Below the pieces are notes generated by a model. It was not told the origin of the DNA, did no database searches, and saw only the letters and a list, made by a program, of their open reading frames with translations. A stretch of 64,000 nt of DNA from Bacteroidota bacterium (lineage in GTDB: Bacteria; Bacteroidota; Rhodothermia; Balneolales; HLUCCA01), in contig JAFIEZ010000016.1 of the NCBI GenBank assembly GCA_020832235.1, positions 1-64,000 of the forward strand. The letters run 5' to 3'. Below are positions 1 through 64,000 of the stretch, one piece after another (the stretch's first letter is position 1; each line of letters starts with the position of its first letter). The position numbers and the translations under genes are program-made.

Positions 1-1
1 T

Positions 2-355
2 GCTCGCATTGCCCAGGATCAATGTGTGTTTCCACAGCGAGTGCAGTGCGACAATGGCAGCGAGTTCATCAGCAAGGATGTAGACCAATGGGCCTATGAG
101 AACAATGTAACCATGGACTTCTCAAGGCCGGGAAAACCCACTGATAATCCGTATGTTGAATCATTCAACGGGAAGTTTCGTGATGAGTGTTTGTCGGTGA
201 ATTGGTTTTTGTCACTCGAACACGCCCAAGAAATCATTGACCAATGGAAGTGGGGTTACAACCACCTCAGGCCACATAGTTCTTTAGGAGATTTAACTCC
301 CGAAGAGTTCATTCAAACCCACCAACTAACTCCCGAAAACTCTACTTTTGAGTGA
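2..355 (+). mobile_element. IS3-family transposase (OrfB), 3' part only
   Basis: This is the C-terminal part of a DDE-type integrase-core transposase of the IS3 family. The frame is open to the left edge of the window, so the gene is cut by the window and not shown to be broken. The residues CDNGSEF carry the second catalytic Asp of the DDE triad, and PYVESFNGKFRDECL carries the final Glu region. The tail NHLRPHSSLGDLTPEEF is the usual end of IS3 OrfB proteins. OrfA and the left terminus lie outside the window. The stop codon is followed at once by a terminal-repeat-like sequence (353-377), which supports an intact right end. The element lies next to a truncated ATPase gene. Confidence 0.93.
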
Positions 356-377
356 CTCTAAAATTGGGAGGAGGTCA
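353..377. repeat. Probable right terminal inverted repeat of the IS3-family element
   Basis: The stop codon of the transposase opens a sequence which, read inward from position 377 on the opposite strand, begins TGACCTCCTCCCAATTTTAG. IS3-family ends typically start with TGA or TGT and sit directly after orfB. The left copy is outside the window, so the repeat is inferred from position and form only. Confidence 0.6.
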
Positions 378-408
378 CTTAACTTACAATCTCTAATCAC
401 AAACGTAG

Positions 409-789
409 CTAGTTAGGGGAAGCTTTCACTGTGATGTAAACATCTACATGGGGTTTCACAAACAACCCGTCTACCAATCGTTCAAACTCCTTAACATTTT
501 GAACCTCATCCAAAAAAACATAACTGGGCTTTGATAAATCTAACTGCTCTATGATATGTGCATACAATCCATCTAAGTCATTTAGAAATTTGCGCAATTC
601 GAATTCCTCAAAGTTTAGAAACACTATTTGCTGTGCATGCACCCCCATTTGCAACAGCGTTTGACGATAGATTTCAAACAAGGTACTTTTGCCACTTCTG
701 CGCAAACCACTTACCACTTTTATGAGGTCTTTATCCTTGTATGCCAGTAGTTTGCTTATATACGCTTTGCGATTTGTGTAATTTTTCAT
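409..789 (-). pseudogene. Truncated AAA (AAA_14/DUF4143-type) ATPase
   Basis: This is the N-terminal 126 residues of a P-loop ATPase of the AAA_14 family. Such proteins are usually about 380-430 residues long and carry a C-terminal DUF4143 nuclease-like domain. Walker A is visible as GLRRSGKST at about residues 28-36, and Walker B as VFLDEVQ at about residues 92-98. The homologous sequence stops after VYIT, where family members continue with GSN (sensor 1). Here six unrelated residues and a stop follow. The break (about position 425) is some 50 bp from the apparent IS3 right end at 377, so the insertion may have been followed by further loss. The DUF4143 part is absent from the window. The remnant is very unlikely to work. 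Confidence 0.85.
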
Positions 790-1047
790 ACAGCAAAGGT
801 ACTGAATAAATCATTAAAACTTGCATAATATACAAGTTTTAATGATGCCTCGAAACGGCCCGTAAATTTACGTTGGAATAGTATACAGCCTTAAGACGTC
901 TTCCGCCTTTGTAACGGTCTGGCGGTTAAGCGGCCGTGGCTATGGTTTGAATAACAACCGCAATGTAGTAAAATACCCGTCAAAACCAAACAACGCCAAG
1001 CAACCACTGTCCGCTTGGAGCGCGTGTGAGTAGCCCCTTTTAATAGT

Positions 1048-1072
1048 TGACATTATATGTCAAATGTGACAT
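1048..1072. promoter_or_regulatory. Palindromic operator candidate for the HigBA-type pair
   Basis: TGACAT-TAT-ATGTCA at 1048-1062 is a perfect inverted repeat. It overlaps a second one, TGTCA-N4-TGACA, ending at 1071. Operators of this kind in front of type II toxin-antitoxin operons bind the antitoxin. The first possible ATG of the toxin (1057) lies inside the palindrome, which favours the next ATG at 1081 as the real start. Confidence 0.5.
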
Positions 1073-1080
1073 ATTTAGGA

Positions 1081-1422
1081 ATGGCAGTCACTAACAAATA
1101 CATCGTTTGGCTACACGGAGAGATAAAGACTCCACCGTTCGGAGCCGAATCTCGGCTGAAAGCCGGTTTCTTGATGCGAAGACTGCAGCAAGGTGAGCAT
1201 TTGGAGATGCCTGATTCTAGACCAATGCCTTCGATTGGCAAAAACTGTCACGAACTACGCATTAATGATGCCAATAAGATTTGGCGTATTGTGTATTACA
1301 TAGATAGTGAGGCGATTGTTATTCTGGAAGTATTTCTCAAAAAGACCCAACAAACCCCGAAAGAAGTGATAGATCAGTGTAAAAAGCGATTATCACGCTA
1401 CAAACAGTTTACAGGAGATTGA
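1081..1422 (+). CDS. HigB/RelE-type toxin (phage-derived Gp49-like, DUF891)
   Basis: The protein is about 113 residues and belongs to the RelE/ParE superfamily branch annotated as phage-derived Gp49-like or DUF891. Members are ribosome-dependent mRNA interferases paired with an Xre antitoxin. Family features are the N-terminal IVWLHGEIKTPPF, the central SRPMPSIGKNCHELRI with Arg and Glu in the expected places, and WRIVYYIDSEAIVILEVF leading to a Lys-rich tail. An in-frame ATG at 1057 would add eight residues, but it lies inside the operator-like palindrome and family members normally begin close to the 1081 Met. The antitoxin gene starts three bases after the stop, so the two are one operon with the toxin first, as in higBA. 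Confidence 0.88.
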   Translation: MAVTNKYIVWLHGEIKTPPFGAESRLKAGFLMRRLQQGEHLEMPDSRPMPSIGKNCHELRINDANKIWRIVYYIDSEAIVILEVFLKKTQQTPKEVIDQCKKRLSRYKQFTGD

Positions 1423-1425
1423 AAG

Positions 1426-1764
1426 ATGGATAAGCTAAAACGTCAAAACTTAGAAAAAGCTGGATTTCGCGTTGGATCAACCGCGGACTTTTTAGAGTTG
1501 TCTCCAGAAGAAGAAGCGTATTTGGAGATTCGCTTAGAGATCAGTGAACTTATTCGTTATCAGCGAAAAAAACGTGGTTGGACGCAAGTGCAACTAGCTC
1601 GCGCTTTGGGATCCAGTCAATCGCGTGTAGCGAAAATGGAAGTTGGCGATCCGAGTACATCTTTGGATTTGATGTTGAAGGGATTGTTGCGTCTTGGCGT
1701 ATCCAAGCAGGAACTAGGAGAATTACTCACAGGTAAATTTCGATTCGCACTCCAACCTGCATAG
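1426..1764 (+). CDS. HigA-type Xre antitoxin
   Basis: This is a 112-residue DNA-binding antitoxin with a helix-turn-helix of the Cro/C1 type at about residues 45-95. RYQRKKRGWTQVQLARALG and SQSRVAKMEVGDPS cover helices 2 and 3. The N-terminal 40 residues (RVGSTADFLELSPEEEAYLEIR) are typical of antitoxins paired with Gp49-like toxins. It follows the toxin by three bases and would neutralise it and repress the shared promoter through the palindrome at 1048-1072. A short GC hairpin (AGCCC/GGGCT) follows six bases after the stop codon. Confidence 0.9.
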   Translation: MDKLKRQNLEKAGFRVGSTADFLELSPEEEAYLEIRLEISELIRYQRKKRGWTQVQLARALGSSQSRVAKMEVGDPSTSLDLMLKGLLRLGVSKQELGELLTGKFRFALQPA

Positions 1765-1784
1765 TTCTTAGCCCGAAGGGCTAC

Positions 1785-1868
1785 TAACGGCTTCGCATTT
1801 GTGCGGCGGGGCGACCATGTATGAATATAAGCAACAAACGCTTACACGTCAGCAGGAAATGCTTGTTA
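1785..1868. repeat. attC-like imperfect palindrome
   Basis: TAAC at 1785-1788 pairs with GTTA at 1865-1868, and inner arms GCATTT (1795-1800) pair with AAATGC (1857-1862), giving an 84-bp imperfect hairpin between two convergent genes. The arrangement of outer AAC/GTT boxes with inner arms resembles integron attC sites. The outer boxes do not fully match the RYYYAAC/GTTRRRY consensus, and no integron integrase is in the window. Confidence 0.35.
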
Positions 1869-1897
1869 TGCCACCAGATGCATTATTTATGTAATTG

Positions 1898-2671
1898 TCA
1901 TAAACTTTCAATTGAACTCATAAGCTCAATATAAAAGCTTCGAATTGAATCTTTGTAATCGTGAATATCATTTAATGATAAAAATATATCCTCACCTGAT
2001 AATGGAGAATAAACTTTAGGATTGAAAAGAGTATTATTAATTTCAAGATTTTGTAGCTCTGGATTACTAAATAAATCAGGGCGCATATTTTTTAATCTTC
2101 CTGCAGATGAACCTTCGGCATGTTTGACTGCGTTAGCAACTTGGCGTAGTTCTGAAATTTTTGACCAAGATTCAAAATTGTCAATTTCAACCCCAATATT
2201 CTTTAAACGATTTTTAAATTCTTCAAAATTTATCATTCCTGAATGAAAAGTAGGCTCATTACCTTTTTTTTGCATTTTTTTGAACTCTTGATTATTGAAT
2301 AACTCTGAGTCCCTTTCCTCTTGTGGGTTTAGAATTTCTTTCCGAAAAAAAGTCATGATATGTTGCTCAAATAAATGAAATAGAAATACCGCATGAAGAT
2401 TTATAACTCCCTGCCTGATTTGCTTTAATAGTATAAAATGTGAAATGCCAACTTCTTCTGCATGTTCGGCATAATCACCTGGATCTTCGTTTCCTGTTCC
2501 AGGACTTGACATATATTCGTTCCATTTCTCAGTACTTAGCTTCTCTGCCTCTTCTTCAATATTTTCAAATCCTGTAAGAATACGATCTTGCAAAACATCC
2601 ACGATTGCAGTTAACTGTGAAACATAAACATCCATAAAAATAAAGGACCAATAACTCTGATTCAGTGCCAT
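1898..2671 (-). CDS. Uncharacterised protein, HEPN-like
   Basis: This 257-residue, largely helical and AT-rich protein has no signal peptide. The segment ELRQVANAVKHAEG at about residues 176-189 resembles the R-x-x-x-N-x-x-K-H signature of HEPN-fold RNases, which often occur in toxin-antitoxin or abortive-infection modules. I infer a HEPN-like fold from this motif and the helical pattern; a profile search would be needed to confirm it. The first 80 residues resemble a helical dimerisation region. It converges on the HigBA pair and lies 18 bp downstream of a small lipoprotein gene on the same strand, between two attC-like hairpins. Its base composition is clearly poorer in GC than the genes after 3.4 kb, suggesting recent acquisition. 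Confidence 0.6.
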   Translation of the reverse strand: MALNQSYWSFIFMDVYVSQLTAIVDVLQDRILTGFENIEEEAEKLSTEKWNEYMSSPGTGNEDPGDYAEHAEEVGISHFILLKQIRQGVINLHAVFLFHLFEQHIMTFFRKEILNPQEERDSELFNNQEFKKMQKKGNEPTFHSGMINFEEFKNRLKNIGVEIDNFESWSKISELRQVANAVKHAEGSSAGRLKNMRPDLFSNPELQNLEINNTLFNPKVYSPLSGEDIFLSLNDIHDYKDSIRSFYIELMSSIESL

Positions 2672-2689
2672 AATAAATAGTCAAGAGTA

Positions 2690-3076
2690 TTATCTAATAT
2701 ATCGTATTGCAGCAAATTTCATTGTCATTTGTGTACCTCCCGCAATATATATTGGTGGAGAACCGGCAACTGGATTTGGTATTACTTCTGAGGCAACCTC
2801 TCTTCTTTCATTTGTCATTGGTATTATACCATGTGCACCAATTTTACCTGCTTTTTTTTGAGCCGCTCTTACAACTTCCGATTGATTGTTATATTGTGAC
2901 CCCTTTGCCTCTATGATAGCAATGATTTCGTATTCGTCCTCTGGTTCTTCGAATAATAGAAGTACATTTTCAGTGGGCGGGAATGATCTAGATGGGTCAA
3001 GAAGCATAACATCGGCACTTGCACAACCCATAAGTAAGAAAACTGCTGTAATTAATGATAATATTTGATATTTCAT
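2690..3076 (-). CDS. Small putative lipoprotein
   Basis: The chosen start gives a 128-residue protein with the signal MKYQILSLITAVFLLMGC, a good lipoprotein signal with lipobox LMGC. A longer reading from 3145 would place 23 polar residues before it and run through the attC-like hairpin, so it is less likely. The mature part contains a possible substrate-independent fold with AAQKKAGKIGAHGIIPM, reminiscent of small periplasmic lipoproteins of the DUF4156/RcsF kind, but I do not assign a family. It lies 18 bp upstream of the HEPN-like gene and may share its transcript. GC content is low, as in the rest of the accessory segment. Confidence 0.65.
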   Translation of the reverse strand: MKYQILSLITAVFLLMGCASADVMLLDPSRSFPPTENVLLLFEEPEDEYEIIAIIEAKGSQYNNQSEVVRAAQKKAGKIGAHGIIPMTNERREVASEVIPNPVAGSPPIYIAGGTQMTMKFAAIRYIR

Positions 3077-3096
3077 GGTGATTTCATTTTGGTGGC

Positions 3097-3163
3097 ATAA
3101 CGGTTTATTAACGTGCAATTTGGTGATTAAGACCTTTATTTGCAACTTATTTGTGACCGTTAT
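3097..3163. repeat. attC-like imperfect palindrome
   Basis: ATAACGGT (3097-3104) and ACCGTTAT (3156-3163) form perfect 8-bp outer arms. TGCAA/TTGCA form short inner arms, with a spacer between. This two-part stem in 67 bp resembles an integron attC site or the comparable boundary hairpins seen around accessory genes in Bacteroidota. It sits 20 bp upstream of the lipoprotein start codon. Confidence 0.4.
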
Positions 3164-3425
3164 TTCATAAGACGCGGTTTCTGGAGTTTAGCGTGCAGTT
3201 TGCACTATAAGTAAATGAGTTATTGAAACATTCCCTGGATCACAAGCCCCCCCCCCGAATCTATCGAAACTATATAAGTGATTGCAAAACACATCCTCCC
3301 CTATACAACTATTCCCCGCTCCCATCCGTCAACAGTTAAACCAATTGAAAACGAGCATAAGTGAAACGAATTGTCGATCTTAACCCCATCAACACCTATA
3401 CTTTCCAACCAGCACCTGCAGGACT

Positions 3426-4592
3426 ATGATACATCCAACCATCAAATCGTTCTTATTCTCCATCCCCCTCCTTTTTATCTTCTTTTCCTGCTCTAGCAGC
3501 TCATCCGACCCCGTTACCGCCGATTCTATCGCAAACCAGTCCTACGAGCGACTCACACCCGTACTGTCGTTCGGTGAGGATACCGCCGATGCGGATGATA
3601 TCTTTTTCCAGCAGATTGTCGATTTCACCCGACATCCCGATGGACGATTCTTCCTGCTCGACTCCGGACAGAAAAGAGTCTTCGTTTTCGGTCCAAGCGG
3701 CAACTACATCAACGCTTTCGGACGTGAAGGCCGCGGTCCGATGGAGTTCGAAAACCCTTTCCATATCTTCACCGTCAGCAGTACGCTCTATGTATACGAT
3801 ATCGGGTCGTTCTCGCTCAAATCCTTCCGGGAAAGCGGACCCAACAACTGGGAATTCATCAAAAGCATAGACGCCAATCCGCGTTTCGAAGGAAATACCA
3901 GTACGTTCCCCGTCCGTGTTCAACCCGTGGGCGAAAACCTGTTTACATCCACTTATCGCCAACGATTTTCACCCACCAACAGCGGCTCGGATCCTGCACC
4001 GTTTAACCTGGCTACCATTAACGATAATGGCGACCTCCAGCATGTGCAGTCCGTCACCCTCCCGCCGACTCAGATGCTCATGGTGCAGAACAACTCCATG
4101 TTTATGATCCGGTCTCAACCTCTAGGATACAGGATCGTAGACTTCAACTCTCCCGACGGATTCTACTACGCGGCGCATAATTCAAGCAACGAGTTCTATC
4201 GCCTCGACCTCTCCGATGCGGATGCTACGCCCGAACTCTGGGCCCAACCAACGCTGCCAACCCACACCAATACACCCGAGGAAATCGCAAGGGCTCTGGA
4301 TGGTCTCGAGGGAGAGATGCTGAGTCAGGCCCGCGACGGAATGCCCGAACTTCGTCCGTTTTTCGATCACTTTGTGGTGTGTGACGAGGGGCTGTTGTGG
4401 ATTCGTCATGAGCCGTATAGTGCCGAGACCAACGAAACCCGGTATGTGGTGTATGATCCGGCTCAGGAGGCCTTCACCCGATTTGTCAGCTTCGAGGGAC
4501 GGGTTCGCATTAACCGCATCGCCAACCGTGAAATCCTTGCACGCGGTCATGACGAGATGGGCCAATTTATGGTGCTTGTGTACCCGATCTGA
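3426..4592 (+). CDS. 6-bladed beta-propeller lipoprotein (BF3164-like)
   Basis: The 388-residue protein starts with a signal peptide ending in FFSCSSSSS, a lipobox with a Ser-rich tether, so it is probably an exported lipoprotein. The body has repeated beta-rich segments such as GRFFLLDSGQKRVFVFGPSG and GREGRGPMEFENP, the latter typical of the 6-bladed beta-propeller proteins (NHL-like, BF3164 group) common in Bacteroidota. Their role is mostly unknown; binding of peptides or glycans at the cell surface is often assumed. It is monocistronic: about 190 bp separate it from the RND genes, and the same strand continues. The start ATG is preceded by no clear ribosome-binding site, which is normal for this group. 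Confidence 0.8.
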   Translation: MIHPTIKSFLFSIPLLFIFFSCSSSSSDPVTADSIANQSYERLTPVLSFGEDTADADDIFFQQIVDFTRHPDGRFFLLDSGQKRVFVFGPSGNYINAFGREGRGPMEFENPFHIFTVSSTLYVYDIGSFSLKSFRESGPNNWEFIKSIDANPRFEGNTSTFPVRVQPVGENLFTSTYRQRFSPTNSGSDPAPFNLATINDNGDLQHVQSVTLPPTQMLMVQNNSMFMIRSQPLGYRIVDFNSPDGFYYAAHNSSNEFYRLDLSDADATPELWAQPTLPTHTNTPEEIARALDGLEGEMLSQARDGMPELRPFFDHFVVCDEGLLWIRHEPYSAETNETRYVVYDPAQEAFTRFVSFEGRVRINRIANREILARGHDEMGQFMVLVYPI

Positions 4593-4784
4593 TACTTGTT
4601 TATGTCGATGTGCACAAATCTCACAGTAAAAGTGGATGGATAGTTAGACATAATTACAGATATTAACCCGAACCACCTGACTTAACCCGAGTTTGGGTAC
4701 TCACACGAGTTTGGTCGACTGACCTCTCGCACGAGTAAACCACCACCCCACGTTACACCATAACCTGATCTTGACTCCCAACTG

Positions 4785-7700
4785 ATGCTACTTGACCGTC
4801 CCGTTACAGCGCTGATGCTCGTTCTGGCTACGTTTATCTTCGGATGGATTGCCCTGCAGAGCTTGTCTGTGGACCTCCTGCCGGATGTCGACCGCCCATC
4901 GCTATTGGTGCAAACCGAGTGGTCCGGTGCATCGGCCCGCGAGGTGGAGTCACGCATCAACGAACCCCTGGAAGCGGTGATGAGCACCATTCCCGGCATC
5001 AGCAGCGTGCATAGTTTCGCCCGGCAAGGACAAAGCATTATTGCCCTGAATTTCGAGTGGGGACGGGATATGAACCTGGCCTTTCTCAACACCCGCGAGA
5101 AACTCGATCAGGTTCGTATGATGTTGCCCGAACAGGCCGGTCGACCTCGCCTGATTTACACCACTCCCGCCGATGAACCCGTTGCCGTACTATCGGTTAC
5201 CGCCTCCGGTCAGCCCGATCCCGATTTCGCAACCCGCCTCGACCTGAAACGCTGGTCTGAGCATGTATTAACCCGTCGACTCGAGCAACAAGAGGGTATC
5301 GCTCAGGCCGTTCTGGTCGGAGCCGTTGTTCCGGAAGTACACATCCGCTTTCGTCAGGCCGACATCGACCAATTCGGACTCTCCATAGCTCAAATCCGGG
5401 AGGTTATTCGTCAGGCGAACGTGTACTCGGCCTCAGGAGAGCTGCGCGACGGATGGTATCGCTATTCGCTTTCCATCCAAAGCCGTATTCAGTCCATCGA
5501 CGATATTCGGATGCTGCCGGTGACCCGCCTCACCGACACCCAACGCATCCTCCGCCTCCACGAAATCGCCGATGTGTATCTGGATGAGCAGGACCCCACA
5601 TCGTTTTCCTTATATAATGGGAGCCAGGTTTTAACGGTACTTGTGAAAAAGGATTACGGCAGCAACACGGTTCGGGTGTTTGAGTCCCTCGATCCGCTGA
5701 TTGAAGAAATCACCGGTCAATATCCGGGTATACAGGTGGAAATCCTGCAGGAAAACGCCTCCTACGTAAAGAATACCATCCAAAACCTGCTGCAAACCCT
5801 GGCTTACGGAGGCATCCTTGCATTCATCGTGCTGTTCGTGTTTCTGAACGATCCCAGGATGCCGTTTACGATCGGAATTGCTATTCCTGCCAGTATTTTC
5901 CTCACCTTTTTCGTGATGTACCTGTTCGGTATTCAGCTGAACATTATATCGCTGAGCGGACTCACGCTGGGAATCGGTTTGCTGGTGGACAATGCGATTG
6001 TGGTGCTGGAGAACATCAATCGATATCGCAAATACGGTCATGATATTCGGGAGGCGGCCCACCGCGGAACCCGGGAAATCGCCCTTGCCGTGACCGCTTC
6101 TACGTTCACAACGATATCGGTCTTTTTGCCCCTGCTGTTTCTGGGCGGATTCGAAGGCGCGATTTTCAGGGATCAGGCCTTCACCCTGTCGGTGAGTTTG
6201 CTGGCTTCGCTGTTGGTAGCGCTTGGGATTATCCCGGTGATGGTGGTTTCGTTTCAGAAGCGGTCCGCAAGGAAGCAAAGCATAGTTCCCGCCGTTAAAC
6301 AGGATGGAAGTTTTGCCGAAGGTTCAGCCAGCATGCATGATAGAGCCTTTGCCGAAGGTTCAGACCTAAATTCAGATTCCGTAACAAGCCGTTCACACAT
6401 TGATGAAGCAAGGTTTACGTCTGATATAAACGTCACTCATGACCCAAACCCTGACGAAAAACGGAACGCTTTTGCACGTGGATTTAACCGGGTTCAGCAC
6501 CTCTACGAAGGACTGCTTCAGTTAGCGCTGCGTCGGTCTGCGCTGGTCATTGTTTCTACCCTCATTCTGGGAATCCTTGCCGGATGGATGTTCTGGCACC
6601 TACCGAAAACCATGCTCCCCGAAGGCGAGCCGGATAGTCTGCAGTACCGGGTGAGTCTGCCCGGGAACACCTCCCTGCTTACGGTGCAGCAAGCGGCGCG
6701 GGACCTCTCCCTCGATCTCTCGGCAATACTGCAATCGGAGTCCCCAGCCCGCGGCATTCTGGTAATGGGAGGCTATACCGATCAGACCAACCTCAGCCGC
6801 ATCGCGCGGGAAGGACTCAACAAATTCACCATCCAAATTGCAGTCCCGCCCGGATTTCGTGCAGCGGAAGTCGACGACATGATCACTGCGCGCATTGCAT
6901 CGCAGTCCGGCTGGACGCTCGAGCGACTCGAAGGCGACAGCGCACTTGGTACGCTAACCGGCGGGAACACCGATCCCGTTATCCTGCAATTTGTGGGCAC
7001 AGACCGGGCATTCAGCGAAAGAGTTGCAGAAGCCATGATGGAGTGGCTGCCCGCCCGAATCCCGGGAAGCACTCTGCATAAGCAATATCCCGAAGTGGTC
7101 GATACATGGCATATTCGTTTTAACAGCGCCCGGTTGCTGCAACTCGGACTCACCGAGAATCAGGTGATCGATTTCCTCGAGTCCCGTGCGCGTGGCAATC
7201 TGGTCACCGAATGGAATCGGGAGGATGAAAGCATAGCCATTCGCCTGTTCAGCGACCGCGACTCCTTTGTGGATCCCCAATCGCTGGTCATGTCCGCCGG
7301 TGGACGCAACATCCCGCTTCGCGAACTCCTGGCCATTGAACAGGTTCAGGAGCCCGAACAACTCGAACGCGCCGATCAGGCCGCAGTGCTCAGCTATCTC
7401 ACCGGATTCACCCTGGCCGACTGGTGGTTCAACGGCCGCGAAATCCGCGAAGCCGTGCGGGAATTCACCCGCGAAACCGGCATCGAAGTACGCATCACAG
7501 GATCGGCACTCATGGTGGACCGGCTCCTGCGCGACATGCTCCGACTTTTGGGCATCAGCCTCATCCTTATATACATCATTCTGGCCGTTCAGTACGAAAG
7601 CCTGCGTTATCCTGCACTGATTCTGGTCGCTGTTCCCTTCGCGTGGATCGGCTCCCTGTTTTTACTGTACATATTGGGAGGAAGCCTGAACATGCTCTCC

Positions 7701-8048
7701 TTCATGGGGCTGCTCATTCTCACCGGTATTGCGGTAAATGATGCCATTTTGAAAGTGGATTTCATGCGGAGGTACCTGGAGGAGTCCGGCGATCTGAGTC
7801 AGGCCATCATCCAGGCCGGAAAACATCGATTTCGACCGGTTTTGATGACTACCATGACCACCATTTTAGGACTTTTACCCATGCTCATTCCCTTCGGCGA
7901 CGGATATGAATTTCGTCAGGCCCTGGCTACGGCGCTTATCGGCGGGATGTTCACCTCCACCCTGCTCACCTTATTTGTCATTCCGGTACTGTTCCGGATT
8001 GTGAATCGAAACCACACGTTTTCAGCTCAACCATCAGAAAGCTTATGA
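4785..8048 (+). CDS. RND efflux permease (HAE1/AcrB family), first copy
   Basis: This 1087-residue inner-membrane proton-driven transporter has the RND architecture: TM1 (TALMLVLATFIFGWIAL), a periplasmic porter domain, TM2-6 at about residues 335-490, a second periplasmic loop and TM8-12 at about 910-1070. The TM4 relay appears as GIGLLVDNAIVVLENI, and the TM10 counterpart as GIAVNDAILKVDF, a form common in Bacteroidota HAE1 proteins. The central cytoplasmic loop (about residues 492-570) is lengthened by a low-complexity segment with two copies of FAEGS. An in-frame TAA lies 24 bp upstream of the ATG, fixing the start. Its stop overlaps the adaptor gene (ATGA), so both are translated together. 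Substrate is unknown; drug, detergent or lipid export is the family norm. Confidence 0.95.
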   Translation: MLLDRPVTALMLVLATFIFGWIALQSLSVDLLPDVDRPSLLVQTEWSGASAREVESRINEPLEAVMSTIPGISSVHSFARQGQSIIALNFEWGRDMNLAFLNTREKLDQVRMMLPEQAGRPRLIYTTPADEPVAVLSVTASGQPDPDFATRLDLKRWSEHVLTRRLEQQEGIAQAVLVGAVVPEVHIRFRQADIDQFGLSIAQIREVIRQANVYSASGELRDGWYRYSLSIQSRIQSIDDIRMLPVTRLTDTQRILRLHEIADVYLDEQDPTSFSLYNGSQVLTVLVKKDYGSNTVRVFESLDPLIEEITGQYPGIQVEILQENASYVKNTIQNLLQTLAYGGILAFIVLFVFLNDPRMPFTIGIAIPASIFLTFFVMYLFGIQLNIISLSGLTLGIGLLVDNAIVVLENINRYRKYGHDIREAAHRGTREIALAVTASTFTTISVFLPLLFLGGFEGAIFRDQAFTLSVSLLASLLVALGIIPVMVVSFQKRSARKQSIVPAVKQDGSFAEGSASMHDRAFAEGSDLNSDSVTSRSHIDEARFTSDINVTHDPNPDEKRNAFARGFNRVQHLYEGLLQLALRRSALVIVSTLILGILAGWMFWHLPKTMLPEGEPDSLQYRVSLPGNTSLLTVQQAARDLSLDLSAILQSESPARGILVMGGYTDQTNLSRIAREGLNKFTIQIAVPPGFRAAEVDDMITARIASQSGWTLERLEGDSALGTLTGGNTDPVILQFVGTDRAFSERVAEAMMEWLPARIPGSTLHKQYPEVVDTWHIRFNSARLLQLGLTENQVIDFLESRARGNLVTEWNREDESIAIRLFSDRDSFVDPQSLVMSAGGRNIPLRELLAIEQVQEPEQLERADQAAVLSYLTGFTLADWWFNGREIREAVREFTRETGIEVRITGSALMVDRLLRDMLRLLGISLILIYIILAVQYESLRYPALILVAVPFAWIGSLFLLYILGGSLNMLSFMGLLILTGIAVNDAILKVDFMRRYLEESGDLSQAIIQAGKHRFRPVLMTTMTTILGLLPMLIPFGDGYEFRQALATALIGGMFTSTLLTLFVIPVLFRIVNRNHTFSAQPSESL

Positions 8049-9253
8049 TGAAATCCCCAAAAAAATACGATGACGCTCATGGCGTGCATAAAACGACGTT
8101 CGGATATGTTCAAAACCACGATGGAGACCGACCAGCTAGTGATACTACTTTATTTAAGTGGCCGTTTCATTCGGTATTATTTCGACGCCCGTTGTACTGG
8201 TCTGCCGCCCTGCTTATCCTGTTAGCTGGTTGCGGCAGCGACGATGCTGCAGAATCGGCCCGAGAAAGTCCTCAGGGCATTGAAATCCGTCCGGATGTGG
8301 TCTTTGTGAAAACCGATGGCGAGCCCATTCACCGCTACCTCGAAAGCACCGGAATTGTAGAACCTGTTCGCGATTTGTCGATTCAGTCGCGCATCAGTGG
8401 TTTTATCGAAGCCCATCAGATTCGAGAAGGCCGCCGCGTGAGTGCGGGCGACACCCTGCTGCGTATTGCAGATGAGGAATGGCAGCTGCGGTACATGGAA
8501 GCGCTGAATGCCCGGCTCAAAGCCGAGCAGGAGTATCGCATTGAGCGAGAACTGCGGTCCCGATCCGGTCGCAACGGAGAGGGCCAGCTCAGCGAGCGTG
8601 ACGACCGCATGCTTCGACAACAAACCGGACTACTTCAGGCCGAAATCGCCTACGAACGCGCCGCGCTGGACCTGAGCTATACCGTTTTTCGAGCACCCTT
8701 CACCGGCGAAATCTACACCCCGCTGAACTTGTCGGAGGGCGCATTTATTGGTCCGGGAGCCGAGTTGGGCAAACTGCTTGATCATCGCACGGTTCTGGTG
8801 CGTTTTGATGTATTGGAGTCGGAGCTGGCCTCCATCCGCGAAGGGATGACCGTTGAGCTTACCGCATCAGGCGGCAGGACCATGAATGGACGAATCCGCA
8901 CCATATCGCCCATGGTGAACCGGGACCGAAAAACCGGGCAAATACTGGTCGAGGTGGCAAATTCCGATCGATTGCTAAAGTCCGGCATGACCGTAAACGG
9001 CCGAATTCTCACCGAAACACGGTCCGGAGTGCTGCGTGCTCCCCGAAGTGTGCTGCTCGAGCGCGACGGGCGGCAACTGGTCTTCCGCCTGCGCGGATCG
9101 ATGGTGGAATGGATTTATGTGTCGCCAGATATGATTACGCCGGAGTACATCCTGCTGAATGAACCCGTTTTTACCGCCGGCGACACCCTCGCCTTCGACC
9201 GACATTTTGCGCTCAGTCACCAACAGCGCGTGAATGTCAGAATGATGAACTAA
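8045..9253 (+). CDS. RND periplasmic adaptor (membrane fusion protein), lipoprotein
   Basis: This is a 402-residue HlyD/AcrA-type adaptor linking an RND pump to an outer-membrane channel. A 58-residue N-terminal stretch precedes the hydrophobic segment, which ends in the lipobox LLAGC, so the mature protein is probably lipid-anchored. The lipoyl half-motifs appear as RISGFIEAHQIREGRRVSAG and VFRAPFTGEIYTPLNLSEG on either side of a short helical hairpin (about residues 135-195). The beta-barrel domain follows. The start overlaps the stop of the first RND gene by four bases. Without the long N-terminus the protein would be typical of the family, so a later start cannot be ruled out, although no good internal Met lies close to the signal peptide. 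Confidence 0.92.
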   Translation: MMKSPKKYDDAHGVHKTTFGYVQNHDGDRPASDTTLFKWPFHSVLFRRPLYWSAALLILLAGCGSDDAAESARESPQGIEIRPDVVFVKTDGEPIHRYLESTGIVEPVRDLSIQSRISGFIEAHQIREGRRVSAGDTLLRIADEEWQLRYMEALNARLKAEQEYRIERELRSRSGRNGEGQLSERDDRMLRQQTGLLQAEIAYERAALDLSYTVFRAPFTGEIYTPLNLSEGAFIGPGAELGKLLDHRTVLVRFDVLESELASIREGMTVELTASGGRTMNGRIRTISPMVNRDRKTGQILVEVANSDRLLKSGMTVNGRILTETRSGVLRAPRSVLLERDGRQLVFRLRGSMVEWIYVSPDMITPEYILLNEPVFTAGDTLAFDRHFALSHQQRVNVRMMN

Positions 9254-9371
9254 ACGCAACAGCCTTCAACAATGTAGGGTCGATCAATACGTGTGTAGGC
9301 TCAATGTTATAGCGATTGAACGTTCCTGCCATTGATTGTATCCCGAATAATCCCGCATTTCTGTGCTATCC

Positions 9372-12300
9372 ATGAGTTTTTTTCAACGACGATACCTGAT
9401 TTCCCTGTTCTACCTGCTGGTAGCAACAATCGGTGTGGTATCATGGATGAATATTCCCATGGAGCTGGCGCCCGACGCGCAGTTACCTTCCCTTACCGTC
9501 ACCCATAACTGGGGCAGCACCTCGCCGGAAGTCATGGAGCAGGAGGTCACGCGAAAGGTTGAACAGGCCGCATCCCGCTTGCGCGACGTTGAAAACATCA
9601 GTTCCACCACGCGAGAAGGATTTTCATCGGTAACCATTCGTTTTCGCCGCGATGCCCCGGTCGATTTCCGGTCGATCGAGCTACAGGAGGCCCTATTCAC
9701 CCTCCGCGAAACCCTGCCATCCACCGTGGTGCAGCGACCGATTTCCCGCGCCGTCCCCTCCGAATTGCAGGCGATGCAAACGTTTCTGGTGTACTCCCTG
9801 CACGGCGATATGCCCCGGCGCAATCTGCTGGAACTGGCCCAGCAACGCATACGACTGCCGCTTATGGGGCTCGACGGACTGTCCGGCGTGCAACTTGACG
9901 GAGTGCGCGAACCGGCATTGACCGTCGTTTTTGATACCCGTCAGCTGGAGCTTCTCGGTCTACGTCCGGCCGAGATCCTCACCCAGGTAAACCGCAGTCT
10001 GAACTGGCATTCCGCCGGATTTACCGAAATATCATCGCAGCGACTCGCCCTGCTCGTGCCCCCTCAGTTCACCTCCATACAAGACATTGAGCAAAAACGC
10101 ATTACGCTGCCTGGCTCCCAGCGACAGCTGATACTGGGCGACATCGCACGCGTCGAGATTCGCGATTATCCCGATTTTCAGCGACGGCGCATCAACGGGA
10201 ATCCGGCGCTGACCATACAATTTGAGAAAGAACCCGGCGCCGATGCCCTCTCGCTCTCCGAAACCATACAGTCGCGCGTAGCACAGATACAGGCGGAACT
10301 CCCCGAAGGCATCACGCTCCGCCTCGAGCAGGACAACACCGAACAGCTGCGCGAACAACTGGCCGAGCTCCAGACGCAGTCCCTGTACAGCTTGCTCGCC
10401 GTTTTCCTGGTGCTTTTGCTGTTCATCCGCCGGTTTCGAGCGCCCTTCATCATTCTGGGCAGCATCCTGTTCAGCATCCTCATCAGTATTAGTCTGCTGC
10501 AACTGACCGGACTCACCATCAACATCCTCACCCTGGCCGGACTCACGGTTGCCATCGGGATGATCATCGACAATGCGGTGGTCGTTTTCGAAATTGTGAA
10601 TCCGGGACTTCCCGAGGGCAGAGACGCGCGCGTTCGCCACCTGCGCGAGCACATCCGAAGAGCCGTTGTGCCGGTAATCGGCAGTACCCTCACCACCATC
10701 GGGATTTTCATCCCCCTCATTTTCGCCATGGAGGCGAACAGGGCCCTGCTCATGCCTTTGGGAACAGCCTTATCCTTCACGCTGCTGGCTTCGGTACTCG
10801 TATCGCTCACCTGGATTCCCTATGCCCTGATCTGGCTGGTTCCGGCCGGCATCAAAGAACGGGTAACCTTCAAAGACATCCGCAAGGGCGGCATCTTCCG
10901 TAAAATCAACCTGTTGCGCATATTCTACTGGAGGCGTCGACTTCGCTGGGTACTGGTTGTTGCGGTTTTGCTGGCCGTTGGCATCCCGACCTTCGCCATT
11001 CCCGAACCGATTGATCGTCCGGCCAGCGCGGAAACCGAGACGTCATTTCGGGAGACGACATCCCGCTGGATAAAATCCATCTCCAAGCCCTATTTCGACA
11101 ACCGAAACGCGATTGATCCGTGGATTGGCGGTATCAGCTACCGGTTTTTCAAGCAAACCTACTTCGGAGAACCCTGGGGATTTTCAACCGGGGAGTCTAT
11201 TTTCGTGAGCATCAATACGCCACAGGGTACGCCCCTCGACGAAATCGATAAAATTGCGCGGAATTTCGAGGTGATTGCAGAGCCCTATACCGAGTTTTTC
11301 GAGTATTTCGAAACCCGGGTGTCGGAGCAGTTCGGGGCGCGACTCATATTTCATCTAAAAACAGAGTCCCTAATGATGCCCGAGCCCTACATTTTCTACG
11401 CCGAAGCGGCGTACCTGGCGGCCCGGACGGGCAATTCCCGCATATCGGTGAGCGGACTGGGCGATTCCTTTTTCAGTGGCGGTGGAGGGAGTGTGAGCTC
11501 CAGCATAACGCTGCGGGGTTACTCCTACCTGGAACTGGAACAAACTGCCCTTCGACTACAGGAAAGGCTCGAACAAAACCGCCGCGTTCAAAATGTAGAC
11601 ATCAATCAGACCGGATTTTGGGGTAGAAGCGATATGAAGCAGTATACGCTTCAGCTGGATGACCACACCATTCAAGCCAAGGGACTCGACCGTCGATCGG
11701 TACTCGATGCCATACAGGTGGATATCAATCCCGAAAACACCTTCGGCAGAGTGGAGTTTCAGGGACAGCAAATGTACCTGATGGGCACCGGTCCCAGAGC
11801 ATCCACCTATTGGATGGAGTTTCAGGACCGTCCGCGGCAGTATGGTCAGACCATGTTCACCATGGGCGAAATCGCGACACTGGAACTCCGCGACGTCATG
11901 AGCGACATCCGCCGTGAAAATCAAGCCTACACGCGCGGGATATCCTACGACTTTCTGGGTCCTAATCCCATGGCGAGACAATTTCGGGATGATTTACTCG
12001 CCACCTTCCCGTTACCCATCGGCGTTCAGGTACATGAACCCACGTTTTGGTCGTTCGGAACCCGGGAATCGAGTCAGAATATGACCCTCATCCTGTTGAT
12101 GGCCCTGCTCAGCGTGTGGATGATCGTGTCGGCCCTGCTGGAAAAATGGCTGGATCCGCTTTGGGTGATTGTCTCGGTGCCGCTGGCCCTGCTGGGCGTG
12201 ATGAGCGGCGTGCTCTTTCATGAAATGAACTTCTCGCAGGGCGCCATCGCGGGCACACTGCTCAGTGTGGGGGTGGTCGTGAACAACGCCATCCTCCTCA

Positions 12301-12539
12301 TGCACGAAAAAGAGCGCCTGCGAAAAGGCGGCATTTTCGGACTAAGAAGCTGGGTTTACGTGTACAGAGCTCGATTTCGGGCGATCATCATCACATCGCT
12401 GACAACCATAGCCGGACTTTTCCCGCTCATCCTGTTCGGGTCGGATCCGGTGTGGACTAGCCTTGCGGTTGTCGTGAGTTGGGGACTCGGGTTCTCCACC
12501 ATCCTCTTACTGCTGCTAACCGGATTGTTCGGGAGATAG
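9372..12539 (+). CDS. RND efflux permease, second copy
   Basis: The second RND transporter (about 1055 residues) begins at ATG 9372; a GTG at 9363 would add three residues. TM1 is YLISLFYLLVATIGVVSWM. TM4 reads VAIGMIIDNAVVVFEIV and TM10 reads SVGVVVNNAILLMHEKE, so at least one TM4 Asp of the proton relay is kept. The central loop and second periplasmic half (about residues 500-640) differ from the first copy and carry an extra hydrophobic stretch followed by a long polar region. The gene lies 118 bp after the adaptor on the same strand, so the locus would supply two different permeases and one adaptor, as in MdtBC-type heteromeric pumps. No TolC-like gene is adjacent. Confidence 0.93.
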   Translation: MSFFQRRYLISLFYLLVATIGVVSWMNIPMELAPDAQLPSLTVTHNWGSTSPEVMEQEVTRKVEQAASRLRDVENISSTTREGFSSVTIRFRRDAPVDFRSIELQEALFTLRETLPSTVVQRPISRAVPSELQAMQTFLVYSLHGDMPRRNLLELAQQRIRLPLMGLDGLSGVQLDGVREPALTVVFDTRQLELLGLRPAEILTQVNRSLNWHSAGFTEISSQRLALLVPPQFTSIQDIEQKRITLPGSQRQLILGDIARVEIRDYPDFQRRRINGNPALTIQFEKEPGADALSLSETIQSRVAQIQAELPEGITLRLEQDNTEQLREQLAELQTQSLYSLLAVFLVLLLFIRRFRAPFIILGSILFSILISISLLQLTGLTINILTLAGLTVAIGMIIDNAVVVFEIVNPGLPEGRDARVRHLREHIRRAVVPVIGSTLTTIGIFIPLIFAMEANRALLMPLGTALSFTLLASVLVSLTWIPYALIWLVPAGIKERVTFKDIRKGGIFRKINLLRIFYWRRRLRWVLVVAVLLAVGIPTFAIPEPIDRPASAETETSFRETTSRWIKSISKPYFDNRNAIDPWIGGISYRFFKQTYFGEPWGFSTGESIFVSINTPQGTPLDEIDKIARNFEVIAEPYTEFFEYFETRVSEQFGARLIFHLKTESLMMPEPYIFYAEAAYLAARTGNSRISVSGLGDSFFSGGGGSVSSSITLRGYSYLELEQTALRLQERLEQNRRVQNVDINQTGFWGRSDMKQYTLQLDDHTIQAKGLDRRSVLDAIQVDINPENTFGRVEFQGQQMYLMGTGPRASTYWMEFQDRPRQYGQTMFTMGEIATLELRDVMSDIRRENQAYTRGISYDFLGPNPMARQFRDDLLATFPLPIGVQVHEPTFWSFGTRESSQNMTLILLMALLSVWMIVSALLEKWLDPLWVIVSVPLALLGVMSGVLFHEMNFSQGAIAGTLLSVGVVVNNAILLMHEKERLRKGGIFGLRSWVYVYRARFRAIIITSLTTIAGLFPLILFGSDPVWTSLAVVVSWGLGFSTILLLLLTGLFGR

Positions 12540-12590
12540 CTGATTCCATCGAGCAATCATTTTTTAACAACCCCTTGCAACAGATTAGTC

Positions 12591-12598
12591 TATATTTG
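12591..12598 (+). promoter_or_regulatory. TANNTTTG-like promoter -7 box
   Basis: TATATTTG matches the Bacteroidota -7 consensus TANNTTTG, about 97 bp ahead of the S9 peptidase start. The TTG upstream at 12575 is closer than the usual -33 spacing, so the call rests mostly on the -7 box. Confidence 0.3.
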
Positions 12599-12694
12599 TT
12601 TCAATGTAAATCTTAATCGTTGAGTAAAGGCTGGCTGCATTGTGAAATAACACAGCCGCATCCACCCAGAACTGAAACCAATATCCACGTTACT

Positions 12695-15133
12695 ATGCAA
12701 CACAAACTGTCATTAAAAACATTTGTTTCAGCTGTCATCCTGATTCTCTGGATGACGCCGATTACATCTACGGCTCAGGACACCTTTATGATGCCGCCGG
12801 CCGAAGTAGCTGCGCTGGTGGATGCCCCTTCGGCGCCATCCCTTCAGATTTCCCGAGATAATAGCTTTATGCTCTTGCTCCACTCTCCGGGCCGACCATC
12901 CATCGAAGACGTTGCTCAACCCGAACTCAGACTCGCTGGAACCCGTATCAATCCACGAACCAACGGCCCGAGCCGAGCAGGATATGTCAATCGTATCACC
13001 ATCAAAGATGCACAAACCCTGCAGGAAAGAGACGTTACCGGTCTGCCGGAAAACCCTGTGATACAAAATGTCTCCCTCTCACCAGATAGTCGACATATCG
13101 CCTTTACATTAACACGTACCAATCATATAGAACTTTGGATAACCGACGTCGCTTCTGGTCAGGCTCGTCGACTCGGTGATGTACGCATCAACAATACATG
13201 GGCAGGTTCACCGCTCGACTGGTCGCCCGACAGCCAGTTTCTACTTGCCAGAACCATTCCAGCCAACCGCGGTGCCGCGCCCGAGCAGCCCATTGCCCCG
13301 ACCGGTCCTATCATTCAGGAAGCTACGGGAGCCCCGGCGCCAGCCCGAACCTTTCAGGACCTCCTCGCCAATCCACACGACGAAGCCTTATTCGACTATT
13401 ATTTCACCAGTGAAATCACACGTGTTGCGCTTAACGGAAGTACTACACGATTCGCTGAACCGGCTATTTACAGCAGAACCGCCTTCTCCCCTGACGGTCG
13501 ATTTCTTCTGGTTGGCCGTGTAGTAAGACCGTACTCCTACACTGTGCCGGGCAGCAGGTTCCCAAACGTGACCGACGTGCGTAATATGCGTGGTGAAGTG
13601 GTAGCTGTTATCACGGAACAGCCGTTGCTCGATAATATTCCTATCGCCCCAAACTCCACCTTTGAAGGTCGCAGGAGCATTACCTGGCGTAATGACGCTC
13701 CATCAACACTCTTTTTTGTAGAAGCACAGGATGGAGGTGATTCACGAAATCAAGTTGAATTCCGCGATATTGCCTACCTTCTTGATGCTCCATTTACCGG
13801 AGAACCGGTTGAGTTGGCTCGGCTACAACATCGATACGCCGGTATCGCCTGGGCGAACAACGGATTGGCATTCATCAACGAAACATGGAGAGCTACGCGA
13901 ACCAGCCGCACCTGGCATGTACAGCCGGGTACCCCTTCGGCAGAACCACGACTTATTTTTGATCTGAACTTTGAAGATCGATACGGAAACCCGGGTTCAC
14001 CAGAGTTCATTCGTAATGAATTCGGTCAGAACGTCATGCACTTGTCACCCGATGGTACAGAAATTTTCATGACTGGAATCGGTGCTTCTCCCGAAGGTAA
14101 TCGTCCCTTCTTACGGGCTATGCATCTAGAAACCCTGGAGATGCGAGAGCTCTGGCGGTCTGCCTCCCCCTATTTCGAAACAGTTGTCAATATTGTAGAC
14201 GCCGGTGCCACCCGTATTATCACCCGTCGTGAGTCGGTAAATGAGCCTCCAAACTTTTTTGAGCGTAATCTTGCCGATGATAGCGAGCGTACACTTACCA
14301 GCTTCCCGCATCCAACGCCCGAGCTGATTGACGTTCCCTCCGAGTTTGTTCAGTTTGAGCGGGCTGACGGACTTACGCTTACAGGTCAGTTGCTGCTTCC
14401 TGTTGGATACGACGCAGAGCGTGACGGCCGACTTCCTCTGGTTATCTGGGCTTATCCCCGGGAATTTGCCAGTGCGGCTGCAGCCGGGCAGGTTAGCGAC
14501 TCACCCTATCGTTTCAACAGTATCAGCTTCTGGGGACCTCACTTCCTGGTAACACAGGGGTATGCCGTGCTTGCAAATGCAGCGATGCCCATCGTAGCAC
14601 CGGCGCCCGATATTGAGCCAAACGAGTCTTTCATTGAGCAGTTAACGCTTAACGCCGAAGCAGGCATTGATTTCGTGGTAGACCGAGGTATCGCCGACCG
14701 GAATCGGGTAGCTATTGGCGGACACTCCTATGGGGCATTTATGACGGCCAACTTATTGGCACATACCGACCTGTTCAAGGCGGGCATTGCGCGAAGTGGA
14801 GCTTATAACCGTAGTTTAACACCGTTCGGATTTCAGGCGGAGCCCCGAAACATCTGGGAAGCGCGTGATACCTACATCCGAATGTCTCCGTTTTTCTACG
14901 CACATCAGATAAAAACCCCGATTCTGTTCATACACGGAGATGCAGATAATAATTCAGGTACCTTCCCGATGCAAAGTGAGCGGATGTTCGCTGCAGTTCG
15001 AGGAACCGGGGGAACGGCCCGCCTGGTTATGCTTCCGCATGAGAGTCATGGCTACCGCGCAAGGGAGTCGCTGATGCACATGCTATGGGAAACCATTGAA
15101 TGGCTCGACACCTATGTGAAAAACGCAGAGTAA
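12695..15133 (+). CDS. Secreted S9-family serine peptidase (glutamyl endopeptidase-like)
   Basis: The protein is 812 residues long from ATG 12695, which opens a clean signal peptide (MQHKLSLKTFVSAVILILWM, ending near TSTAQD). A longer frame from 12620 would bury that signal, so it is rejected. An N-terminal beta-propeller (about residues 60-510) precedes an alpha/beta-hydrolase domain. The catalytic triad is Ser678 in GGHSYGAFM, Asp751 in HGDADNN and His785 in HESHG. The overall layout, with a Pro-rich segment at about residues 190-225, is like the S9 peptidases related to plant chloroplast glutamyl endopeptidase. It probably degrades peptides in the periplasm or outside the cell. It stands alone, with a strong terminator downstream at 15279-15309. 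Confidence 0.9.
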   Translation: MQHKLSLKTFVSAVILILWMTPITSTAQDTFMMPPAEVAALVDAPSAPSLQISRDNSFMLLLHSPGRPSIEDVAQPELRLAGTRINPRTNGPSRAGYVNRITIKDAQTLQERDVTGLPENPVIQNVSLSPDSRHIAFTLTRTNHIELWITDVASGQARRLGDVRINNTWAGSPLDWSPDSQFLLARTIPANRGAAPEQPIAPTGPIIQEATGAPAPARTFQDLLANPHDEALFDYYFTSEITRVALNGSTTRFAEPAIYSRTAFSPDGRFLLVGRVVRPYSYTVPGSRFPNVTDVRNMRGEVVAVITEQPLLDNIPIAPNSTFEGRRSITWRNDAPSTLFFVEAQDGGDSRNQVEFRDIAYLLDAPFTGEPVELARLQHRYAGIAWANNGLAFINETWRATRTSRTWHVQPGTPSAEPRLIFDLNFEDRYGNPGSPEFIRNEFGQNVMHLSPDGTEIFMTGIGASPEGNRPFLRAMHLETLEMRELWRSASPYFETVVNIVDAGATRIITRRESVNEPPNFFERNLADDSERTLTSFPHPTPELIDVPSEFVQFERADGLTLTGQLLLPVGYDAERDGRLPLVIWAYPREFASAAAAGQVSDSPYRFNSISFWGPHFLVTQGYAVLANAAMPIVAPAPDIEPNESFIEQLTLNAEAGIDFVVDRGIADRNRVAIGGHSYGAFMTANLLAHTDLFKAGIARSGAYNRSLTPFGFQAEPRNIWEARDTYIRMSPFFYAHQIKTPILFIHGDADNNSGTFPMQSERMFAAVRGTGGTARLVMLPHESHGYRARESLMHMLWETIEWLDTYVKNAE

Positions 15134-15278
15134 CTGTAATTTTTATTGTCGGTCAACCATCGAAAATAATCGATGATACATCGTCACAAAAAAGTGGTTT
15201 TAACAGGGTTGAAATAAAACATGCACAAGCAGTGTGCTCATCCTATTTCAAGCTCGAATTTAAGCCTCTTATTTTTCC

Positions 15279-15309
15279 GGGATTGTCCACAAGGGCAATC
15301 CCTTTTTTT
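15279..15309 (+). terminator. Rho-independent terminator after the S9 peptidase
   Basis: GGGATTG (15279-15285) and CAATCCC (15296-15302) form a stem with a 10-base loop, followed by seven T residues. It separates the peptidase gene from the acylase gene. Confidence 0.85.
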
Positions 15310-15427
15310 GTGAGCTTAGACAGCCAATAGCCGTGTCGTTTCAGATGCCGAAGAATCCTTTTTTGTTGAGAACTGCAGGAAACGTAACTTTCTTTAGTAC
15401 CATTACTTACCAACATCTCATTCGCTC

Positions 15428-17887
15428 ATGAACAAGTGGATTCCAGCTATACTTAGTCTCGTCATTTCCATCCTGCTGATTACGGCCCTGAACACCCGCA
15501 TCGGCAGCATCCCACCCCTGGGCAAGTTCCTCGATCCTATCAGTGGTGTTTGGAGGAACGCACTGATTCCCGACATTCCGAAAGACCATGAAATTCGACT
15601 TCCGGGAGTGCGTGAGCAGGTTCGCATTATTTACAATGATCGTGGCGTACCGCACATTTTCGCCGAAAATGATTATGATCTCTACTACGCTATGGGGTAT
15701 GCCTTGGCCAGACATCGCCTGTGGCAAATGGAATTTTCAACCATGGCCGCAGCCGGTAGAATTTCCGAAATTGTGGGCGAAATAGCTCAACACTACGATA
15801 GTCATCAGCGAAGAATTGGCATGACCTGGGGAGCAGAACGCATACATGAGTATATGATGCGTGATAGGCAAACTGCCGAAATCCTGCAGGCCTACATCGA
15901 TGGGGTGAATGCGTGGATCAGTCAGCTTCGTCCGGGAACCCTGCCACTGGAGTACAAACTGCTGGATTACGCCCCCTCGGCCTGGTCCCCGGAGATGACG
16001 GCCATCTTCTACATGAATATGAACCAAACGCTTACCAGCGGTACCAGTTCTTATCAGCTGAGTACGATGCAGGCACTGCTCGGCAGGGAAATCACCGAAG
16101 TGCTCTTCCCTGATTTCCCTCCAAACCTCGAGCCGATAATAACTTCCGGCACAGAATGGCCGTTCGAGGCACAAACGCGAGAGCCGGGAGATGTAAATTT
16201 CATCCCCGAGTTCCTCAGCGAAACCGTGACCCGGGCCATTGGTGAGCGAGATGCGGGCATTGGCAGCAACAATTGGGCAGTTAGCGGAGAAAAAACCGCA
16301 TCCGGCGCTGCCATGCTGGCTACCGATCCTCACCTAACGTTGAGTCTGCCGGCCATCTGGTACGAAATACAGCTCAACGCCCCCGGAATCAACAATTACG
16401 GGGTCACCCTCCCCGGAGTGCCCGGAATAATCATGGGCTTTAACGAGCACATTTCCTGGGGAAATACCAACACAGGCTGGAAAGGCTTCGATATTTTCGA
16501 GGTGGAACTCAACGACGAACTCACCCATTACCTGCACGACGGACTCTGGAAGCCATTGAGTTATCGTATCGAGGAAATTCGGATCCGTGGCGCCAAATCG
16601 CGCATCGACACCGTGTACTACACCCATCACGGTCCGGTTGCCTACCGCGCGCACGAAATCAGCTTCGAAGATGATACCGTGCCTGTTGGACATGCCATTT
16701 CGTGGATTGCCCACAAGTCGACTAATCCCGTAGAGGCCTTCTACATCATCAACCGTGCGCCAGACCTGGCGACCTTCCGCGAGGGACTAAGCCTGCTGGC
16801 AGGTCCGACGCAAAATTACGCTGCTGCCTCCATCAACGGCGACATCCTCATGCAAACCAACGGACTTCATCCGGTTCGATACACCGGCATGGGAAAATAC
16901 CTGCTGAATGGGCGAAATCCAGCCAACGACTGGACCGAATTCATCCCTTTCGAACAGCTGCCCTATGAGTTAAATCCGGCCCGGGGATTCGTTAGTTCTG
17001 CGAACCAGCATACCACCGATGAGCAGTACCCCTATTATCTGGGATGGAGGTTCGCCAGCGAAGCAAGAGGAACAATCATCAATCGTGCCCTGGAGCAGAT
17101 GGAAAACATCACCCACCAAGACATGATTGATCTCCAGCTAAACAGCGACAACTATCGCGCCGCACAATGGTTGGATGAAATGCTGGATGCAACCTATGCA
17201 TATCTGCATACACAAGAAATGCCCGTGAATAGCACCGAAATGCTGGATAGACTGGCTGTCTGGAATCGTGTGAACGAAGCCGAAAGTACTGAAGCCCTCG
17301 TGTTCAACACGTGGCTAGACGAAACCCATGAATTACTCTGGGCGCCACTCTTTAATGGAGGCGATAAATTCATCAACACCCGCCTACCCGACATCACGGT
17401 GAGCCTGGAAACGCTGTTTGGGAGGTATCACCCGGAGCTGTATGCAGAATTAACCGGCGCAGAACCCGATGCGGGCAGGCTTCTGGCACAGAGTTTTAAT
17501 GCTACTCTTGAACATCTCACGCAAACTTTTGGCGAGCCCGGTGATTCATGGCAATGGTGGAAAGTAAACGGCAGCTCCATCCATCATTTACTCGATATTC
17601 CGGCTTTAAATTTACCCCGCCTCCAGAACGACGGAAGTTCGGAGTCACCCAACGCAGTGCGCAATAATCACGGTCCGTCGTGGAGAATGGTTGTAGAAAT
17701 GACCACCCCTGTTCAGGCATGGGGTGTTTATCCCGGCGGACAAACCGGGAACCCAGCCAGCAAGGGCTACACGGCTTTCATTGACGACTGGCAGCAGGGC
17801 CGTCACTATGAGTTGCGCAAATTCGATTTCTGGGAGCAGGCCGTGGTTCACGGTAAAAGCGCCATAATTATTAATCCAGCACGGTAA
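15428..17887 (+). CDS. Penicillin acylase-family N-terminal nucleophile hydrolase
   Basis: This 819-residue amidohydrolase belongs to the penicillin G acylase/cephalosporin acylase/AHL acylase family (S45). Such precursors are exported and cut themselves into alpha and beta chains. A hydrophobic N-terminal segment (WIPAILSLVISILLITAL) acts as signal or anchor. The predicted cleavage site is before Ser280 in DAGIGSNNWAVSG, which would become the beta-chain nucleophile. The beta-chain C-terminus holds NNHGPSWRMVVEM and PGGQTGNPASKGY, both typical. Substrates cannot be read from the sequence; acyl-homoserine lactones, beta-lactams or N-acyl amino acids are all possible. A small membrane protein gene begins four bases after the stop and is likely co-transcribed. 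Confidence 0.93.
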   Translation: MNKWIPAILSLVISILLITALNTRIGSIPPLGKFLDPISGVWRNALIPDIPKDHEIRLPGVREQVRIIYNDRGVPHIFAENDYDLYYAMGYALARHRLWQMEFSTMAAAGRISEIVGEIAQHYDSHQRRIGMTWGAERIHEYMMRDRQTAEILQAYIDGVNAWISQLRPGTLPLEYKLLDYAPSAWSPEMTAIFYMNMNQTLTSGTSSYQLSTMQALLGREITEVLFPDFPPNLEPIITSGTEWPFEAQTREPGDVNFIPEFLSETVTRAIGERDAGIGSNNWAVSGEKTASGAAMLATDPHLTLSLPAIWYEIQLNAPGINNYGVTLPGVPGIIMGFNEHISWGNTNTGWKGFDIFEVELNDELTHYLHDGLWKPLSYRIEEIRIRGAKSRIDTVYYTHHGPVAYRAHEISFEDDTVPVGHAISWIAHKSTNPVEAFYIINRAPDLATFREGLSLLAGPTQNYAAASINGDILMQTNGLHPVRYTGMGKYLLNGRNPANDWTEFIPFEQLPYELNPARGFVSSANQHTTDEQYPYYLGWRFASEARGTIINRALEQMENITHQDMIDLQLNSDNYRAAQWLDEMLDATYAYLHTQEMPVNSTEMLDRLAVWNRVNEAESTEALVFNTWLDETHELLWAPLFNGGDKFINTRLPDITVSLETLFGRYHPELYAELTGAEPDAGRLLAQSFNATLEHLTQTFGEPGDSWQWWKVNGSSIHHLLDIPALNLPRLQNDGSSESPNAVRNNHGPSWRMVVEMTTPVQAWGVYPGGQTGNPASKGYTAFIDDWQQGRHYELRKFDFWEQAVVHGKSAIIINPAR

Positions 17888-17891
17888 ACCT

Positions 17892-18284
17892 ATGTTAATC
17901 ATCATTATAACCATCGTTTTAGCGCTGCTTCTGCAACTTATACTTCCCTGGTGGAGCGCTCCACTGGTAGCTTTCCTCGTAGCAGCATCCTTTAAGCAAA
18001 AGCCGTTGTATGCATTTATCAATGGATTTACAGCCATCTTCTTACTGTGGTTCGTCGTTGCAAGTGGTATCTACCTATTCAACAGCGGTATTCTGGGCGA
18101 TCGCCTGGCCGCCCTGTTTTCACTGCCATACGGGTATTTAACCGTAGTGGTAACCGCACTCATCGGCGGACTTGCCGCGGGATCGGCCGCATTAAGCGGG
18201 AATTTGCTGCGAACAGCGATTGCTAATCCTTCTGAGGTACTTGAAGAACAATCAGAGCAAGTAAATCTGAACCCGGACCTGTAA
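17892..18284 (+). CDS. Small uncharacterised membrane protein
   Basis: This 130-residue protein has three or four hydrophobic segments (about residues 2-32, 41-66 and 83-107) and no motif that I recognise. The segment LPWWSAPLVAFLVAASFKQKPLYAFINGF, split between the first two helices, recurs in short membrane proteins encoded beside hydrolases in related bacteria as far as I recall, but I give no function. It starts four bases after the acylase gene, suggesting translational coupling. The last seven codons come from the first unit of a three-copy 20-bp tandem repeat that continues past the stop, so the C-terminus is likely of recent origin. Confidence 0.75.
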   Translation: MLIIIITIVLALLLQLILPWWSAPLVAFLVAASFKQKPLYAFINGFTAIFLLWFVVASGIYLFNSGILGDRLAALFSLPYGYLTVVVTALIGGLAAGSAALSGNLLRTAIANPSEVLEEQSEQVNLNPDL

Positions 18285-18320
18285 ACCTCAACCCGAACAA
18301 GTAAACATGAATCCGGACTA
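18261..18320. repeat. 20-bp tandem repeat, three copies
   Basis: Three head-to-tail 20-bp units occupy 18261-18280, 18281-18300 and 18301-18320, each beginning GTAAA and containing AACCCGGAC or a close variant. Unit 1 encodes the end of the membrane protein; units 2 and 3 are non-coding. Because 20 is not a multiple of three, extra copies change the frame and do not extend the protein. Confidence 0.85.
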
Positions 18321-18493
18321 GTAGCCCCCCTCACTGGCTAGCTGTTCTTTCATAATTCCACTTCAGACCATTCGCCATAAACCCGTATATTTTGGCTGAA
18401 ATAACGCTTTTTTACGACAACCATTCAATCTACGTGGGCAGCAGGTCATTTATTAGGCATCTTCCTCAAAGCTCACCATAAAATCAACGTCTT

Positions 18494-19498
18494 ATGCATA
18501 ATGTAGTATTTATTACCGGTGATGGTATTGGTCCCGAAATCACGCAAGCTGTTCAGCAAATTTTAAAAGCGGCCGGCGCTCCAATCAACTGGATTCCAGC
18601 CAAAGCCGGCATGGGCGCATACCGCGAACTGGGCAATCCATTACCTGACGAAACCGTTGAACTCATCGATAAGCATAAGGTCGCGCTGAAAGGCCCGCTT
18701 GAGACGCCTGTTGGTGGTGGATTTCGGTCGATTAACGTAACCTTACGTCAGCGATTTAACTTGTATAGCAACATCCGTCCGGCCAAAAGCTTACCGGGTA
18801 TCAACTCACCCTTCACCCACGTCGACATGGTGATTTTCCGGGAGAATACCCAGGGACTGTACATCGGTCAGGAGCGATGGGTAGACAAAGAAGAGCACCA
18901 TGCTGAATCTATTGCCGTAGTTACCCGTGAGGCCAGCGAGCGCATCATTCATGCAGCATTTCAGTATGCGCAGAAACATGGGTACAAAAAAGTAGCAGCT
19001 GTACACAAAGCGAACATCCTTAAGCTAACTACCGGACTCTTCCTGAACATTGCCCGAGAAATCGCGCCTCAATATCCTGATGTGGAATTCAGAGACGTTA
19101 TTGTAGATAACATGGCCATGCAGATGGTGATGCGACCGGAGCAGTTTGATGTAGTGGTTACCACCAATCTTTTCGGGGATATTCTCAGTGATTTGGCTTC
19201 CGGACTCGTTGGCGGACTTGGTCTGACCGGATCGGCTAACATCGGCGATAAACATGCGATGTTTGAAGCGGTTCACGGATCAGCGCCCGATATTGCCGGC
19301 CAGAAAAAAGCGAATCCTTCGGCGCTGCTGTTCTCATCACTCATGATGCTAGACTACCTCGGCGAGCATGAAACGTCGAAGAAAATTCATGCCGCTGTTC
19401 TGGATGTACTCAAGTACAACCTGGACGCCTGTACGCCCGATATCGGTGGCAAAGGCGATACCTTCACCTATGCAGATGCTATTTGTCTGAAACTCTGA
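18494..19498 (+). CDS. NAD-type isocitrate/isopropylmalate-family dehydrogenase
   Basis: This 334-residue beta-hydroxyacid oxidative decarboxylase is of the short NAD-IDH type. ITGDGIGPEI opens the protein. The substrate-binding SINVTLRQRFNLYSNIRP carries the Ser, Asn and three Arg residues that hold isocitrate. Metal-binding Asp residues lie in NLFGDILSDL. The cofactor loop HGSAPDIAGQKKANP is of the NAD-preferring type. Length and motifs fit NAD-dependent isocitrate dehydrogenase better than leuB, since the leuB phosphate-loop residues differ, but homoisocitrate dehydrogenase cannot be excluded. The product, 2-oxoglutarate, is also the substrate of the KorAB-type enzyme encoded at 56.4-59.3 kb. 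The gene is monocistronic with a strong terminator after it. Confidence 0.88.
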   Translation: MHNVVFITGDGIGPEITQAVQQILKAAGAPINWIPAKAGMGAYRELGNPLPDETVELIDKHKVALKGPLETPVGGGFRSINVTLRQRFNLYSNIRPAKSLPGINSPFTHVDMVIFRENTQGLYIGQERWVDKEEHHAESIAVVTREASERIIHAAFQYAQKHGYKKVAAVHKANILKLTTGLFLNIAREIAPQYPDVEFRDVIVDNMAMQMVMRPEQFDVVVTTNLFGDILSDLASGLVGGLGLTGSANIGDKHAMFEAVHGSAPDIAGQKKANPSALLFSSLMMLDYLGEHETSKKIHAAVLDVLKYNLDACTPDIGGKGDTFTYADAICLKL

Positions 19499-19564
19499 TG
19501 TAAATCGTAAGATTACGTAGGTCGTTGTTCCCAGACCTTTTCGAAACTACGATGCCAGTGTTAC

Positions 19565-19601
19565 AATGGCCCTGTTGTTATAGCTTCAGGGCCATTTTTT
19601 T
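19565..19601 (+). terminator. Rho-independent terminator after the IDH gene
   Basis: AATGGCCCTG (19565-19574) pairs perfectly with CAGGGCCATT (19587-19596); the T run extends to 19601. It lies between convergent genes but only the + strand has the T tract. Confidence 0.9.
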
Positions 19602-19636
19602 ATCTCTGAGCTACGCTAGGGTAACTGAGGAGCCGG

Positions 19637-20170
19637 TTAGTCCAGCCCGATAATCTCGGCGTGACCGGTATTCGTATCCAGCAATGCAAACGTAGCCGGA
19701 CCTCCCAGTCCGTTAACGGTTCCCGGATTGACATGCAGGGTCTTGGCTTTGTAAACATCCCCATCCTCCGGATTGGCAAGCTCAGGATGTGTCCAGACTT
19801 TGTTTACAGCTTCATGGGTATGACCGGTTATCACCACATCGTACAATCGGCTTCTAATCAGCGATTCGATGATACCCGACTGGGTTCCATGATACATCGC
19901 GATGCGTTTTGTACCAAATAATTTATCCATAAACTCCCCATGCAGATGTCCGCCGATTTCGGTGAACTTCTGCGTGATGCGGAAATGGTCTCCATCATTA
20001 TTGCCAAAAACTCCGTGAAGCTCCCACTTTTCGAACATGGGAATCATGAACGGAGCACAGTAGTCACCGGCATGCAAAATAGCCTCTGCTTTGAGATTCC
20101 GCAGCATCGACAAGGCAATTTTGGTATTTACTTTGTGATCGTGGGTGTCGGAGAGAATTCCAATAAGCAT
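19637..20170 (-). CDS. YfcE/MJ0936-type metallophosphoesterase
   Basis: This 177-residue phosphodiesterase has the calcineurin-like fold with the complete metal-binding set: SDTHDH near the N-terminus, GDYC (about residues 36-39), FGNNDG (about 54-59), an MYHG segment and GHTHE (about residues 116-120). Small enzymes of this group cleave phosphodiesters using Mn2+ or Ni2+; physiological substrates are mostly unknown. It has no signal peptide and should be cytoplasmic. It converges on the IDH gene and lies about 200 bp downstream of panE on the same strand, so it may have its own promoter. The intervening 200 bp holds an imperfect stem-loop (GTTACT/AGTAAC) at 20281-20312 and no gene. Confidence 0.9.
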   Translation of the reverse strand: MLIGILSDTHDHKVNTKIALSMLRNLKAEAILHAGDYCAPFMIPMFEKWELHGVFGNNDGDHFRITQKFTEIGGHLHGEFMDKLFGTKRIAMYHGTQSGIIESLIRSRLYDVVITGHTHEAVNKVWTHPELANPEDGDVYKAKTLHVNPGTVNGLGGPATFALLDTNTGHAEIIGLD

Positions 20171-20371
20171 AATGCTATCCGTTTGTGAAGTTTTCAGCTG
20201 AATCGGCAGTCTGCAGCTAACCGTGCTTGTCGGTATAATTTAAAATCTGGCAAAAATTCATCGACAATGGTAACAGCGTGAGTTACTATTGAATGATACG
20301 CAATAGAGTAACCATCCTCATATATGCAGAATAAACAAACCATTACAAAATTAAAGGAGGTCATTTTTTTC

Positions 20372-21277
20372 TTATATCAATCCGCGATACAGCGCATTCA
20401 AGGTGTCATACACCGGTGTTGGCACATTCCTTTTCTTGCCCAGTCGTACGATAGCACCGGTAAATGCATCAAATTCGAGCCGTTTACCACGTTCCCTGTC
20501 CTGATACGTTGAGGTTCTGAATGCACCCAGTTTCTGACCTTCGTCAATAACTTCCTGAACGTCTGATTGTTTCAGGTCGATGCCTTCGGCATGGGCAACC
20601 GAGAGGATTTCGGCGGTCATCCTACGCATCAAGTCTATCATGAATTCATCCTTATACAGCTCAACAACCGTCTTTTGCAGGAGGCCGGTGAGTACGTTGT
20701 GTACCGAATTCCAGGTAAACTTAATCCATACTGCGCGGCGGATGTCGTCGGGAATAACGAAATCGATATCCGCTTTTTCCAGCATATTTCGCAGGGTAAC
20801 AATTCGGTCAGTGGGTTTACCATTGTCTTCGTTAAAAACGATCTGTCCGAATTTTTGCTGACGAATAACACCCGGCTCCACAACTTCGGAGTTCGTGCGG
20901 CAATAAGCTCGGATTACATGCTTCTTTCCAAACGCATTACTGAGTAGATCGTAGTTTTCAACCCCATTTTGGAGCGCCAAAATTTGGGTATGCACCCCAA
21001 CAAGCGCACGAATTTGTTCGATGGCGGTTTCAGTGTCGTACGATTTAACCGCAAAAAAGACGTAGTCGGGCTGCATGTTGAACGACTGCGGATTGGAACT
21101 GGCCGGCAGCTTGCTGTGGAAGGAACCCGAAGCAGATTCAACCCGAAGGCCTTTTTGCTGAATGGCCTCGAGATGCTGCCCGCGAGCAACAAGAAAAACC
21201 TCATGACCGGCACTGGAGAGTTGGGAGCCATAGAAGCCCCCAACTGCACCTGCGCCCATAATCAGGACTTTAGCCAT
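20372..21277 (-). CDS. panE: 2-dehydropantoate 2-reductase (ketopantoate reductase)
   Basis: This 301-residue NADPH-dependent reductase converts ketopantoate to pantoate for pantothenate and CoA synthesis. The Rossmann motif GAGAVGGFYG lies at the N-terminus. The catalytic Lys occurs in WIKFTWNSVHN at about residue 185, and the C-terminal domain carries the family pattern STYQDRERGKRLEFDAFTG. A TTG at 21292 is possible, but ATG 21277 begins exactly at the Rossmann strand. The gene starts one base after the stop of the DUF3347 lipoprotein, so it appears to be the last gene of the copper operon, an unexpected place for a vitamin gene. Some PanE paralogues have other 2-oxoacid substrates, so function in pantothenate synthesis is likely but not proven. 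Confidence 0.88.
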   Translation of the reverse strand: MAKVLIMGAGAVGGFYGSQLSSAGHEVFLVARGQHLEAIQQKGLRVESASGSFHSKLPASSNPQSFNMQPDYVFFAVKSYDTETAIEQIRALVGVHTQILALQNGVENYDLLSNAFGKKHVIRAYCRTNSEVVEPGVIRQQKFGQIVFNEDNGKPTDRIVTLRNMLEKADIDFVIPDDIRRAVWIKFTWNSVHNVLTGLLQKTVVELYKDEFMIDLMRRMTAEILSVAHAEGIDLKQSDVQEVIDEGQKLGAFRTSTYQDRERGKRLEFDAFTGAIVRLGKKRNVPTPVYDTLNALYRGLI

Positions 21278-21278
21278 A

Positions 21279-21848
21279 TCAGATACGCTCAATTACCGAA
21301 CCGCAGTTCAGCATACGGCTTCCATGGTAGGGATTCATAATTTGCTCTTCGCGGCTGAGCCAATCGGCTGAACCACCTCGTACCATAGGACAGGTCTGCA
21401 CAAAGATGGTATTTTCGAATGGTCCGTATGCTTTGGCCATGTGGATGAACGCATCGGAAACGCTCTCGAAATACAAACGCTGCTGCTCAACATCCGACTC
21501 ATTTTTGATATTCTCGGCATATCGGGTAGCTATAGCACCCTCATCAGCCCAGAGTACAGATGCCGGAGTATCCAGATTTTCGATGGATACAACCTGAAGT
21601 CGACCGTGCAGGATTTCAGCAAGGTCGGCTGCCTTGGATGCATCGGTTTCAACCAGCGCATCTTTAAGGTCGAAATAGGCATCCAGAGCAAGTTGGAATG
21701 AGGTATTGAATGCATCGGTTGTTGCGAGGTTATAAGCTTCAGCCCGCTCGGTAGCCAGCGGTGACGGTTGTGTCTGATGCTCGTGCGATTCACTGCTGCA
21801 AGCCAACATCATAAATGAAAGTAGTAAGGCGGGTAGGAGTTTTTTCAT
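21279..21848 (-). CDS. DUF3347 lipoprotein (copper-locus associated)
   Basis: The 189-residue protein has a lipoprotein signal ending in MMLACSS and then one DUF3347 domain. The domain markers are AYFDLKDALVETDASKAA, FVQTCPMVRGGSADWLS and NPYHGSRMLNCG. The same domain forms the C-terminus of the CusB-like adaptor two genes upstream, where FCPMAF, TWLAREQQIRNPY and MLGCG occur at matching positions. The conserved Cys and Met residues suggest copper or silver binding in the periplasm, which is inference. It lies between the DoxX/DUF417-like gene and panE on the same strand, and panE starts one base after its stop. Confidence 0.85.
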   Translation of the reverse strand: MKKLLPALLLSFMMLACSSESHEHQTQPSPLATERAEAYNLATTDAFNTSFQLALDAYFDLKDALVETDASKAADLAEILHGRLQVVSIENLDTPASVLWADEGAIATRYAENIKNESDVEQQRLYFESVSDAFIHMAKAYGPFENTIFVQTCPMVRGGSADWLSREEQIMNPYHGSRMLNCGSVIERI

Positions 21849-21953
21849 GGTTTATTTTCTGGTTGTTGATTGGTTATTTGTCTGAAATGTAGTGATTTAC
21901 GTCGATAGTTGCAGATTGATTGCGCGTTGTTGCGCTCAATGCTTAGAGATTCG

Positions 21954-22433
21954 CTAGTCTGGTGTAGCTGTTAATCGTCCACCCCGAACGGTTGCACCGA
22001 TAATCAGAGCGGCGGCAATAACAACCAGATTTTTCAGGATGTATTGCCCCTCAATGGTGAGTACGAACGGGAATGAATTAAAGACAATCTCCGGCATAAT
22101 GAATATTGGGGAGAATGTGCCCACCATCTGTACATATAGCAACAGGATGGTGAAGCGCATGTATTTTGGCAGGAGCATTCCGATTCCGATTAAGACTTCC
22201 CATGCTGCGAGAATGGGAAGTCCGACGGATGCGGATACGAGTCCGAAGGTCAGTATTTCGATGGAAGAACCGGCCAGCACTTCGGCCGGACTCGCACCGG
22301 GAATGAATTTGAGTCCGCCAAACCAGATGAAAATAAGGGCGATGCTCCATCGCAGGAGTTTAATACCATTATGAGCCATCCAGTTGGTGAGAGGAATGTC
22401 TATGATTTCATAAATACTTTTGAAAAAGTTCAT
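21954..22433 (-). CDS. DoxX/DUF417-like membrane protein
   Basis: This 159-residue protein has four hydrophobic segments, at about residues 25-45, 55-80, 88-110 and 127-147. GLKFIPGASPAEVLAG after the first helix resembles the DUF417 (YkgB) and DoxX families of small membrane proteins. Members are linked to redox stress and, in some genomes, to metal or chlorine resistance, but there is no established reaction. It lies 77 bp downstream of cusB and 105 bp upstream of the DUF3347 lipoprotein, all on the same strand, so a role in the copper locus is inferred from context. No cofactor-binding motif is visible. Confidence 0.75.
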   Translation of the reverse strand: MNFFKSIYEIIDIPLTNWMAHNGIKLLRWSIALIFIWFGGLKFIPGASPAEVLAGSSIEILTFGLVSASVGLPILAAWEVLIGIGMLLPKYMRFTILLLYVQMVGTFSPIFIMPEIVFNSFPFVLTIEGQYILKNLVVIAAALIIGATVRGGRLTATPD

Positions 22434-22510
22434 GTGTTTTTGATGTTAAATAATAATGTGATTGAATCTGTATATAATCGAACAGTATGAGACATACAGA
22501 CCGTTCACCG

Positions 22511-24610
22511 TTATCGCAGTACTTGCAATACTTCCCCACAGCCGAGCATGGTTTCGGGCAGATAGGGATTTCGGATCTGCTGCTCGCGTGCCAGCCAGGT
22601 AGCTCCGGTGTCGTTGAACGCCATAGGACAAAACTGCTGGTACACCACACCTTCTATTCCGAAGGTCGTTGCGGTTTCGAATAAGGACCGGCTTACGGCA
22701 TAGAGCTGGGTACGCTGATGTTCAATATCATCGCTGCGCAGCCATTCGATCATCTGCCGCCGCAGCGCCTCCCGCTGCCCCAGCCACGCCATCTGCGCCT
22801 CACCACGAAGCGAGCCCTCATCCAGCCCCGCAACCCGGTCGCGCAGCACCCTCGCCGCCCTGGCCGAAGCCTGAGCATCCGAAGCCACCAACGCATCCTT
22901 CACCTCCATATAGGCATCCAGCACCCCGGCAAAGCCCGACCGAAACGCTGCTCCCGCCAGCGACCGATGCGCAGCTCCATCTCCCCGCGCCTCCGACGCC
23001 GATGCCGCCACACGCTCCCCGCCCGTAGCCGCCACATCTGTGTCTGCCTCATCCCGCGAAGCCCGGCGAAGCGCCCCACCTGCCGCAGGAACTACCTCCC
23101 GATTCATCATCGAGAACTTATCGCGCAGCTGAAACTCCGCATCAACGGTAAACACGCCGTTGCTCACTACCCGCTCACCGGCGTCAAGTCCGTCGAGAAC
23201 CACCCATCGGTCACCAAACCGGTCGCCCAGCAACACCTCCCGACTCTCAAATGTGGGAACGTCTTCATCGGGAACCTGTACGTACACCAGCGATCTGGTG
23301 CCCGTCCACAATACAGCTGTGCTTGGCACGGTGGTTACCGCGGCGCCGTTCCGAGCTTCGGACAATACTTCGCCACGCACCAGCATGTCGGGCTTCCAGT
23401 TGCCCGAAGCATTGTCTACATCCATGCGCACGCGAACGGTTCGCGAGGATGCGTTCACCAGGGGATCAATCCAGGCGACTCGTCCGGCGAAGGTCTGACC
23501 GGCATGGGCCGTTGAGGTATAGCTTACCACATCACCAGTGTTCAGCCACGACACGTCCTGCTCCCAGGCTTCGAAATCCATCCATACTCGCGAAATATCG
23601 GCGATTTCGTACATGATGGTACCTGCCGAGACGTAGTCCTGCGATTTTACATTGCGCTGGAGGATGATTCCGGCGGATGGTGATAATAATTCAACTTCGC
23701 GTACGACCTCGCCGGTTTGTTCCAGGCGGGAGATCTGGGCGGGAGTCATGCCGAGGAATTCAAGCTTGGTCCGTGCCGCCTGAAGCATGCGACTGCTGGC
23801 TGATGGCGCGTCTGCATCTATTGGATTGCCAGCGGTAAAGCCTGCAGTGAAGCCGACATCCAAGCGCTGGTCGACAGTGTGCGAGCCGGTATTCACGCCG
23901 GCATCCATGCGTTGTCGCTCACCCGACGGCGCACCTATTGACGCATTTTCATACAGCAACGACTGGTCGCTGCGCAAGATATCGAGGAGTTCCTGCTGAG
24001 CGGTTACCAGTTCGGGTGACCATAACGTGGCCAGGACTTCACCCCTACGCACGGTTTGTCCGACGGTGGATACGCGCTGGGAGGTTAGTCGACCAGCCGA
24101 GGCCGCCGTGACCGATGATATCCTGTCGTCGGGAATCACTACCCTGCCCGGCATGCGGATGTCGCGAACCGGAACTTCCAGAACGACCGGCGAAGTCATG
24201 ATGCGCGATAAGGCAACGGCTTCTTCGGTCATCACGAGGGTGAAGGCATCACCCGAACCTCCTGCCGCAGCGGGTGTAAGATCCATGCCACATAGCGGAC
24301 AACTTCCGGGATCACTGGAGCGAATCTGAGGGTGCATGGAACAGGTCCACACCGGTTCTTCCTCGGCATGATCATCGCCGGTACCATGGCTATGTCCGGA
24401 TGCACCAGCACCTTCGTCTGAACCATGATTATGCCCGCCTCCGTCAGCGCCTGAACCATGAGCTGCGTGACTGTGCGATGTTCCATTTCCATGATCGTGC
24501 CCCAGATGAGCGCGGTCGGCGAAACCGCCAAACAGGAGCGCGCCGATGAGTACACCGGTTATAAGCAGGGCGCCGTAACGAAATATCGGTTTATTAACTA
24601 GGTTTTTCAT
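22511..24610 (-). CDS. cusB: CusB-like adaptor with heavy-metal-binding and DUF3347 domains
   Basis: This 699-residue periplasmic adaptor belongs to a CusCBA-type copper/silver efflux pump. An N-terminal membrane anchor (residues 8-30) is followed by a His-rich stretch (about 35-81, with HDHG, HSHAAH, HNHG and HSHG). A heavy-metal-binding domain (about 87-113) carries Cys90, His93, Cys104 and Cys107 in WTCSMHP and CPLCGMDL. The adaptor core (about 130-500) has lipoyl, barrel and membrane-proximal parts. A low-complexity linker leads to a C-terminal DUF3347 domain (about 555-699), a fusion common in Bacteroidota. The His-rich and HMBD parts should collect periplasmic Cu(I) or Ag(I). It overlaps cusC by four bases. 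Confidence 0.94.
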   Translation of the reverse strand: MKNLVNKPIFRYGALLITGVLIGALLFGGFADRAHLGHDHGNGTSHSHAAHGSGADGGGHNHGSDEGAGASGHSHGTGDDHAEEEPVWTCSMHPQIRSSDPGSCPLCGMDLTPAAAGGSGDAFTLVMTEEAVALSRIMTSPVVLEVPVRDIRMPGRVVIPDDRISSVTAASAGRLTSQRVSTVGQTVRRGEVLATLWSPELVTAQQELLDILRSDQSLLYENASIGAPSGERQRMDAGVNTGSHTVDQRLDVGFTAGFTAGNPIDADAPSASSRMLQAARTKLEFLGMTPAQISRLEQTGEVVREVELLSPSAGIILQRNVKSQDYVSAGTIMYEIADISRVWMDFEAWEQDVSWLNTGDVVSYTSTAHAGQTFAGRVAWIDPLVNASSRTVRVRMDVDNASGNWKPDMLVRGEVLSEARNGAAVTTVPSTAVLWTGTRSLVYVQVPDEDVPTFESREVLLGDRFGDRWVVLDGLDAGERVVSNGVFTVDAEFQLRDKFSMMNREVVPAAGGALRRASRDEADTDVAATGGERVAASASEARGDGAAHRSLAGAAFRSGFAGVLDAYMEVKDALVASDAQASARAARVLRDRVAGLDEGSLRGEAQMAWLGQREALRRQMIEWLRSDDIEHQRTQLYAVSRSLFETATTFGIEGVVYQQFCPMAFNDTGATWLAREQQIRNPYLPETMLGCGEVLQVLR

Positions 24611-26073
24611 AAGTCGTTGTTCTCAAGGTCGGTTGATGATTCAAAAAGGGTTAGCAATTCGGCCACGGCAATATTTCGGTCGCGAAGGGCATTTTCGAGG
24701 GATATGGCATAGTTAACGGATAGCCGTCGCGACGAAATAACATCGTCGAGCTGGGTTCTGCCTCCGCTGTAGTCGAGCAGCACCAGGTCAGTCAGCTCCC
24801 GGCTTCGCGGCAGTAATCGAATCTGATATAAGTGTACACGCTCGTCGGCGTCCCGGTAGCGGGCCTCCAACGCGGCGAGGTCTGTGCGCAAATCTTGCAG
24901 TACCACTTCACGTCGGTACTCGGCCGACCTCGACTCGGCCCGAGCCTGCTCTACGCGCGCTCTCACGGGCTTGCGCCACACCGGAATCTGCATTCGAACG
25001 CTGGCAACCACGGGAATCCGGTTATTCCCCATCCCCATAAGGTAGTTCGAGCCCATGACTTCAAGTCCAACCCCGATCATGGGGTAGCCGGCAAGGTGGG
25101 CCTGACGTTCGGCAACTCCAGCCGCAACACGCTGTAATTCAGCCTGACGAACCTGGGGATGATCCTGCCATTGCAGTGAATCGGCCTGCACACCGGTAAA
25201 ATCGAACTGGATGTCAACCCGTCCTTCAGGCAGCTGGATTTCCGCCCCGGCTGGTCGTTGAAGCAAGGCGTTGAATCGCGCTTTTGCTCCTTCCAATGCA
25301 GAGGCCGCATTTCGGATATCCGCCTCGATTTCCATACGCTCTATTTCCAGTCGAAGGATGTCGGCCCGTGAGGCATAGCCGTTTTCGAAGCGGGTCCGGG
25401 TAAGGGACTGTAATCGTCGGACCCACTCCAGATGTTCGCTGAGGTATCCATCCTGCCGCGAAAGTGCGATCAGTTCAAACCATGAGGTCATAACTTGCTG
25501 CTGGATGTTGATACGTTCGTTTTCTAGCGCTTCCCAACGCATCTGGGCCAGAGTGTTGGCGTATTGCCGAGCCTCAGCGCGGGATCCGGGCCAGGGAAAC
25601 ATCTGCATCACGCCGAGGGATGCCTGCGAAAAAACGCCCTCGTATGCAGCGGGATTCAGGTAGTACCCAAACATCACTTCCGGATCGGGCAGACGGTCGG
25701 TCTGGTCGCCAACGGTGCGCGCCGCCATCCAGTCCTCAAAGGATGCTTTCAGGGCAGGACTCGCCTCAAGCGCCTGCTTCATGTACACATCAAGGAGGGA
25801 ATCGGACGACATCGAGACGAACTCAGGCATCGTATACGATGACGTGATGGTAACCGGCTCCTGCATCAACGCCTGTGTACCCTGGGCAGTGACGGCAGCA
25901 GCGGCGAACAGAAGTATCATCAGGCCCACGCCAATCGCACTGACTAATTTATAAGCGTCAGCAAAGGGCACTGTGCGCTCAAACGGCGTCAAGCCACGCT
26001 CAGGCAACATCATAGGGTACTTCGGTTTTTCCATCGTTTCGAGCGCTTGTTGATTATTCATTTGGTGCATCAT
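24607..26073 (-). CDS. cusC: CusC-like outer-membrane efflux channel (TolC family)
   Basis: This is a 488-residue TolC-family channel protein with two OEP repeats, each containing long helical hairpins; RFENGYASRADILRLEIERM and LLDYSGGRTQLDDVISSRR are the matching segments in the two halves. A 60-residue N-terminal region precedes the hydrophobic signal (LVSAIGVGLMILLFAAAAVTAQ), longer than usual, so the true start may be internal. It would form the trimeric outer-membrane duct of the CusCBA pump. The gene overlaps cusA by four bases upstream and cusB by four bases downstream. The order A-C-B is different from the cusCFBA order of enterobacteria; no cusF is seen. Confidence 0.92.
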   Translation of the reverse strand: MMHQMNNQQALETMEKPKYPMMLPERGLTPFERTVPFADAYKLVSAIGVGLMILLFAAAAVTAQGTQALMQEPVTITSSYTMPEFVSMSSDSLLDVYMKQALEASPALKASFEDWMAARTVGDQTDRLPDPEVMFGYYLNPAAYEGVFSQASLGVMQMFPWPGSRAEARQYANTLAQMRWEALENERINIQQQVMTSWFELIALSRQDGYLSEHLEWVRRLQSLTRTRFENGYASRADILRLEIERMEIEADIRNAASALEGAKARFNALLQRPAGAEIQLPEGRVDIQFDFTGVQADSLQWQDHPQVRQAELQRVAAGVAERQAHLAGYPMIGVGLEVMGSNYLMGMGNNRIPVVASVRMQIPVWRKPVRARVEQARAESRSAEYRREVVLQDLRTDLAALEARYRDADERVHLYQIRLLPRSRELTDLVLLDYSGGRTQLDDVISSRRLSVNYAISLENALRDRNIAVAELLTLFESSTDLENNDL

Positions 26074-29000
26074 GATTCGGTATTTAGCGATCGTTTATAA
26101 ACATACTCCTCGCGCATGGCATACAACACCGGTACAACGAAAAGGGTTATGAGCTGAATGGTCATGCCGCCCAGTGCCGGAATGGCCATGGGAATCATAA
26201 TATCAGCTCCCCGACCGGTTGAGGTAAGTATGGGCATCAGGGCCAGGATAGTGGTTGCGGAGGTCATTAAACAAGGACGAATTCTGCGGCTTCCGGCCAG
26301 AATTACAGCCTGATGGATACGCTCCTTCGCTGCGCTGAAATCGGATTTCGGCAGTTTCGTACGCGCTGTCTGGTCGAGGTAGGTGGCCATGACCACCCCA
26401 TCGTCTACGGCAATTCCGAACAGCGCGATAAAGCCTACCCAAACCGCTACGCTCAGGTTTACCGGCGAAATTTGAAACAGGTCGCGCATGGATGTTCCGA
26501 ATATACTGAAATCCATGAACCAGGGTTGGGCGTAAAGTCCGAGCATGATGAATCCTCCGGCCCAGGCCACTGCAATACCCGTGAAAATCATGAATGTGGT
26601 TGCGGTGGACCGAAACTGCAGGTACAGCATCATAAAGATGGATATCAGAACCAGGGGAATGAGGAAGGTGAGTCGCTGCTCGGCACGGACCTGATTTTCG
26701 AAGGTGCCGGCAAAGGTATAACTAACCCCATCGGGCACGGTAAGTTCCCCTCTTTCGATGGCCGATCGCAGCGCATTTCGGGCGTTGTTCACGGCGGTGA
26801 GCTCGGCTACGTTGCTCTCACGGTCGAACAGCACATAACTGATGAGGAAGGTGTTTTCACTGCGGATTTCCATCGGACCTTGAACATAGTCGATGCTGGC
26901 AAGCTGTCCGAGTGGTACCTGCACCCCTCCCATCCCGCTGATTCGCACGGTTTGAATGGCTTCCGGACTATCGCGCAGTTCTCTGGCGTAGCGAACACGC
27001 ACCGGGTAGCGCTCCCGTCCTTCAACGGTGGTGGTAACGGTCTCGCCACCCACAGCGGCCTGCAGGGCCTGCTGAGCCATCATCATGGTGATGCCGAATC
27101 GCGCGAGTTCCTCGCGGTTCCAGTTGACCTCCAGGTAGGGCTTGCCCACGATTCGGTCGGCGAAAACGGCCTGGGACTTCACGCCAGGCACATCCTGCAG
27201 AATAGACTCGATTTCCAGCGCGAAGGACTGGATGGTATTCAGGTCAGGTCCGCTTACCCGTACGCCCATAGGGGCACGCATCCCGGTTTGCAGCATGACC
27301 AGACGGGTTTCGATGGGTTGCAGTTTCGGTGCCGAAGTCACGCCCGGCACGAGGGCAGCATCGGCAATTTCACGCCAGATATCGTCGGGAGAGCGGATTT
27401 CATCGCGCCATTGCCGGTAGTATCGTCCGCGGCGATCGGGAATGAGTTCCCCGTGTTCATCACGCTCAAACTCGCCGCTGCGGTTCACCCGAAAGCGTAT
27501 CCGGTTGCCATCGGCATCGGTTTTGAACTCCGATTTGTACAGAATTACATTCTCGAACATGCTGAGCGGAGCCGGATCCAGGGCAGTTTCAGCGCGACCT
27601 ACCTTGCCGACTACCGTTTGCACCTCGGGGATGGAGGCTACGCGCATATCCATCATGCGCAGCTGTTCGATGATCTCTTCGGTGCCGGCGTGGGGCATGG
27701 TTGTGGGCATGAGCAGGAAGGAGCCCTCATCCAGCGAGGGCATGAATTCTTTGCCCAGGCCCGGGAAGGCGTGATACATGGAGCTGTACAGGGAGGTGGT
27801 TCGGATGTTGACCCCTACCTGATCGAAGGCGCGGGCTATGGCCCCGCCCATGGTGCGTTCAAATCCCTGCCAGTTAAGGAGTCCGAGCACAAGCAGCAGT
27901 GCGGGAATCGACAAAAATGCGGCTTTGTTGTTCAGACACCATCCTAACATACGCTCGTAATAACGGATGAAAATGAGGAAGAGTCCTAGTACGAGTCCGA
28001 TGAGCAGCAGCACAAAGAGCAGGTTTACCAGCAGGGAATTGGCCGGACCGAGCGGGAGCCAATAGGTGGCCAGCAGCCAGGCTACCGCCAGTATAACCGC
28101 ACCGTTTTGAGCCCATTGCAGGTATTTCAGGCGCGTTTCGTCGGGATCCGACAGGCTAACGTATAGATTTATACCGCCGATGGCGATCAGAAGCAGGGCC
28201 ACCACCCAGTTGAAGGTGAATCCGGCTACAACACCCGCCAAGATCAGGAATCCGTTCCAGGCCAGCTTCGACCAGCGCGTCGACAGCTTACGGGTGAACA
28301 GCCAGTGCGCGAAGGGTGGCAGCAGAAACAGGGTTACCAGAATAGCTGCGACCAGGGCAAACGTTTTGGTGAAAGCCAGCGGACGAAACAGCTTTCCTTC
28401 GGCAGCCTCCATGAAAAATACGGGCAGAAAACTGATAATGGTGGTACTTACCGCGGTGAGTATGGCGCTGCTCACCTCCGTAGCGGCACGGTAAATGACA
28501 TCGCGGCGGGACTCGTCTTTATTGGCTTCCTGCAAGTGACGAAGCATGTTTTCGGTGAGGATGATGCCCATGTCGACCATCGTTCCTATGGCAATGGCGA
28601 TACCGGACAAGGCCACAATATTGGCTTCAACACCAGCGAAACGCATCGCTATGAAAACCATGAGTACCGCTACAGGCAGAAGTCCGGATATGAGCAGCGA
28701 GGTGCGCAGGTGCATGACCATGGCGATGATCACGATGATGGTAATCAGTACCTGCAGGGTGAGTGCCTCTTGAAGTGTTCCGAGCGTTTCGCGAATCAGC
28801 TCCGAGCGATCGTAAAAAGGCACGATAGTGACCTGCGATATGGTGCCGTCTTCGAGGGTTTTCACGGGAAGTCCGGGAGCGATATCGTCGATGCGGTGTT
28901 TCAGATTCTCGATGACCTGCATGGGATTTGCCCCGTATTGGGCCACAACCACGCCTCCTACGGCCTCTGCACCGGTTTTGTCGAGCATACCGCGGCGCTG

Positions 29001-29858
29001 GGCGGGACCAAGTTGCACCATTGCCACATCTTTCACGCGTACCGGGGTGTTGTTACGCACCGTAATCACGGCCTGCTCAAGGTCTTCCAGCGAGCGGATG
29101 AACCCGAGTCCGCGCACCAGATATTCCACCCGATTCATCTCGATGGTTCGGGCTCCTACGTCGAGGTTGCTCTCGCGTACCGCTCTCACCACGTCTTCGA
29201 TGCCCAGATTGTAGAGATACAGCGCTTCCGGGTCTACATCCACCTGATATTCGCGTACATAACCGCCGATGCTGGCAACCTCAGCTACCCCTTCGGATGA
29301 GGCAAGCGCGAACTTGACCAGGAAGTCTTGTATAGAGCGGAGCTCGTGCGGGTCCCATCCTCCGGCCGGATTACCCTGAGCATCGCGGCCTTCGAGGGTG
29401 TACCAGTAGATTTGTCCGAGCGCTGTGGCATCGGGACCAAGTGCGGGTTGCACCCCTTCGGGAAGGAGTCCTGCGGGCAGGGAGTTGAGTTTTTCAATGA
29501 TTCGGGCCCGGCTCCAGTAGAACTCCACCTTGTCGTCAAAAATGACATAAATGCTGGAGAAGCCGAACATGGAGGTGCTGCGCACGGTGCGTACGCCCGG
29601 AATGCCCATGAGCGCCGTGGTGAGCGGGTATGTGACCTGATCGTCGATGTCTTGCGGTGAGCGACCAGACCATTCGGTGAACACAATCTGCTGGTTTTCG
29701 CCGATGTCGGGAATGGCGTCAACCGCTACCGGATTCGACGGCAAAGGGAGGTTCCAGTTAAAGGGAACCGTGATGAGTCCCCAGACAACGAGCAGCACGA
29801 GCAACAGCACGGCAATGAGCTTGTTATCTAAGAAGAAACGAATACTTGAATTAAGCAC
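26070..29858 (-). CDS. cusA: CusA/CzcA-type heavy-metal RND permease
   Basis: This 1262-residue proton-driven permease exports Cu(I)/Ag(I) from periplasm or cytoplasm. The N-terminus FFLDNKLIAVLLLVLLVVWG is TM1, followed by the family signature DIGENQQIVFTEWSGRSPQD. TM4 shows AIAIGTMVDMGIILTEN and TM10 GIAVDDGVVMATYLDQ. The protein is about 200 residues longer than enterobacterial CusA (about 1047). The extra length lies after TM6 (about residues 525-660), with four or five further hydrophobic segments, plus a polar insertion at about 800-850 (DADGNRIRFRVNRSGEFERD). Such long versions are common in Bacteroidota. Met residues in LLMPTTMPHAG are in a place compatible with copper relay. First gene of the overlapping A-C-B set. 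Confidence 0.95.
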   Translation of the reverse strand: MLNSSIRFFLDNKLIAVLLLVLLVVWGLITVPFNWNLPLPSNPVAVDAIPDIGENQQIVFTEWSGRSPQDIDDQVTYPLTTALMGIPGVRTVRSTSMFGFSSIYVIFDDKVEFYWSRARIIEKLNSLPAGLLPEGVQPALGPDATALGQIYWYTLEGRDAQGNPAGGWDPHELRSIQDFLVKFALASSEGVAEVASIGGYVREYQVDVDPEALYLYNLGIEDVVRAVRESNLDVGARTIEMNRVEYLVRGLGFIRSLEDLEQAVITVRNNTPVRVKDVAMVQLGPAQRRGMLDKTGAEAVGGVVVAQYGANPMQVIENLKHRIDDIAPGLPVKTLEDGTISQVTIVPFYDRSELIRETLGTLQEALTLQVLITIIVIIAMVMHLRTSLLISGLLPVAVLMVFIAMRFAGVEANIVALSGIAIAIGTMVDMGIILTENMLRHLQEANKDESRRDVIYRAATEVSSAILTAVSTTIISFLPVFFMEAAEGKLFRPLAFTKTFALVAAILVTLFLLPPFAHWLFTRKLSTRWSKLAWNGFLILAGVVAGFTFNWVVALLLIAIGGINLYVSLSDPDETRLKYLQWAQNGAVILAVAWLLATYWLPLGPANSLLVNLLFVLLLIGLVLGLFLIFIRYYERMLGWCLNNKAAFLSIPALLLVLGLLNWQGFERTMGGAIARAFDQVGVNIRTTSLYSSMYHAFPGLGKEFMPSLDEGSFLLMPTTMPHAGTEEIIEQLRMMDMRVASIPEVQTVVGKVGRAETALDPAPLSMFENVILYKSEFKTDADGNRIRFRVNRSGEFERDEHGELIPDRRGRYYRQWRDEIRSPDDIWREIADAALVPGVTSAPKLQPIETRLVMLQTGMRAPMGVRVSGPDLNTIQSFALEIESILQDVPGVKSQAVFADRIVGKPYLEVNWNREELARFGITMMMAQQALQAAVGGETVTTTVEGRERYPVRVRYARELRDSPEAIQTVRISGMGGVQVPLGQLASIDYVQGPMEIRSENTFLISYVLFDRESNVAELTAVNNARNALRSAIERGELTVPDGVSYTFAGTFENQVRAEQRLTFLIPLVLISIFMMLYLQFRSTATTFMIFTGIAVAWAGGFIMLGLYAQPWFMDFSIFGTSMRDLFQISPVNLSVAVWVGFIALFGIAVDDGVVMATYLDQTARTKLPKSDFSAAKERIHQAVILAGSRRIRPCLMTSATTILALMPILTSTGRGADIMIPMAIPALGGMTIQLITLFVVPVLYAMREEYVYKRSLNTES

Positions 29859-30072
29859 GATTATCGGATTGAACGGTGGAAAACTATGGGTTCAGAGCTC
29901 ATTCTTGCCATAAGAGCAGCAGGATGCGGCCTTATGCAGAAATCAGGTTCACCTTGTTCAATGGACTGCGTTCTGTTGAACAGATACCGCTGTGTTGGAA
30001 GCAAAATTTATATCCAACAAAAATGCGCGAACAAGGTATATCGATGAAAATACCGGCAGTTAAACCGATGGC

Positions 30073-30522
30073 TTAATTCAGAAAAGATTGATGAAACACG
30101 TAGAGCGGCTCACTGTGGGAGGGAGAGGAAAAAGAGAGGAAAACGAACACATTTGGCGACGCTTCATCGGAGTGATACTCCTGGAGCTGACCCGTTTGTG
30201 GGGCAAGGAGCTCATCACCTGTGGCTCCCGAAGGAACTACGGATACCGGTAAAACCAGTGGATAATCCGCTCCATCAAAATTACATACTGAGCAGTTATC
30301 GCAGTCCGAAAACGGTTGCTCAGCGGCAGATGGTGGATGACAAAAATCCGCATTTAAATCATCTGGAAAGGAGTTTTCAGGGCAACATGCAGTAGATTCC
30401 CCAGCAGCTACCGTGCATAACCATCCCCCGTTTGCGCAAAGCAGCTGATTAGTCAGCAAGGTCTGCGAAAACAAAATAAGCGCCGTGAAGCGGATGAGAA
30501 AATGCAAATTGCGTGTCTTCAT
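30073..30522 (-). CDS. Cys-rich exported protein upstream of cusA
   Basis: The 149-residue protein has a signal peptide (KTRNLHFLIRFTALILFSQ) with cleavage expected near LLCANGG. The mature part contains about nine Cys, in CANGGWLC, TACCPE, FCHPP and CDNCSVCNF, spaced like small periplasmic metal-binding proteins. No family is recognised with confidence; DUF2946-type copper-locus proteins have a similar place and size. An upstream in-frame start at 30540 adds six residues. It lies 214 bp ahead of cusA on the same strand and is probably expressed with the efflux operon. I infer copper binding or sensing from position and Cys content only. Confidence 0.6.
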   Translation of the reverse strand: MKTRNLHFLIRFTALILFSQTLLTNQLLCANGGWLCTVAAGESTACCPENSFPDDLNADFCHPPSAAEQPFSDCDNCSVCNFDGADYPLVLPVSVVPSGATGDELLAPQTGQLQEYHSDEASPNVFVFLSFSSPSHSEPLYVFHQSFLN

Positions 30523-30722
30523 GAAATCAAATATAACCAATAAAAATGTCGTTGCAGATAACCAGCAGGTAAAAACACATTAAGATGCAGCAATCCCGGT
30601 GCCGATGACTAACTCATCGCCAACATCATAAGAAAATCAATAGAACGTACCTGCAGTTGGGCAGTAGCATTCTATTCGCTTAGAGAGCTAAATAAAAAGT
30701 ATAGGTAATAAAGACCGCTATT

Positions 30723-30797
30723 TCAGCCGGTTAAAAACACAAAAACAACCGCAACCAGAAACGCGATTTTTAGCACGAGTGAGCTGTATTTACGCAT
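30723..30797 (-). CDS. Possible 24-residue single-pass membrane peptide
   Basis: ATG at 30797 opens 24 codons: a basic start (MRKYSS) followed by a continuous hydrophobic helix (LVLKIAFLVAVVFVFLTG). It lies in the 404-bp space between copA and the Cys-rich gene, on the same strand as both. Such micro-proteins are real in some metal loci, but there is no ribosome-binding signal and chance cannot be excluded. The rest of this spacer is AT-rich and shows no other gene. Confidence 0.25.
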   Translation of the reverse strand: MRKYSSLVLKIAFLVAVVFVFLTG

Positions 30798-30926
30798 GGA
30801 CACAAATCTACGAGGGTGGAGACACAAACACATCCGATAAGATGTTGATAATGTGTGGAAAAGTATAGATTTAGAACCTCGTTGTCAAGTGAAGCACACA
30901 ATAAATATTAAATAATTTTAATTATT

Positions 30927-33290
30927 TCAGAAGCGTTTAATGCGCAGACTGTTCGCTACAACGCTGACTGAGCTCAGTGCCATAGCTGCGCCGGCAACCA
31001 TAGGATTAAGAAATCCGAATGCAGCCAAAGGAATCCCCAGAGAATTGTAGACGAATGCCCAGAACAGATTCTGCCGGATGACCCTCAGAATACGCTTGCT
31101 TAGTCGTATACTTTCCGGAATGAGCCACAGATTATCGCCCATTATGGTGATATCGGAAGATGATACGGCAAGGTCAGATCCGCCCGACATGGCAATTCCC
31201 AGGTCGGCACGGGTAAGCGCAGCTGCATCGTTAATTCCATCCCCAATCATGGCCACATCCCCCTCCTTCTGGTATCTGGACACAATATCAGACTTCCCTG
31301 TGGGACTAACGCCTGCCTCCACATGTTTGATTCCCAGTTTTCGGGCCACGGCATCAGCCGTACGCTGCTGGTCACCCGTGAGCATGACCACGCGAATACC
31401 TTGATGTTGAAGATCAGCAACAACATCTTTAGCTTCCTCACGGATTTCATCTTCCAGAGTTATTAATGCTTTAGGATTTCGGTCGACCAAAAGTACCAAA
31501 ACCGTACGTCCCTCCTCCTGCTGGCCCGTTATGGTATCGCTGAGATTGCCGGCCATCTCCTCTGAAAGCAGTTTGACCGACCCGATTTCAATGGTATGCT
31601 GACCCACCAGACCGCTGATGCCTACACCCGCACGGGTTTCAATAGACAAACCGGGCTGATAAGCGATCCCTTTCTGTTCTGCCGCATTCAGAATACTCTT
31701 GGCAATAGGGTGATCGGAAGACTGTTCTACCGATGCCGCCATTTTCAGGATTTCGTCTTTGGTGAACCGGGCAGGGTTGTCTTCAGCATTGCCTTCTTTT
31801 AAATTTGCCGCTGACCCGTTTCTTTCTAGATTCGAGGTATCCGATTCGATAAGCTCATCAATAATAAGGATTTCGGCCAGGCGCATGGTACCGGTGGTGA
31901 GTGTACCGGTTTTGTCGAACAGTATGGTTTTCACCGAGCGTGCCTGCTCCAACGTTACGGCATCTTTAAAGAGAATTCCTTTTTCGGCCGCCCTGCCGCT
32001 TCCAACCATAATTCCGGTTGGTGTGGCAAGTCCTAAAGCACATGGACACGCAATTACCAGAACCGCTACGGTATTGATTAATGCCTGGGCCGGTGTTCCA
32101 TAAAAAAACCATACGGCAGCCGTTACCATCGCAATAAGCAACACAACCGGTACGAAGACTCCCGCTACTTTATCAACCAGGCGCTGAATCGGAGCTTTGG
32201 AGCCCTGCGCCTTTTTCACGGCGTCAATAATGGCCGCAAGGGCGGTATCCTTTCCTACTTTCGTGGCTTTCATAGTGAAGGCCCGGTTCGTATTACGGGT
32301 ACCACCGGTAACAGCGTCCCCCTCCGACTTCTCAACCGGAACGGCTTCGCCGGTCATCATGGCTTCATCAATGGACGAATTCCCCTCGGTAATCACACCG
32401 TCAACCGGAACCGACTCGTAGGCTTTGACTACCAGAAGGTCGCCCTTGCGAACATCCTTTAGCGGAATCGTGTTGAGGTTGTCTCCATCGCGGATGTGGG
32501 CTGTTTTAGGCGCAAGTTCCAGAAGTCCCCGGAGGGTGTCGCGGGTCTGGTCTTTGGCGCGTTCTTCCATCCATCGTCCCAGCAGGATGAGGGCTACAAT
32601 CACCGCAGCGGTGTCGTAATAGACATCATGAGTTGAGACCAGTCCGTCGGGGGACCCGAAAAAAGAGGCGTAGGCACTGAAAAAGAACGCCGATCCTGTA
32701 CCTACGGCTACGAGGGTATTCATGTCGGCACGAGCATAACGGGCTGCGCCCCAGGCTCGGGTAAAGAATGAGGAGCCGGCATAAAACAGTACGATGGCGG
32801 TGAGCACCAGCTTCACCATGTTTAAGGCGAACAGGTTCTCGTGCGTCCAGTCCATCCAGGCGCCGCCTGTTACCATCGGACCCATTTCAATAACCATTAC
32901 AATGGCGGCCAATGGCAGAGCGACCAGAAACTTCGTACGGAAGGAGGCGTTAGACAGCGCTTCTCCCCAACCGAGTTTACTCAACGCGTCGGACGAGCCA
33001 GATAACGGGTCGGCATCGGCATCGTCATTCGAACCTTCAGCTTGACTTGAATCTTCTTCATTTTCTAACGCCGCGGCCTGATAACCAGCCTTCTCAATAG
33101 CGCGAATGAGTGCGGTAGCAGACGTTCCGTTTATCTGAATTCGGGCTTCTTCGGTGGCCAGATTTACTTCGGCTTGTTCAACTCCATCTACAGTGCGTAC
33201 CGCTTTTTCTACATGAGCTACGCACGAAGCGCAGGTCATTCCCTTAACCGAGAGTTGAATTTCAGAAGATGAAGTAGTATTGGAAGACAT
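30927..33290 (-). CDS. copA: Copper-translocating P1B-type ATPase
   Basis: This 787-residue ATP-driven exporter moves Cu(I) from cytoplasm to periplasm. One N-terminal HMA domain carries GMTCASC (about residues 17-23). An acidic linker (about 78-100) and eight membrane helices follow. The transmembrane CPCALGLATPT motif marks the Cu(I)-type P1B-1 group, together with the later YNSLGIPLAA and MALSSVSVVANSLR helices. The phosphorylation motif is DKTGTLT, the actuator TGE occurs as MTGEAVPVEKS, and the hinge is GDGINDAAALTRAD. The gene lies 404 bp upstream of the Cys-rich gene on the same strand. The dedicated regulator is probably the HMA-HTH protein at 35.1 kb. No intact copZ follows. Confidence 0.96.
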   Translation of the reverse strand: MSSNTTSSSEIQLSVKGMTCASCVAHVEKAVRTVDGVEQAEVNLATEEARIQINGTSATALIRAIEKAGYQAAALENEEDSSQAEGSNDDADADPLSGSSDALSKLGWGEALSNASFRTKFLVALPLAAIVMVIEMGPMVTGGAWMDWTHENLFALNMVKLVLTAIVLFYAGSSFFTRAWGAARYARADMNTLVAVGTGSAFFFSAYASFFGSPDGLVSTHDVYYDTAAVIVALILLGRWMEERAKDQTRDTLRGLLELAPKTAHIRDGDNLNTIPLKDVRKGDLLVVKAYESVPVDGVITEGNSSIDEAMMTGEAVPVEKSEGDAVTGGTRNTNRAFTMKATKVGKDTALAAIIDAVKKAQGSKAPIQRLVDKVAGVFVPVVLLIAMVTAAVWFFYGTPAQALINTVAVLVIACPCALGLATPTGIMVGSGRAAEKGILFKDAVTLEQARSVKTILFDKTGTLTTGTMRLAEILIIDELIESDTSNLERNGSAANLKEGNAEDNPARFTKDEILKMAASVEQSSDHPIAKSILNAAEQKGIAYQPGLSIETRAGVGISGLVGQHTIEIGSVKLLSEEMAGNLSDTITGQQEEGRTVLVLLVDRNPKALITLEDEIREEAKDVVADLQHQGIRVVMLTGDQQRTADAVARKLGIKHVEAGVSPTGKSDIVSRYQKEGDVAMIGDGINDAAALTRADLGIAMSGGSDLAVSSSDITIMGDNLWLIPESIRLSKRILRVIRQNLFWAFVYNSLGIPLAAFGFLNPMVAGAAMALSSVSVVANSLRIKRF

Positions 33291-33486
33291 GGCTTATTCG
33301 TTGGGTTGGATTCATCAGAAGCTGGCAGCATACGGTTACAGCGTGACCTTTACGCCATCGGGCAGGAAGTCAACGTGGCTGAGCATCTGGTTGTTTTGTT
33401 CTAACGAAATATGACCATCTATGGTCTTTTTTGCGTTATAACCTGATGAAATTGATGTATAGAATTTTGTATCCGCCCATTTTTTT

Positions 33487-33639
33487 TGCGTCGAGCAGCC
33501 TTTTTTCTGCGTCGAGCAGCCTTTTTCCACATGCGTCGAGCAGCCTTTTTCCTGCATCTGACTGTCTTTTTTTCACCTGCGCTGAGGAGCCTTTTTCTTG
33601 CATCGACCAGCCTTTTCCCCTGCATCAACCAGCCCTACG
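33487..33639. repeat. Diverged 21-25 bp tandem repeat, seven units
   Basis: Seven units with consensus near TGCGTCGAGCAGCCTTTTTC follow one another between copA and the sorting-domain gene. Units 1-3 are almost identical, while 4-7 are increasingly diverged (for example TGCATCAACCAGCCCTACG). The T runs face right on the + strand. On the other strand they give artificial KGCSTQ-type peptide repeats. This block and the adjoining 33291-33480 account for the 455-bp gap. Confidence 0.85.
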
Positions 33640-33745
33640 AAATTATTTTCCCGACATGCCGTGTAGGGAGTTTTGCTGGTTACCTCGTCACTAGGTTACA
33701 CGATCGACCACGCATGGAACCAGATAATAAACAAATTAAGCTCAT

Positions 33746-34696
33746 ATGAAGAACAAGATTTACAATTCTAATGTACTAAAAGCCGTATTCATGGTGGCAG
33801 CGCTTCCCATGTTGTTAGTCGGAACGCTCATAGCCCAAAGTAGTACAGAGTTCACTACCTGGCACTTTGAAAATCCAGAAGAAGAAATTGCTGACACGAG
33901 AACTACCGGTTTTTGGTATCCGGAGCGCGCATTTTTCACAGTGGTTGATACAAATTCTTACAGCGGGCAAAACTCCATAGCCGTTGCATACGACCCTGCA
34001 GCCTTAGGGGGATCTCAGGATGATAACTTCCGTATGTCGTTCGACAACGTCCACAATCTTGGAATCAAACCTCAACAGACCGTACACGCCCGTGTATTTG
34101 TACCTGAAGAGTCGGCCGGCAAAATTACAGCGATTATCGTGTACGATATGTGGAACAGAGGAGAGCGTGGAGGAAGCGGCTTCCACTACGTACCAACGAC
34201 ATATCCTATGGATGGAGATGATATTAAAGTGGGTGAGTGGGTAACCCTTACGCACCTTATCGATCGTGACGTCACCAAAGAGACCCTCTCTAGAATTGGT
34301 TTACGTATTAATATTGATATTGCCTACACGGGTGATGCCCCGATGATTTTGGTTGATTTCGTGACTACCGATCCGGATGCTGAGCCACTGGAAAGAAGTA
34401 CCACCAATGTAGAGCAGATCGCCGAAGTACCCGCTGGATTCAGTCTGGAGCAAAACTTCCCGAATCCGTTCAACCCAACTACCAACATCGAGTTTTCTAT
34501 TCCTCAGTCATCCAGCGTAACCCTGGAAGTGTTTAACATGCAGGGTCAAAGCGTTGCTACTCTGGTAGACGGAATGCTCGGTGCAGGTACACACCGTGTA
34601 AATTTTAATGCTGCCAACCTGCCGAGTGGCATGTATATGTACCGCATTCAGGCCGGCAGTTTCACTCAGGTGAATAAAATGATGCTGGTGAAATAA
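33746..34696 (+). CDS. Secreted protein with C-terminal T9SS-like sorting domain
   Basis: This 316-residue protein has an N-terminal signal peptide (KAVFMVAALPMLLVGTLIAQ) and a C-terminal sorting domain of about 80 residues, marked by FSLEQNFPNPFNPTTNIEFS, then VTLEVFNMQGQ, LPSGMYMYRIQAG and the final KMMLVK. This domain directs cargo through the type IX-like system of Balneolota, Rhodothermota and relatives. The middle part (about residues 35-215) looks like a carbohydrate-binding beta-sandwich: TTWHFENPEEEIAD, YSGQNSIAVAYDP and a metal- or ligand-site-like NIDIAYTGDAPMILVDFV. No catalytic motif is visible. It stands alone with a terminator 26 bp after the stop. Confidence 0.88.
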   Translation: MKNKIYNSNVLKAVFMVAALPMLLVGTLIAQSSTEFTTWHFENPEEEIADTRTTGFWYPERAFFTVVDTNSYSGQNSIAVAYDPAALGGSQDDNFRMSFDNVHNLGIKPQQTVHARVFVPEESAGKITAIIVYDMWNRGERGGSGFHYVPTTYPMDGDDIKVGEWVTLTHLIDRDVTKETLSRIGLRINIDIAYTGDAPMILVDFVTTDPDAEPLERSTTNVEQIAEVPAGFSLEQNFPNPFNPTTNIEFSIPQSSSVTLEVFNMQGQSVATLVDGMLGAGTHRVNFNAANLPSGMYMYRIQAGSFTQVNKMMLVK

Positions 34697-34722
34697 CAAT
34701 TCGATTTCCCATATCCTTTAGA

Positions 34723-34757
34723 AGCACCGTATCCTGATTGGTACGGTGCTTTTTTTT
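34723..34757 (+). terminator. Rho-independent terminator after the sorting-domain gene
   Basis: AGCACCGTA (34723-34731) pairs with TACGGTGCT (34742-34750) and seven T residues follow. Confidence 0.9.
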
Positions 34758-34798
34758 GAATTTTACCCTGGTAACTCCAGAACGGTGCTCATTTCGAG

Positions 34799-34966
34799 CG
34801 CCTCATTCAGCGTTCCATTCGGCTACCCATCCACCTCCCACCCAGCGGTTCCATCCAACGCCTCAAATAGCGCTACATCCGGCTACTCATTCATCTCCCC
34901 ATCCAACGCCCCAACTGACTCCCCATCAAGCGCCCCAACTGGTTGCACATCCGGCGTGCACCTTCA
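34799..34966. repeat. Diverged 12-bp tandem repeat, about 14 units
   Basis: After the terminator the sequence has a 12-bp period with consensus near CATCCAACGCCC; successive units read CATTCGGCTAC, CATCCAACGCCTC, CATCCGGCTACT, CATCAAGCGCCC and so on. The period is a multiple of three, so one frame gives HPTP-like tetrapeptides, but the frame has no credible start. Together with 34967-35102, where I see nothing, it fills the 406-bp gap before the HMA-HTH gene. Confidence 0.75.
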
Positions 34967-35102
34967 CCAGTCGATTCGCATAGTCTGCGTAATAGTTAAG
35001 GTGAGCTCCTTTCTTTATCGGGCAGTGCCGAGTAAAGACGAGAAATGTACCGTTGTTGAACGATGCATTCGATAATACCGACAACAAGTACTATATTGCA
35101 GT

Positions 35103-35669
35103 ATGACAACACTGCACATCAAAAATATGGTTTGCGATCGCTGCGTCGCTACAGCACGCCGAATACTTTTGGAGGAGGGATACACCGTTTCGGAGATTAC
35201 TCTAGGCAAAGCCGTGGTGTCGCAGGAAGCTCACGAAATCAACATGCCCCGTATTCAATGGCAGCTTCGCGACATGGGTTTCGACCTTATCTACGACCGC
35301 GATGAACAACTGGTTGTGCAGATTAAAGCCGCAATTCTTGCCTATATCCAGACGCTTGAGGGGGGGAAACAGTCCCGGAAGCTTTCCGTATTCCTTGCCG
35401 ATGCCCTGGAAATGGGCTATCAGACGTTAAGCCGCACATTCTCTGAAGTAGCCGACGATACCATTGAGCAGTACTACATCCGACTGAAAATCGAGAAGGT
35501 TAAAGAGTGGCTCACCTATGAGGAGCTTACCCTCAGTGAAATCGCCTGGAAACTGGATTATTCCAGTGTGCAGCATTTGTCCAGCCAGTTTAAAAAGACT
35601 ACCGGAATGACGGTGCGGGACTGGAAAGCACAGCAAGACCCAGACCGACAGCCTCTCGATGAGGTGTGA
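35103..35669 (+). CDS. Copper-responsive HMA-AraC transcription factor
   Basis: This 188-residue regulator joins an N-terminal ferredoxin-like HMA-type domain (about residues 1-70, metal motif NMVCDRC) with an AraC-type DNA-binding domain (about 85-178, with YQTLSRTFSEVADDTIEQYY and LSEIAWKLDYSSVQHLSSQF covering the two helix-turn-helix units). Proteins of this design are frequent beside copper genes in Bacteroidota, where the CxxC site is thought to sense Cu(I). Here it lies about 1.8 kb from copA, divergent in orientation. It has no linker domain or ligand-binding cupin, unlike classical AraC. I infer control of copA and the cus operon. Confidence 0.85.
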   Translation: MTTLHIKNMVCDRCVATARRILLEEGYTVSEITLGKAVVSQEAHEINMPRIQWQLRDMGFDLIYDRDEQLVVQIKAAILAYIQTLEGGKQSRKLSVFLADALEMGYQTLSRTFSEVADDTIEQYYIRLKIEKVKEWLTYEELTLSEIAWKLDYSSVQHLSSQFKKTTGMTVRDWKAQQDPDRQPLDEV

Positions 35670-35772
35670 TGTTTGGGGATGGATTGGCCATATAACATCC
35701 TTGCTGACATGTACGACAGGTCTTATCTGCTTCTCAACATCTAACACAATACGGGGTCATTTGAAAATCAAT

Positions 35773-36222
35773 CTAACGTTTCAAACGTGCGTCGAAATCA
35801 ACGGGATGTTGCTCAACCACCGTTACGCGTAGAAAATCCGGATGTCGTGTGTTGATAAGCACATTGTTTTCAAGAGGAACCACCGCCGATGGGACCAATA
35901 AAGCTAAATCAGACTGAGTCGATAGCCATTTCGTCCCAAAAGAACGCGTATACGTCTGATTAATCTGCCAGCTTTCATCCAATGTATCCTCCATGCGTTT
36001 CGTTGCTACGGGTAAGGATAACAAACTGGCGACCATATCGGGCGGATAGTTTTTCATGGAAACGTGGACAAGGGTTTCCAGAAGTGCCAGGCTCACGTGG
36101 GTACTGGCATAAAGCATAGGAACTCCGGAATAATTCCACCTTCCACCATATCGCATTGAGCCGGTTGCATCTAACGGGTGAAACTGTCGCCGATGAAGAC
36201 GCCATACCTGATCAAGGCTCAC
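35773..36222 (-). CDS. RES-domain toxin
   Basis: This 149-residue protein is a complete RES domain, named for its conserved Arg, Glu and Ser. WRLHRRQFHPLDATGSMRYG holds the first Arg, GRWNYSGVPMLYAS continues the NAD-binding core, and LALLETLVHV supplies the Glu. The Ser occurs in LLVPSAVVP. RES toxins of the MbcT/ParT kind degrade NAD+ or modify proteins by ADP-ribosylation. It overlaps its antitoxin by four bases (ATGA), with the antitoxin first, which is the usual Xre-RES order. Confidence 0.92.
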   Translation of the reverse strand: MSLDQVWRLHRRQFHPLDATGSMRYGGRWNYSGVPMLYASTHVSLALLETLVHVSMKNYPPDMVASLLSLPVATKRMEDTLDESWQINQTYTRSFGTKWLSTQSDLALLVPSAVVPLENNVLINTRHPDFLRVTVVEQHPVDFDARLKR

Positions 36223-36950
36223 GAAATCACTCCCCAGGCTATGCGTTCGAGGGTTTGCTCTACCAAACGGGCACCGGACTCCGACTGAATTAACGATATC
36301 GGTTTCGTGCCCCCGTATCCGTCATTGGGTTCATTCAGCCATTCATTGCCCTTATCCAGGCTGCCGAAAAAGACCGCGACAATGGCCTTCATTCGAAGAA
36401 GTCGCAACAACCGATCGGTTTCATCGGATGTGAGCCGCTGTTTGTTGATTTGTCGATGTGAGAGCGTACGTTGCTTGATAACGATGTCATAAACCTCCTC
36501 ACGTGTAACGAGTTTTTCCTGTAGCAGCTGCTCAATGATATCAGGATGTAACCCCTGATTGGTGATGTTGACCAGCGCTCGATCAATACCAAGTTCGGCT
36601 ATCATGCTATATGGATTAGCCGCTTGTGCGATCTTACCTTGATGAGTAGCTGTTTCAATAGCACGACCTTGACCCTTTTGGGCCTGAGCATCTGTCACTT
36701 CTACACCACCATCGTGTGTACGTGTATCTGTATGCACACCTGAATCTGCTACTTGGCCTTGACTATCCCTTGAATCTGTGTACAGTCCCTGATGAGTATC
36801 TATATCTTGAAACAGGACTGCTTTTAAATCAGGATTCAGATCTGCTAACCAGTACGCGAGTTTTCGCTGCCAATTATCGAGGTCATTAACCACATATGGC
36901 ACGATTACGTCGTTAGTGGTAGACTTTTTCTTGTCGTTTTCAGCATTCAT
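36219..36950 (-). CDS. Xre/MbcA/ParS-type antitoxin with long N-terminal extension
   Basis: Residues 113-243 match an entire Xre-type RES antitoxin: NPYSMIAELGID opens it, RTLSHRQINKQRLTSDETDR forms the helix-turn-helix end, and VFFGSLDKGNEWLNEPNDG with SGARLVEQTLERIAWGV is the toxin-binding domain. Ahead lies an additional 110 residues. Residues 11-47 look ordered (VPYVVNDLDNWQRKLAYW), whereas 48-112 are a Thr/His/Gln/Asp-rich low-complexity stretch containing THQG twice. ATG 36950 is chosen over TTG 36968. The extension is open without stops, so it is probably translated. The protein should neutralise the RES toxin and repress the operon. Confidence 0.85.
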   Translation of the reverse strand: MNAENDKKKSTTNDVIVPYVVNDLDNWQRKLAYWLADLNPDLKAVLFQDIDTHQGLYTDSRDSQGQVADSGVHTDTRTHDGGVEVTDAQAQKGQGRAIETATHQGKIAQAANPYSMIAELGIDRALVNITNQGLHPDIIEQLLQEKLVTREEVYDIVIKQRTLSHRQINKQRLTSDETDRLLRLLRMKAIVAVFFGSLDKGNEWLNEPNDGYGGTKPISLIQSESGARLVEQTLERIAWGVIS

Positions 36951-37100
36951 AACTTTATCACGTAGCAATATGCTTTATTTATGATGGCAAATTGCTAATA
37001 TTTTAAACAAAATGCAACCAAAAAGTCTTGATATCACAAAATTGCGCCAAAAAACTTACCGTACCAAAACATTAGAAACTTGCGAGACAAAAACTCCAGT

Positions 37101-37243
37101 ACACAACTTACACGGCTAAAACTCCTGCACAATGCAGCCACACACAAACTCCGCCAGAAGAACTCCGCCACACAACTTGTCCGGCACAAAACTCCTATGT
37201 AATGCAGCCACACACAAACTCCACCACACAACTTGTCCGCCAC
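37101..37243. repeat. Diverged tandem repeat of about 55-67 bp
   Basis: Units start ACACAACTT at 37101, near 37171 and near 37226, and contain AAAACTCCT, AATGCAGCCACACACAAAC and TCCGCC or TCCACC. The first two copies are nearly full length and the third is cut by the terminator at 37244. It occupies most of the 393-bp space between the antitoxin and the second S9 peptidase. Confidence 0.75.
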
Positions 37244-37276
37244 AAAAAAAGCCCCACCGGTATTACCAGCGAGGCT
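37244..37276 (-). terminator. Terminator downstream of the second S9 peptidase
   Basis: On the minus strand AGCC-T-CGCTGG pairs with CCGGTG-G-GGCT (with G-U pairs) and seven T residues follow. It lies about 70 bp after the peptidase stop codon. Confidence 0.75.
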
Positions 37277-37343
37277 TAGCATGTAAGTTCGAATGCTGAT
37301 TACATCCGCGCCGCATCAATGACTAATCGGCACGCTTCAGCAC

Positions 37344-39320
37344 TTATTTCAAGTGGGTATTAAACCAGTCAATCATGCGCAGGGTGTAATCATAACGTGA
37401 TGTTGAGTTCACATTGCCATGCCCCTCACCCTGATAAAGCACCAACTGCAAAGGAACATCCGGCCGTCGAACGCGCATATGACGATACAAATCAAGGGAC
37501 TGCGCAGGATGTACCCGGGTATCGTCCAGTCCGTGCATAATCAGCAACGGAGTCTGTGCACGATCTACCCAATAAACAGGCGACCGGCGAAGTTGCTCCA
37601 TCCAATTATCCCACAAACGCTTACGGGTATGAACCAGATACAGTTCTTCTGGAATATCAGAGGTTCCCCACTTCGACAAATTGTTGCTGATACCCACAAA
37701 CATCACGCCTGCAGCAAAACGATCGGAGTAATAGGTACTCATCCATGCCGTGGCATATCCGCCGTACGATCCACCGGTAACCCCAACACGATTCGGATCT
37801 ACCAATCCACGACCGATGAGGTAATCTACTCCATCCACCACGTCATCAAACTCCGCGCCGGCCGGATCAACCTGACTCGATTTGATAAACTCTAGTCCAC
37901 GACCAGTACTTCCGCGGTAATTCGGATAGAATACGAAGTATCCCTGAGCCGAGCCGAAGTGCCCGGGCGTTGAATAGCCGGTGAGCCAGCCATCGCTATA
38001 ATGCGATTCCGGACCGCCGTGTACCACGGTAATGAGCGGATACGTCTGTCCTTCGCGGAAGTTGAGCGGGTAGTAGAGCATACCTTCGATTTCAAAGGCG
38101 CCATCGCGGGCGGTGTAACGAACCACCTCTACCCTGCCGAGATCTTTTTCATCCAGCCATGGATTCGAGTTGGTGCCGCGTGTAAGCTGTCCGTCGCGGT
38201 AAACAAACACCTCAGCCGGATGCTGATTGCTGTTTCCGGTGAAGGCAATGGTGCCGTTGTCGGCCACGGTGAACCGGGTCAGGTGCACAGCAGGACGATC
38301 AATAATACGCGTGAAATTCGATCCGTTTGGCGCAACGGTTCCGAAAATGGTTTTCACACCTTGTGATGCCAGGAAGTGAATGGTGTTGGCATCGCTCCAG
38401 CGCAGCTGCTCGAACTTGCCACGAAACTCGGGCAGCACGTTAACCGGGGTTCCGCCCTCGGCAGAAACGACCATGAGTCGACCGTCGATGGGATCGTGAA
38501 TGTCATGTCCGGCGCGGAGTGCGAGCTGACTTCCATCCGGCGACCAGTGGATTTCAGCGAGTTTACCGGCATTATCGATGGTATTTAACAGGCTTCGCGT
38601 GCGATAGTCCACAATGTGGATTTTCTTGAACATCAGCTCGTCGTCCACATGCGGGGTTGGGGCGATAGCCAGGGCGATTTTGCTGCGATCAGGATTAAAC
38701 TCGGCGATGTACACACTTCCCGGCAGGTCGATCAGGTGAGGCTCGTGGCCTTCGCGGGCTACATTCTGAATATAAGCCTTGATGTTCGGGATATTCTCCT
38801 CGAACAGAATAGGCTGGTACGGAAGTTCCGACTCGGGGAGATCTAGCACTTCGTTGGCGGTGTAGAGAATGTGATTCCCGTCGGCTGCCCAGCTGTAGCC
38901 ACGGATTGCGGTTTCGTGCGCATGAAGGCGCACCGGCTCACCGCCTGTTACCGCGATTTCATAGAGGGCATTGGTGCGGTCCCCGTCGCGGCGGGCTGTA
39001 AACGAGATGGTTCCGTGCTCGGGACGAAACTGCACCCCGCCCACGTTTCCGTCGGTAATCAGGGCGCGGCTCTCACCGGAAGCCACATCATAAGCGTAAA
39101 GGTGTACCGCAGCGCGGCGGTTCTCCACGAGCGGGTCGGCCGGTACGATGAGCGTGTACGCGATGGTTTGTCCATCAGGCGAGATGGCCGTTACGCTTAC
39201 ATTCTGGATCTTGGCGATATCCAGCGCCGTGAGACCGTTCTGCGCACTCAGGCTCGCCGAGAGCATAAGCAGCATCACAGCCAGCGCCGAAACAACGCGT
39301 TGTAATCGATTGACTTGCAT
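37344..39320 (-). CDS. Secreted S9-family peptidase (dipeptidyl/acylaminoacyl peptidase type)
   Basis: This 658-residue protein begins at ATG 39320 with a signal peptide (VVSALAVMLLMLSASLSAQ); a longer frame to 39380 lacks a plausible signal and is rejected. A WD40-like beta-propeller (about residues 30-360) precedes the alpha/beta-hydrolase domain. The nucleophile is Ser518 in TGGSYGGYA, the acid lies in HGLDDTRV, and the His lies in QGEGHGN. HGGPESHY forms the oxyanion region. The enzyme probably removes di- or oligopeptides or acyl-amino acids from peptides outside the cytoplasm, complementing the peptidase at 12.7 kb. It is monocistronic. Confidence 0.92.
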   Translation of the reverse strand: MQVNRLQRVVSALAVMLLMLSASLSAQNGLTALDIAKIQNVSVTAISPDGQTIAYTLIVPADPLVENRRAAVHLYAYDVASGESRALITDGNVGGVQFRPEHGTISFTARRDGDRTNALYEIAVTGGEPVRLHAHETAIRGYSWAADGNHILYTANEVLDLPESELPYQPILFEENIPNIKAYIQNVAREGHEPHLIDLPGSVYIAEFNPDRSKIALAIAPTPHVDDELMFKKIHIVDYRTRSLLNTIDNAGKLAEIHWSPDGSQLALRAGHDIHDPIDGRLMVVSAEGGTPVNVLPEFRGKFEQLRWSDANTIHFLASQGVKTIFGTVAPNGSNFTRIIDRPAVHLTRFTVADNGTIAFTGNSNQHPAEVFVYRDGQLTRGTNSNPWLDEKDLGRVEVVRYTARDGAFEIEGMLYYPLNFREGQTYPLITVVHGGPESHYSDGWLTGYSTPGHFGSAQGYFVFYPNYRGSTGRGLEFIKSSQVDPAGAEFDDVVDGVDYLIGRGLVDPNRVGVTGGSYGGYATAWMSTYYSDRFAAGVMFVGISNNLSKWGTSDIPEELYLVHTRKRLWDNWMEQLRRSPVYWVDRAQTPLLIMHGLDDTRVHPAQSLDLYRHMRVRRPDVPLQLVLYQGEGHGNVNSTSRYDYTLRMIDWFNTHLK

Positions 39321-39656
39321 AATAGTATGTATTGGTTGAGGTTTGATAAATACTGTTGAAACGATTGCCGGTGAAGTCATGCATCCTACTTAACAGTACA
39401 TCGGATTAAATACAATACCCTGGAGGAGGAACACCCCGAGCCAAATCAACTGAGCATAAACAGGTAATTCGAGCCGTTTGTGTCACCCTGCTTGGGACAT
39501 CGTCATATCGGAGCCATAACCCTATGGCATCCGGTAGCATACCTTTTCCGGCACAAGAGTAAATAATATAGGGATTTCGGTCCACCTCGACGATAACTAC
39601 CGACCCTGGCGCGACCGATTTTGTGATTATTTACAGATGCAAAAGCGACGGATTAT

Positions 39657-39989
39657 CTACAAATCCATCATAATACGAAGGCGCTGGCGAACCACATCAG
39701 CATCGGCATCACTCAACGAACCTATTTTTGAAACAAGTCGTCTATTATCAATGGCTCTTATCTGATCAAAAAGGATTTCAGATGGTTTGTCGAGTCCACA
39801 CGCAGTGCCAACGCTATACCGCAGCAGACTTGCTCCCATCAGTCGACTGGTTATCGGACATATCAACGTCGATGGATGGCCGGTTTCGTTGAGAAGATCA
39901 GTTTGCACGATAACAACGGGCCTCATTTTACCCGGTTCAGTACCAAATCTGGGAGACAAATCAGCCATCCATATATCAAATTGCTGCAT
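39657..39989 (-). CDS. MazF/PemK-type mRNA interferase
   Basis: This 110-residue toxin has the MazF fold: FDIWMADLSPRFGTEPGKMRPVVIVQ carries the N-terminal strand and the catalytic GKMRP Arg. TLICPITSRL supplies the conserved Thr/Ser strand, and LFDQIRAIDNRRL the second conserved region. Such toxins cut single-stranded mRNA at short motifs. The start overlaps the stop of the preceding antitoxin gene by one base (TAATG), a typical antitoxin-first operon. The 276-bp space after it holds no gene that I can see. Confidence 0.92.
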   Translation of the reverse strand: MQQFDIWMADLSPRFGTEPGKMRPVVIVQTDLLNETGHPSTLICPITSRLMGASLLRYSVGTACGLDKPSEILFDQIRAIDNRRLVSKIGSLSDADADVVRQRLRIMMDL

Positions 39990-40213
39990 TAATCCTCCAT
40001 TCCATCGAGTTCAGACAGGATTCGCATCGAATTTTCCCTTACCAATTCGGAGTCTTTCCGGAGTTGCTCTCTGATCAGCTTACGGCTGATTTCAACATTG
40101 TACCGAGCTACGGCATCGTTAATGTATCGATTCCTTGGGATATCAATTTCATTGATAATTCGCTCTGTCTCTTCGAAAACGGATTCATCAAGTTTTAGTG
40201 ATATATTTTTCAT
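39989..40213 (-). CDS. Ribbon-helix-helix antitoxin of the MazF pair
   Basis: This 74-residue protein has the short ribbon-helix-helix layout: MKNISLKLDESVFEETERII followed by IPRNRYINDAVARYN, the form of MazE/CopG-like antitoxins. The C-terminal acidic helix (about residues 45-74) would bind the MazF active site. It precedes the toxin with a one-base overlap. A 23-bp palindrome begins nine bases upstream of its start codon and is the obvious autoregulatory site. Confidence 0.88.
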   Translation of the reverse strand: MKNISLKLDESVFEETERIINEIDIPRNRYINDAVARYNVEISRKLIREQLRKDSELVRENSMRILSELDGMED

Positions 40214-40221
40214 CGTCGAAT

Positions 40222-40244
40222 AGTATATATTAATCGTATATACT
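40222..40244. promoter_or_regulatory. Palindromic operator of the MazEF-type operon
   Basis: AGTATATA (40222-40229) and TATATACT (40237-40244) are perfect inverted repeats around a 7-bp spacer, just upstream of the antitoxin ATG at 40213. Position and symmetry fit a ribbon-helix-helix operator overlapping the promoter. Confidence 0.6.
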
Positions 40245-40360
40245 AATATAACATATCGATTACTATTTCACCACTATATCATCGTTATCTTTCTGAAAGA
40301 TGTTAGGGAAGCTCGTCAATACCAAAGAAGTACGAAACGAAACATACCCCTAGCTGATTA

Positions 40361-41119
40361 TCAAAAAAACCGGATTTTCAGATGGGCGGGGACTTCGGTA
40401 AGTGGGGCATCCGGCGCGGGGATTTCATCGCTCGGAATAAAGGCCGGACGATTTACGCAGAGTATGGTGCGCTCGATGTCGGTCGGATTTTCATATTTAT
40501 GCACGAAATGATGCGGCCAGAAGTGCGCCATCCCCGCAGGCAATGCAACGCCCTGTAGCAACAGTCCGTCGCTGAGCGCCATCTCACCTTCGGCCATCTG
40601 CTCATGGTAGTGTGCCGGGATGTTGCCTCCGGCCGGAATCCGCAGTCGATATACGCCGCAGTCACTGCTTTCGTGAATAATGTCGACCTTGCCAAAATTG
40701 TTGATTTCCAGACCGATGTTTACATCCTCCCGCTTGCGCAGCACGGTGAGTCCGGGCACAGCCTCGCTTTTCAGGGCCGATGGCTTGCGCAACTGCAGGC
40801 GAACCGCCTCAACTGGCGCCTGCTCCCGATCTGCGATGGGATCGGCCAACATGTACGCACACAAGGCCTGAGCCGCCGTTTCCAGCAGTCGAAAATGACA
40901 CGCCTCCAGCAGAAAACGTATCTCCCCGTACACTTTGGAGTAGTCTACACTCCGATTCAAACTCGCATCATCGCCGGCCTGCGCGGTTTTTAGATACAGA
41001 TCAATATCGACCAGCAAGGTCTGCCGTTCGTGACGCTCATGACGATGGATGCCGATAAAACACGGCACCGACATGTTGTGGATAGAGATCACATCAAATT
41101 GTTCAGCGGAGAAGGTCAT
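40361..41119 (-). CDS. FolB-like dihydroneopterin aldolase fused to a cupin domain
   Basis: Residues 1-130 match the dihydroneopterin aldolase/FolB fold: FDVISIHNMSVPCFIGIHRH, the strand LLVDIDLYL, NRSVDYSKVYGEI and the closing RLQLRKPSAL with the conserved Lys-Pro. FolB splits dihydroneopterin in folate synthesis; paralogues act in tetrahydromonapterin and other pteridine routes. Residues 135-235 form a cupin: IPAHYHEQMAEGEMAL and PAGMAHFWPHHFVHKYENP carry His/Glu residues of the metal site. This fusion is unusual. The following genes, 47 and 155 bp away on the same strand side, encode a CYTH protein and a DHFR/RibD-like reductase, suggesting a small pterin-linked cluster. FolB activity is likely; the cupin role is unknown. 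Confidence 0.8.
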   Translation of the reverse strand: MTFSAEQFDVISIHNMSVPCFIGIHRHERHERQTLLVDIDLYLKTAQAGDDASLNRSVDYSKVYGEIRFLLEACHFRLLETAAQALCAYMLADPIADREQAPVEAVRLQLRKPSALKSEAVPGLTVLRKREDVNIGLEINNFGKVDIIHESSDCGVYRLRIPAGGNIPAHYHEQMAEGEMALSDGLLLQGVALPAGMAHFWPHHFVHKYENPTDIERTILCVNRPAFIPSDEIPAPDAPLTEVPAHLKIRFF

Positions 41120-41166
41120 AGCGGTTGGGTTGGTAAAGAGAACGTTTGAGTAGGCATTGCAAGTAG

Positions 41167-41739
41167 TTACCGGTCTCCATGCAGCAGGTCAAAAAGGGCG
41201 ATTTCGCAGCGCTCCCTCCCCTGAAATCCGGTTGCGGCCGCGTAATGCTCAATCACCGCGCGGGCTTCTTCCCAGGTATTCACGCCTACAGCCTCGAATT
41301 CCACGCATCGCGCGGTTTTATCGCCCGACCGGGCCAAATAATGCACAATCTCGCAGTCCGGAAAATCGAAAATATCCACCCGCTTGAAAATGCCGAACTC
41401 CCGTGGCTCTCCGAAACTGCGCAAAAAGGTGTAAATGGCCTCTTTCTGGGAAGCGGGATTCTTCAGCGCGAGGTTTACCTCTACACGATTACGGGTGTCG
41501 CCTCCGTAGGTTTTTACGGTGAGCTGCTGAATCTCTTCGTCGTGCCGGTGACGGTAGATGAAATCCGGTCGATCTGCAAAGGTGAAGTAGGTATCGGTCA
41601 CGTCGAGGTGTTTTTCGATGGGCGTACCAAGGGCGCGGAGGGTGGAAAAAAACGATTCCGCATCGAAGCGGTCATCCAGCAGATATTTGACTTCAAATTC
41701 TTTGAATTCGGAGGTTACCGTGTCGAGGGTTGGTTGCAT
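41167..41739 (-). CDS. CYTH-domain triphosphate tunnel protein
   Basis: This 190-residue protein carries the N-terminal CYTH signature FKEFEVKYLL (ExExK-type), followed by alternating charged strands including DTYFTFADRPDFIYRHRHDE, QQLTVKTYGG, NRVEVNLAL and ARCVEFEAVGV. These line the tunnel that binds triphosphates. Family members are class IV adenylate cyclases, thiamine triphosphatases or inorganic triphosphatases; the sequence does not tell which. It lies 47 bp upstream of the FolB-cupin gene on the same strand. A pterin triphosphate as substrate is only a contextual guess. Confidence 0.85.
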   Translation of the reverse strand: MQPTLDTVTSEFKEFEVKYLLDDRFDAESFFSTLRALGTPIEKHLDVTDTYFTFADRPDFIYRHRHDEEIQQLTVKTYGGDTRNRVEVNLALKNPASQKEAIYTFLRSFGEPREFGIFKRVDIFDFPDCEIVHYLARSGDKTARCVEFEAVGVNTWEEARAVIEHYAAATGFQGRERCEIALFDLLHGDR

Positions 41740-41894
41740 GTAGTTTGATTACATTGATATTTTTTTACCTGTATAACCCCATTGACTCGCAGGAGGTTCA
41801 GTTAACAAACAGGTTTTTCAAGAAGATACGATTTCACCTTGTAATGAATGAATACCCGCCTGCGTTTAACACCACCAATGAAAAAGTGGAGAAA

Positions 41895-42542
41895 CTATTT
41901 CACCTTGTAATGGATAAAAACCAGGTCTTTATCGGAGCAAACATGGTGGAGGTGGAAGTGGACCAGGTCGGGGAGGCCGGTCTGAACCAGGGGAACGCCG
42001 TCTTCCCGGGCAACGAGCAGCGGACAAACCGTTAGAATGAGCTCGTCGACCACTCCGGCATCGTAAAACATCCGGTTGATGCCGCCACCACCGAGCAACA
42101 GCACACGTCGGCATCCCGCATCACGCAGGGAATTTACCGCGGCCAGCACCGGCGCATGAACCGTAGTCGTTTCGTCGTATACGATGTTTCGCACTTTTTC
42201 AGCGCGGGAATCGTCGGGGATTTCCAGCGGGGAGGAAGACACGAGCCAGCGCTCGGCGTAAGATTGCTTCCAGAAAATATGATCGTGTGGAATGCCCCGA
42301 TTCGTGAGGGTCAACCAAGTGGGGTATGATCCGTCCTCGCGGGACTGTTCAATAACACCGCCTCCGGCCTTGAGTGTGCTGGAGCCCAGGATCACGGCAT
42401 CGCAGGTGCGAATGTGCCGGAGCAGGTTCTGCCAGTCGGCTTCGTTGGAAAAGCCTTGCTGATGGCGTTCGGCATCGGTTTGATCGGGATGAGTAGCTAC
42501 GTATCCGTCGATGGATGCCGCCATGATATTGATGATTCTCAC
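41895..42542 (-). CDS. DHFR/RibD C-terminal-type reductase
   Basis: This 215-residue protein has the RibD_C/dihydrofolate-reductase-like fold: MRIINIMAASIDGYVA is the N-terminal strand with the substrate loop, CDAVILGSSTLKAGGG the second strand, and RRVLLLGGGGINRMFYDAG the NADPH-binding GGGG region. The ending VVDELILTVCPLLV is typical. Enzymes of this family reduce pyrimidine or pterin-like intermediates. The start overlaps the end of the Rpn nuclease gene by four bases. A 16-bp segment covering its last codons is repeated 66 bp downstream (41831-41846). Confidence 0.8.
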   Translation of the reverse strand: MRIINIMAASIDGYVATHPDQTDAERHQQGFSNEADWQNLLRHIRTCDAVILGSSTLKAGGGVIEQSREDGSYPTWLTLTNRGIPHDHIFWKQSYAERWLVSSSPLEIPDDSRAEKVRNIVYDETTTVHAPVLAAVNSLRDAGCRRVLLLGGGGINRMFYDAGVVDELILTVCPLLVAREDGVPLVQTGLPDLVHFHLHHVCSDKDLVFIHYKVK

Positions 42543-43390
42543 GGGTTGCTAAACCCTCCACTTTTACTCGTTTTGAGGGATTCAATTTCTTGAATGGTAA
42601 GCCCTGTAACGCGCGCTACGAAATCTTCGGAAAGTTTTTCGTCCAGCAATTTCAAGGCCATCTTGATTTTTTCATTCATTATTCCCTGTTGCATTCCCTG
42701 TTGCATTCCTTGTTGCATTCCCTGTTGCATTCCTTGCTGGTAGATAATATCCGTTTTAATGTCAGACGTAATTGGCATCGTATTTATTTCCTCCAAAACT
42801 ACTTCTTGAATTCTTACTAATTTGGACAATACCTTCAAATGTGTCAAGTATTTCTCAAGATCAGCGTCTGTTTTTGATAATTTATATATTCGACTGAGAA
42901 TAAGCTTAACAACTACATTTGGTTTTTGGTTCTTGAAGTCAGCAAAGACTGCAGCCAGTACAATTTCTGGGATGTCAGATTTCAAAAACCACCTGTATGA
43001 ATACTCTCTGAGCCAGACTAGCTGGAATGAATACTTCAACCCAACAAAGTTCAAAGTAGTAGGATATTCCCATTTCTTGTTCCCCAAGTATACCACATAC
43101 TGACGCATTGGTAACTTATATTTTCTACTCACCAATGCAAGATACTCAAGCATCCGATAATGCATTTCGGCATCGGGATTACTTTGAAATTCAATTTGAA
43201 CTATTTCGGGCTCGTTCGCTGTATCTAACCAAACCTTCTTTAAAAAATCCGTCTCTCGCTTAACCGTAGAATGGATAGTCATATTTACCGGTTCTGAGCG
43301 TTTAAGTTTGAGATTGAGCATAGAAAATATGGTTTTCCCAAGTACGTTTTCTACGCTCTCTTTCAGAATTTTATCGTACCAATGTGCCAT
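42539..43390 (-). CDS. Rpn-family (PD-(D/E)XK) nuclease-like protein
   Basis: This 283-residue protein belongs to the recombination-promoting nuclease/YhgA-like group. The nuclease-core motif appears as EIVQIEFQSNPDAEMHYRMLEYLAL (residues about 62-86, giving E-x-Q after the catalytic Asp region). A region rich in hydrophobic strands follows (QYVVYLGNKKW, LVWLREYSYRWF). Near the C-terminus the tetrapeptide MQQG is repeated five times, encoded by a 12-bp tandem repeat, followed by a helical tail typical of these proteins. Rpn proteins make DNA breaks and promote RecA-independent recombination; some act in defence. The gene is AT-rich compared with neighbours, which suggests transfer. Confidence 0.8.
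   Translation of the reverse strand: MAHWYDKILKESVENVLGKTIFSMLNLKLKRSEPVNMTIHSTVKRETDFLKKVWLDTANEPEIVQIEFQSNPDAEMHYRMLEYLALVSRKYKLPMRQYVVYLGNKKWEYPTTLNFVGLKYSFQLVWLREYSYRWFLKSDIPEIVLAAVFADFKNQKPNVVVKLILSRIYKLSKTDADLEKYLTHLKVLSKLVRIQEVVLEEINTMPITSDIKTDIIYQQGMQQGMQQGMQQGMQQGIMNEKIKMALKLLDEKLSEDFVARVTGLTIQEIESLKTSKSGGFSNP
42683..42745. repeat. 12-bp coding tandem repeat (MQQG x5)
   Basis: The + strand shows CCCTGTTGCATT and single-base variants five times in succession. Read on the minus strand it encodes the MQQG run of the Rpn nuclease. A change of copy number would keep the frame. Confidence 0.85.
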
Positions 43391-43481
43391 AATCTATCAT
43401 AATTATTACGTATCGCTACTAATTATGAGTAGGGCACATCGAATTTCTTACACCTTTTGCACAAATCTCACATTAAAAGAT

Positions 43482-44234
43482 TTAACTGCATAAAAGTCCA
43501 CCATCTACGGGAAGCACCACGCCGGTAATCCATCCCGCGGCAGGACTGGCAAGAAACCAGATGGCCTCGGCAATGTCTTCGGGTTTGCCCACCCTGCCCA
43601 GGGGATGCCAGCCCGATGCCTCACTAATGGCCGCATGATAGGCTGCATCACTGTCGTAGCGTCCCCTATACATTTCGGTTTCAGTAATGCCGGGCGACAC
43701 GCAGTTCACGCGAATTCCTTTCGGACCCAGTTCCCCGGCCAGGGATCGCGTCAAATTATCGATGGCTGCCTTGGCCATATTGTACGGCGCTCCCTGCGGG
43801 ATGGGGCGCAGACTCAACGTACTCCCCACATTCACAATCGCCGGGGCAACTGATGCTTCCAGTGCTGCAACAAGATCACGGGTGAGAAAAAAGACGGCAT
43901 CTACATTGGTCTGCATCACACTGGCATAGGAAACCGGAGTTACCTCCCCAAACGTTTCGGTGGTGTAAATCCCGGCGTTGTTCACCAGCACATCCAGCGG
44001 ACCAACCGATACCACTTGCTTAATCAGCATCGCGCGATACCTCTCATCGGTGATATCCCCCTCCACACAGTGCACCTTGCAACCGGCATACTCTGCTGCA
44101 ATTAAAGCCGAGGTTTCCTCCAGCATATGACCTCTGCGGCCGGTAATAAAAATCCGTTTGGCGCCTGCCCGGGCGAAGCGTAGTGCTGTAGCTCTGCCAA
44201 TTCCCGATCCGCCGCCTGTTATCAATACATTCAT
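43482..44234 (-). CDS. SDR-family oxidoreductase
   Basis: This 250-residue classical short-chain dehydrogenase has TGGGSGIG for NAD(P) binding, NNAGIY, the catalytic Ser in NVGSTLS and the YNMAK motif (Tyr and Lys). The C-terminal SPGITETEMY and ITGVVLPVDGGL are standard. Substrate is unknown. The alpha/beta-hydrolase gene is 17 bp upstream on the same strand, so the two probably form an operon. Codon use is like the core genome, in contrast to the Rpn gene downstream. Confidence 0.92.
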   Translation of the reverse strand: MNVLITGGGSGIGRATALRFARAGAKRIFITGRRGHMLEETSALIAAEYAGCKVHCVEGDITDERYRAMLIKQVVSVGPLDVLVNNAGIYTTETFGEVTPVSYASVMQTNVDAVFFLTRDLVAALEASVAPAIVNVGSTLSLRPIPQGAPYNMAKAAIDNLTRSLAGELGPKGIRVNCVSPGITETEMYRGRYDSDAAYHAAISEASGWHPLGRVGKPEDIAEAIWFLASPAAGWITGVVLPVDGGLLCS

Positions 44235-44251
44235 GGTAGTTGGTCTATAAT

Positions 44252-45430
44252 TTAAAAGTCATCTTGATCTTTAAGGAGTGTTGCAATACCTGCCGGATTT
44301 TCAATATGTGGTGAGTGTCCTGCCCCGGCTATACAATGCTCCTTATAAGATCCGCCTGCCCGGGTGTATTCTTCTAGAAATCGACGTATTTGCGAAATCA
44401 TGGGCTGCTCGGGATACACATCAACACCGGGCCAGTCTGAAATCATTCCGTTTTTTCCGTACCAGGCAACATCAGCAAGGGAGTTATTCGATACCAGAAC
44501 GTCTTCGTCGCCGTAAATCCAGCTTACGTTGGGGTAGGAGGTTCTACCGGCTGGAAGTCCGGCGCTGGCCACAACGGCTGTCCGCTGCGCTGGTGTCGGA
44601 GCAGTCTGAAACGAAGTTTCATCAACGGTATCAGAAGCCGAATCCCCCCTTCTTGCAGCGAAATTTAGCCACTCGGTAAGGTGGCCCAAATACCGGGGCG
44701 AAAGGGCGTTGATTACACCCGATTGGCCCGGCGCAAAACCCGGCCAGTTTGCCGACGGCTGCACATCTCCCGGCCAGGCATCTGTACCCACGCGCGTCTG
44801 CAGCATTCCCTCTACAAGTTCATCCTCCCAGACCGTCGAAGTACCTGATTTCAAAATCGCTGTTCTTAACAGGTGTCGGGGTGAGGCGGCGCCAAACGAG
44901 AGGTCGCGACAACCTGCCTGAAGCGCCTTCATGAGCTCGCGGTTCCCCAGTCCGGCACCTGAGCCTGCATAGTCTTGGAAACACGGGTTCCCGACCTCGT
45001 CCCGCGTTCCGCCAAATCCGTAAGGCGAGCCGGGCGCAATCTGCACCAGCCAATCTATGCGATCGCTGTAACGTCGCAGCATGTCCCACCCGATGATACC
45101 CCCCATGGAGTGTGTAACTACCACCACATTACTGAGCATGAGATGATTGGCCAGATGCATCACATCATCCGACCAGTCAGAAATAGCCGTAGCTGCCTGT
45201 ATAGCGCGAAATTCTGTTTTACCGAAGCCGCTAAGATCTGGTGCAATAATCCTGAAATATGGCGATAGCAGCTGCATCAGCGGCGCCCAAAATATCGAAC
45301 TGCTGGTATTGCCATGAATGAAAAACATAGGAATTCCATCCGGCGCACCAGCCGTAAGACAATGCATCTTAAGGCGCCTTGTTTGTATAATTTCGGATTT
45401 TATACCCGCTTTTCGGAGTCGATCAGACAT
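44252..45430 (-). CDS. Alpha/beta-fold hydrolase
   Basis: This 392-residue cytoplasmic hydrolase has the oxyanion motif FFIHGNTSSS, the nucleophile Ser108 in THSMGG, an acid probably in YGDEDVLV, and the His in GAGHSPHIENP. It is longer than usual (about 280 residues) because the cap region between strand 6 and helix D (about residues 140-300) is expanded and Gly/Ser/Ala-rich. No signal peptide is seen. Substrate cannot be assigned. It lies 17 bp upstream of the SDR gene. Confidence 0.88.
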   Translation of the reverse strand: MSDRLRKAGIKSEIIQTRRLKMHCLTAGAPDGIPMFFIHGNTSSSIFWAPLMQLLSPYFRIIAPDLSGFGKTEFRAIQAATAISDWSDDVMHLANHLMLSNVVVVTHSMGGIIGWDMLRRYSDRIDWLVQIAPGSPYGFGGTRDEVGNPCFQDYAGSGAGLGNRELMKALQAGCRDLSFGAASPRHLLRTAILKSGTSTVWEDELVEGMLQTRVGTDAWPGDVQPSANWPGFAPGQSGVINALSPRYLGHLTEWLNFAARRGDSASDTVDETSFQTAPTPAQRTAVVASAGLPAGRTSYPNVSWIYGDEDVLVSNNSLADVAWYGKNGMISDWPGVDVYPEQPMISQIRRFLEEYTRAGGSYKEHCIAGAGHSPHIENPAGIATLLKDQDDF

Positions 45431-45540
45431 GATAACGGTTAGAGAATCGGTACGTTTTAGTGATACACAGATGACCTGTCAGCAGCAGAGGATGACCTGA
45501 TTGCTCAGTTCACAGCAAAGATAGCGGCACAGCCTTGAAA

Positions 45541-46965
45541 CTAACATTCGATAACATTTACTGGTATAACCGCCAGACCACCTTCGGAGGTTTCCTTGTA
45601 TTTGGTGTTCATATCACGGGCAGTTTCCCACATGGTTTTAATCACATCATCCAGGCTTACGCGCGCCGCAGTGGGGTCTTCATCGAGGGCGATGTTACTG
45701 GCCGTTATGGCTTTCATTGCCCCCATTGAGTTCCGTTCAATGCAGGGAATCTGCACCAGTCCCCCGATCGGATCGCAGGTCATGCCCAGATGGTGTTCCA
45801 TGGCGATTTCAGCGGCCTGCATCACCTGCTCTTTGGTCCCGCCCAGAATTTCGGTAAGGGCCGCGGCGGCCATGGATGATGATACCCCGATTTCGGCCTG
45901 ACATCCCCCCATCGCTGCCGAAATGGTCGCTCCTTTCTTGTAAAGGGTACCGATTTCGCCGGCTGTCAGCAGAAAATCTACAACAGCGTCTTCATCCACA
46001 TGGGGCACAAAACACCAGGCGTACATGAGCACGGCTGGAATCACACCCGACGCGCCGTTGGTGGGCGCTGTGACAATGCGACCAAAGGAGGCATTTTCTT
46101 CGTTCACCGCCAGGGCAAAAATACTCACCCATTTATTCACGGTTCGGAAGTCCTGCGGACCGGTGCGAATGGCTTCTATCCAGGCATCAACATCAGCAAA
46201 TTTACGCCCGCCAAGCTGCTTTTTACTTAATTCATAGGCCCTTCTACGCACATTCAGGCTCCCGGGCAACACCCCTTTTCGATGAACGCCCCGAAACACA
46301 CACTGTTTGATTTCGTCCCAAATATGTAGGGCATGCACGCGGATTTCCTCAGCCGAACGCCAGGTTTGTTCGTTCAGTAGAACCAATTCCGAAACACGCA
46401 GGTTCAGTCGCCGGCAATTATTCAGGATGTCCCGCGCGGAGTGGCACGGGTACGGCGTTACTTTCGAGTCGTTGATGATTTCATCGGCGGTCTGACCGTC
46501 CTTGACCACGAATCCGCCTCCGATTGAGAAGTAGGTCTCTTCAACGATGGACTCATCATGGAGCATCGCCCTAATTTTCATGCCATTGGGATGAAAATCC
46601 AGCGTAATGCCAAACTCGAAGACCAGGTCGGAGTTGTAGTCGAACCCGATGGGGTGCTCGCCGCCGAGCATCATCATGCCGCCCGTCTTTATCTGCTGCA
46701 CCTTCTCGGGAATGGTGGAAGTGTCGATTTTCGTAAAGTCTTCACCAGACAATCCCATCAAAACGGCCACATCCGTGCCGTGACCATATCCGGTTTTGGC
46801 CAGTGAGCCGTATAGCCAAACGCTGACCTGCGTCACCCGGGTCAGGTTTCCATCGCGGCGAAGCCTGTTAATAAAACGTTCGGAGGCACTCCATGGTCCC
46901 ATCGTATGGGAGCTGGATGGTCCTACGCCGACCTTGATAATTTCAAATGCGCTGATGGATTCCAT
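45541..46965 (-). CDS. sdaA: L-serine ammonia-lyase, iron-sulfur type
   Basis: This 474-residue single-chain enzyme deaminates L-serine to pyruvate. The N-terminal beta domain opens with SAFEIIKVGVGPSSSHTMGP. The alpha domain carries the catalytic and [4Fe-4S]-binding residues in APTNGASGVIPAVL, MGGCQAEIGVSSSMAAA, MTCDPIGGLVQIPCIERN and the C-terminal Cys (VNVIEC), which in these enzymes reaches into the active site as an intramolecular substrate mimic. The length and order match E. coli SdaA and SdaB. The gene is monocistronic. About 230 bp upstream contain no further gene. Confidence 0.96.
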   Translation of the reverse strand: MESISAFEIIKVGVGPSSSHTMGPWSASERFINRLRRDGNLTRVTQVSVWLYGSLAKTGYGHGTDVAVLMGLSGEDFTKIDTSTIPEKVQQIKTGGMMMLGGEHPIGFDYNSDLVFEFGITLDFHPNGMKIRAMLHDESIVEETYFSIGGGFVVKDGQTADEIINDSKVTPYPCHSARDILNNCRRLNLRVSELVLLNEQTWRSAEEIRVHALHIWDEIKQCVFRGVHRKGVLPGSLNVRRRAYELSKKQLGGRKFADVDAWIEAIRTGPQDFRTVNKWVSIFALAVNEENASFGRIVTAPTNGASGVIPAVLMYAWCFVPHVDEDAVVDFLLTAGEIGTLYKKGATISAAMGGCQAEIGVSSSMAAAALTEILGGTKEQVMQAAEIAMEHHLGMTCDPIGGLVQIPCIERNSMGAMKAITASNIALDEDPTAARVSLDDVIKTMWETARDMNTKYKETSEGGLAVIPVNVIEC

Positions 46966-47159
46966 GAAATCTTGCGAAGAATGTGACGAACTGTATGGCC
47001 GGAAAATAGGGATATTCTGTAAGGATTGTTAACAGGAGTTCAACACTCACCTGCGTGCTTTCACCTTGTAGAGCTGTGAGTTGGATGGGCACACCAAGCA
47101 CAATACCTGTGCACCGGACCTACGAGAAGCATTGTGTAAACCGGGCATATATCACTCAG

Positions 47160-47189
47160 AATCCCGGCAGTATTGTGTCTGCCGGGATT
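47160..47189. terminator. Stem-loop downstream of the lipoprotein hydrolase
   Basis: AATCCCGGCAG (47160-47170) pairs perfectly with CTGCCGGGATT (47179-47189) around an 8-base loop, just after the hydrolase stop. There is no T tract on either strand, so it may be a processing or stabilising hairpin that ends the long operon. Confidence 0.55.
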
Positions 47190-47196
47190 ATACCAA

Positions 47197-48270
47197 TCAC
47201 ATACCTCTCAGATAGCCGATAACTGCGTTCACAAAAGCCTCAGGTTGCTCGATTTGCAGCATGTGACCGGCTCTATCGATTTCCACCAACACGCTGCCAC
47301 GAATCGCCTGCTGACCCGCACGAAATACATCCGACGCCCGACCCGGATTCAAATACGGATTCGGAATAAGTCCGTCGTATTTGCCATAAACAATCAGGGT
47401 TGGTACGCTGATGTCGCCCAATAACGGTGTGGTGGGTTCATCCAGCATGGCATCCACACTACGGTCAACGGCATAGGCAAACTCATGCATTTCCTCAGCT
47501 TTAGCCATTCGGGTACGTTCTTCCACCATCCACTCCCATCGACTGTTAAAGCGATAGAAATTCCCCGACAAATTACGACGAATGGCATCTTCGGGCGTAT
47601 TCATCACCCCCTGCATGGTGATAACGCTGCTCAACCAGTCACCTGCACCCCGACCAAACGGCTCGATTCCGGCAGGAGCGGCAAGCACCAGCGACTGTAC
47701 CCTATCGGGATGGCGCAGAGAGGCGTGCATGGAAATCTGCCCTCCCATAGAATGTCCTACCAAAGTTGCCTGCTGCAGCCCCAGTTCATCCATGAGCACT
47801 ACCAGTTGATCGGCATACCAGCGCATACCGTAAGGATAGTCCCCTTTAGATGATTTCCCGTAACCGGGCAGATCTACCGCAATTACGCGATAATGCTCTG
47901 ATAGCGAGGGGATCACATAACGCCAGAAACCTGCGTTGGAGGCCAGCCCGTGTACCAGAATGAGGGTCTGTTCGCCGCTGCCCTGGTCGATGTAAGCGAT
48001 ACCCGGGTCGCCGGTTGTCATGTGGGTTTCAAAGCCGTAATCCAGATCTTTAAACTCCAGCGGAGGAGCATCCAGATACCGAAAACCGCCCGAACATCCT
48101 GCCAGCACAACAACGGCCAGGCTGAAAAGTACCGCCTGTATGCGGGGCACGGGTAAAACGCTGGCGAACGACCCCGAAAAACCGAGGCTCAACGGCCGTC
48201 GGACTTCATTTTTGGTTGAGAAACCCTGTGTCATGAGCATGGTAAATTGAGTATAAAATTGCTTCAGCAT
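47197..48270 (-). CDS. Putative lipoprotein alpha/beta hydrolase
   Basis: This 357-residue hydrolase has LILVHGLASN (oxyanion), Ser174 in VGHSMGG, an acid in YGKYDGLIP and His in DRAGHMLQIE. The hydrophobic stretch AVLFSLAVVVLAGC ends in a lipobox, making it probably an outer-membrane lipoprotein or a periplasmic anchored enzyme. The 45 residues before it are unusual; a GTG start at 48150 would yield a compact lipoprotein signal and is a real alternative. It is 14 bp downstream of the barrel protein and closes the seven-gene run from 55.65 kb. An esterase acting on imported or surface substrate is inferred. Confidence 0.85.
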   Translation of the reverse strand: MLKQFYTQFTMLMTQGFSTKNEVRRPLSLGFSGSFASVLPVPRIQAVLFSLAVVVLAGCSGGFRYLDAPPLEFKDLDYGFETHMTTGDPGIAYIDQGSGEQTLILVHGLASNAGFWRYVIPSLSEHYRVIAVDLPGYGKSSKGDYPYGMRWYADQLVVLMDELGLQQATLVGHSMGGQISMHASLRHPDRVQSLVLAAPAGIEPFGRGAGDWLSSVITMQGVMNTPEDAIRRNLSGNFYRFNSRWEWMVEERTRMAKAEEMHEFAYAVDRSVDAMLDEPTTPLLGDISVPTLIVYGKYDGLIPNPYLNPGRASDVFRAGQQAIRGSVLVEIDRAGHMLQIEQPEAFVNAVIGYLRGM

Positions 48271-48284
48271 GTCATCCTCCTAAA

Positions 48285-49859
48285 TTAAAACATGAGCCAG
48301 CTGAGGCTGACAAATACGGTCCAGGGATTGATCGGATTGATGACGTCTGCTACCGGGGATGTGGCCAGCGCCGCATCGTAGAAATCGCCGGTGAACATGT
48401 ACGCTCCGCTGAGACCCAGGGTAAGAAATACCTTCAGATTGTATTTAACTTCAGCATTCACCTCTCCCCCCACGAAATTACCACCACCGGGCAATGAGAA
48501 GGTACTCAAGGCAGCAGCTGTGCCCACTTTGGCACTAAACCGATTGGGAATGATATCGCGCTGGGCATTCAGAAACAGTCCGGTTACGCCAAGCCCCATA
48601 TTGGAGATGTCATGAACGGCCGAGTAATACCGACTCACGACCTGTGGATCGGGAAAGAGCAGGTATGCGCGATGTGAGCTGTAAATTCCAACAGGCGAGC
48701 CCCAAACGTTGCCGGTAATCACCGAATTCAGTTTACCGTCTTCTACCCCGTCGCCATCGCCAGTGGTGTGAAGCACTTCGAACCAGACTTTGTCGCGGTT
48801 GGTCATGCCATATTTATACTGCACAGAGGCGTTAAAGGCAAGTCCGGCCACATCCGCTACCCTACCGGTAAGATCACCACCGTCGTGGTCGATGGTACCC
48901 AGATTGGCCATTACATAGCCATCAAACATCCACGGACTTTCCACAAAGTCACGGTTCCAGTTGAAGTTGCTTCCCAGCCAGAACATGTTGGCCTTGTAGG
49001 CCTGTGAGCTACCCGGAATACGAATACGTACTGATCCGTTGTATTCAGACAGGGCACTGGTTAAACCCTGCCCTAAAACCGATACCCCACCCCTGTTGGA
49101 GGCCGTATCACGCAGGTACCACAGGTTGAATCCGAGTTCGAGCTTCGGTACGGGACGTGTAAGTACGTCGGCCATAAACAGAACTACATCATCGTCACGG
49201 GCAATGAGATTTTCCCAAAGCTGGTAGGCTCCCAAACGAACATGCGTCGTGGGAATAGGCCGCCAGAAGGTGGTTACCCCAACACCTTGAGTTCCCCAGT
49301 AAGAAAGCTTGTAGCCGGTTGTTTGGGCCAGGTCGAGTGTGTTCACATTAGGATCCCGCGCATTATCGAAAATGCGCTGCAAACCCAGCACCACATTGTA
49401 ATTTTTGCCCGGCGGACGAAGATCGACGTTGGCCATGAGCGTCTGCAGGTTGACCTGCCCACCGCTGAGTCCACCCCCGCGATTGTTCCCGACCCCATAG
49501 GCCTGATCGCCGAAGGTATAATCAATTTTAAATAGTCCTCTGAAAGTGGCATATCCATCAAGTATCGATGGCGTGTAGATGAACATGGGCACAAACCGCT
49601 GTTCAGTATAAAATGCGGCACGATCCACCGTCTGCGTTGAGTTGGTACCAAAAAGCCGACCAATCACCTGACCCTGAATCACATCGTTAAGCGGGGTGAT
49701 GTTGGTGAGAGAGGTTCGGGTGAATGAGTACCCTATAAATTGGAGCTCATTAGGTTTAGGATCGTTAAGCCTGGGCTCATAGGGATTGTATACGTACTGA
49801 GCCGAAACATTCGGTGCAAAAAGTACGACCATAACGGTGATAAGAAACAGGACTCTCAT
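48285..49859 (-). CDS. Outer-membrane beta-barrel protein
   Basis: This 524-residue protein starts at ATG 49859 with the signal MRVLFLITVMVVLFAPNVSA. The longer frame to 49970 puts 37 polar residues ahead of it and is rejected. The mature chain is a series of amphipathic strands rich in aromatic residues and ends in VFVSLSWLMF, with the terminal Phe typical of outer-membrane barrels. The size fits a 16-18-stranded porin or alginate-export-like barrel. No specific family is recognised. The position between a lipoprotein and a lipoprotein hydrolase, in an operon with an inner-membrane symporter and a CoA ligase, suggests that it admits the substrate. Confidence 0.8.
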   Translation of the reverse strand: MRVLFLITVMVVLFAPNVSAQYVYNPYEPRLNDPKPNELQFIGYSFTRTSLTNITPLNDVIQGQVIGRLFGTNSTQTVDRAAFYTEQRFVPMFIYTPSILDGYATFRGLFKIDYTFGDQAYGVGNNRGGGLSGGQVNLQTLMANVDLRPPGKNYNVVLGLQRIFDNARDPNVNTLDLAQTTGYKLSYWGTQGVGVTTFWRPIPTTHVRLGAYQLWENLIARDDDVVLFMADVLTRPVPKLELGFNLWYLRDTASNRGGVSVLGQGLTSALSEYNGSVRIRIPGSSQAYKANMFWLGSNFNWNRDFVESPWMFDGYVMANLGTIDHDGGDLTGRVADVAGLAFNASVQYKYGMTNRDKVWFEVLHTTGDGDGVEDGKLNSVITGNVWGSPVGIYSSHRAYLLFPDPQVVSRYYSAVHDISNMGLGVTGLFLNAQRDIIPNRFSAKVGTAAALSTFSLPGGGNFVGGEVNAEVKYNLKVFLTLGLSGAYMFTGDFYDAALATSPVADVINPINPWTVFVSLSWLMF

Positions 49860-50049
49860 AAAATTTCCATTACAGATGGATGGGGAATCGTGAGGATGCC
49901 GGTGTATAACGGCACAAATACGTAATAATGAAACCTTCGATGGTGTAGGTACCGGTTTGATGGATGTCAACCGACATCCAAACCGCGCATGCTCATACTC
50001 CTACGGCTGCCCCATTGAGGAGCAACCGGAGGAATACGGCTCGATACGA

Positions 50050-50556
50050 TTAATTATTTCGGCTATAGCGCTGAATCCATGTAGGACCAAGAGCTACGGT
50101 ACCAAATGAGGTACTTCCGAATCCGCCTTCAACAGTGGGTGGATTGAAATTCTCAATGGCCGGAGTGGTTTGAATGACTTCGTAGGTCATACGATTGCCA
50201 TCAACCTGGAAAATTCCGGTGGATGTAACCGCTACAGGCTCGCTTTGAGACAGTATAATTTGACGGATACCCGATGGGGTTTCAGGTCCCAGCTCATAGG
50301 TGCCGGTAAAGGTTACCTGAGCATCATTGGCATCAATAGAAACGACGTTGTACGTACCGTTTTCATTGAAAACCGCATCAATACGCACGGTATTGAAAGG
50401 AGCACCGGCCAGACCGGGAGCTACGTCTTCGCCCTGGGATGTCCAGGAGCCTACAATGAGCTCTACTTGTGCATCGTCATCGGAACTGCTGGATGAGCAG
50501 CCGAATCCGATCAGCATTAGTGCCAGTGCGGCGAGGGTAATCATGTTTTTTTTCAT
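50050..50556 (-). CDS. Putative lipoprotein, lipocalin-like
   Basis: This 168-residue lipoprotein has a signal ending in LMLIGFGCSSSSSDDD, a lipobox followed by a Ser/Asp-rich tether. The rest is beta-rich: VGSWTSQGEDVAP, YNVVSIDANDAQVTFTGTYEL and MTYEVIQTTP recall the lipocalin-like domain proteins of Bacteroidota. These bind small hydrophobic ligands in some cases. The gene is 51 bp after the CoA ligase and 190 bp before the barrel gene, all in one direction. Ligand binding for the transport system is inferred only. Confidence 0.72.
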   Translation of the reverse strand: MKKNMITLAALALMLIGFGCSSSSSDDDAQVELIVGSWTSQGEDVAPGLAGAPFNTVRIDAVFNENGTYNVVSIDANDAQVTFTGTYELGPETPSGIRQIILSQSEPVAVTSTGIFQVDGNRMTYEVIQTTPAIENFNPPTVEGGFGSTSFGTVALGPTWIQRYSRNN

Positions 50557-50607
50557 GGTTGTATGGATTTGTTTTTTGGTTGGTTGATGTTGTATACAAT
50601 TTCGGCG

Positions 50608-52242
50608 CTACACAAGATCGTGCAGCTGTCGTTTGAGGATTTTGCCGCTGTCGCTTTTGGGCAGGGCTTCAATAAAGCGGATGTGTTTGGGAATTTTATA
50701 TTTAGCCAGTTTGCCGTTGCAATAGGCGATGAGATCAGCGCCCGAGAGCGCTTTGCCGTCGTGCAGCACCACGAAGGCCATGCCCGATTCTCCCCATTTT
50801 TCGTCGGGAACGCCAATTACGGCGACCTCCCGTACCGCTTCATGGGTACGTAAAAAGTGTTCGATTTCGGCGGGATATACGTTTTCGGCGCCGCTGATAT
50901 ACATGTCTTTTTTGCGATCCACGACGTAGAAATATCCCTCTTCGTCACGGGTAACGATATCGCCGGTATGCAGCCATCCGTTTTTAATGGTTGAGGCCGT
51001 GGCCTGTGGATTATTCCAGTAGCCTTTCATACAGACCGGTCCACGCAGCACCAGCTCTCCTCGCTCATTGTGGTCTACATCCCACCCTTCGTCATCTACC
51101 ACCCGGGCTTCGATGTAGAAGTTCGGAAAGCCGATAGACCCGATCTTCCGAATGGCGTCTTCTTCGTTGAGCGAGAACACGTTCGGACCAAACTCCGTGA
51201 GGCCGTATCCTTGTCGCACCGGTACGCCTTTCGCATCCCAGGCGTTGATCAGCGGCAGAGGCATAGGCTCTCCTCCTACCACTGCATAGCGCAGTTCCTT
51301 GAGACGGGCACTCGCAAAGGAATCGCAGCGGTACATCATATCCATCATGGTGGGCACACCAAAAAGAATGCTTACTCCGTGCTCGTCGCAGAGCTGCAGC
51401 ACCCGGTCGGGATCAAATTTGGGAATCATCACCAGTCGCGCGCCGCGGTGTATGAAGGGCGTGGTAAGTACATTCCATCCACCGGTATGAAAAAATGGGG
51501 CGAAAACCAGGGTTACATCCTGCTGGGTTAGGTTCAGGCGGAGTCCGGTGTTGACCGAGTTCCAGAACAGCATGGTGTTGGTAATCATGGCGCCCTTTGG
51601 TCGACCTGTAGTGCCGGAGGTGTACAGTATCATGCATACATCTTCGGTATCGGGACCGTTTTGCGGATGGGTGTTTTCGGAAGAACGGGTTGGCTTGGAG
51701 CCTGCTGAGGAGACCTCTTCGTGGGCGGCTAGGTGAACATCGCTGTTCCGGGTTTCGACTCCGGGGCTCTCCCCCAGCTCCGTACCATGATGTTGATGCG
51801 CTGGCATGCCCGAAGGTTGTTCACCCTCAAAGGCATACCATCGCTCTCTCAATTCCTCGAAAATGGCGGTAATAGGCAAATCTCGCTGATCAATCTGCGA
51901 AATGACTTCCGCATAGTGCTGCTGGTGGATGAGGAGCTTTGCCCCGGCATCTTCAAGCACATAGTGCAGCTCGGGAGCTGCAAGACGAAAGTTCAACGGC
52001 ACCATAATGACATTGAGCTGCTGAATGGCAAAGAACAGGAAAATGTACTCGGGCTCGTTCTGGGAAAGGATTGCGACCCGGTCGCCTTTTTCTATACCAT
52101 AATGTTGCTGCAGATCATCGGCGATAATGTCTATTAAGCGGTCGGCGCGAGCGTACGTCCAGCTATCGCCTCCAGCCACCTGAAGCATTACATTATTGGG
52201 CGAGTATCGTGCCCACTTTCGAATCCAGTTAGCGTGCTCCAT
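50608..52242 (-). CDS. AMP-forming acyl-CoA synthetase
   Basis: This 544-residue member of the ANL superfamily activates a carboxylate as acyl-AMP and then acyl-CoA. Motifs are ILYTSGTTGRPKGAM (P-loop), YGLTEFGPN, LHTGDI and the A10 Lys in SDSGKILKRQL. The segment between the N-terminal part and the P-loop (about residues 140-200) is a His/Glu/Ser-rich low-complexity stretch (PAHQHHGTELGESPGVE) not normal for the family. The gene begins with a TAATG overlap on the symporter stop. Substrate may be a medium or aromatic acid; the acyl pocket cannot be read with confidence. Confidence 0.9.
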   Translation of the reverse strand: MEHANWIRKWARYSPNNVMLQVAGGDSWTYARADRLIDIIADDLQQHYGIEKGDRVAILSQNEPEYIFLFFAIQQLNVIMVPLNFRLAAPELHYVLEDAGAKLLIHQQHYAEVISQIDQRDLPITAIFEELRERWYAFEGEQPSGMPAHQHHGTELGESPGVETRNSDVHLAAHEEVSSAGSKPTRSSENTHPQNGPDTEDVCMILYTSGTTGRPKGAMITNTMLFWNSVNTGLRLNLTQQDVTLVFAPFFHTGGWNVLTTPFIHRGARLVMIPKFDPDRVLQLCDEHGVSILFGVPTMMDMMYRCDSFASARLKELRYAVVGGEPMPLPLINAWDAKGVPVRQGYGLTEFGPNVFSLNEEDAIRKIGSIGFPNFYIEARVVDDEGWDVDHNERGELVLRGPVCMKGYWNNPQATASTIKNGWLHTGDIVTRDEEGYFYVVDRKKDMYISGAENVYPAEIEHFLRTHEAVREVAVIGVPDEKWGESGMAFVVLHDGKALSGADLIAYCNGKLAKYKIPKHIRFIEALPKSDSGKILKRQLHDLV

Positions 52243-53906
52243 TATGCATCCTCCCCGTTAGATTTGCGAGATTTCGATATCTTCGGACCGGTTTTGATTC
52301 CCGATTCAGCGATAGAAGCGGCATCATCGGCAACCGGAGCTTTGGAAAGGCTTGCATCCGGTGGAGTACTGGTATCAACCGTAACGATGGCTTCATCGCT
52401 GAGCTGCATAACCCGCCGCGGCACGATGGCATACACGGCCAGTCCGACGAGCACCGAGGCCATGATGGCAGTAGCGGCAGCAACTCCAGGGTTCTCACCG
52501 GTAGCCAGGGTAAATGGCAGCCCGAGCTGACCATAATACATCGTAAAGTGTACCACAACAGCGGTTACCGAAGCCGCGATGGCGGCTTGTTTAGGCGCAT
52601 CTTTGAGGAACATCCCCATCAAAATGGGCATAAATGCCGCTGAAAAGTACGCATACACCCCATTCTGGGCGAAAATACCAACGCTGAGTTTCGGATTGAC
52701 CAGCTGATCCCAGCTGATGAAGATGGTGACAATGGCCATAACTACAATTACAGCGCGGTTTATCAGAAAGCGGTTGTTGTCGGTGAGGGTAATGAACCCG
52801 GCGCTCAGCGGACGAATCAAATCATTCGTGATGGAGGTAGATAGCGACTGAATAAGCCCCTCAAGGGTGGAGAGTCCGGCCGAAATGAGTCCCATCACAA
52901 CGAGCAGGGCTATAAAAACGGGAAACTCGTTCACAACATAGGTGGAAACAATACCATCCATGGGTATAGGCTGCCCTCCTATGGTGAGGTCGGGGAAGCG
53001 CAGGCGTGCGTAAAGTCCGGCAAATACCACCAAAAAGAAGAGCATCTGCACCGAAATACCGGTTATCAGGTATTTGTTGACATCCTTGTCGCTTTTGAGC
53101 AGCAGACTTTTCGTGAGGATGTGGGGCTGACAAATAATGGCAATACCCACAATAAACTGGGCCACGAAAATTTCGAAGTAGTCGCGGAAGAGGAAGCTGT
53201 CGGTATTGGTGGTCTGCACCAGTTTGGGATCGATGGCCGCCAGTTTATCGATGAAACCGTGCACACCCGCACTGAAATGCTCATAACCGGATCCCAGCAG
53301 GATGAACGCAACGACCAGCATGAGGATAGCCTGAATGGTATTGGTATACACCATGGAGTTTGCACCACCGAACATCATGTAGCCGAAAATGAAGGTCACG
53401 ATGCCGATGAGGGCCCAGAATTCAGGCACGGCCAGTGTGCTGGAAATCACCTTGGTTAGTCCTACCGCGATGAGCACTACAAAGGTGAGCAGCAACAGCG
53501 ATAAGAACGCGAAAAAGATGCTGTACCCTTTGCTTCCGTAGCGGGTACCCATCCACTGGGCCATGCTCAGGGCCTTCACGGAGGTTCCATGTTTACGAAA
53601 CCCTTTGGTGAGCACCACCAGCGACACCAAAGCGGCGAGCGGAAGCGCGATGGCCATCGACAACACCCCGCTGATGCCGAACAACGCCACAAAACCCGGA
53701 TTAATAATGAACGTCGCGGCACTGGTAATGGATGCTGCCAGCGACAATCCTACCGCATAAGGCGAGAACAGGATGCTGCCCAGGGCATAATCGTCGATGT
53801 TCTTGGTTTTACGGGCTCCACGGATCACAAAAAATAGGATACCGGCCGCATAAAGCACGACCAGTATCCAACCAAACATCACAATATGTGAACTTTCTTG
53901 TACCAT
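52242..53906 (-). CDS. Sodium:solute symporter family transporter
   Basis: The 554-residue inner-membrane transporter of the SSS family (PutP/ActP type) has about 13 helices. DDYALGSILFSPYAVGLSLAAS carries the N-terminal TM1-TM2 region with Na+-site Ser residues, and FGGANSMVYTNTIQAILML is the TM5-6 signature. FVAQFIVGIAIICQPHILT is another hallmark. The C-terminus has an extended hydrophilic tail (about 490-554). Family members carry monocarboxylates, amino acids or sugars. The location between KAS III and CoA ligase suggests a carboxylate, which the ligase would activate. Confidence 0.92.
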   Translation of the reverse strand: MVQESSHIVMFGWILVVLYAAGILFFVIRGARKTKNIDDYALGSILFSPYAVGLSLAASITSAATFIINPGFVALFGISGVLSMAIALPLAALVSLVVLTKGFRKHGTSVKALSMAQWMGTRYGSKGYSIFFAFLSLLLLTFVVLIAVGLTKVISSTLAVPEFWALIGIVTFIFGYMMFGGANSMVYTNTIQAILMLVVAFILLGSGYEHFSAGVHGFIDKLAAIDPKLVQTTNTDSFLFRDYFEIFVAQFIVGIAIICQPHILTKSLLLKSDKDVNKYLITGISVQMLFFLVVFAGLYARLRFPDLTIGGQPIPMDGIVSTYVVNEFPVFIALLVVMGLISAGLSTLEGLIQSLSTSITNDLIRPLSAGFITLTDNNRFLINRAVIVVMAIVTIFISWDQLVNPKLSVGIFAQNGVYAYFSAAFMPILMGMFLKDAPKQAAIAASVTAVVVHFTMYYGQLGLPFTLATGENPGVAAATAIMASVLVGLAVYAIVPRRVMQLSDEAIVTVDTSTPPDASLSKAPVADDAASIAESGIKTGPKISKSRKSNGEDA

Positions 53907-53908
53907 AG

Positions 53909-54919
53909 TTACCAGCGAAATGCGTTACATGCGAATGTTAGTCCGCCACCAGAGCCCATGAATACCAGCACATCGCCGGATTTCAGGTCACCATTGCGGT
54001 TTGCAATATCCAGGGCCATACCAATGGCAGCCGATCCGGTGTACCCGTAGGTCGACATGATCGTCGGGGCTGTTTCCCGCGGAAGCGCCAGATTGTCCAT
54101 GGTTTCCCAGATCTGATTGATATTGATCTGGGTCATGAAAGCACGGTGGATGTCGCCCACGTTGAAATCCCCCTTCCGGGCAACATCCGCTATCATTTCG
54201 GTCCACATCTGTGGGTTCAGCTCTTTGGGGAATTTCTTGACGAACTGCAGCTGATGACCGTGCTCGGCAACCAGTTCACAGCTGGCCGGATGCGCTGTGG
54301 CGCCCCCGTAAATGCCCATATAATCGTAGTATTCGCCCCGGGTTTTGATGCTGGATGCGATATGCCCCACTCCTTCATCTGTGGTTGCCTCCAGAATGGC
54401 CGCAGCGGCACCGTCGGCGAACAGGGTGACGGTCTTTTTGTCGTGCAGATTCAGGAATCGACTCATTCCATACGCCCCGATGACCATTACGCGGTTGTAG
54501 TCGGCATTGGCTTTGATGTAGTTCGTACCTGTTTCCAGGGCGGTTACAAAGCCCGCGCAGGCGGTGTTAAGGTCGAAGGAGGCCGCGTTTACAAGTCCGG
54601 CTTTGTGACAAACCACGGAAGCCGTGGAAGGCGAGATGAAATCAGGCGTGTCGGTGCTGATGATGAGCAGGTCGATGTCTTCGGGCTTGAATCCGCCTTG
54701 GGAAAGCGCTTCCAAAACAGCATAAACGCAAAGATCGCTGGTGGACTGATCATCGGCCATCCATCGGCGCTCGCGGATGGTCAGGTTTTCCTGCAGCCAG
54801 GTATCTACGTCTTCGCCGAGAATTTCATTGAAATAGCTGTTGGGTACCACGCGTTCGGGTACGTAATGACCGGTAGCTACGATGCGGGCGTTGCGTGGTA
54901 TGTAGGCTTGTTTACTCAA
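53909..54919 (-). CDS. KAS III (FabH)-like ketoacyl synthase with an altered triad
   Basis: This 336-residue protein has the FabH/KAS III thiolase fold. The nucleophile Cys121 lies in DLNTACAGF, the His258 region in GDIHRAFMTQ, and GSGGGLTFACNAF is the standard end. The motif that holds the third catalytic residue in FabH (GNT) reads YGYTGSAAI, so Asn is replaced by Tyr293. The start overlaps the FabG-like gene by four bases and the symporter gene begins two bases after the stop. It could still condense acyl-CoA with malonyl-ACP, or use another acceptor; some FabH relatives are acyl shuttles. I would not call it the housekeeping fabH without a genome check. Confidence 0.82.
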   Translation of the reverse strand: MSKQAYIPRNARIVATGHYVPERVVPNSYFNEILGEDVDTWLQENLTIRERRWMADDQSTSDLCVYAVLEALSQGGFKPEDIDLLIISTDTPDFISPSTASVVCHKAGLVNAASFDLNTACAGFVTALETGTNYIKANADYNRVMVIGAYGMSRFLNLHDKKTVTLFADGAAAAILEATTDEGVGHIASSIKTRGEYYDYMGIYGGATAHPASCELVAEHGHQLQFVKKFPKELNPQMWTEMIADVARKGDFNVGDIHRAFMTQININQIWETMDNLALPRETAPTIMSTYGYTGSAAIGMALDIANRNGDLKSGDVLVFMGSGGGLTFACNAFRW

Positions 54920-55650
54920 ATCGTGATTCCTCCATCTACACTAATTACGGTTCCGGTGATGAAGGCGGCTTTGTCGGAGGCGAGGAATACATAGGCGTTG
55001 GCGATGTCTTCCGGAGTCCCCATCCTGCCCGCAGGTGTCTTACTGACCATACCATCAATGACTTCCTGAGGCATTTTCTGCACCATTTCGGTGGCGATGA
55101 ATCCCGGAGCTACGGCGTTTACCCGGATGCCTTTACGACCCAGCTCGCGGGCCATGGTTTTGGTCATGCCAATCACGCCGGCTTTGGTAGCCACATAGTT
55201 GGTCTGACCGAAATTGCCATAAAGCCCCACTACCGAGCTGGCGTTCAGAATCACCCCTGTACCCCTGGCTGCCATTGCTTCAGCGGCCACGCGGGAGCAG
55301 TTGAATACCCCGGTCAGGTTCACGTCGATGACTTTCTGCCAGGTTGCAGGATCCATTTTCAGCAGGGAGCGGTCCATGGTAATACCGGCGTTGTTTACGA
55401 GTACATCCAGTTGACCGGAGGTTTTGATGATTCGGGCAATGGCCGACTCTACGTCGTTGTAATCGCTCACGTCAACCAGGTCTGCGTGTACCGTGTAACC
55501 GGATGCGGACCACTCCGACACCGAGGCGGCAACAGCATCGCGGTTAAGGTCCCAAATCCAGACCGTGGCTCCCTCTGCCAGAAATGCGCTGGCCGTTGCC
55601 TTACCAATTCCGGCTGCACCGCCGGTTATGAGCACTACCTTATCTTTCAT
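54916..55650 (-). CDS. FabG/PhaB-like SDR reductase
   Basis: The 244-residue SDR starts at ATG 55650; TTG 55665 is possible. VLITGGAAGIGKA binds NADP(H), and NNAGITMDRSLLKM, NASSVVGLYG and YVATKAG hold the catalytic tetrad (Asn, Ser, Tyr, Lys). The pattern MDRSLLKM and GFIATEMVQKMP points to beta-ketoacyl-ACP or acetoacetyl-CoA reductase. It is the first gene of the seven-gene minus-strand run and overlaps the KAS III-like gene by four bases. A perfect 18-bp palindrome lies 29 bp upstream. Confidence 0.9.
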   Translation of the reverse strand: MKDKVVLITGGAAGIGKATASAFLAEGATVWIWDLNRDAVAASVSEWSASGYTVHADLVDVSDYNDVESAIARIIKTSGQLDVLVNNAGITMDRSLLKMDPATWQKVIDVNLTGVFNCSRVAAEAMAARGTGVILNASSVVGLYGNFGQTNYVATKAGVIGMTKTMARELGRKGIRVNAVAPGFIATEMVQKMPQEVIDGMVSKTPAGRMGTPEDIANAYVFLASDKAAFITGTVISVDGGITI

Positions 55651-55678
55651 CACTGCTCCAATCAATTATGTTTTGAAC

Positions 55679-55696
55679 GTTTGAAATATTTCAAAC
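55679..55696. promoter_or_regulatory. Perfect 18-bp palindrome, probable GbsR-type operator
   Basis: GTTTGAAATATTTCAAAC is a perfect inverted repeat between the FabG-like start (55650) and the end of the regulator gene (55718). The regulator is the immediate upstream gene. Symmetry, AT-rich centre and place strongly suggest that its product binds here to control the seven-gene operon. Confidence 0.6.
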
Positions 55697-55717
55697 AATT
55701 AACTCAAAAAAGGGGAC

Positions 55718-56212
55718 TTATTCAATAGTCACCTTTTCTTGCAAGCGCTTTTCCCTCCATTTAGCTATGAAATCATGATTAAATGTACTCATCATAATAT
55801 AAAACGCCTGCATTTCGTGCATGCGTTCATTCAGGTATTGGATGTCTTCGTCGGCGCTGCCTGTTGTTGCATCCAGATACTTCTCGGCAATTTGCCGGTT
55901 TTGCATCATTGAGCGGGAATAATTCAGGAAAGCCTGACCAAAAATATCATCCACCGCACGGTAATAATCTTTGCGGTCGCCGGGAATCCACACTTTTTCG
56001 ATGAGCTTGTGATCTTTGAGCCGGCGAGAAATCTGCGAAACAGGACCTTTACTCATCTCCAGTCGTTCAGAGATTTCATCCAGCGACATCGGCTTTCTGG
56101 AGATAATGAGCAGAGCTACAATTTTGCCCATTAATGAACTGTGCCCTAAAGCAGCATAAGCCTGGGCGAATTCGTTAATGATCTCGTTTTCTATTTCCGT
56201 TTTTCGGGTCAT
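55718..56212 (-). CDS. GbsR/MarR-family transcriptional regulator
   Basis: The 164-residue protein starts at ATG 56212; a GTG at 56260 would add 16 residues. The winged helix-turn-helix (about residues 30-95) includes KIVALLIISRKPMSLDEISE, LEMSKGPVSQISRRLKDH and the wing KVWIPGDRKDYYRA, a pattern characteristic of GbsR repressors. Other members control choline uptake, osmoprotection and outer-membrane transport. The C-terminal helices (about 110-164) would dimerise and bind effector. It is divergent from the oxidoreductase genes at 56.4 kb and precedes the seven-gene operon, with the palindrome between. Confidence 0.88.
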   Translation of the reverse strand: MTRKTEIENEIINEFAQAYAALGHSSLMGKIVALLIISRKPMSLDEISERLEMSKGPVSQISRRLKDHKLIEKVWIPGDRKDYYRAVDDIFGQAFLNYSRSMMQNRQIAEKYLDATTGSADEDIQYLNERMHEMQAFYIMMSTFNHDFIAKWREKRLQEKVTIE

Positions 56213-56433
56213 AATTTCCGCTCTGTAACTCACATTCAAAACCAGTGATTCTCTTTCCACGTATATTAATGTAGCATATTGTGATCACTAATGTTCAACA
56301 AAGTTAGCGGTTTCATTTGACCTTGGTGGTTAATTTCATCTTATCGAAATTTGTTCTCAGTACAGTGGTTGGCTATATTGACATGGTGTAGAAGGGATAT
56401 CATTGACAGACATTATTTTATTATTAAACCGCC

Positions 56434-58287
56434 ATGAGTATTAAAGAAGTTATTCGTGAAACTGCGACCATCCGTTTTGCCGGCGACTCCGGTGATGGCA
56501 TGCAGTTAACTGGCTCACAATTCACCAATACCACTGCCCTTGCCGGGAACGATCTGAGTACGCTGCCCGACTTTCCCGCCGAAATCCGCGCTCCCGCGGG
56601 AACCGTTGCCGGGGTATCAGGATTTCAGATTCATTTTGGGAGCCGTGCCATCCACTCGCCCGGCGATATGTGCGATGTGCTGATTGTCATGAACGCGGCC
56701 GCGTTGAAAGCCAATATTAAATACCTTAAACCCGGCGGCGTAATCATCGCCAACATCGACGGGTTCGGCAAAAAAGACCTAAACCTGGCGAAGTATGGTC
56801 CCGAGGCCGACCCACTGGGTGAGGTGGGCACGCAAGGGTACACCGTTATTCCGGTGGATGTAACCAAGCTCACGCGCGAAAGCCTCAAAGACAGCGGACT
56901 CACCGTCAAAGACATCGACCGCTCCAAGAATATGTTCGTGCTGGGTATTGTATACTGGCTGTATAACCGCGATCTGGAACCTACGCGCAATTTTCTGCGC
57001 ACGAAGTTTGCCAAAAAACCGGAAGTAGCCGAGGCCAACATTACGGCCCTCGAAGATGGACTCAAATTTGCCATGGCTACCGAAGTCTTTACCGAGCGAT
57101 ACGCGCTGGCACCGGCTAAAATCGAACCGGGTAAATACCGCAATATCACGGGTAACGAAGCCACGGTTATCGGCATCACCGCTGCCGCATCGAAGTCCGG
57201 TCTGCCCGTGTTTCTGGGCAGTTATCCGATTACACCGGCCTCCGACATTCTGCACGGACTATCGCGTATGAAGCATTTCAATGTGATGACTTATCAGGCG
57301 GAGGATGAAATCGCTGCCATCGGTTCTGCTATCGGTGCGGCGTTTGGCGGCAGCCTGGGGATTACGAGCAGTTCGGGTCCCGGTATTGCCCTGAAAACCG
57401 AGGCTATTGCCCTGGCAACGATTTATGAGCTTCCGCTGGTGATTATTAACGTGCAGCGGGCCGGTCCTTCTACCGGAATGCCAACGAAAACCGAGCAGTC
57501 GGATCTGCTACAGGCTGTTTATGGCCGCGCCGGGGAATGCCCCGTCGTGGTTGTTGCTCCTCAGTCGCCCGCCGATTGCTTCGCATCGATTTACGAAGCG
57601 TGCAAAATCGCTACCCAGTTCATGATTCCGGTTATGTTCCTGTCCGACGGCTACATAGCCAACGGCGCTGAGCCCTGGCGATATCCAAGTGCCGCCGACC
57701 TCGACGACATCCCCGTGCAGTTTGCACGCTCACGCGAGACGGATGACGAGGCGTTCAAACCGTACACCCGTAACGAGAACCTGGCCCGTCCGTGGGCCAT
57801 TCCCGGCACGAAGGGACTCGAACATCGCATCGGCGGCATCGAGAAACAGCATGAAACCGGTAATATTTCGTACGATCCCGACAACCACCATTTCATGACC
57901 CACATGCGCGAGAACAAGCGCAATAAAGTGGCCGATATACTGCCTTTAATTCAAATGGAGGAGGGAGAAGCCACCGGCGACCTGCTGGTTGTTGGATGGG
58001 GAGGCACCTTCGGGTCCATCAAGCAGGCCGTATACGAGTGCCGCCAGGAAGGGCTCAACGTTTCGCAGATTCACCTGCGTCACCTCGCGCCATTCCCCCG
58101 AAATCTGGGCGAAATCCTGGGCAACTTTAAGAAAGTGCTGGTGCCGGAGATCAATAACGGTCAGCTCATTCGCCTGCTGCGCGACCAATACTTTGTAGAT
58201 GCGCAGGGATATAACCGGGTTCGGGGCGTGCCTTTCAGCGTCGATGAACTCAAAGCAGCATTCCGCGAAGCACTCGAATCCCTCTAA
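56434..58287 (+). CDS. korA: 2-oxoacid:ferredoxin oxidoreductase, fused gamma-alpha subunit
   Basis: This 617-residue subunit combines the gamma domain (about residues 10-195, IRFAGDSGDGMQLTGS and PAEIRAPAGTVAGVSGFQIH) with the alpha pyrimidine-binding domain (about 235-480, GSYPITPASDILHGLSRM, YQAEDEIAAIGSAIGA and SSSGPGIALKTEA), and a C-terminal domain. This layout is the KorA type acting on 2-oxoglutarate, with CoA and ferredoxin as partners, in the oxidative or reductive TCA cycle. It is divergent from the GbsR gene. KorB follows after 21 bp. A 2-oxoglutarate or related keto-acid substrate is inferred from subunit organisation. Confidence 0.9.
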   Translation: MSIKEVIRETATIRFAGDSGDGMQLTGSQFTNTTALAGNDLSTLPDFPAEIRAPAGTVAGVSGFQIHFGSRAIHSPGDMCDVLIVMNAAALKANIKYLKPGGVIIANIDGFGKKDLNLAKYGPEADPLGEVGTQGYTVIPVDVTKLTRESLKDSGLTVKDIDRSKNMFVLGIVYWLYNRDLEPTRNFLRTKFAKKPEVAEANITALEDGLKFAMATEVFTERYALAPAKIEPGKYRNITGNEATVIGITAAASKSGLPVFLGSYPITPASDILHGLSRMKHFNVMTYQAEDEIAAIGSAIGAAFGGSLGITSSSGPGIALKTEAIALATIYELPLVIINVQRAGPSTGMPTKTEQSDLLQAVYGRAGECPVVVVAPQSPADCFASIYEACKIATQFMIPVMFLSDGYIANGAEPWRYPSAADLDDIPVQFARSRETDDEAFKPYTRNENLARPWAIPGTKGLEHRIGGIEKQHETGNISYDPDNHHFMTHMRENKRNKVADILPLIQMEEGEATGDLLVVGWGGTFGSIKQAVYECRQEGLNVSQIHLRHLAPFPRNLGEILGNFKKVLVPEINNGQLIRLLRDQYFVDAQGYNRVRGVPFSVDELKAAFREALESL

Positions 58288-58308
58288 CCATTTTTAATTT
58301 TAGGCATT

Positions 58309-59334
58309 ATGGCAATATCAACCGTTTCAAACCTCAGCAGCAAAGACTTCTCGTCGGACCAGGATGTACGCTGGTGTCCGGGCTGCGGCGATTACACCAT
58401 CCTCAAGCAGGTTCAAAACGCCATGCCCGAACTGGGCATCCCCAAAGAAAACATTGTATTTGTAGCGGGAATCGGCTGTTCTTCGCGATTTCCGTACTAT
58501 ATGAATACCTATGGCATGCACACCATTCACGGACGCGCGCCGGCCTTCGCCAGCGGACTAAAACTCTCTCGGCCGGATTTGAGTGTGTGGATTATCACCG
58601 GGGATGGAGACAGCCTCTCCATTGGTGGCAACCATCTCATTCACATGCTTCGTCGCAACATCGACGTGAACATCCTGCTGTTTAACAACGAAATTTACGG
58701 CCTCACGAAGGGACAATACTCCCCCACCTCCAAGGTCGGGTCGGTGACCAAGTCTACGCCGTTAGGGTCCCTGGATACCCCGTTTAATCCGCTTTCGCTG
58801 GCGCTGGGCGCCAATGCCGGATTCATCGCCCGGGCCATGGACCGCGACCCGAAACACCTCAAGGATATCATCCTGCGGTCGGAGCAGCATAAAGGAACAT
58901 CCCTGCTGGAGATCTATCAAAATTGCATCGTTTTCAACGATGGCGCCTTCGATTTGTACACCGATAAGGTGAGTCGACCAGAAACAGCGCTGTACCTTGA
59001 ACATGGCAAGCCCCTGATTTTCGGCAAAGACAACACGCATGGCATTCGCCTGGACGGGATGCGTCCGGAAGTGGTGGAGCTGGGCAACGGGGTGAGCGCC
59101 GACGACCTGTGGATTCACGATGAAAACGACCATTTCAAGGCCTATTTGCTGACTCGATTCTTCGCAGTGGGCAATGAAGACGGCTTCCCGAGGCCTTTTG
59201 GTGTGCTGTTTGAGCAGGAACGACCCGCTTACGAGCAGGAAGTTGCCCGTCAGATGGCCTATGCGAAAAAACGCAACGGGGATGCCGATTTAGAGAAGCT
59301 TTTGAGCGGCGATGAAACCTGGGTTGTGGTGTAG
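58309..59334 (+). CDS. korB: 2-oxoacid:ferredoxin oxidoreductase, beta subunit
   Basis: This 341-residue TPP-binding subunit has the [4Fe-4S] ligands CPGCGD near the N-terminus and GIGCSSRFP, and the TPP/Mg motif ITGDGDSLSIGGNHLIHMLRR followed by NILLFNNEIYGLTKGQYSPTS. A further Cys in IYQNCIVFND completes the cluster set of the family. It transfers electrons from the keto-acid to ferredoxin with the KorA product. The IDH at 18.5 kb would make its probable substrate. A GC-rich hairpin lies about 80 bp after the stop. Confidence 0.93.
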   Translation: MAISTVSNLSSKDFSSDQDVRWCPGCGDYTILKQVQNAMPELGIPKENIVFVAGIGCSSRFPYYMNTYGMHTIHGRAPAFASGLKLSRPDLSVWIITGDGDSLSIGGNHLIHMLRRNIDVNILLFNNEIYGLTKGQYSPTSKVGSVTKSTPLGSLDTPFNPLSLALGANAGFIARAMDRDPKHLKDIILRSEQHKGTSLLEIYQNCIVFNDGAFDLYTDKVSRPETALYLEHGKPLIFGKDNTHGIRLDGMRPEVVELGNGVSADDLWIHDENDHFKAYLLTRFFAVGNEDGFPRPFGVLFEQERPAYEQEVARQMAYAKKRNGDADLEKLLSGDETWVVV

Positions 59335-59411
59335 CCCCATCGCAGCGCATACGATGTTGCGCCTTACGGTAATCGGTCATCCTCTTTCACGGATAGCCGA
59401 TTTGCTCGAAT

Positions 59412-59441
59412 TGCCCCGTTGCTCAAAAGTGGCACGGGGCA
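59412..59441. terminator. Hairpin downstream of korB
   Basis: TGCCCCGT (59412-59419) pairs with ACGGGGCA (59434-59441). It has no T tract, so termination is uncertain. Confidence 0.45.
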
Positions 59442-59531
59442 CAGATTAATTGTAGTTTGCTAATGAATTCCCTGTCGGCGGAATGATCATTACACGTTGA
59501 CATCGGATTAACATTAACCAAGAATAGACCC

Positions 59532-60170
59532 ATGAGAAACCTCCAGATTATATTAGTGGCGTTTGTAGTAGCGGTCGGGTGTACCCTGATGCAGCCGGAG
59601 CCGGTTCCTACCCACGAAACGATAACCAGAGCATTCCTCGCGCAATACGAACCCTATTGCGGACAAACCTTTGCCGGCAGAAGCACATTTACCGACCTCG
59701 GCGAAGACAGTCCCCTGAACGATGCTAATCTGACGATGATTGTGACGAATTGCTCATCAGATGAAGTTCGCATTCGTTTCTTTGTGGAAGATGACACCTC
59801 CCGAACCTGGATTCTCGGTCAGCTGGAGCAGGGACTTCGACTCGCCCACGATCACCGCCATGCCGACGGAAGCGAGTATGAAGCCAACTTCTACGGCGGT
59901 CTAGCGATGGAGAATCACAACAACGCGTTCAGGCACTACCCAGACAATGTGACTTCCTCCGAAACACGCCTGTTTTTCCCGGCGGATGCACGTACCTTAA
60001 GCGATCGGGCGACCCGCGAAATCAACGTCTGGTCGAAGGAATTCGATTTGCCGGCCCAAACCTATTATTATCGCCTTTACCTGAGCGGGGAATTGCGCTA
60101 TGAAGCCGCATTTGATTTAAATAATCCTATAGATTTATCAGATGATAGCCGTGATATTGACGGCGATTAA
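59532..60170 (+). CDS. Uncharacterised putative lipoprotein
   Basis: This 212-residue protein has a short lipoprotein signal, IILVAFVVAVGC. Its mature part contains two Cys, in YEPYCGQTFAGRS and VTNCSSDEV, likely to form a disulfide, and HRHADGSEYEANFYGG. No enzyme motif is recognised. It may be a periplasmic or surface protein of the group that carries metal- or heme-associated His pairs, but I do not assign it. It is alone in its transcription unit; the next gene starts 55 bp later on the same strand. Confidence 0.7.
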   Translation: MRNLQIILVAFVVAVGCTLMQPEPVPTHETITRAFLAQYEPYCGQTFAGRSTFTDLGEDSPLNDANLTMIVTNCSSDEVRIRFFVEDDTSRTWILGQLEQGLRLAHDHRHADGSEYEANFYGGLAMENHNNAFRHYPDNVTSSETRLFFPADARTLSDRATREINVWSKEFDLPAQTYYYRLYLSGELRYEAAFDLNNPIDLSDDSRDIDGD

Positions 60171-60225
60171 GTAGATTAGGGAATTCAGGTCTTAATGGTC
60201 TTAACGCACACCCAACATTCACTGC

Positions 60226-60930
60226 ATGGAACCGACTTCGTCTAACTTCACGTACACATTTGATATCGAAAATGGCAAGCATGTCACATTTTTGATTAAG
60301 CTCGATGATGAAACCCTGGAGTGTCTGAATGAACCGCCGAGGGATTTGCCCAAGTGGACAAGGTTAGAGTATCAGCAGTGCGAGTCCTGTCCGTTGAATA
60401 AAGAGGAGCACCCGTATTGTCCGGTTGCGGTGAATTTGCACGAAGTTTTTGAGCAGTTTCAGGAGGTGTATTCTTTCCAAAGAGCTGAAATCACCATTAA
60501 ATCGCCCAATCGCACATATTTCAAAGAGTCGGATGTGCAGCAGGGACTTAGCTCACTGCTTGGTATTTTGATGGCGACGAGCGGTTGTCCGAAAATGGAT
60601 AAACTCCGTCCGATGGTCCGAACGCATCTGCCATTTTCATCCATGCGAGAGACCTTATTTCGGGTGGTTTCGATGTATATCATGTCGCAATACTTCCGCA
60701 AACGCCGTGGGTTGCCGACGGAAGACGATCTGAATGGACTGCTTTCGATTTACCAGGAGGTGGAAAAAGTGAATACCGGGATGAGCGCGCGGATGCGAGA
60801 GTTTTACAAAACCGATGCGAATATTAACGCGCTGGTTATTCTGACCTGCCTTGGTCAGCATGCGCAACTCACCCTCGAAGACGAGTTGTATGAGGAGCTG
60901 GAGTCATTGTTTTCAGCGTATTTTGAGTAG
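60226..60930 (+). CDS. Uncharacterised protein with Cys cluster motif
   Basis: This 234-residue cytoplasmic protein has the segment QCESCPLNKEEHPYCPVAVN (three Cys in a CxxC-x8-C pattern) at about residues 51-70. It then has a helical domain with LSSLLGILMATSGCPKMDKL, RTHLPFSSMRETLFRVVSMY and a conserved-looking C-terminal helix. It resembles a widespread uncharacterised family that I recall as DUF6901. A zinc- or iron-sulfur-binding role is suggested by the Cys motif but is not shown. The gene lies 55 bp after the lipoprotein and may be co-transcribed. Confidence 0.72.
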   Translation: MEPTSSNFTYTFDIENGKHVTFLIKLDDETLECLNEPPRDLPKWTRLEYQQCESCPLNKEEHPYCPVAVNLHEVFEQFQEVYSFQRAEITIKSPNRTYFKESDVQQGLSSLLGILMATSGCPKMDKLRPMVRTHLPFSSMRETLFRVVSMYIMSQYFRKRRGLPTEDDLNGLLSIYQEVEKVNTGMSARMREFYKTDANINALVILTCLGQHAQLTLEDELYEELESLFSAYFE

Positions 60931-60968
60931 TAGATCTCACCGAGTAGTAAGTGAGGAGACACGTTATT

Positions 60969-60995
60969 TCACTAGGGTCAGTTTACGAGTTTCGA
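60969..60995. repeat. Isolated copy of the 62.2-kb repeat at the HigA break
   Basis: TCACTAGGGTCAGTTTACGAGTTTCGA differs little from the third unit of the repeat at 62173-62290 (GGTCAGTTTGCGAGTTTCGAT). It overlaps the premature stop of the HigA remnant. Confidence 0.6.
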
Positions 60996-61126
60996 TTTAT
61001 AATCTGCGAGAGCCGTGTTTGTGGGATGTTCAAATCCTTTGACAACCTGTATGCCGATACGCCCAGCGGCTCCAGAAACTCATGGAGCAAAATCTCTCCA
61101 GGGTGTACATTCGATAACTTTTCCAT
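60983..61126 (-). pseudogene. HigA antitoxin remnant (N-terminal half)
   Basis: ATG 61126 opens 47 codons that match the N-terminal half of HigA antitoxins: NVHPGEILLHEFLEPLGVSA, YRLSKDLNIPQ and RLSQIINRN, the classic helix-turn-helix. Intact family members are about 95-105 residues, continuing with RGISADTALRLA. Here it stops after NRNS, where the local sequence becomes a copy of the diverged repeat. It lies 12 bp downstream of the HigB remnant in higBA order. DNA binding might survive; toxin binding should not. Confidence 0.78.
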
Positions 61127-61138
61127 AATTCCTGCCTT

Positions 61139-61279
61139 TTAGTGATAATCCATGATTTCTACCTCACTGGCGTTACCTTCACTCCATTTGAAGACAATGC
61201 GCCATTGTTTGTTGATTCGAACACGGTAATGATATTTTTTAGATTCAGGATCTCTATGATTATCTAGAAATGGTGACTT
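61139..61279 (-). pseudogene. HigB toxin remnant (C-terminal half)
   Basis: The minus strand encodes 46 residues that match the C-terminal half of a HigB host-killing toxin: YHYRVRINKQWRIVFKWSEG and NASEVEIMDYH. A stop codon and unrelated sequence precede it where the first 45 residues should be. It is directly upstream of the HigA remnant, so a complete higBA existed here once. Confidence 0.78.
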
Positions 61280-61315
61280 TCAGAAAGTTACCATCATCGA
61301 AAAACGCGGTGAATA

Positions 61316-61492
61316 CTACTTAGGCTCAATATTCTCAATTTGCTTTCGGAATAGCGTAAAGCGACGCCTTTTATCCTTGTAATATGCCAAAATCTCCTTT
61401 TCAGACTTGCCTTCAAGTTCACGAGCGGTCTGCTCTCTTATTTTGCGTACGGACTTGACGCAGTCGTATTTTTTGTCAATTATTGTTTTCAT
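61316..61492 (-). CDS. 58-residue putative antitoxin partner of the PIN protein
   Basis: ATG 61492 to TAG 61316 encodes MKTIIDKKYDCVKSVRKIRE then a charged helical tail ending RKQIENIEPK. Small genes beginning MKTxxKKYDxVxxxRKIR directly after a PIN-domain gene are a widespread pair in cyanobacteria, archaea and Bacteroidota, where they are taken to be the antitoxin. The gene overlaps the PIN stop by 17 bases, supporting a shared mRNA. It is short but the frame, position and sequence together make it credible. Confidence 0.7.
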   Translation of the reverse strand: MKTIIDKKYDCVKSVRKIREQTARELEGKSEKEILAYYKDKRRRFTLFRKQIENIEPK

Positions 61493-61940
61493 AATCGAAA
61501 GCCTCTCTAGGGTTTCTTATTTCAAGTGTATGATACCCATTTTTCAGGTTAACTGCATTATATCCATGGATTCGTTCAATATTAACAATATGCTTGAAAT
61601 TCCAACTAACCAGCAGATTCGCTTTGTGAGTGGTAGCAAGGGCAATATGATAACAATCGTTGAGGGAGGACTTGCCAACAACATTTTCGTGAATATACTT
61701 CGAACCGAGTTGCATAGCTTCGGAATCAAGTAAGATAAATGTCAGGTTATGCTCGGGCAAATTTTCAACGAAGCGACGGATTTTTATGGGAGCATTTTCA
61801 AGCTCCCCAATGGTGATATCGGAAATGATAATCTTTATGTCCGATTGAAGAACATACTGGAAAAATAGCTTGCTCCAAACAGCGAACTCTTCGTCAAAAA
61901 GTCCACCAAATACACTTGTATCGACATATATTGTTTTCAT
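61476..61940 (-). CDS. PIN-domain protein (VapC-like toxin)
   Basis: This 154-residue protein has the PIN-fold nuclease features: MKTIYVDTSVFGGLFDEEF with the first acidic residue, ITIGELEN with the second, and SLNDCYHIALATTHKANLLVSWNFKHI with the Asp and the WNFKH motif. Such proteins are Mg2+-dependent RNases, commonly toxins. It is followed, with overlap, by a small putative antitoxin gene. It sits in a block rich in toxin-antitoxin remnants next to tRNA-Leu. Confidence 0.85.
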   Translation of the reverse strand: MKTIYVDTSVFGGLFDEEFAVWSKLFFQYVLQSDIKIIISDITIGELENAPIKIRRFVENLPEHNLTFILLDSEAMQLGSKYIHENVVGKSSLNDCYHIALATTHKANLLVSWNFKHIVNIERIHGYNAVNLKNGYHTLEIRNPREAFDYENNN

Positions 61941-62172
61941 AAAGGCAATATAGCGAGCGCTATGATTGAGGGCAACTTGGTCGAATAGTTTTCACACTGA
62001 CCAAATGTTTTCAAGCATACGAACTAAATATTATGCTCCGAATCGTTCGACGCTAGCTGAGTAGCCGATTTGTTTGATGGTACACCATGTTTGCGAAGGT
62101 TATTTCAAATGGAGTTAAGGTAACACGCATTCAGTAGTGTGCCAGAGTGGATGTTTCGGTTTCCGAAGTAAG

Positions 62173-62290
62173 CGTGACCTTATCTGGGTAAGTTTGTGGG
62201 TATATCCAAGTTCACCTCACTTGATAAGGGTAAGTTTTCTGGTTTTTTCAGGTTTGCGTCACCTAATCAAGGTCAGTTTGCGAGTTTCGA
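62173..62290. repeat. Diverged tandem repeat, three units of about 38-48 bp
   Basis: Three units share a core of TCACC, TGATAAGGGTAAGTTT and variations: they begin near 62173, 62211 and 62259. A fourth copy is found at 60969-60995. The rest of the 724 bp between the PIN gene and tRNA-Leu carries HigB-like debris at 62104-62124 and no complete gene. Confidence 0.6.
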
Positions 62291-62664
62291 TGCAATCGAG
62301 GTAATCCTAATTCCGGCATTGCACCCCATTTGGACTCCATCAGCCGTTTTGAATCCACACATCATGCTCTCGCGGTGATTAAATGGAGTGAAAATGACAC
62401 CGATTCCCGTTTATCTACTAATAACAAAATAAATTTATGCTGCGGTTGGAGTTTTATTAAAACAGCGTAAGAAGGTGGTTATTTTGTCGTTTTGTTATCC
62501 ATAAAACGCGTTTTTTAGGGGTTGTTCCGTTGGCATGGCATACCTTTTGAAATACCCATCTAAATTGGGAATTAGCTGTGAATTCAGTACACGACTTGTC
62601 TTGCATTTCGCTTTAGGATGTGCGTATATTTGGGTCTTGCCAAAAAACGGCAGGTTGACGTATT

Positions 62665-62748
62665 GCCGAAGTGGTGGAATTGGTAGACGCGCACGTTTCA
62701 GGGGCGTGTGAGGGCAACCTCGTGTGGGTTCGAGTCCCACCTTCGGCA
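62665..62748 (+). tRNA. tRNA-Leu(CAG)
   Basis: The 84-base gene folds into a class II cloverleaf: acceptor GCCGAAG pairs with CTTCGGC (62741-62747) and A is the discriminator. The D arm is GTGG...GACGCGC. The anticodon stem CACGT/GCGTG holds the loop TTCAGGG with anticodon CAG, the variable arm is GAGGGCAACCTC and the T arm is GTGGGTTCGAGTCCCAC. No CCA is encoded. tRNA-Leu genes are common integration sites, and the surrounding accessory remains fit that. Confidence 0.95.
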
Positions 62749-62759
62749 CGTATGTGGGT

Positions 62760-62799
62760 AAAAAGGCTTTGTGAATCCATGATTTACGAGGCCTTTTTC
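62760..62799 (+). terminator. Terminator after tRNA-Leu
   Basis: AAAAGGC-TTTGTGAATC pairs imperfectly with GATTTACGAGGCCTTTT and a T run follows, about 12 bases downstream of the tRNA. Confidence 0.7.
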
Positions 62800-62810
62800 G
62801 TTTAGGTACA

Positions 62811-62983
62811 AGCATAGGTACAAACAAAAACTGTTTTTCTATGCTTTATCTGAATAAAAAGGCGTACAACTTAGGCGCAGACCTGGCTCAATCATAAGTA
62901 CAAACAAAAACTGTTTTTCTCTGCTTTATCTAAATGAAATGGCGTACAACTTAGGTGCGGACCTGGCTCCAGCATAGGTGCAA
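62811..62983. repeat. 80-bp direct tandem repeat, two copies plus a part
   Basis: Units at 62811-62890 and 62891-62970 are about 88% identical (for example TAGGTACAAACAAAAACTG versus TAAGTACAAACAAAAACTG). A third copy starts at 62971 and ends after 13 bp. The block fills the 322-bp space between tRNA-Leu and the SPOR gene, together with 90 bp in which I see nothing. Confidence 0.85.
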
Positions 62984-63070
62984 AATCGGCTCAAGCTAAA
63001 GCTGCTTTACCTTTACGTAATTGGGGTGAAGTACAGATTACAAAACCTCTTCTCGTGCTATTTCATGCCA

Positions 63071-64000
63071 TCAGTTCGTCAAAACCGGCACCACAGCCGT
63101 AGCCTGACCTGATTTCTGATTGGCATACGTAGCCAGGAGGCGGGCCTCATCCTCATCGTTATAACGACCGGTAAGAAGCAGATATCGGCCGCCGCGCTCT
63201 TCAATTCGAACATCCTGCATTCCGACGCGCTTCCAGCTGACGCCCACATCACGGGCTTCGTTGAGTGTACTGAATTGCCCCAATTGTATGGAGTAACCCG
63301 GCTCAGACTGATTGAAATCAGGAGCATCGCCAAACACACGAAAATCGGTGAGATGATAGAGCGTGATGAATACGTTTTCGGCACTTCCGCGCTCACGTTC
63401 GATGGCGGTAACCCCATCGCGAAAGGTGGAATACCGACCGGTTCCAATGAGCCAGCGAATGCGCAGTCCCTCCCGGTATTGGGGCAGCAGTGTGACCTGA
63501 TCCTGCCCTGCCTGATCGACCCAGTTCTGAAAGTTTCTGGCCGTAGCCGCACCGGTATTGGTAGTGATACGCACCTCGAAATAATAACGTTCGTTGTCGT
63601 TCCACGGCATCGGAGGGAGACTTTGTCCCTGATCAGTTATAGCAAACCGGCCGGATGTCGATGTTTCCGGTTGCCGGGGTTGCGTCACTTGTGATTGACC
63701 GGTTTCGGCAGGCGGCGGTTGCTGGGTTGTGGTTGGTTGTTGTACCGGGGACTGTTCCGCAGCCTGAGGTTGACGGGATGGTGATGGAGGCTGAGCCGAC
63801 GCCCGACTATCAATCGGTTGTGATGGTGCAATAGCGTCTGGTTGCGCTGCGGCATCCGGTAGCTCGTCGGGTGCCAGGCCATCCTCCTGCAGTTCTTGCA
63901 TGGCCTGGGCGATAGCATGTGAAAAATCGGAATCCGCAGTATCGGACGATGATACGGTATCAATGGCAGCATCTCCGTTGAGCTCATCGCCTTCAACAGC
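63071..64000 (-). CDS. SPOR-domain protein, C-terminal part (partial at window edge)
   Basis: The frame is open to position 64000, giving 309 visible codons of a longer gene. The visible N-terminal part is acidic, and then there is a long Pro/Gln-rich linker (about 50-125 codons in, with repeated QPPSPSRQPQ-type runs). A beta-rich domain follows (RYYFEVRITTNTGAATARNF, TLLPQYREGLRIRWLIGTG). The end is a SPOR domain (YSIQLGQFSTLNEARDVGVS and VRIEERGGRYLLLTGRYND), which binds glycan strands lacking stem peptides in peptidoglycan. The protein is likely a cell-envelope factor in division or wall turnover. The signal peptide or transmembrane segment should lie beyond the window. Confidence 0.85.
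   Translation of the reverse strand, partial: AVEGDELNGDAAIDTVSSSDTADSDFSHAIAQAMQELQEDGLAPDELPDAAAQPDAIAPSQPIDSRASAQPPSPSRQPQAAEQSPVQQPTTTQQPPPAETGQSQVTQPRQPETSTSGRFAITDQGQSLPPMPWNDNERYYFEVRITTNTGAATARNFQNWVDQAGQDQVTLLPQYREGLRIRWLIGTGRYSTFRDGVTAIERERGSAENVFITLYHLTDFRVFGDAPDFNQSEPGYSIQLGQFSTLNEARDVGVSWKRVGMQDVRIEERGGRYLLLTGRYNDEDEARLLATYANQKSGQATAVVPVLTN

Follow-up and report, generated by a model that had tools for sequence, protein, structure and literature searches.

The window spans the initial 64 kb of C8, a 96,655-base contig of a draft genome (G000; 3.38 Mb, 20 contigs). At its left end, the following features were found in minus-strand order: an orphan attI-like site, a cassette with lipoprotein-like and HEPN-like genes, the recombination site attC1, a HigBA cassette, a further site (attC') and an ATPase cassette interrupted by an IS3-type element (Table 1).

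Table 1. Features at the left end of the window, in positions of the whole stretch. R2 is an attC covariance model, C17 the contig that carries the integron integrase of G000, and G001 a genome of the same genus.
Feature	Position	Strand	Evidence or remark
IS3-type element end (rve integrase core)	1–360	+	PF13683, E 4.6e-27; cut by contig start
Start of cassette 3	361–914	−	boundary deduced from attC'; 3' end and attC beyond the IS element and contig end
Cut-off AAA_14 ATPase gene of cassette 3	409–789	−	PF13173, E 1.7e-17
attC', weaker and longer attC	903–1040	−	R2 21.1 bits; R-box test
Cassette 2, 873 bp, HigBA opposed to array direction, attC' at end	915–1787	−	R-box 8/8
Promoter-like site upstream of HigBA, in cassette 2	1047–1075	+	TTGACA-17-CATATT, 10/12, consensus match only
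HigB-like toxin (Gp49, PF05973)	1057–1422	+	E 8.3e-15
HigA-like antitoxin (HTH_3)	1426–1764	+	E 8.5e-12
attC1 (core 1785–1868)	1776–1879	− (top strand = minus)	R2 93.1 bits, E 5.8e-20
Cassette 1, 1313 bp, lipoprotein-like and HEPN-like genes, attC1 at end	1788–3100	−	R-box 8/8
257-aa protein, at best HEPN-like	1898–2671	−	RTasHEPN, E 0.008
128-aa lipoprotein-like protein, LMGC near start	2690–3076	−	no Pfam match at E ≤ 0.1
Orphan attI-like site with upstream flank	3101–3227	−	homology to C17 and G001 sites; R-box boundary

The LMGC near the start of the 128-aa protein of cassette 1 is presumably a lipobox-like motif. Its 257-aa neighbour had been labelled HEPN in the original prediction, a label supported by one weak profile match (RTasHEPN); the protein showed no Pfam match at E ≤ 0.1 and no further match across 128 genomes of the order. 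In cassette 2, the HigB-like toxin may truly start at the in-frame ATG at 1081, and because this cassette carries its own promoter-like site, it would not need to rely on a promoter at attI. The cut-off ATPase of cassette 3 resembles the candidate defence protein PADLOC PDC-S01 (E 5.2e-38, residues 6–125 of 412). A 97% identical copy of the IS piece that starts C8 was found at the end of contig C10; since the repeat lies at both contig ends, it probably broke the assembly at this point. An Rfam search at gathering thresholds returned nothing but one tRNA.

attC sites and cassette boundaries

The original prediction read two AAC/GTT palindromes, at 1785–1868 (hairpin 1) and 3097–3163 (hairpin 2), as attC sites separating accessory modules. 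The first indeed has the AAC/GTT outer boxes with inner arms and is the core of attC1, while the second is a weak palindrome that overlaps an attI-like site; likewise, the cassettes proved real, but one of their boundaries is attI-like and attC' had been overlooked. Two covariance models were built. R1 comprised 17 homologous sites, two of them from G000, and R2 comprised 109 R1 matches (E ≤ 0.005) from 40 loci of relatives, so that hairpin 1 was matched by a model holding only sites of other genomes. In the 109-row alignment, which was fitted to the structure, standard pairs make up 96.2% of the paired cells, and changes on both sides occur in 192 cells, against a mean of 40.4 in a shuffled control that disregards relatedness. 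The unfitted 17-row alignment gave 93.3% standard pairs and 10 both-side changes (4.2 when shuffled). The folding energy of hairpin 1 is ordinary (z +0.74 and +0.33), and the evidence for attC1 is therefore homology and covariation, not stability. A copy with 80% identity lies at C17:591–674, about 1.5 kb from intI, and DNA resembling hairpin 1 was found in 27 of 59 genomes (E ≤ 0.1). Hence the outcome that was to count against the original prediction, neither a model match nor a recurrence in the genome, did not occur.

At its score, attC' has an E-value of 0.0011 over 5 kb, 0.021 over 100 kb and 0.74 over the whole genome; the site is backed independently by the R-box complementarity described below. 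Over the whole of G000, R2 located seven sites, of which C8 holds two, C5 three, and C17 and C11 one each; the weakest two have E-values of 0.20 and 0.74. R2 sites at E ≤ 0.01 occur in 50 of the 59 genomes and an IntI match at E < 1e-50 in 33 of them, G000 included. No exact match to a 28-base attC pattern was found in viral contigs. The C11 site (C11:222759-222863, locus L138; 49.8 bits) is a lone attC-like site about 1.2 kb from the contig end. At the start of C5 (L122, 288–6685), the three attC sites lie amid paralogous Por-tail genes that alternate with toxin-antitoxin-like pairs (DUF433/DUF5615, MntA/HepT and RelB/YafQ); the Por secretion tail paralogues are at 2526–3602 and 4759–5868, with Pfam run on the first only.

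At its 5' end, a cassette inserted by IntI has bases complementary to the R'' box of the attC that belongs to it. Among adjacent attC pairs of relatives, 58 of 72 reach an R-box match of at least 6 of 8 informative positions, and 32 match at 8/8; the corresponding values for 11772 all-by-all control pairings are 5.8% and 0.45%. Both complete cassettes of the window match fully (Table 1), with one base altered within the GTT itself at the cassette 2 boundary. The cassette 1 boundary places the start of the array at 3101/3100, within hairpin 2. Moreover, at the 12 intI-bearing loci all 60 of 60 R1 attC matches are oriented opposite to intI. As attC1 lies on the minus strand, this polarity puts the upstream end of the array at the right, where the attI-like site is located.

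With paired-arm attC sites (attC1 and the weaker attC') and R''-complementary ends on both complete cassettes, the integron reading of the left end of the window is firm. No integrase adjoins the array, as had been anticipated: a tblastn search for IntI over the 64 kb gave a best E-value of 0.17, and the strong IntI match of the genome lies on C17, so this is not a complete integron. At least two attC sites with no neighbouring intI make the locus a CALIN by the threshold in the available part of PMC9024848; its left side runs off the contig end at position 1. We are thus highly confident that 361–3227 is a minus-strand integron cassette array of at least three cassettes, starting from an attI-like site without adjoining intI.

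The attI-like site at the array start

The search for intI in the genome, which had been recommended together with the original prediction, led to contig C17. The protein encoded there scores 407.6 bits against TIGR02249 (cut-off 265) and has no internal stops. Among solved structures it matches IntI4 best (2a3v; E 6.2e-79), and when the two are aligned, both show the motifs GLR, HTLRH, LGH and IYTH, which we take to be catalytic; by profile score and motifs, the C17 protein is an IntI. The gene is accompanied by its own attI and by an attC related to attC1. Thus, G000 is not integrase-free, even though the window locus has no intI. Relatives of this IntI in named genomes were a protein of a Verrucomicrobia MAG (45% identity) and a short match in Alteromonas.

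A blastn search with hairpin 2 in relatives returned short matches only (best E 0.003), and its attI homology emerged only once the crossover had been assigned to the step from G at 3101 to T at 3100, where the first cassette starts. A query was taken from C17, namely the 82 bases ahead of the first cassette at the intI locus. With it, the piece containing 3101–3160 on the minus strand ranked first of 3194 windows (64 kb, both strands) at three gap settings; it scored 51, 44 and 34, compared with 31.5, 36 and 28 at the runner-up position, and under the two looser settings the alignment stops at the predicted crossover. In 5000 dinucleotide shuffles the score never rose above 45, and of 22,524 windows taken from other genomes, just the two containing the G001 attI scored 51 or more. 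Other measures placed the site lower. With the attI of G001 as the query it came 8th, 4th and 25th at three gap settings; under another scoring scheme, 12 and 10 of 1000 shuffles equalled or exceeded the observed score; and on the attI profile introduced below it falls within the top 2.0% of GTTA sites, outside the top 1%. Judged by these alignments, hairpin 2 overlaps an attI-like site that is homologous to the attI beside the intI of this genome. Homology to the resident attI and a crossover at the first cassette boundary are both present. Because no intI lies beside the site, we call it orphan and attI-like.

A sister species and intI-less arrays of the order

Our searches, of 59 and 128 genomes, included one other member of the genus, G001. 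The RND pump that adjoins the window array has a counterpart at C11:95895-99143 of G001 (94% protein identity), and this locus contains five attC sites with the same polarity as in the window. R-box trace-back placed the first cassette boundary there with a match of 10/12, and the sequence to its left is attI-like; an equal 10/12 match inside the RND gene lacks an attI-like flank and was discounted for that reason. The orphan sites of the two species align over 137 columns (window 3098–3227, score 85) and have in common a 15-column gap relative to both intI-adjacent attI sites. No IntI was found at the orphan locus of G001 at E ≤ 1e-3. A blastn comparison of window positions 1–12000 with G001 C11:100000-116000, which holds the cassettes past the first boundary region, returned no match. 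By this comparison, the putative orphan attI sites of G000 and G001 carry different cassettes at a syntenic place.

The intI loci of the two genomes are likewise syntenic (C17 in G000 and C14 in G001), which gives four sites to compare. Where these divide two against two, four columns within 17 bases of the crossover sort by genome and one by locus, while five sort by genome and sixteen by locus farther out; small though the sample is, it suggests that the bases near the crossover may follow the resident integrase. The distance between the aligned attI and RND-upstream parts is about 185 bp in G001. In G000 it is about 216 bp if a gene for a 6-bladed beta-propeller (3426–4592), situated between orphan attI and RND pump, is left out of the count; tblastn of the propeller protein found nothing at the syntenic G001 locus. 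In G002, from the same family, no attC match was detected at E ≤ 10, and a 5 kb contig with the RND gene held no convincing attI-like site.

To see how arrays elsewhere in the order begin, the first attC was traced in loci picked from an attC listing, a survey that is not a census. It held 55 array entries, with one G001 array entered twice (L137, L139) and two intI loci (L156, L098). An R-box match of at least 10/11 was obtained for 26 entries, L156 being left out. Of these, 13 start on attI-like sequence, 4 on attC-like ends, which are attC sites that the model missed, and 9 score lower. Here, attI-like means exceeding the 99th percentile on a profile made from 12 intI-adjacent attI, with the percentile set by 960 GTTA sites, a control set that itself contains loci holding orphan sites; when each was left out in turn, only 6 of the 12 known attI passed this threshold, and the intI locus L156 failed. 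The 13 attI-like starts are distributed over nine genomes: G050 (2), G056 (2), G006, G024, G052, G001, G013 (3), G043 and G007. At these loci, tblastn with six IntI proteins detected no IntI, save a XerD-like recombinase upstream of the orphan array of G052. The latter was rejected as an IntI, since it scores 137.4 against the integron profile (cut-off 265) and best as XerD (327 bits, just below the cut-off of 329.6).

Several of these genomes bear on how orphan sites arise. In G013, a single contig, three orphan loci repeat 165–188 bp of the intI–attI spacer with 80–85% identity. Two further loci match about 390 bp, including about 190 bp of the intI start (a 5' stub); at one of them the nearest detected attC is 3.5 kb off. 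The IntI of G013 is in pieces on opposite strands (C1 753038-753532, minus; 757692-757928, plus), so this genome seems to be without an intact IntI. Its intI–attI spacer (L098, about 5560–5730) contains inverted copies of AAGTCGTATAAGTA / TACTTATACGACTT, and the unit also occurs in L096, L097, L099 and L101; these inverted copies, largely retained at the orphan copies, are possibly operators or promoter elements. G024 is likewise a single contig, and 1.6 Mb separate its orphan site from an uninterrupted intI. No strong IntI was found in G007, G043, G050 and G056 (best E 4e-12 to 6e-11), so the orphan sites there may be relics.

Origin of the platform and comparison with known systems

The unusual feature of this locus is the separation of attI platforms from intI. 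Taken as a whole, it is probably best explained as an orphan-attI array on a platform left by an integron that lost its intI, with the IntI of C17 perhaps acting in trans. In this scenario, the orphan attI would descend from a second integron platform: attI platforms would have been duplicated and intI would have decayed at the copies, with the stubs of G013 as intermediates. On the simplest reading, the local intI was probably lost before G000 and G001 split, and a loss that early, together with different first cassettes, would call for later recombination; possible alternatives are that different cassettes were lost from a longer ancestral array or that intI was lost twice independently. The C17 IntI would then insert and excise cassettes at the orphan attI in trans; for insertion, a circular cassette would recombine with this site through its folded attC. 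Such continued use of the orphan attI is a prospect that we place only just short of even.

More tentatively, the integrons of this order might be distributed, with one intI beside its own attI and several detached attI platforms fed in trans. If so, detached platforms could, with comparable reservation, be expected to keep their crossover-proximal bases matched to the resident integrase long after the loss of intI. Should many intI-less arrays, which are commonly regarded as degraded integrons, start at a maintained attI, one integrase would have extra landing and expression sites, and this would change how cassette capacity is counted and how the origin of intI-less arrays is understood. R-box trace-back, moreover, finds attI sites without a prior model.

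The reading that competes most seriously, to which we grant a considerable though less than even chance, is that of an ordinary decayed integron, that is, a CALIN with a frozen array whose intI was lost and whose leftover attI is unused. CALINs have been proposed to be degraded integrons, as the accessible part of PMC9024848 has it, and both the 5' intI stubs at two G013 loci and the orphan-like sites in four genomes without strong IntI fit this proposal. However, G000 and G001 have kept the platform without traces of intI and yet carry different cassettes, and in the small sample of divided columns those near the crossover sort mostly by genome (4 vs 1) and the outer ones mostly by locus (16 vs 5).

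It is improbable, and we disfavour the idea, that hairpin 2 is instead a divergent attC of an unrecognised type, with the array running on rightward into the chromosome. Its pairing, with AACGGT/ACCGTT as outer pairs and TTGCAA as an inner arm, would suit an attC, as would the two bases CC before the crossover, ahead of GTT, and the cassette boundary lying exactly at the hairpin. Nevertheless, the palindrome is AT-rich and weak (z -0.60 and -1.04) and is not fitted by the attC model: with filters off, R2 gave a partial match of 10.6 bits (3089–3121, minus) and one of 7.2 bits (3098–3171, plus), both with E > 0.3 even for 5 kb. Furthermore, the hairpin aligns with intI-adjacent attI, and the G001-homologous sequence to its right reaches the RND pump. 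Insertion at a non-classical attG site is very unlikely; such sites differ from classical att and do take cassettes in genomes, according to the parts of PMC12901181 and PMC12444791 at hand, but the present target is attI-homologous over tens of bases and occupies the same locus in two species. That the assembly divided a single array, with its ends now on C8 and C17, is equally hard to credit: although both contigs stop near or within cassettes and the C8 end bears an IS repeat, each has its own attI-like site with the array directed away from its own chromosomal flank, the corresponding G001 loci are on separate contigs (C14 and C11), and orphan sites also occur in the single-contig genomes G013 and G024.

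Returning to the orphan-attI reading with IntI acting in trans, we compared it with systems already described. Outside class 1 integrons, attI sites are poorly known, as stated in the available part of PMC9024848. Among the matches listed in an open-access literature search (titles and abstract beginnings), none described repeated or syntenic chromosomal orphan attI. Like other CALINs, which in Xanthomonas form conserved loci away from the intI locus and are stated, in the portion of PMC12444791 at hand, to be mobilisable in trans by a functional IntI, the window array has attC sites and cassettes without intI; it differs in opening with a recognisable attI that is homologous to the resident one and recurs, in another species, at the corresponding locus. 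Integrons with an inactivated or lost intI, in Xanthomonas (PMC12444791) and in Treponema phagedenis, where intI was lost and attC remnants were left (PMC3607928), similarly keep cassettes after the loss, as far as the excerpts of these papers go, whereas G000 retains another uninterrupted intI. Delta-attI cassettes of class 1 and 2 integrons also hold attI sequence apart from intI, and the attI2 core AATAAAATGTT is similar to AATAAATAGTT on C17; in those cassettes, however, an attI fragment replaces attC at the downstream end (PMC12901181, in the part consulted). A parallel in terms of attI is the CALIN of the Shewanella prophage M16-3, where the intI-less array starts with the same type of attI as a complete integron does (PMC9892861, available text); there both arrays lie within one prophage, whereas the copies in G000 are chromosomally distant and G013 has several.
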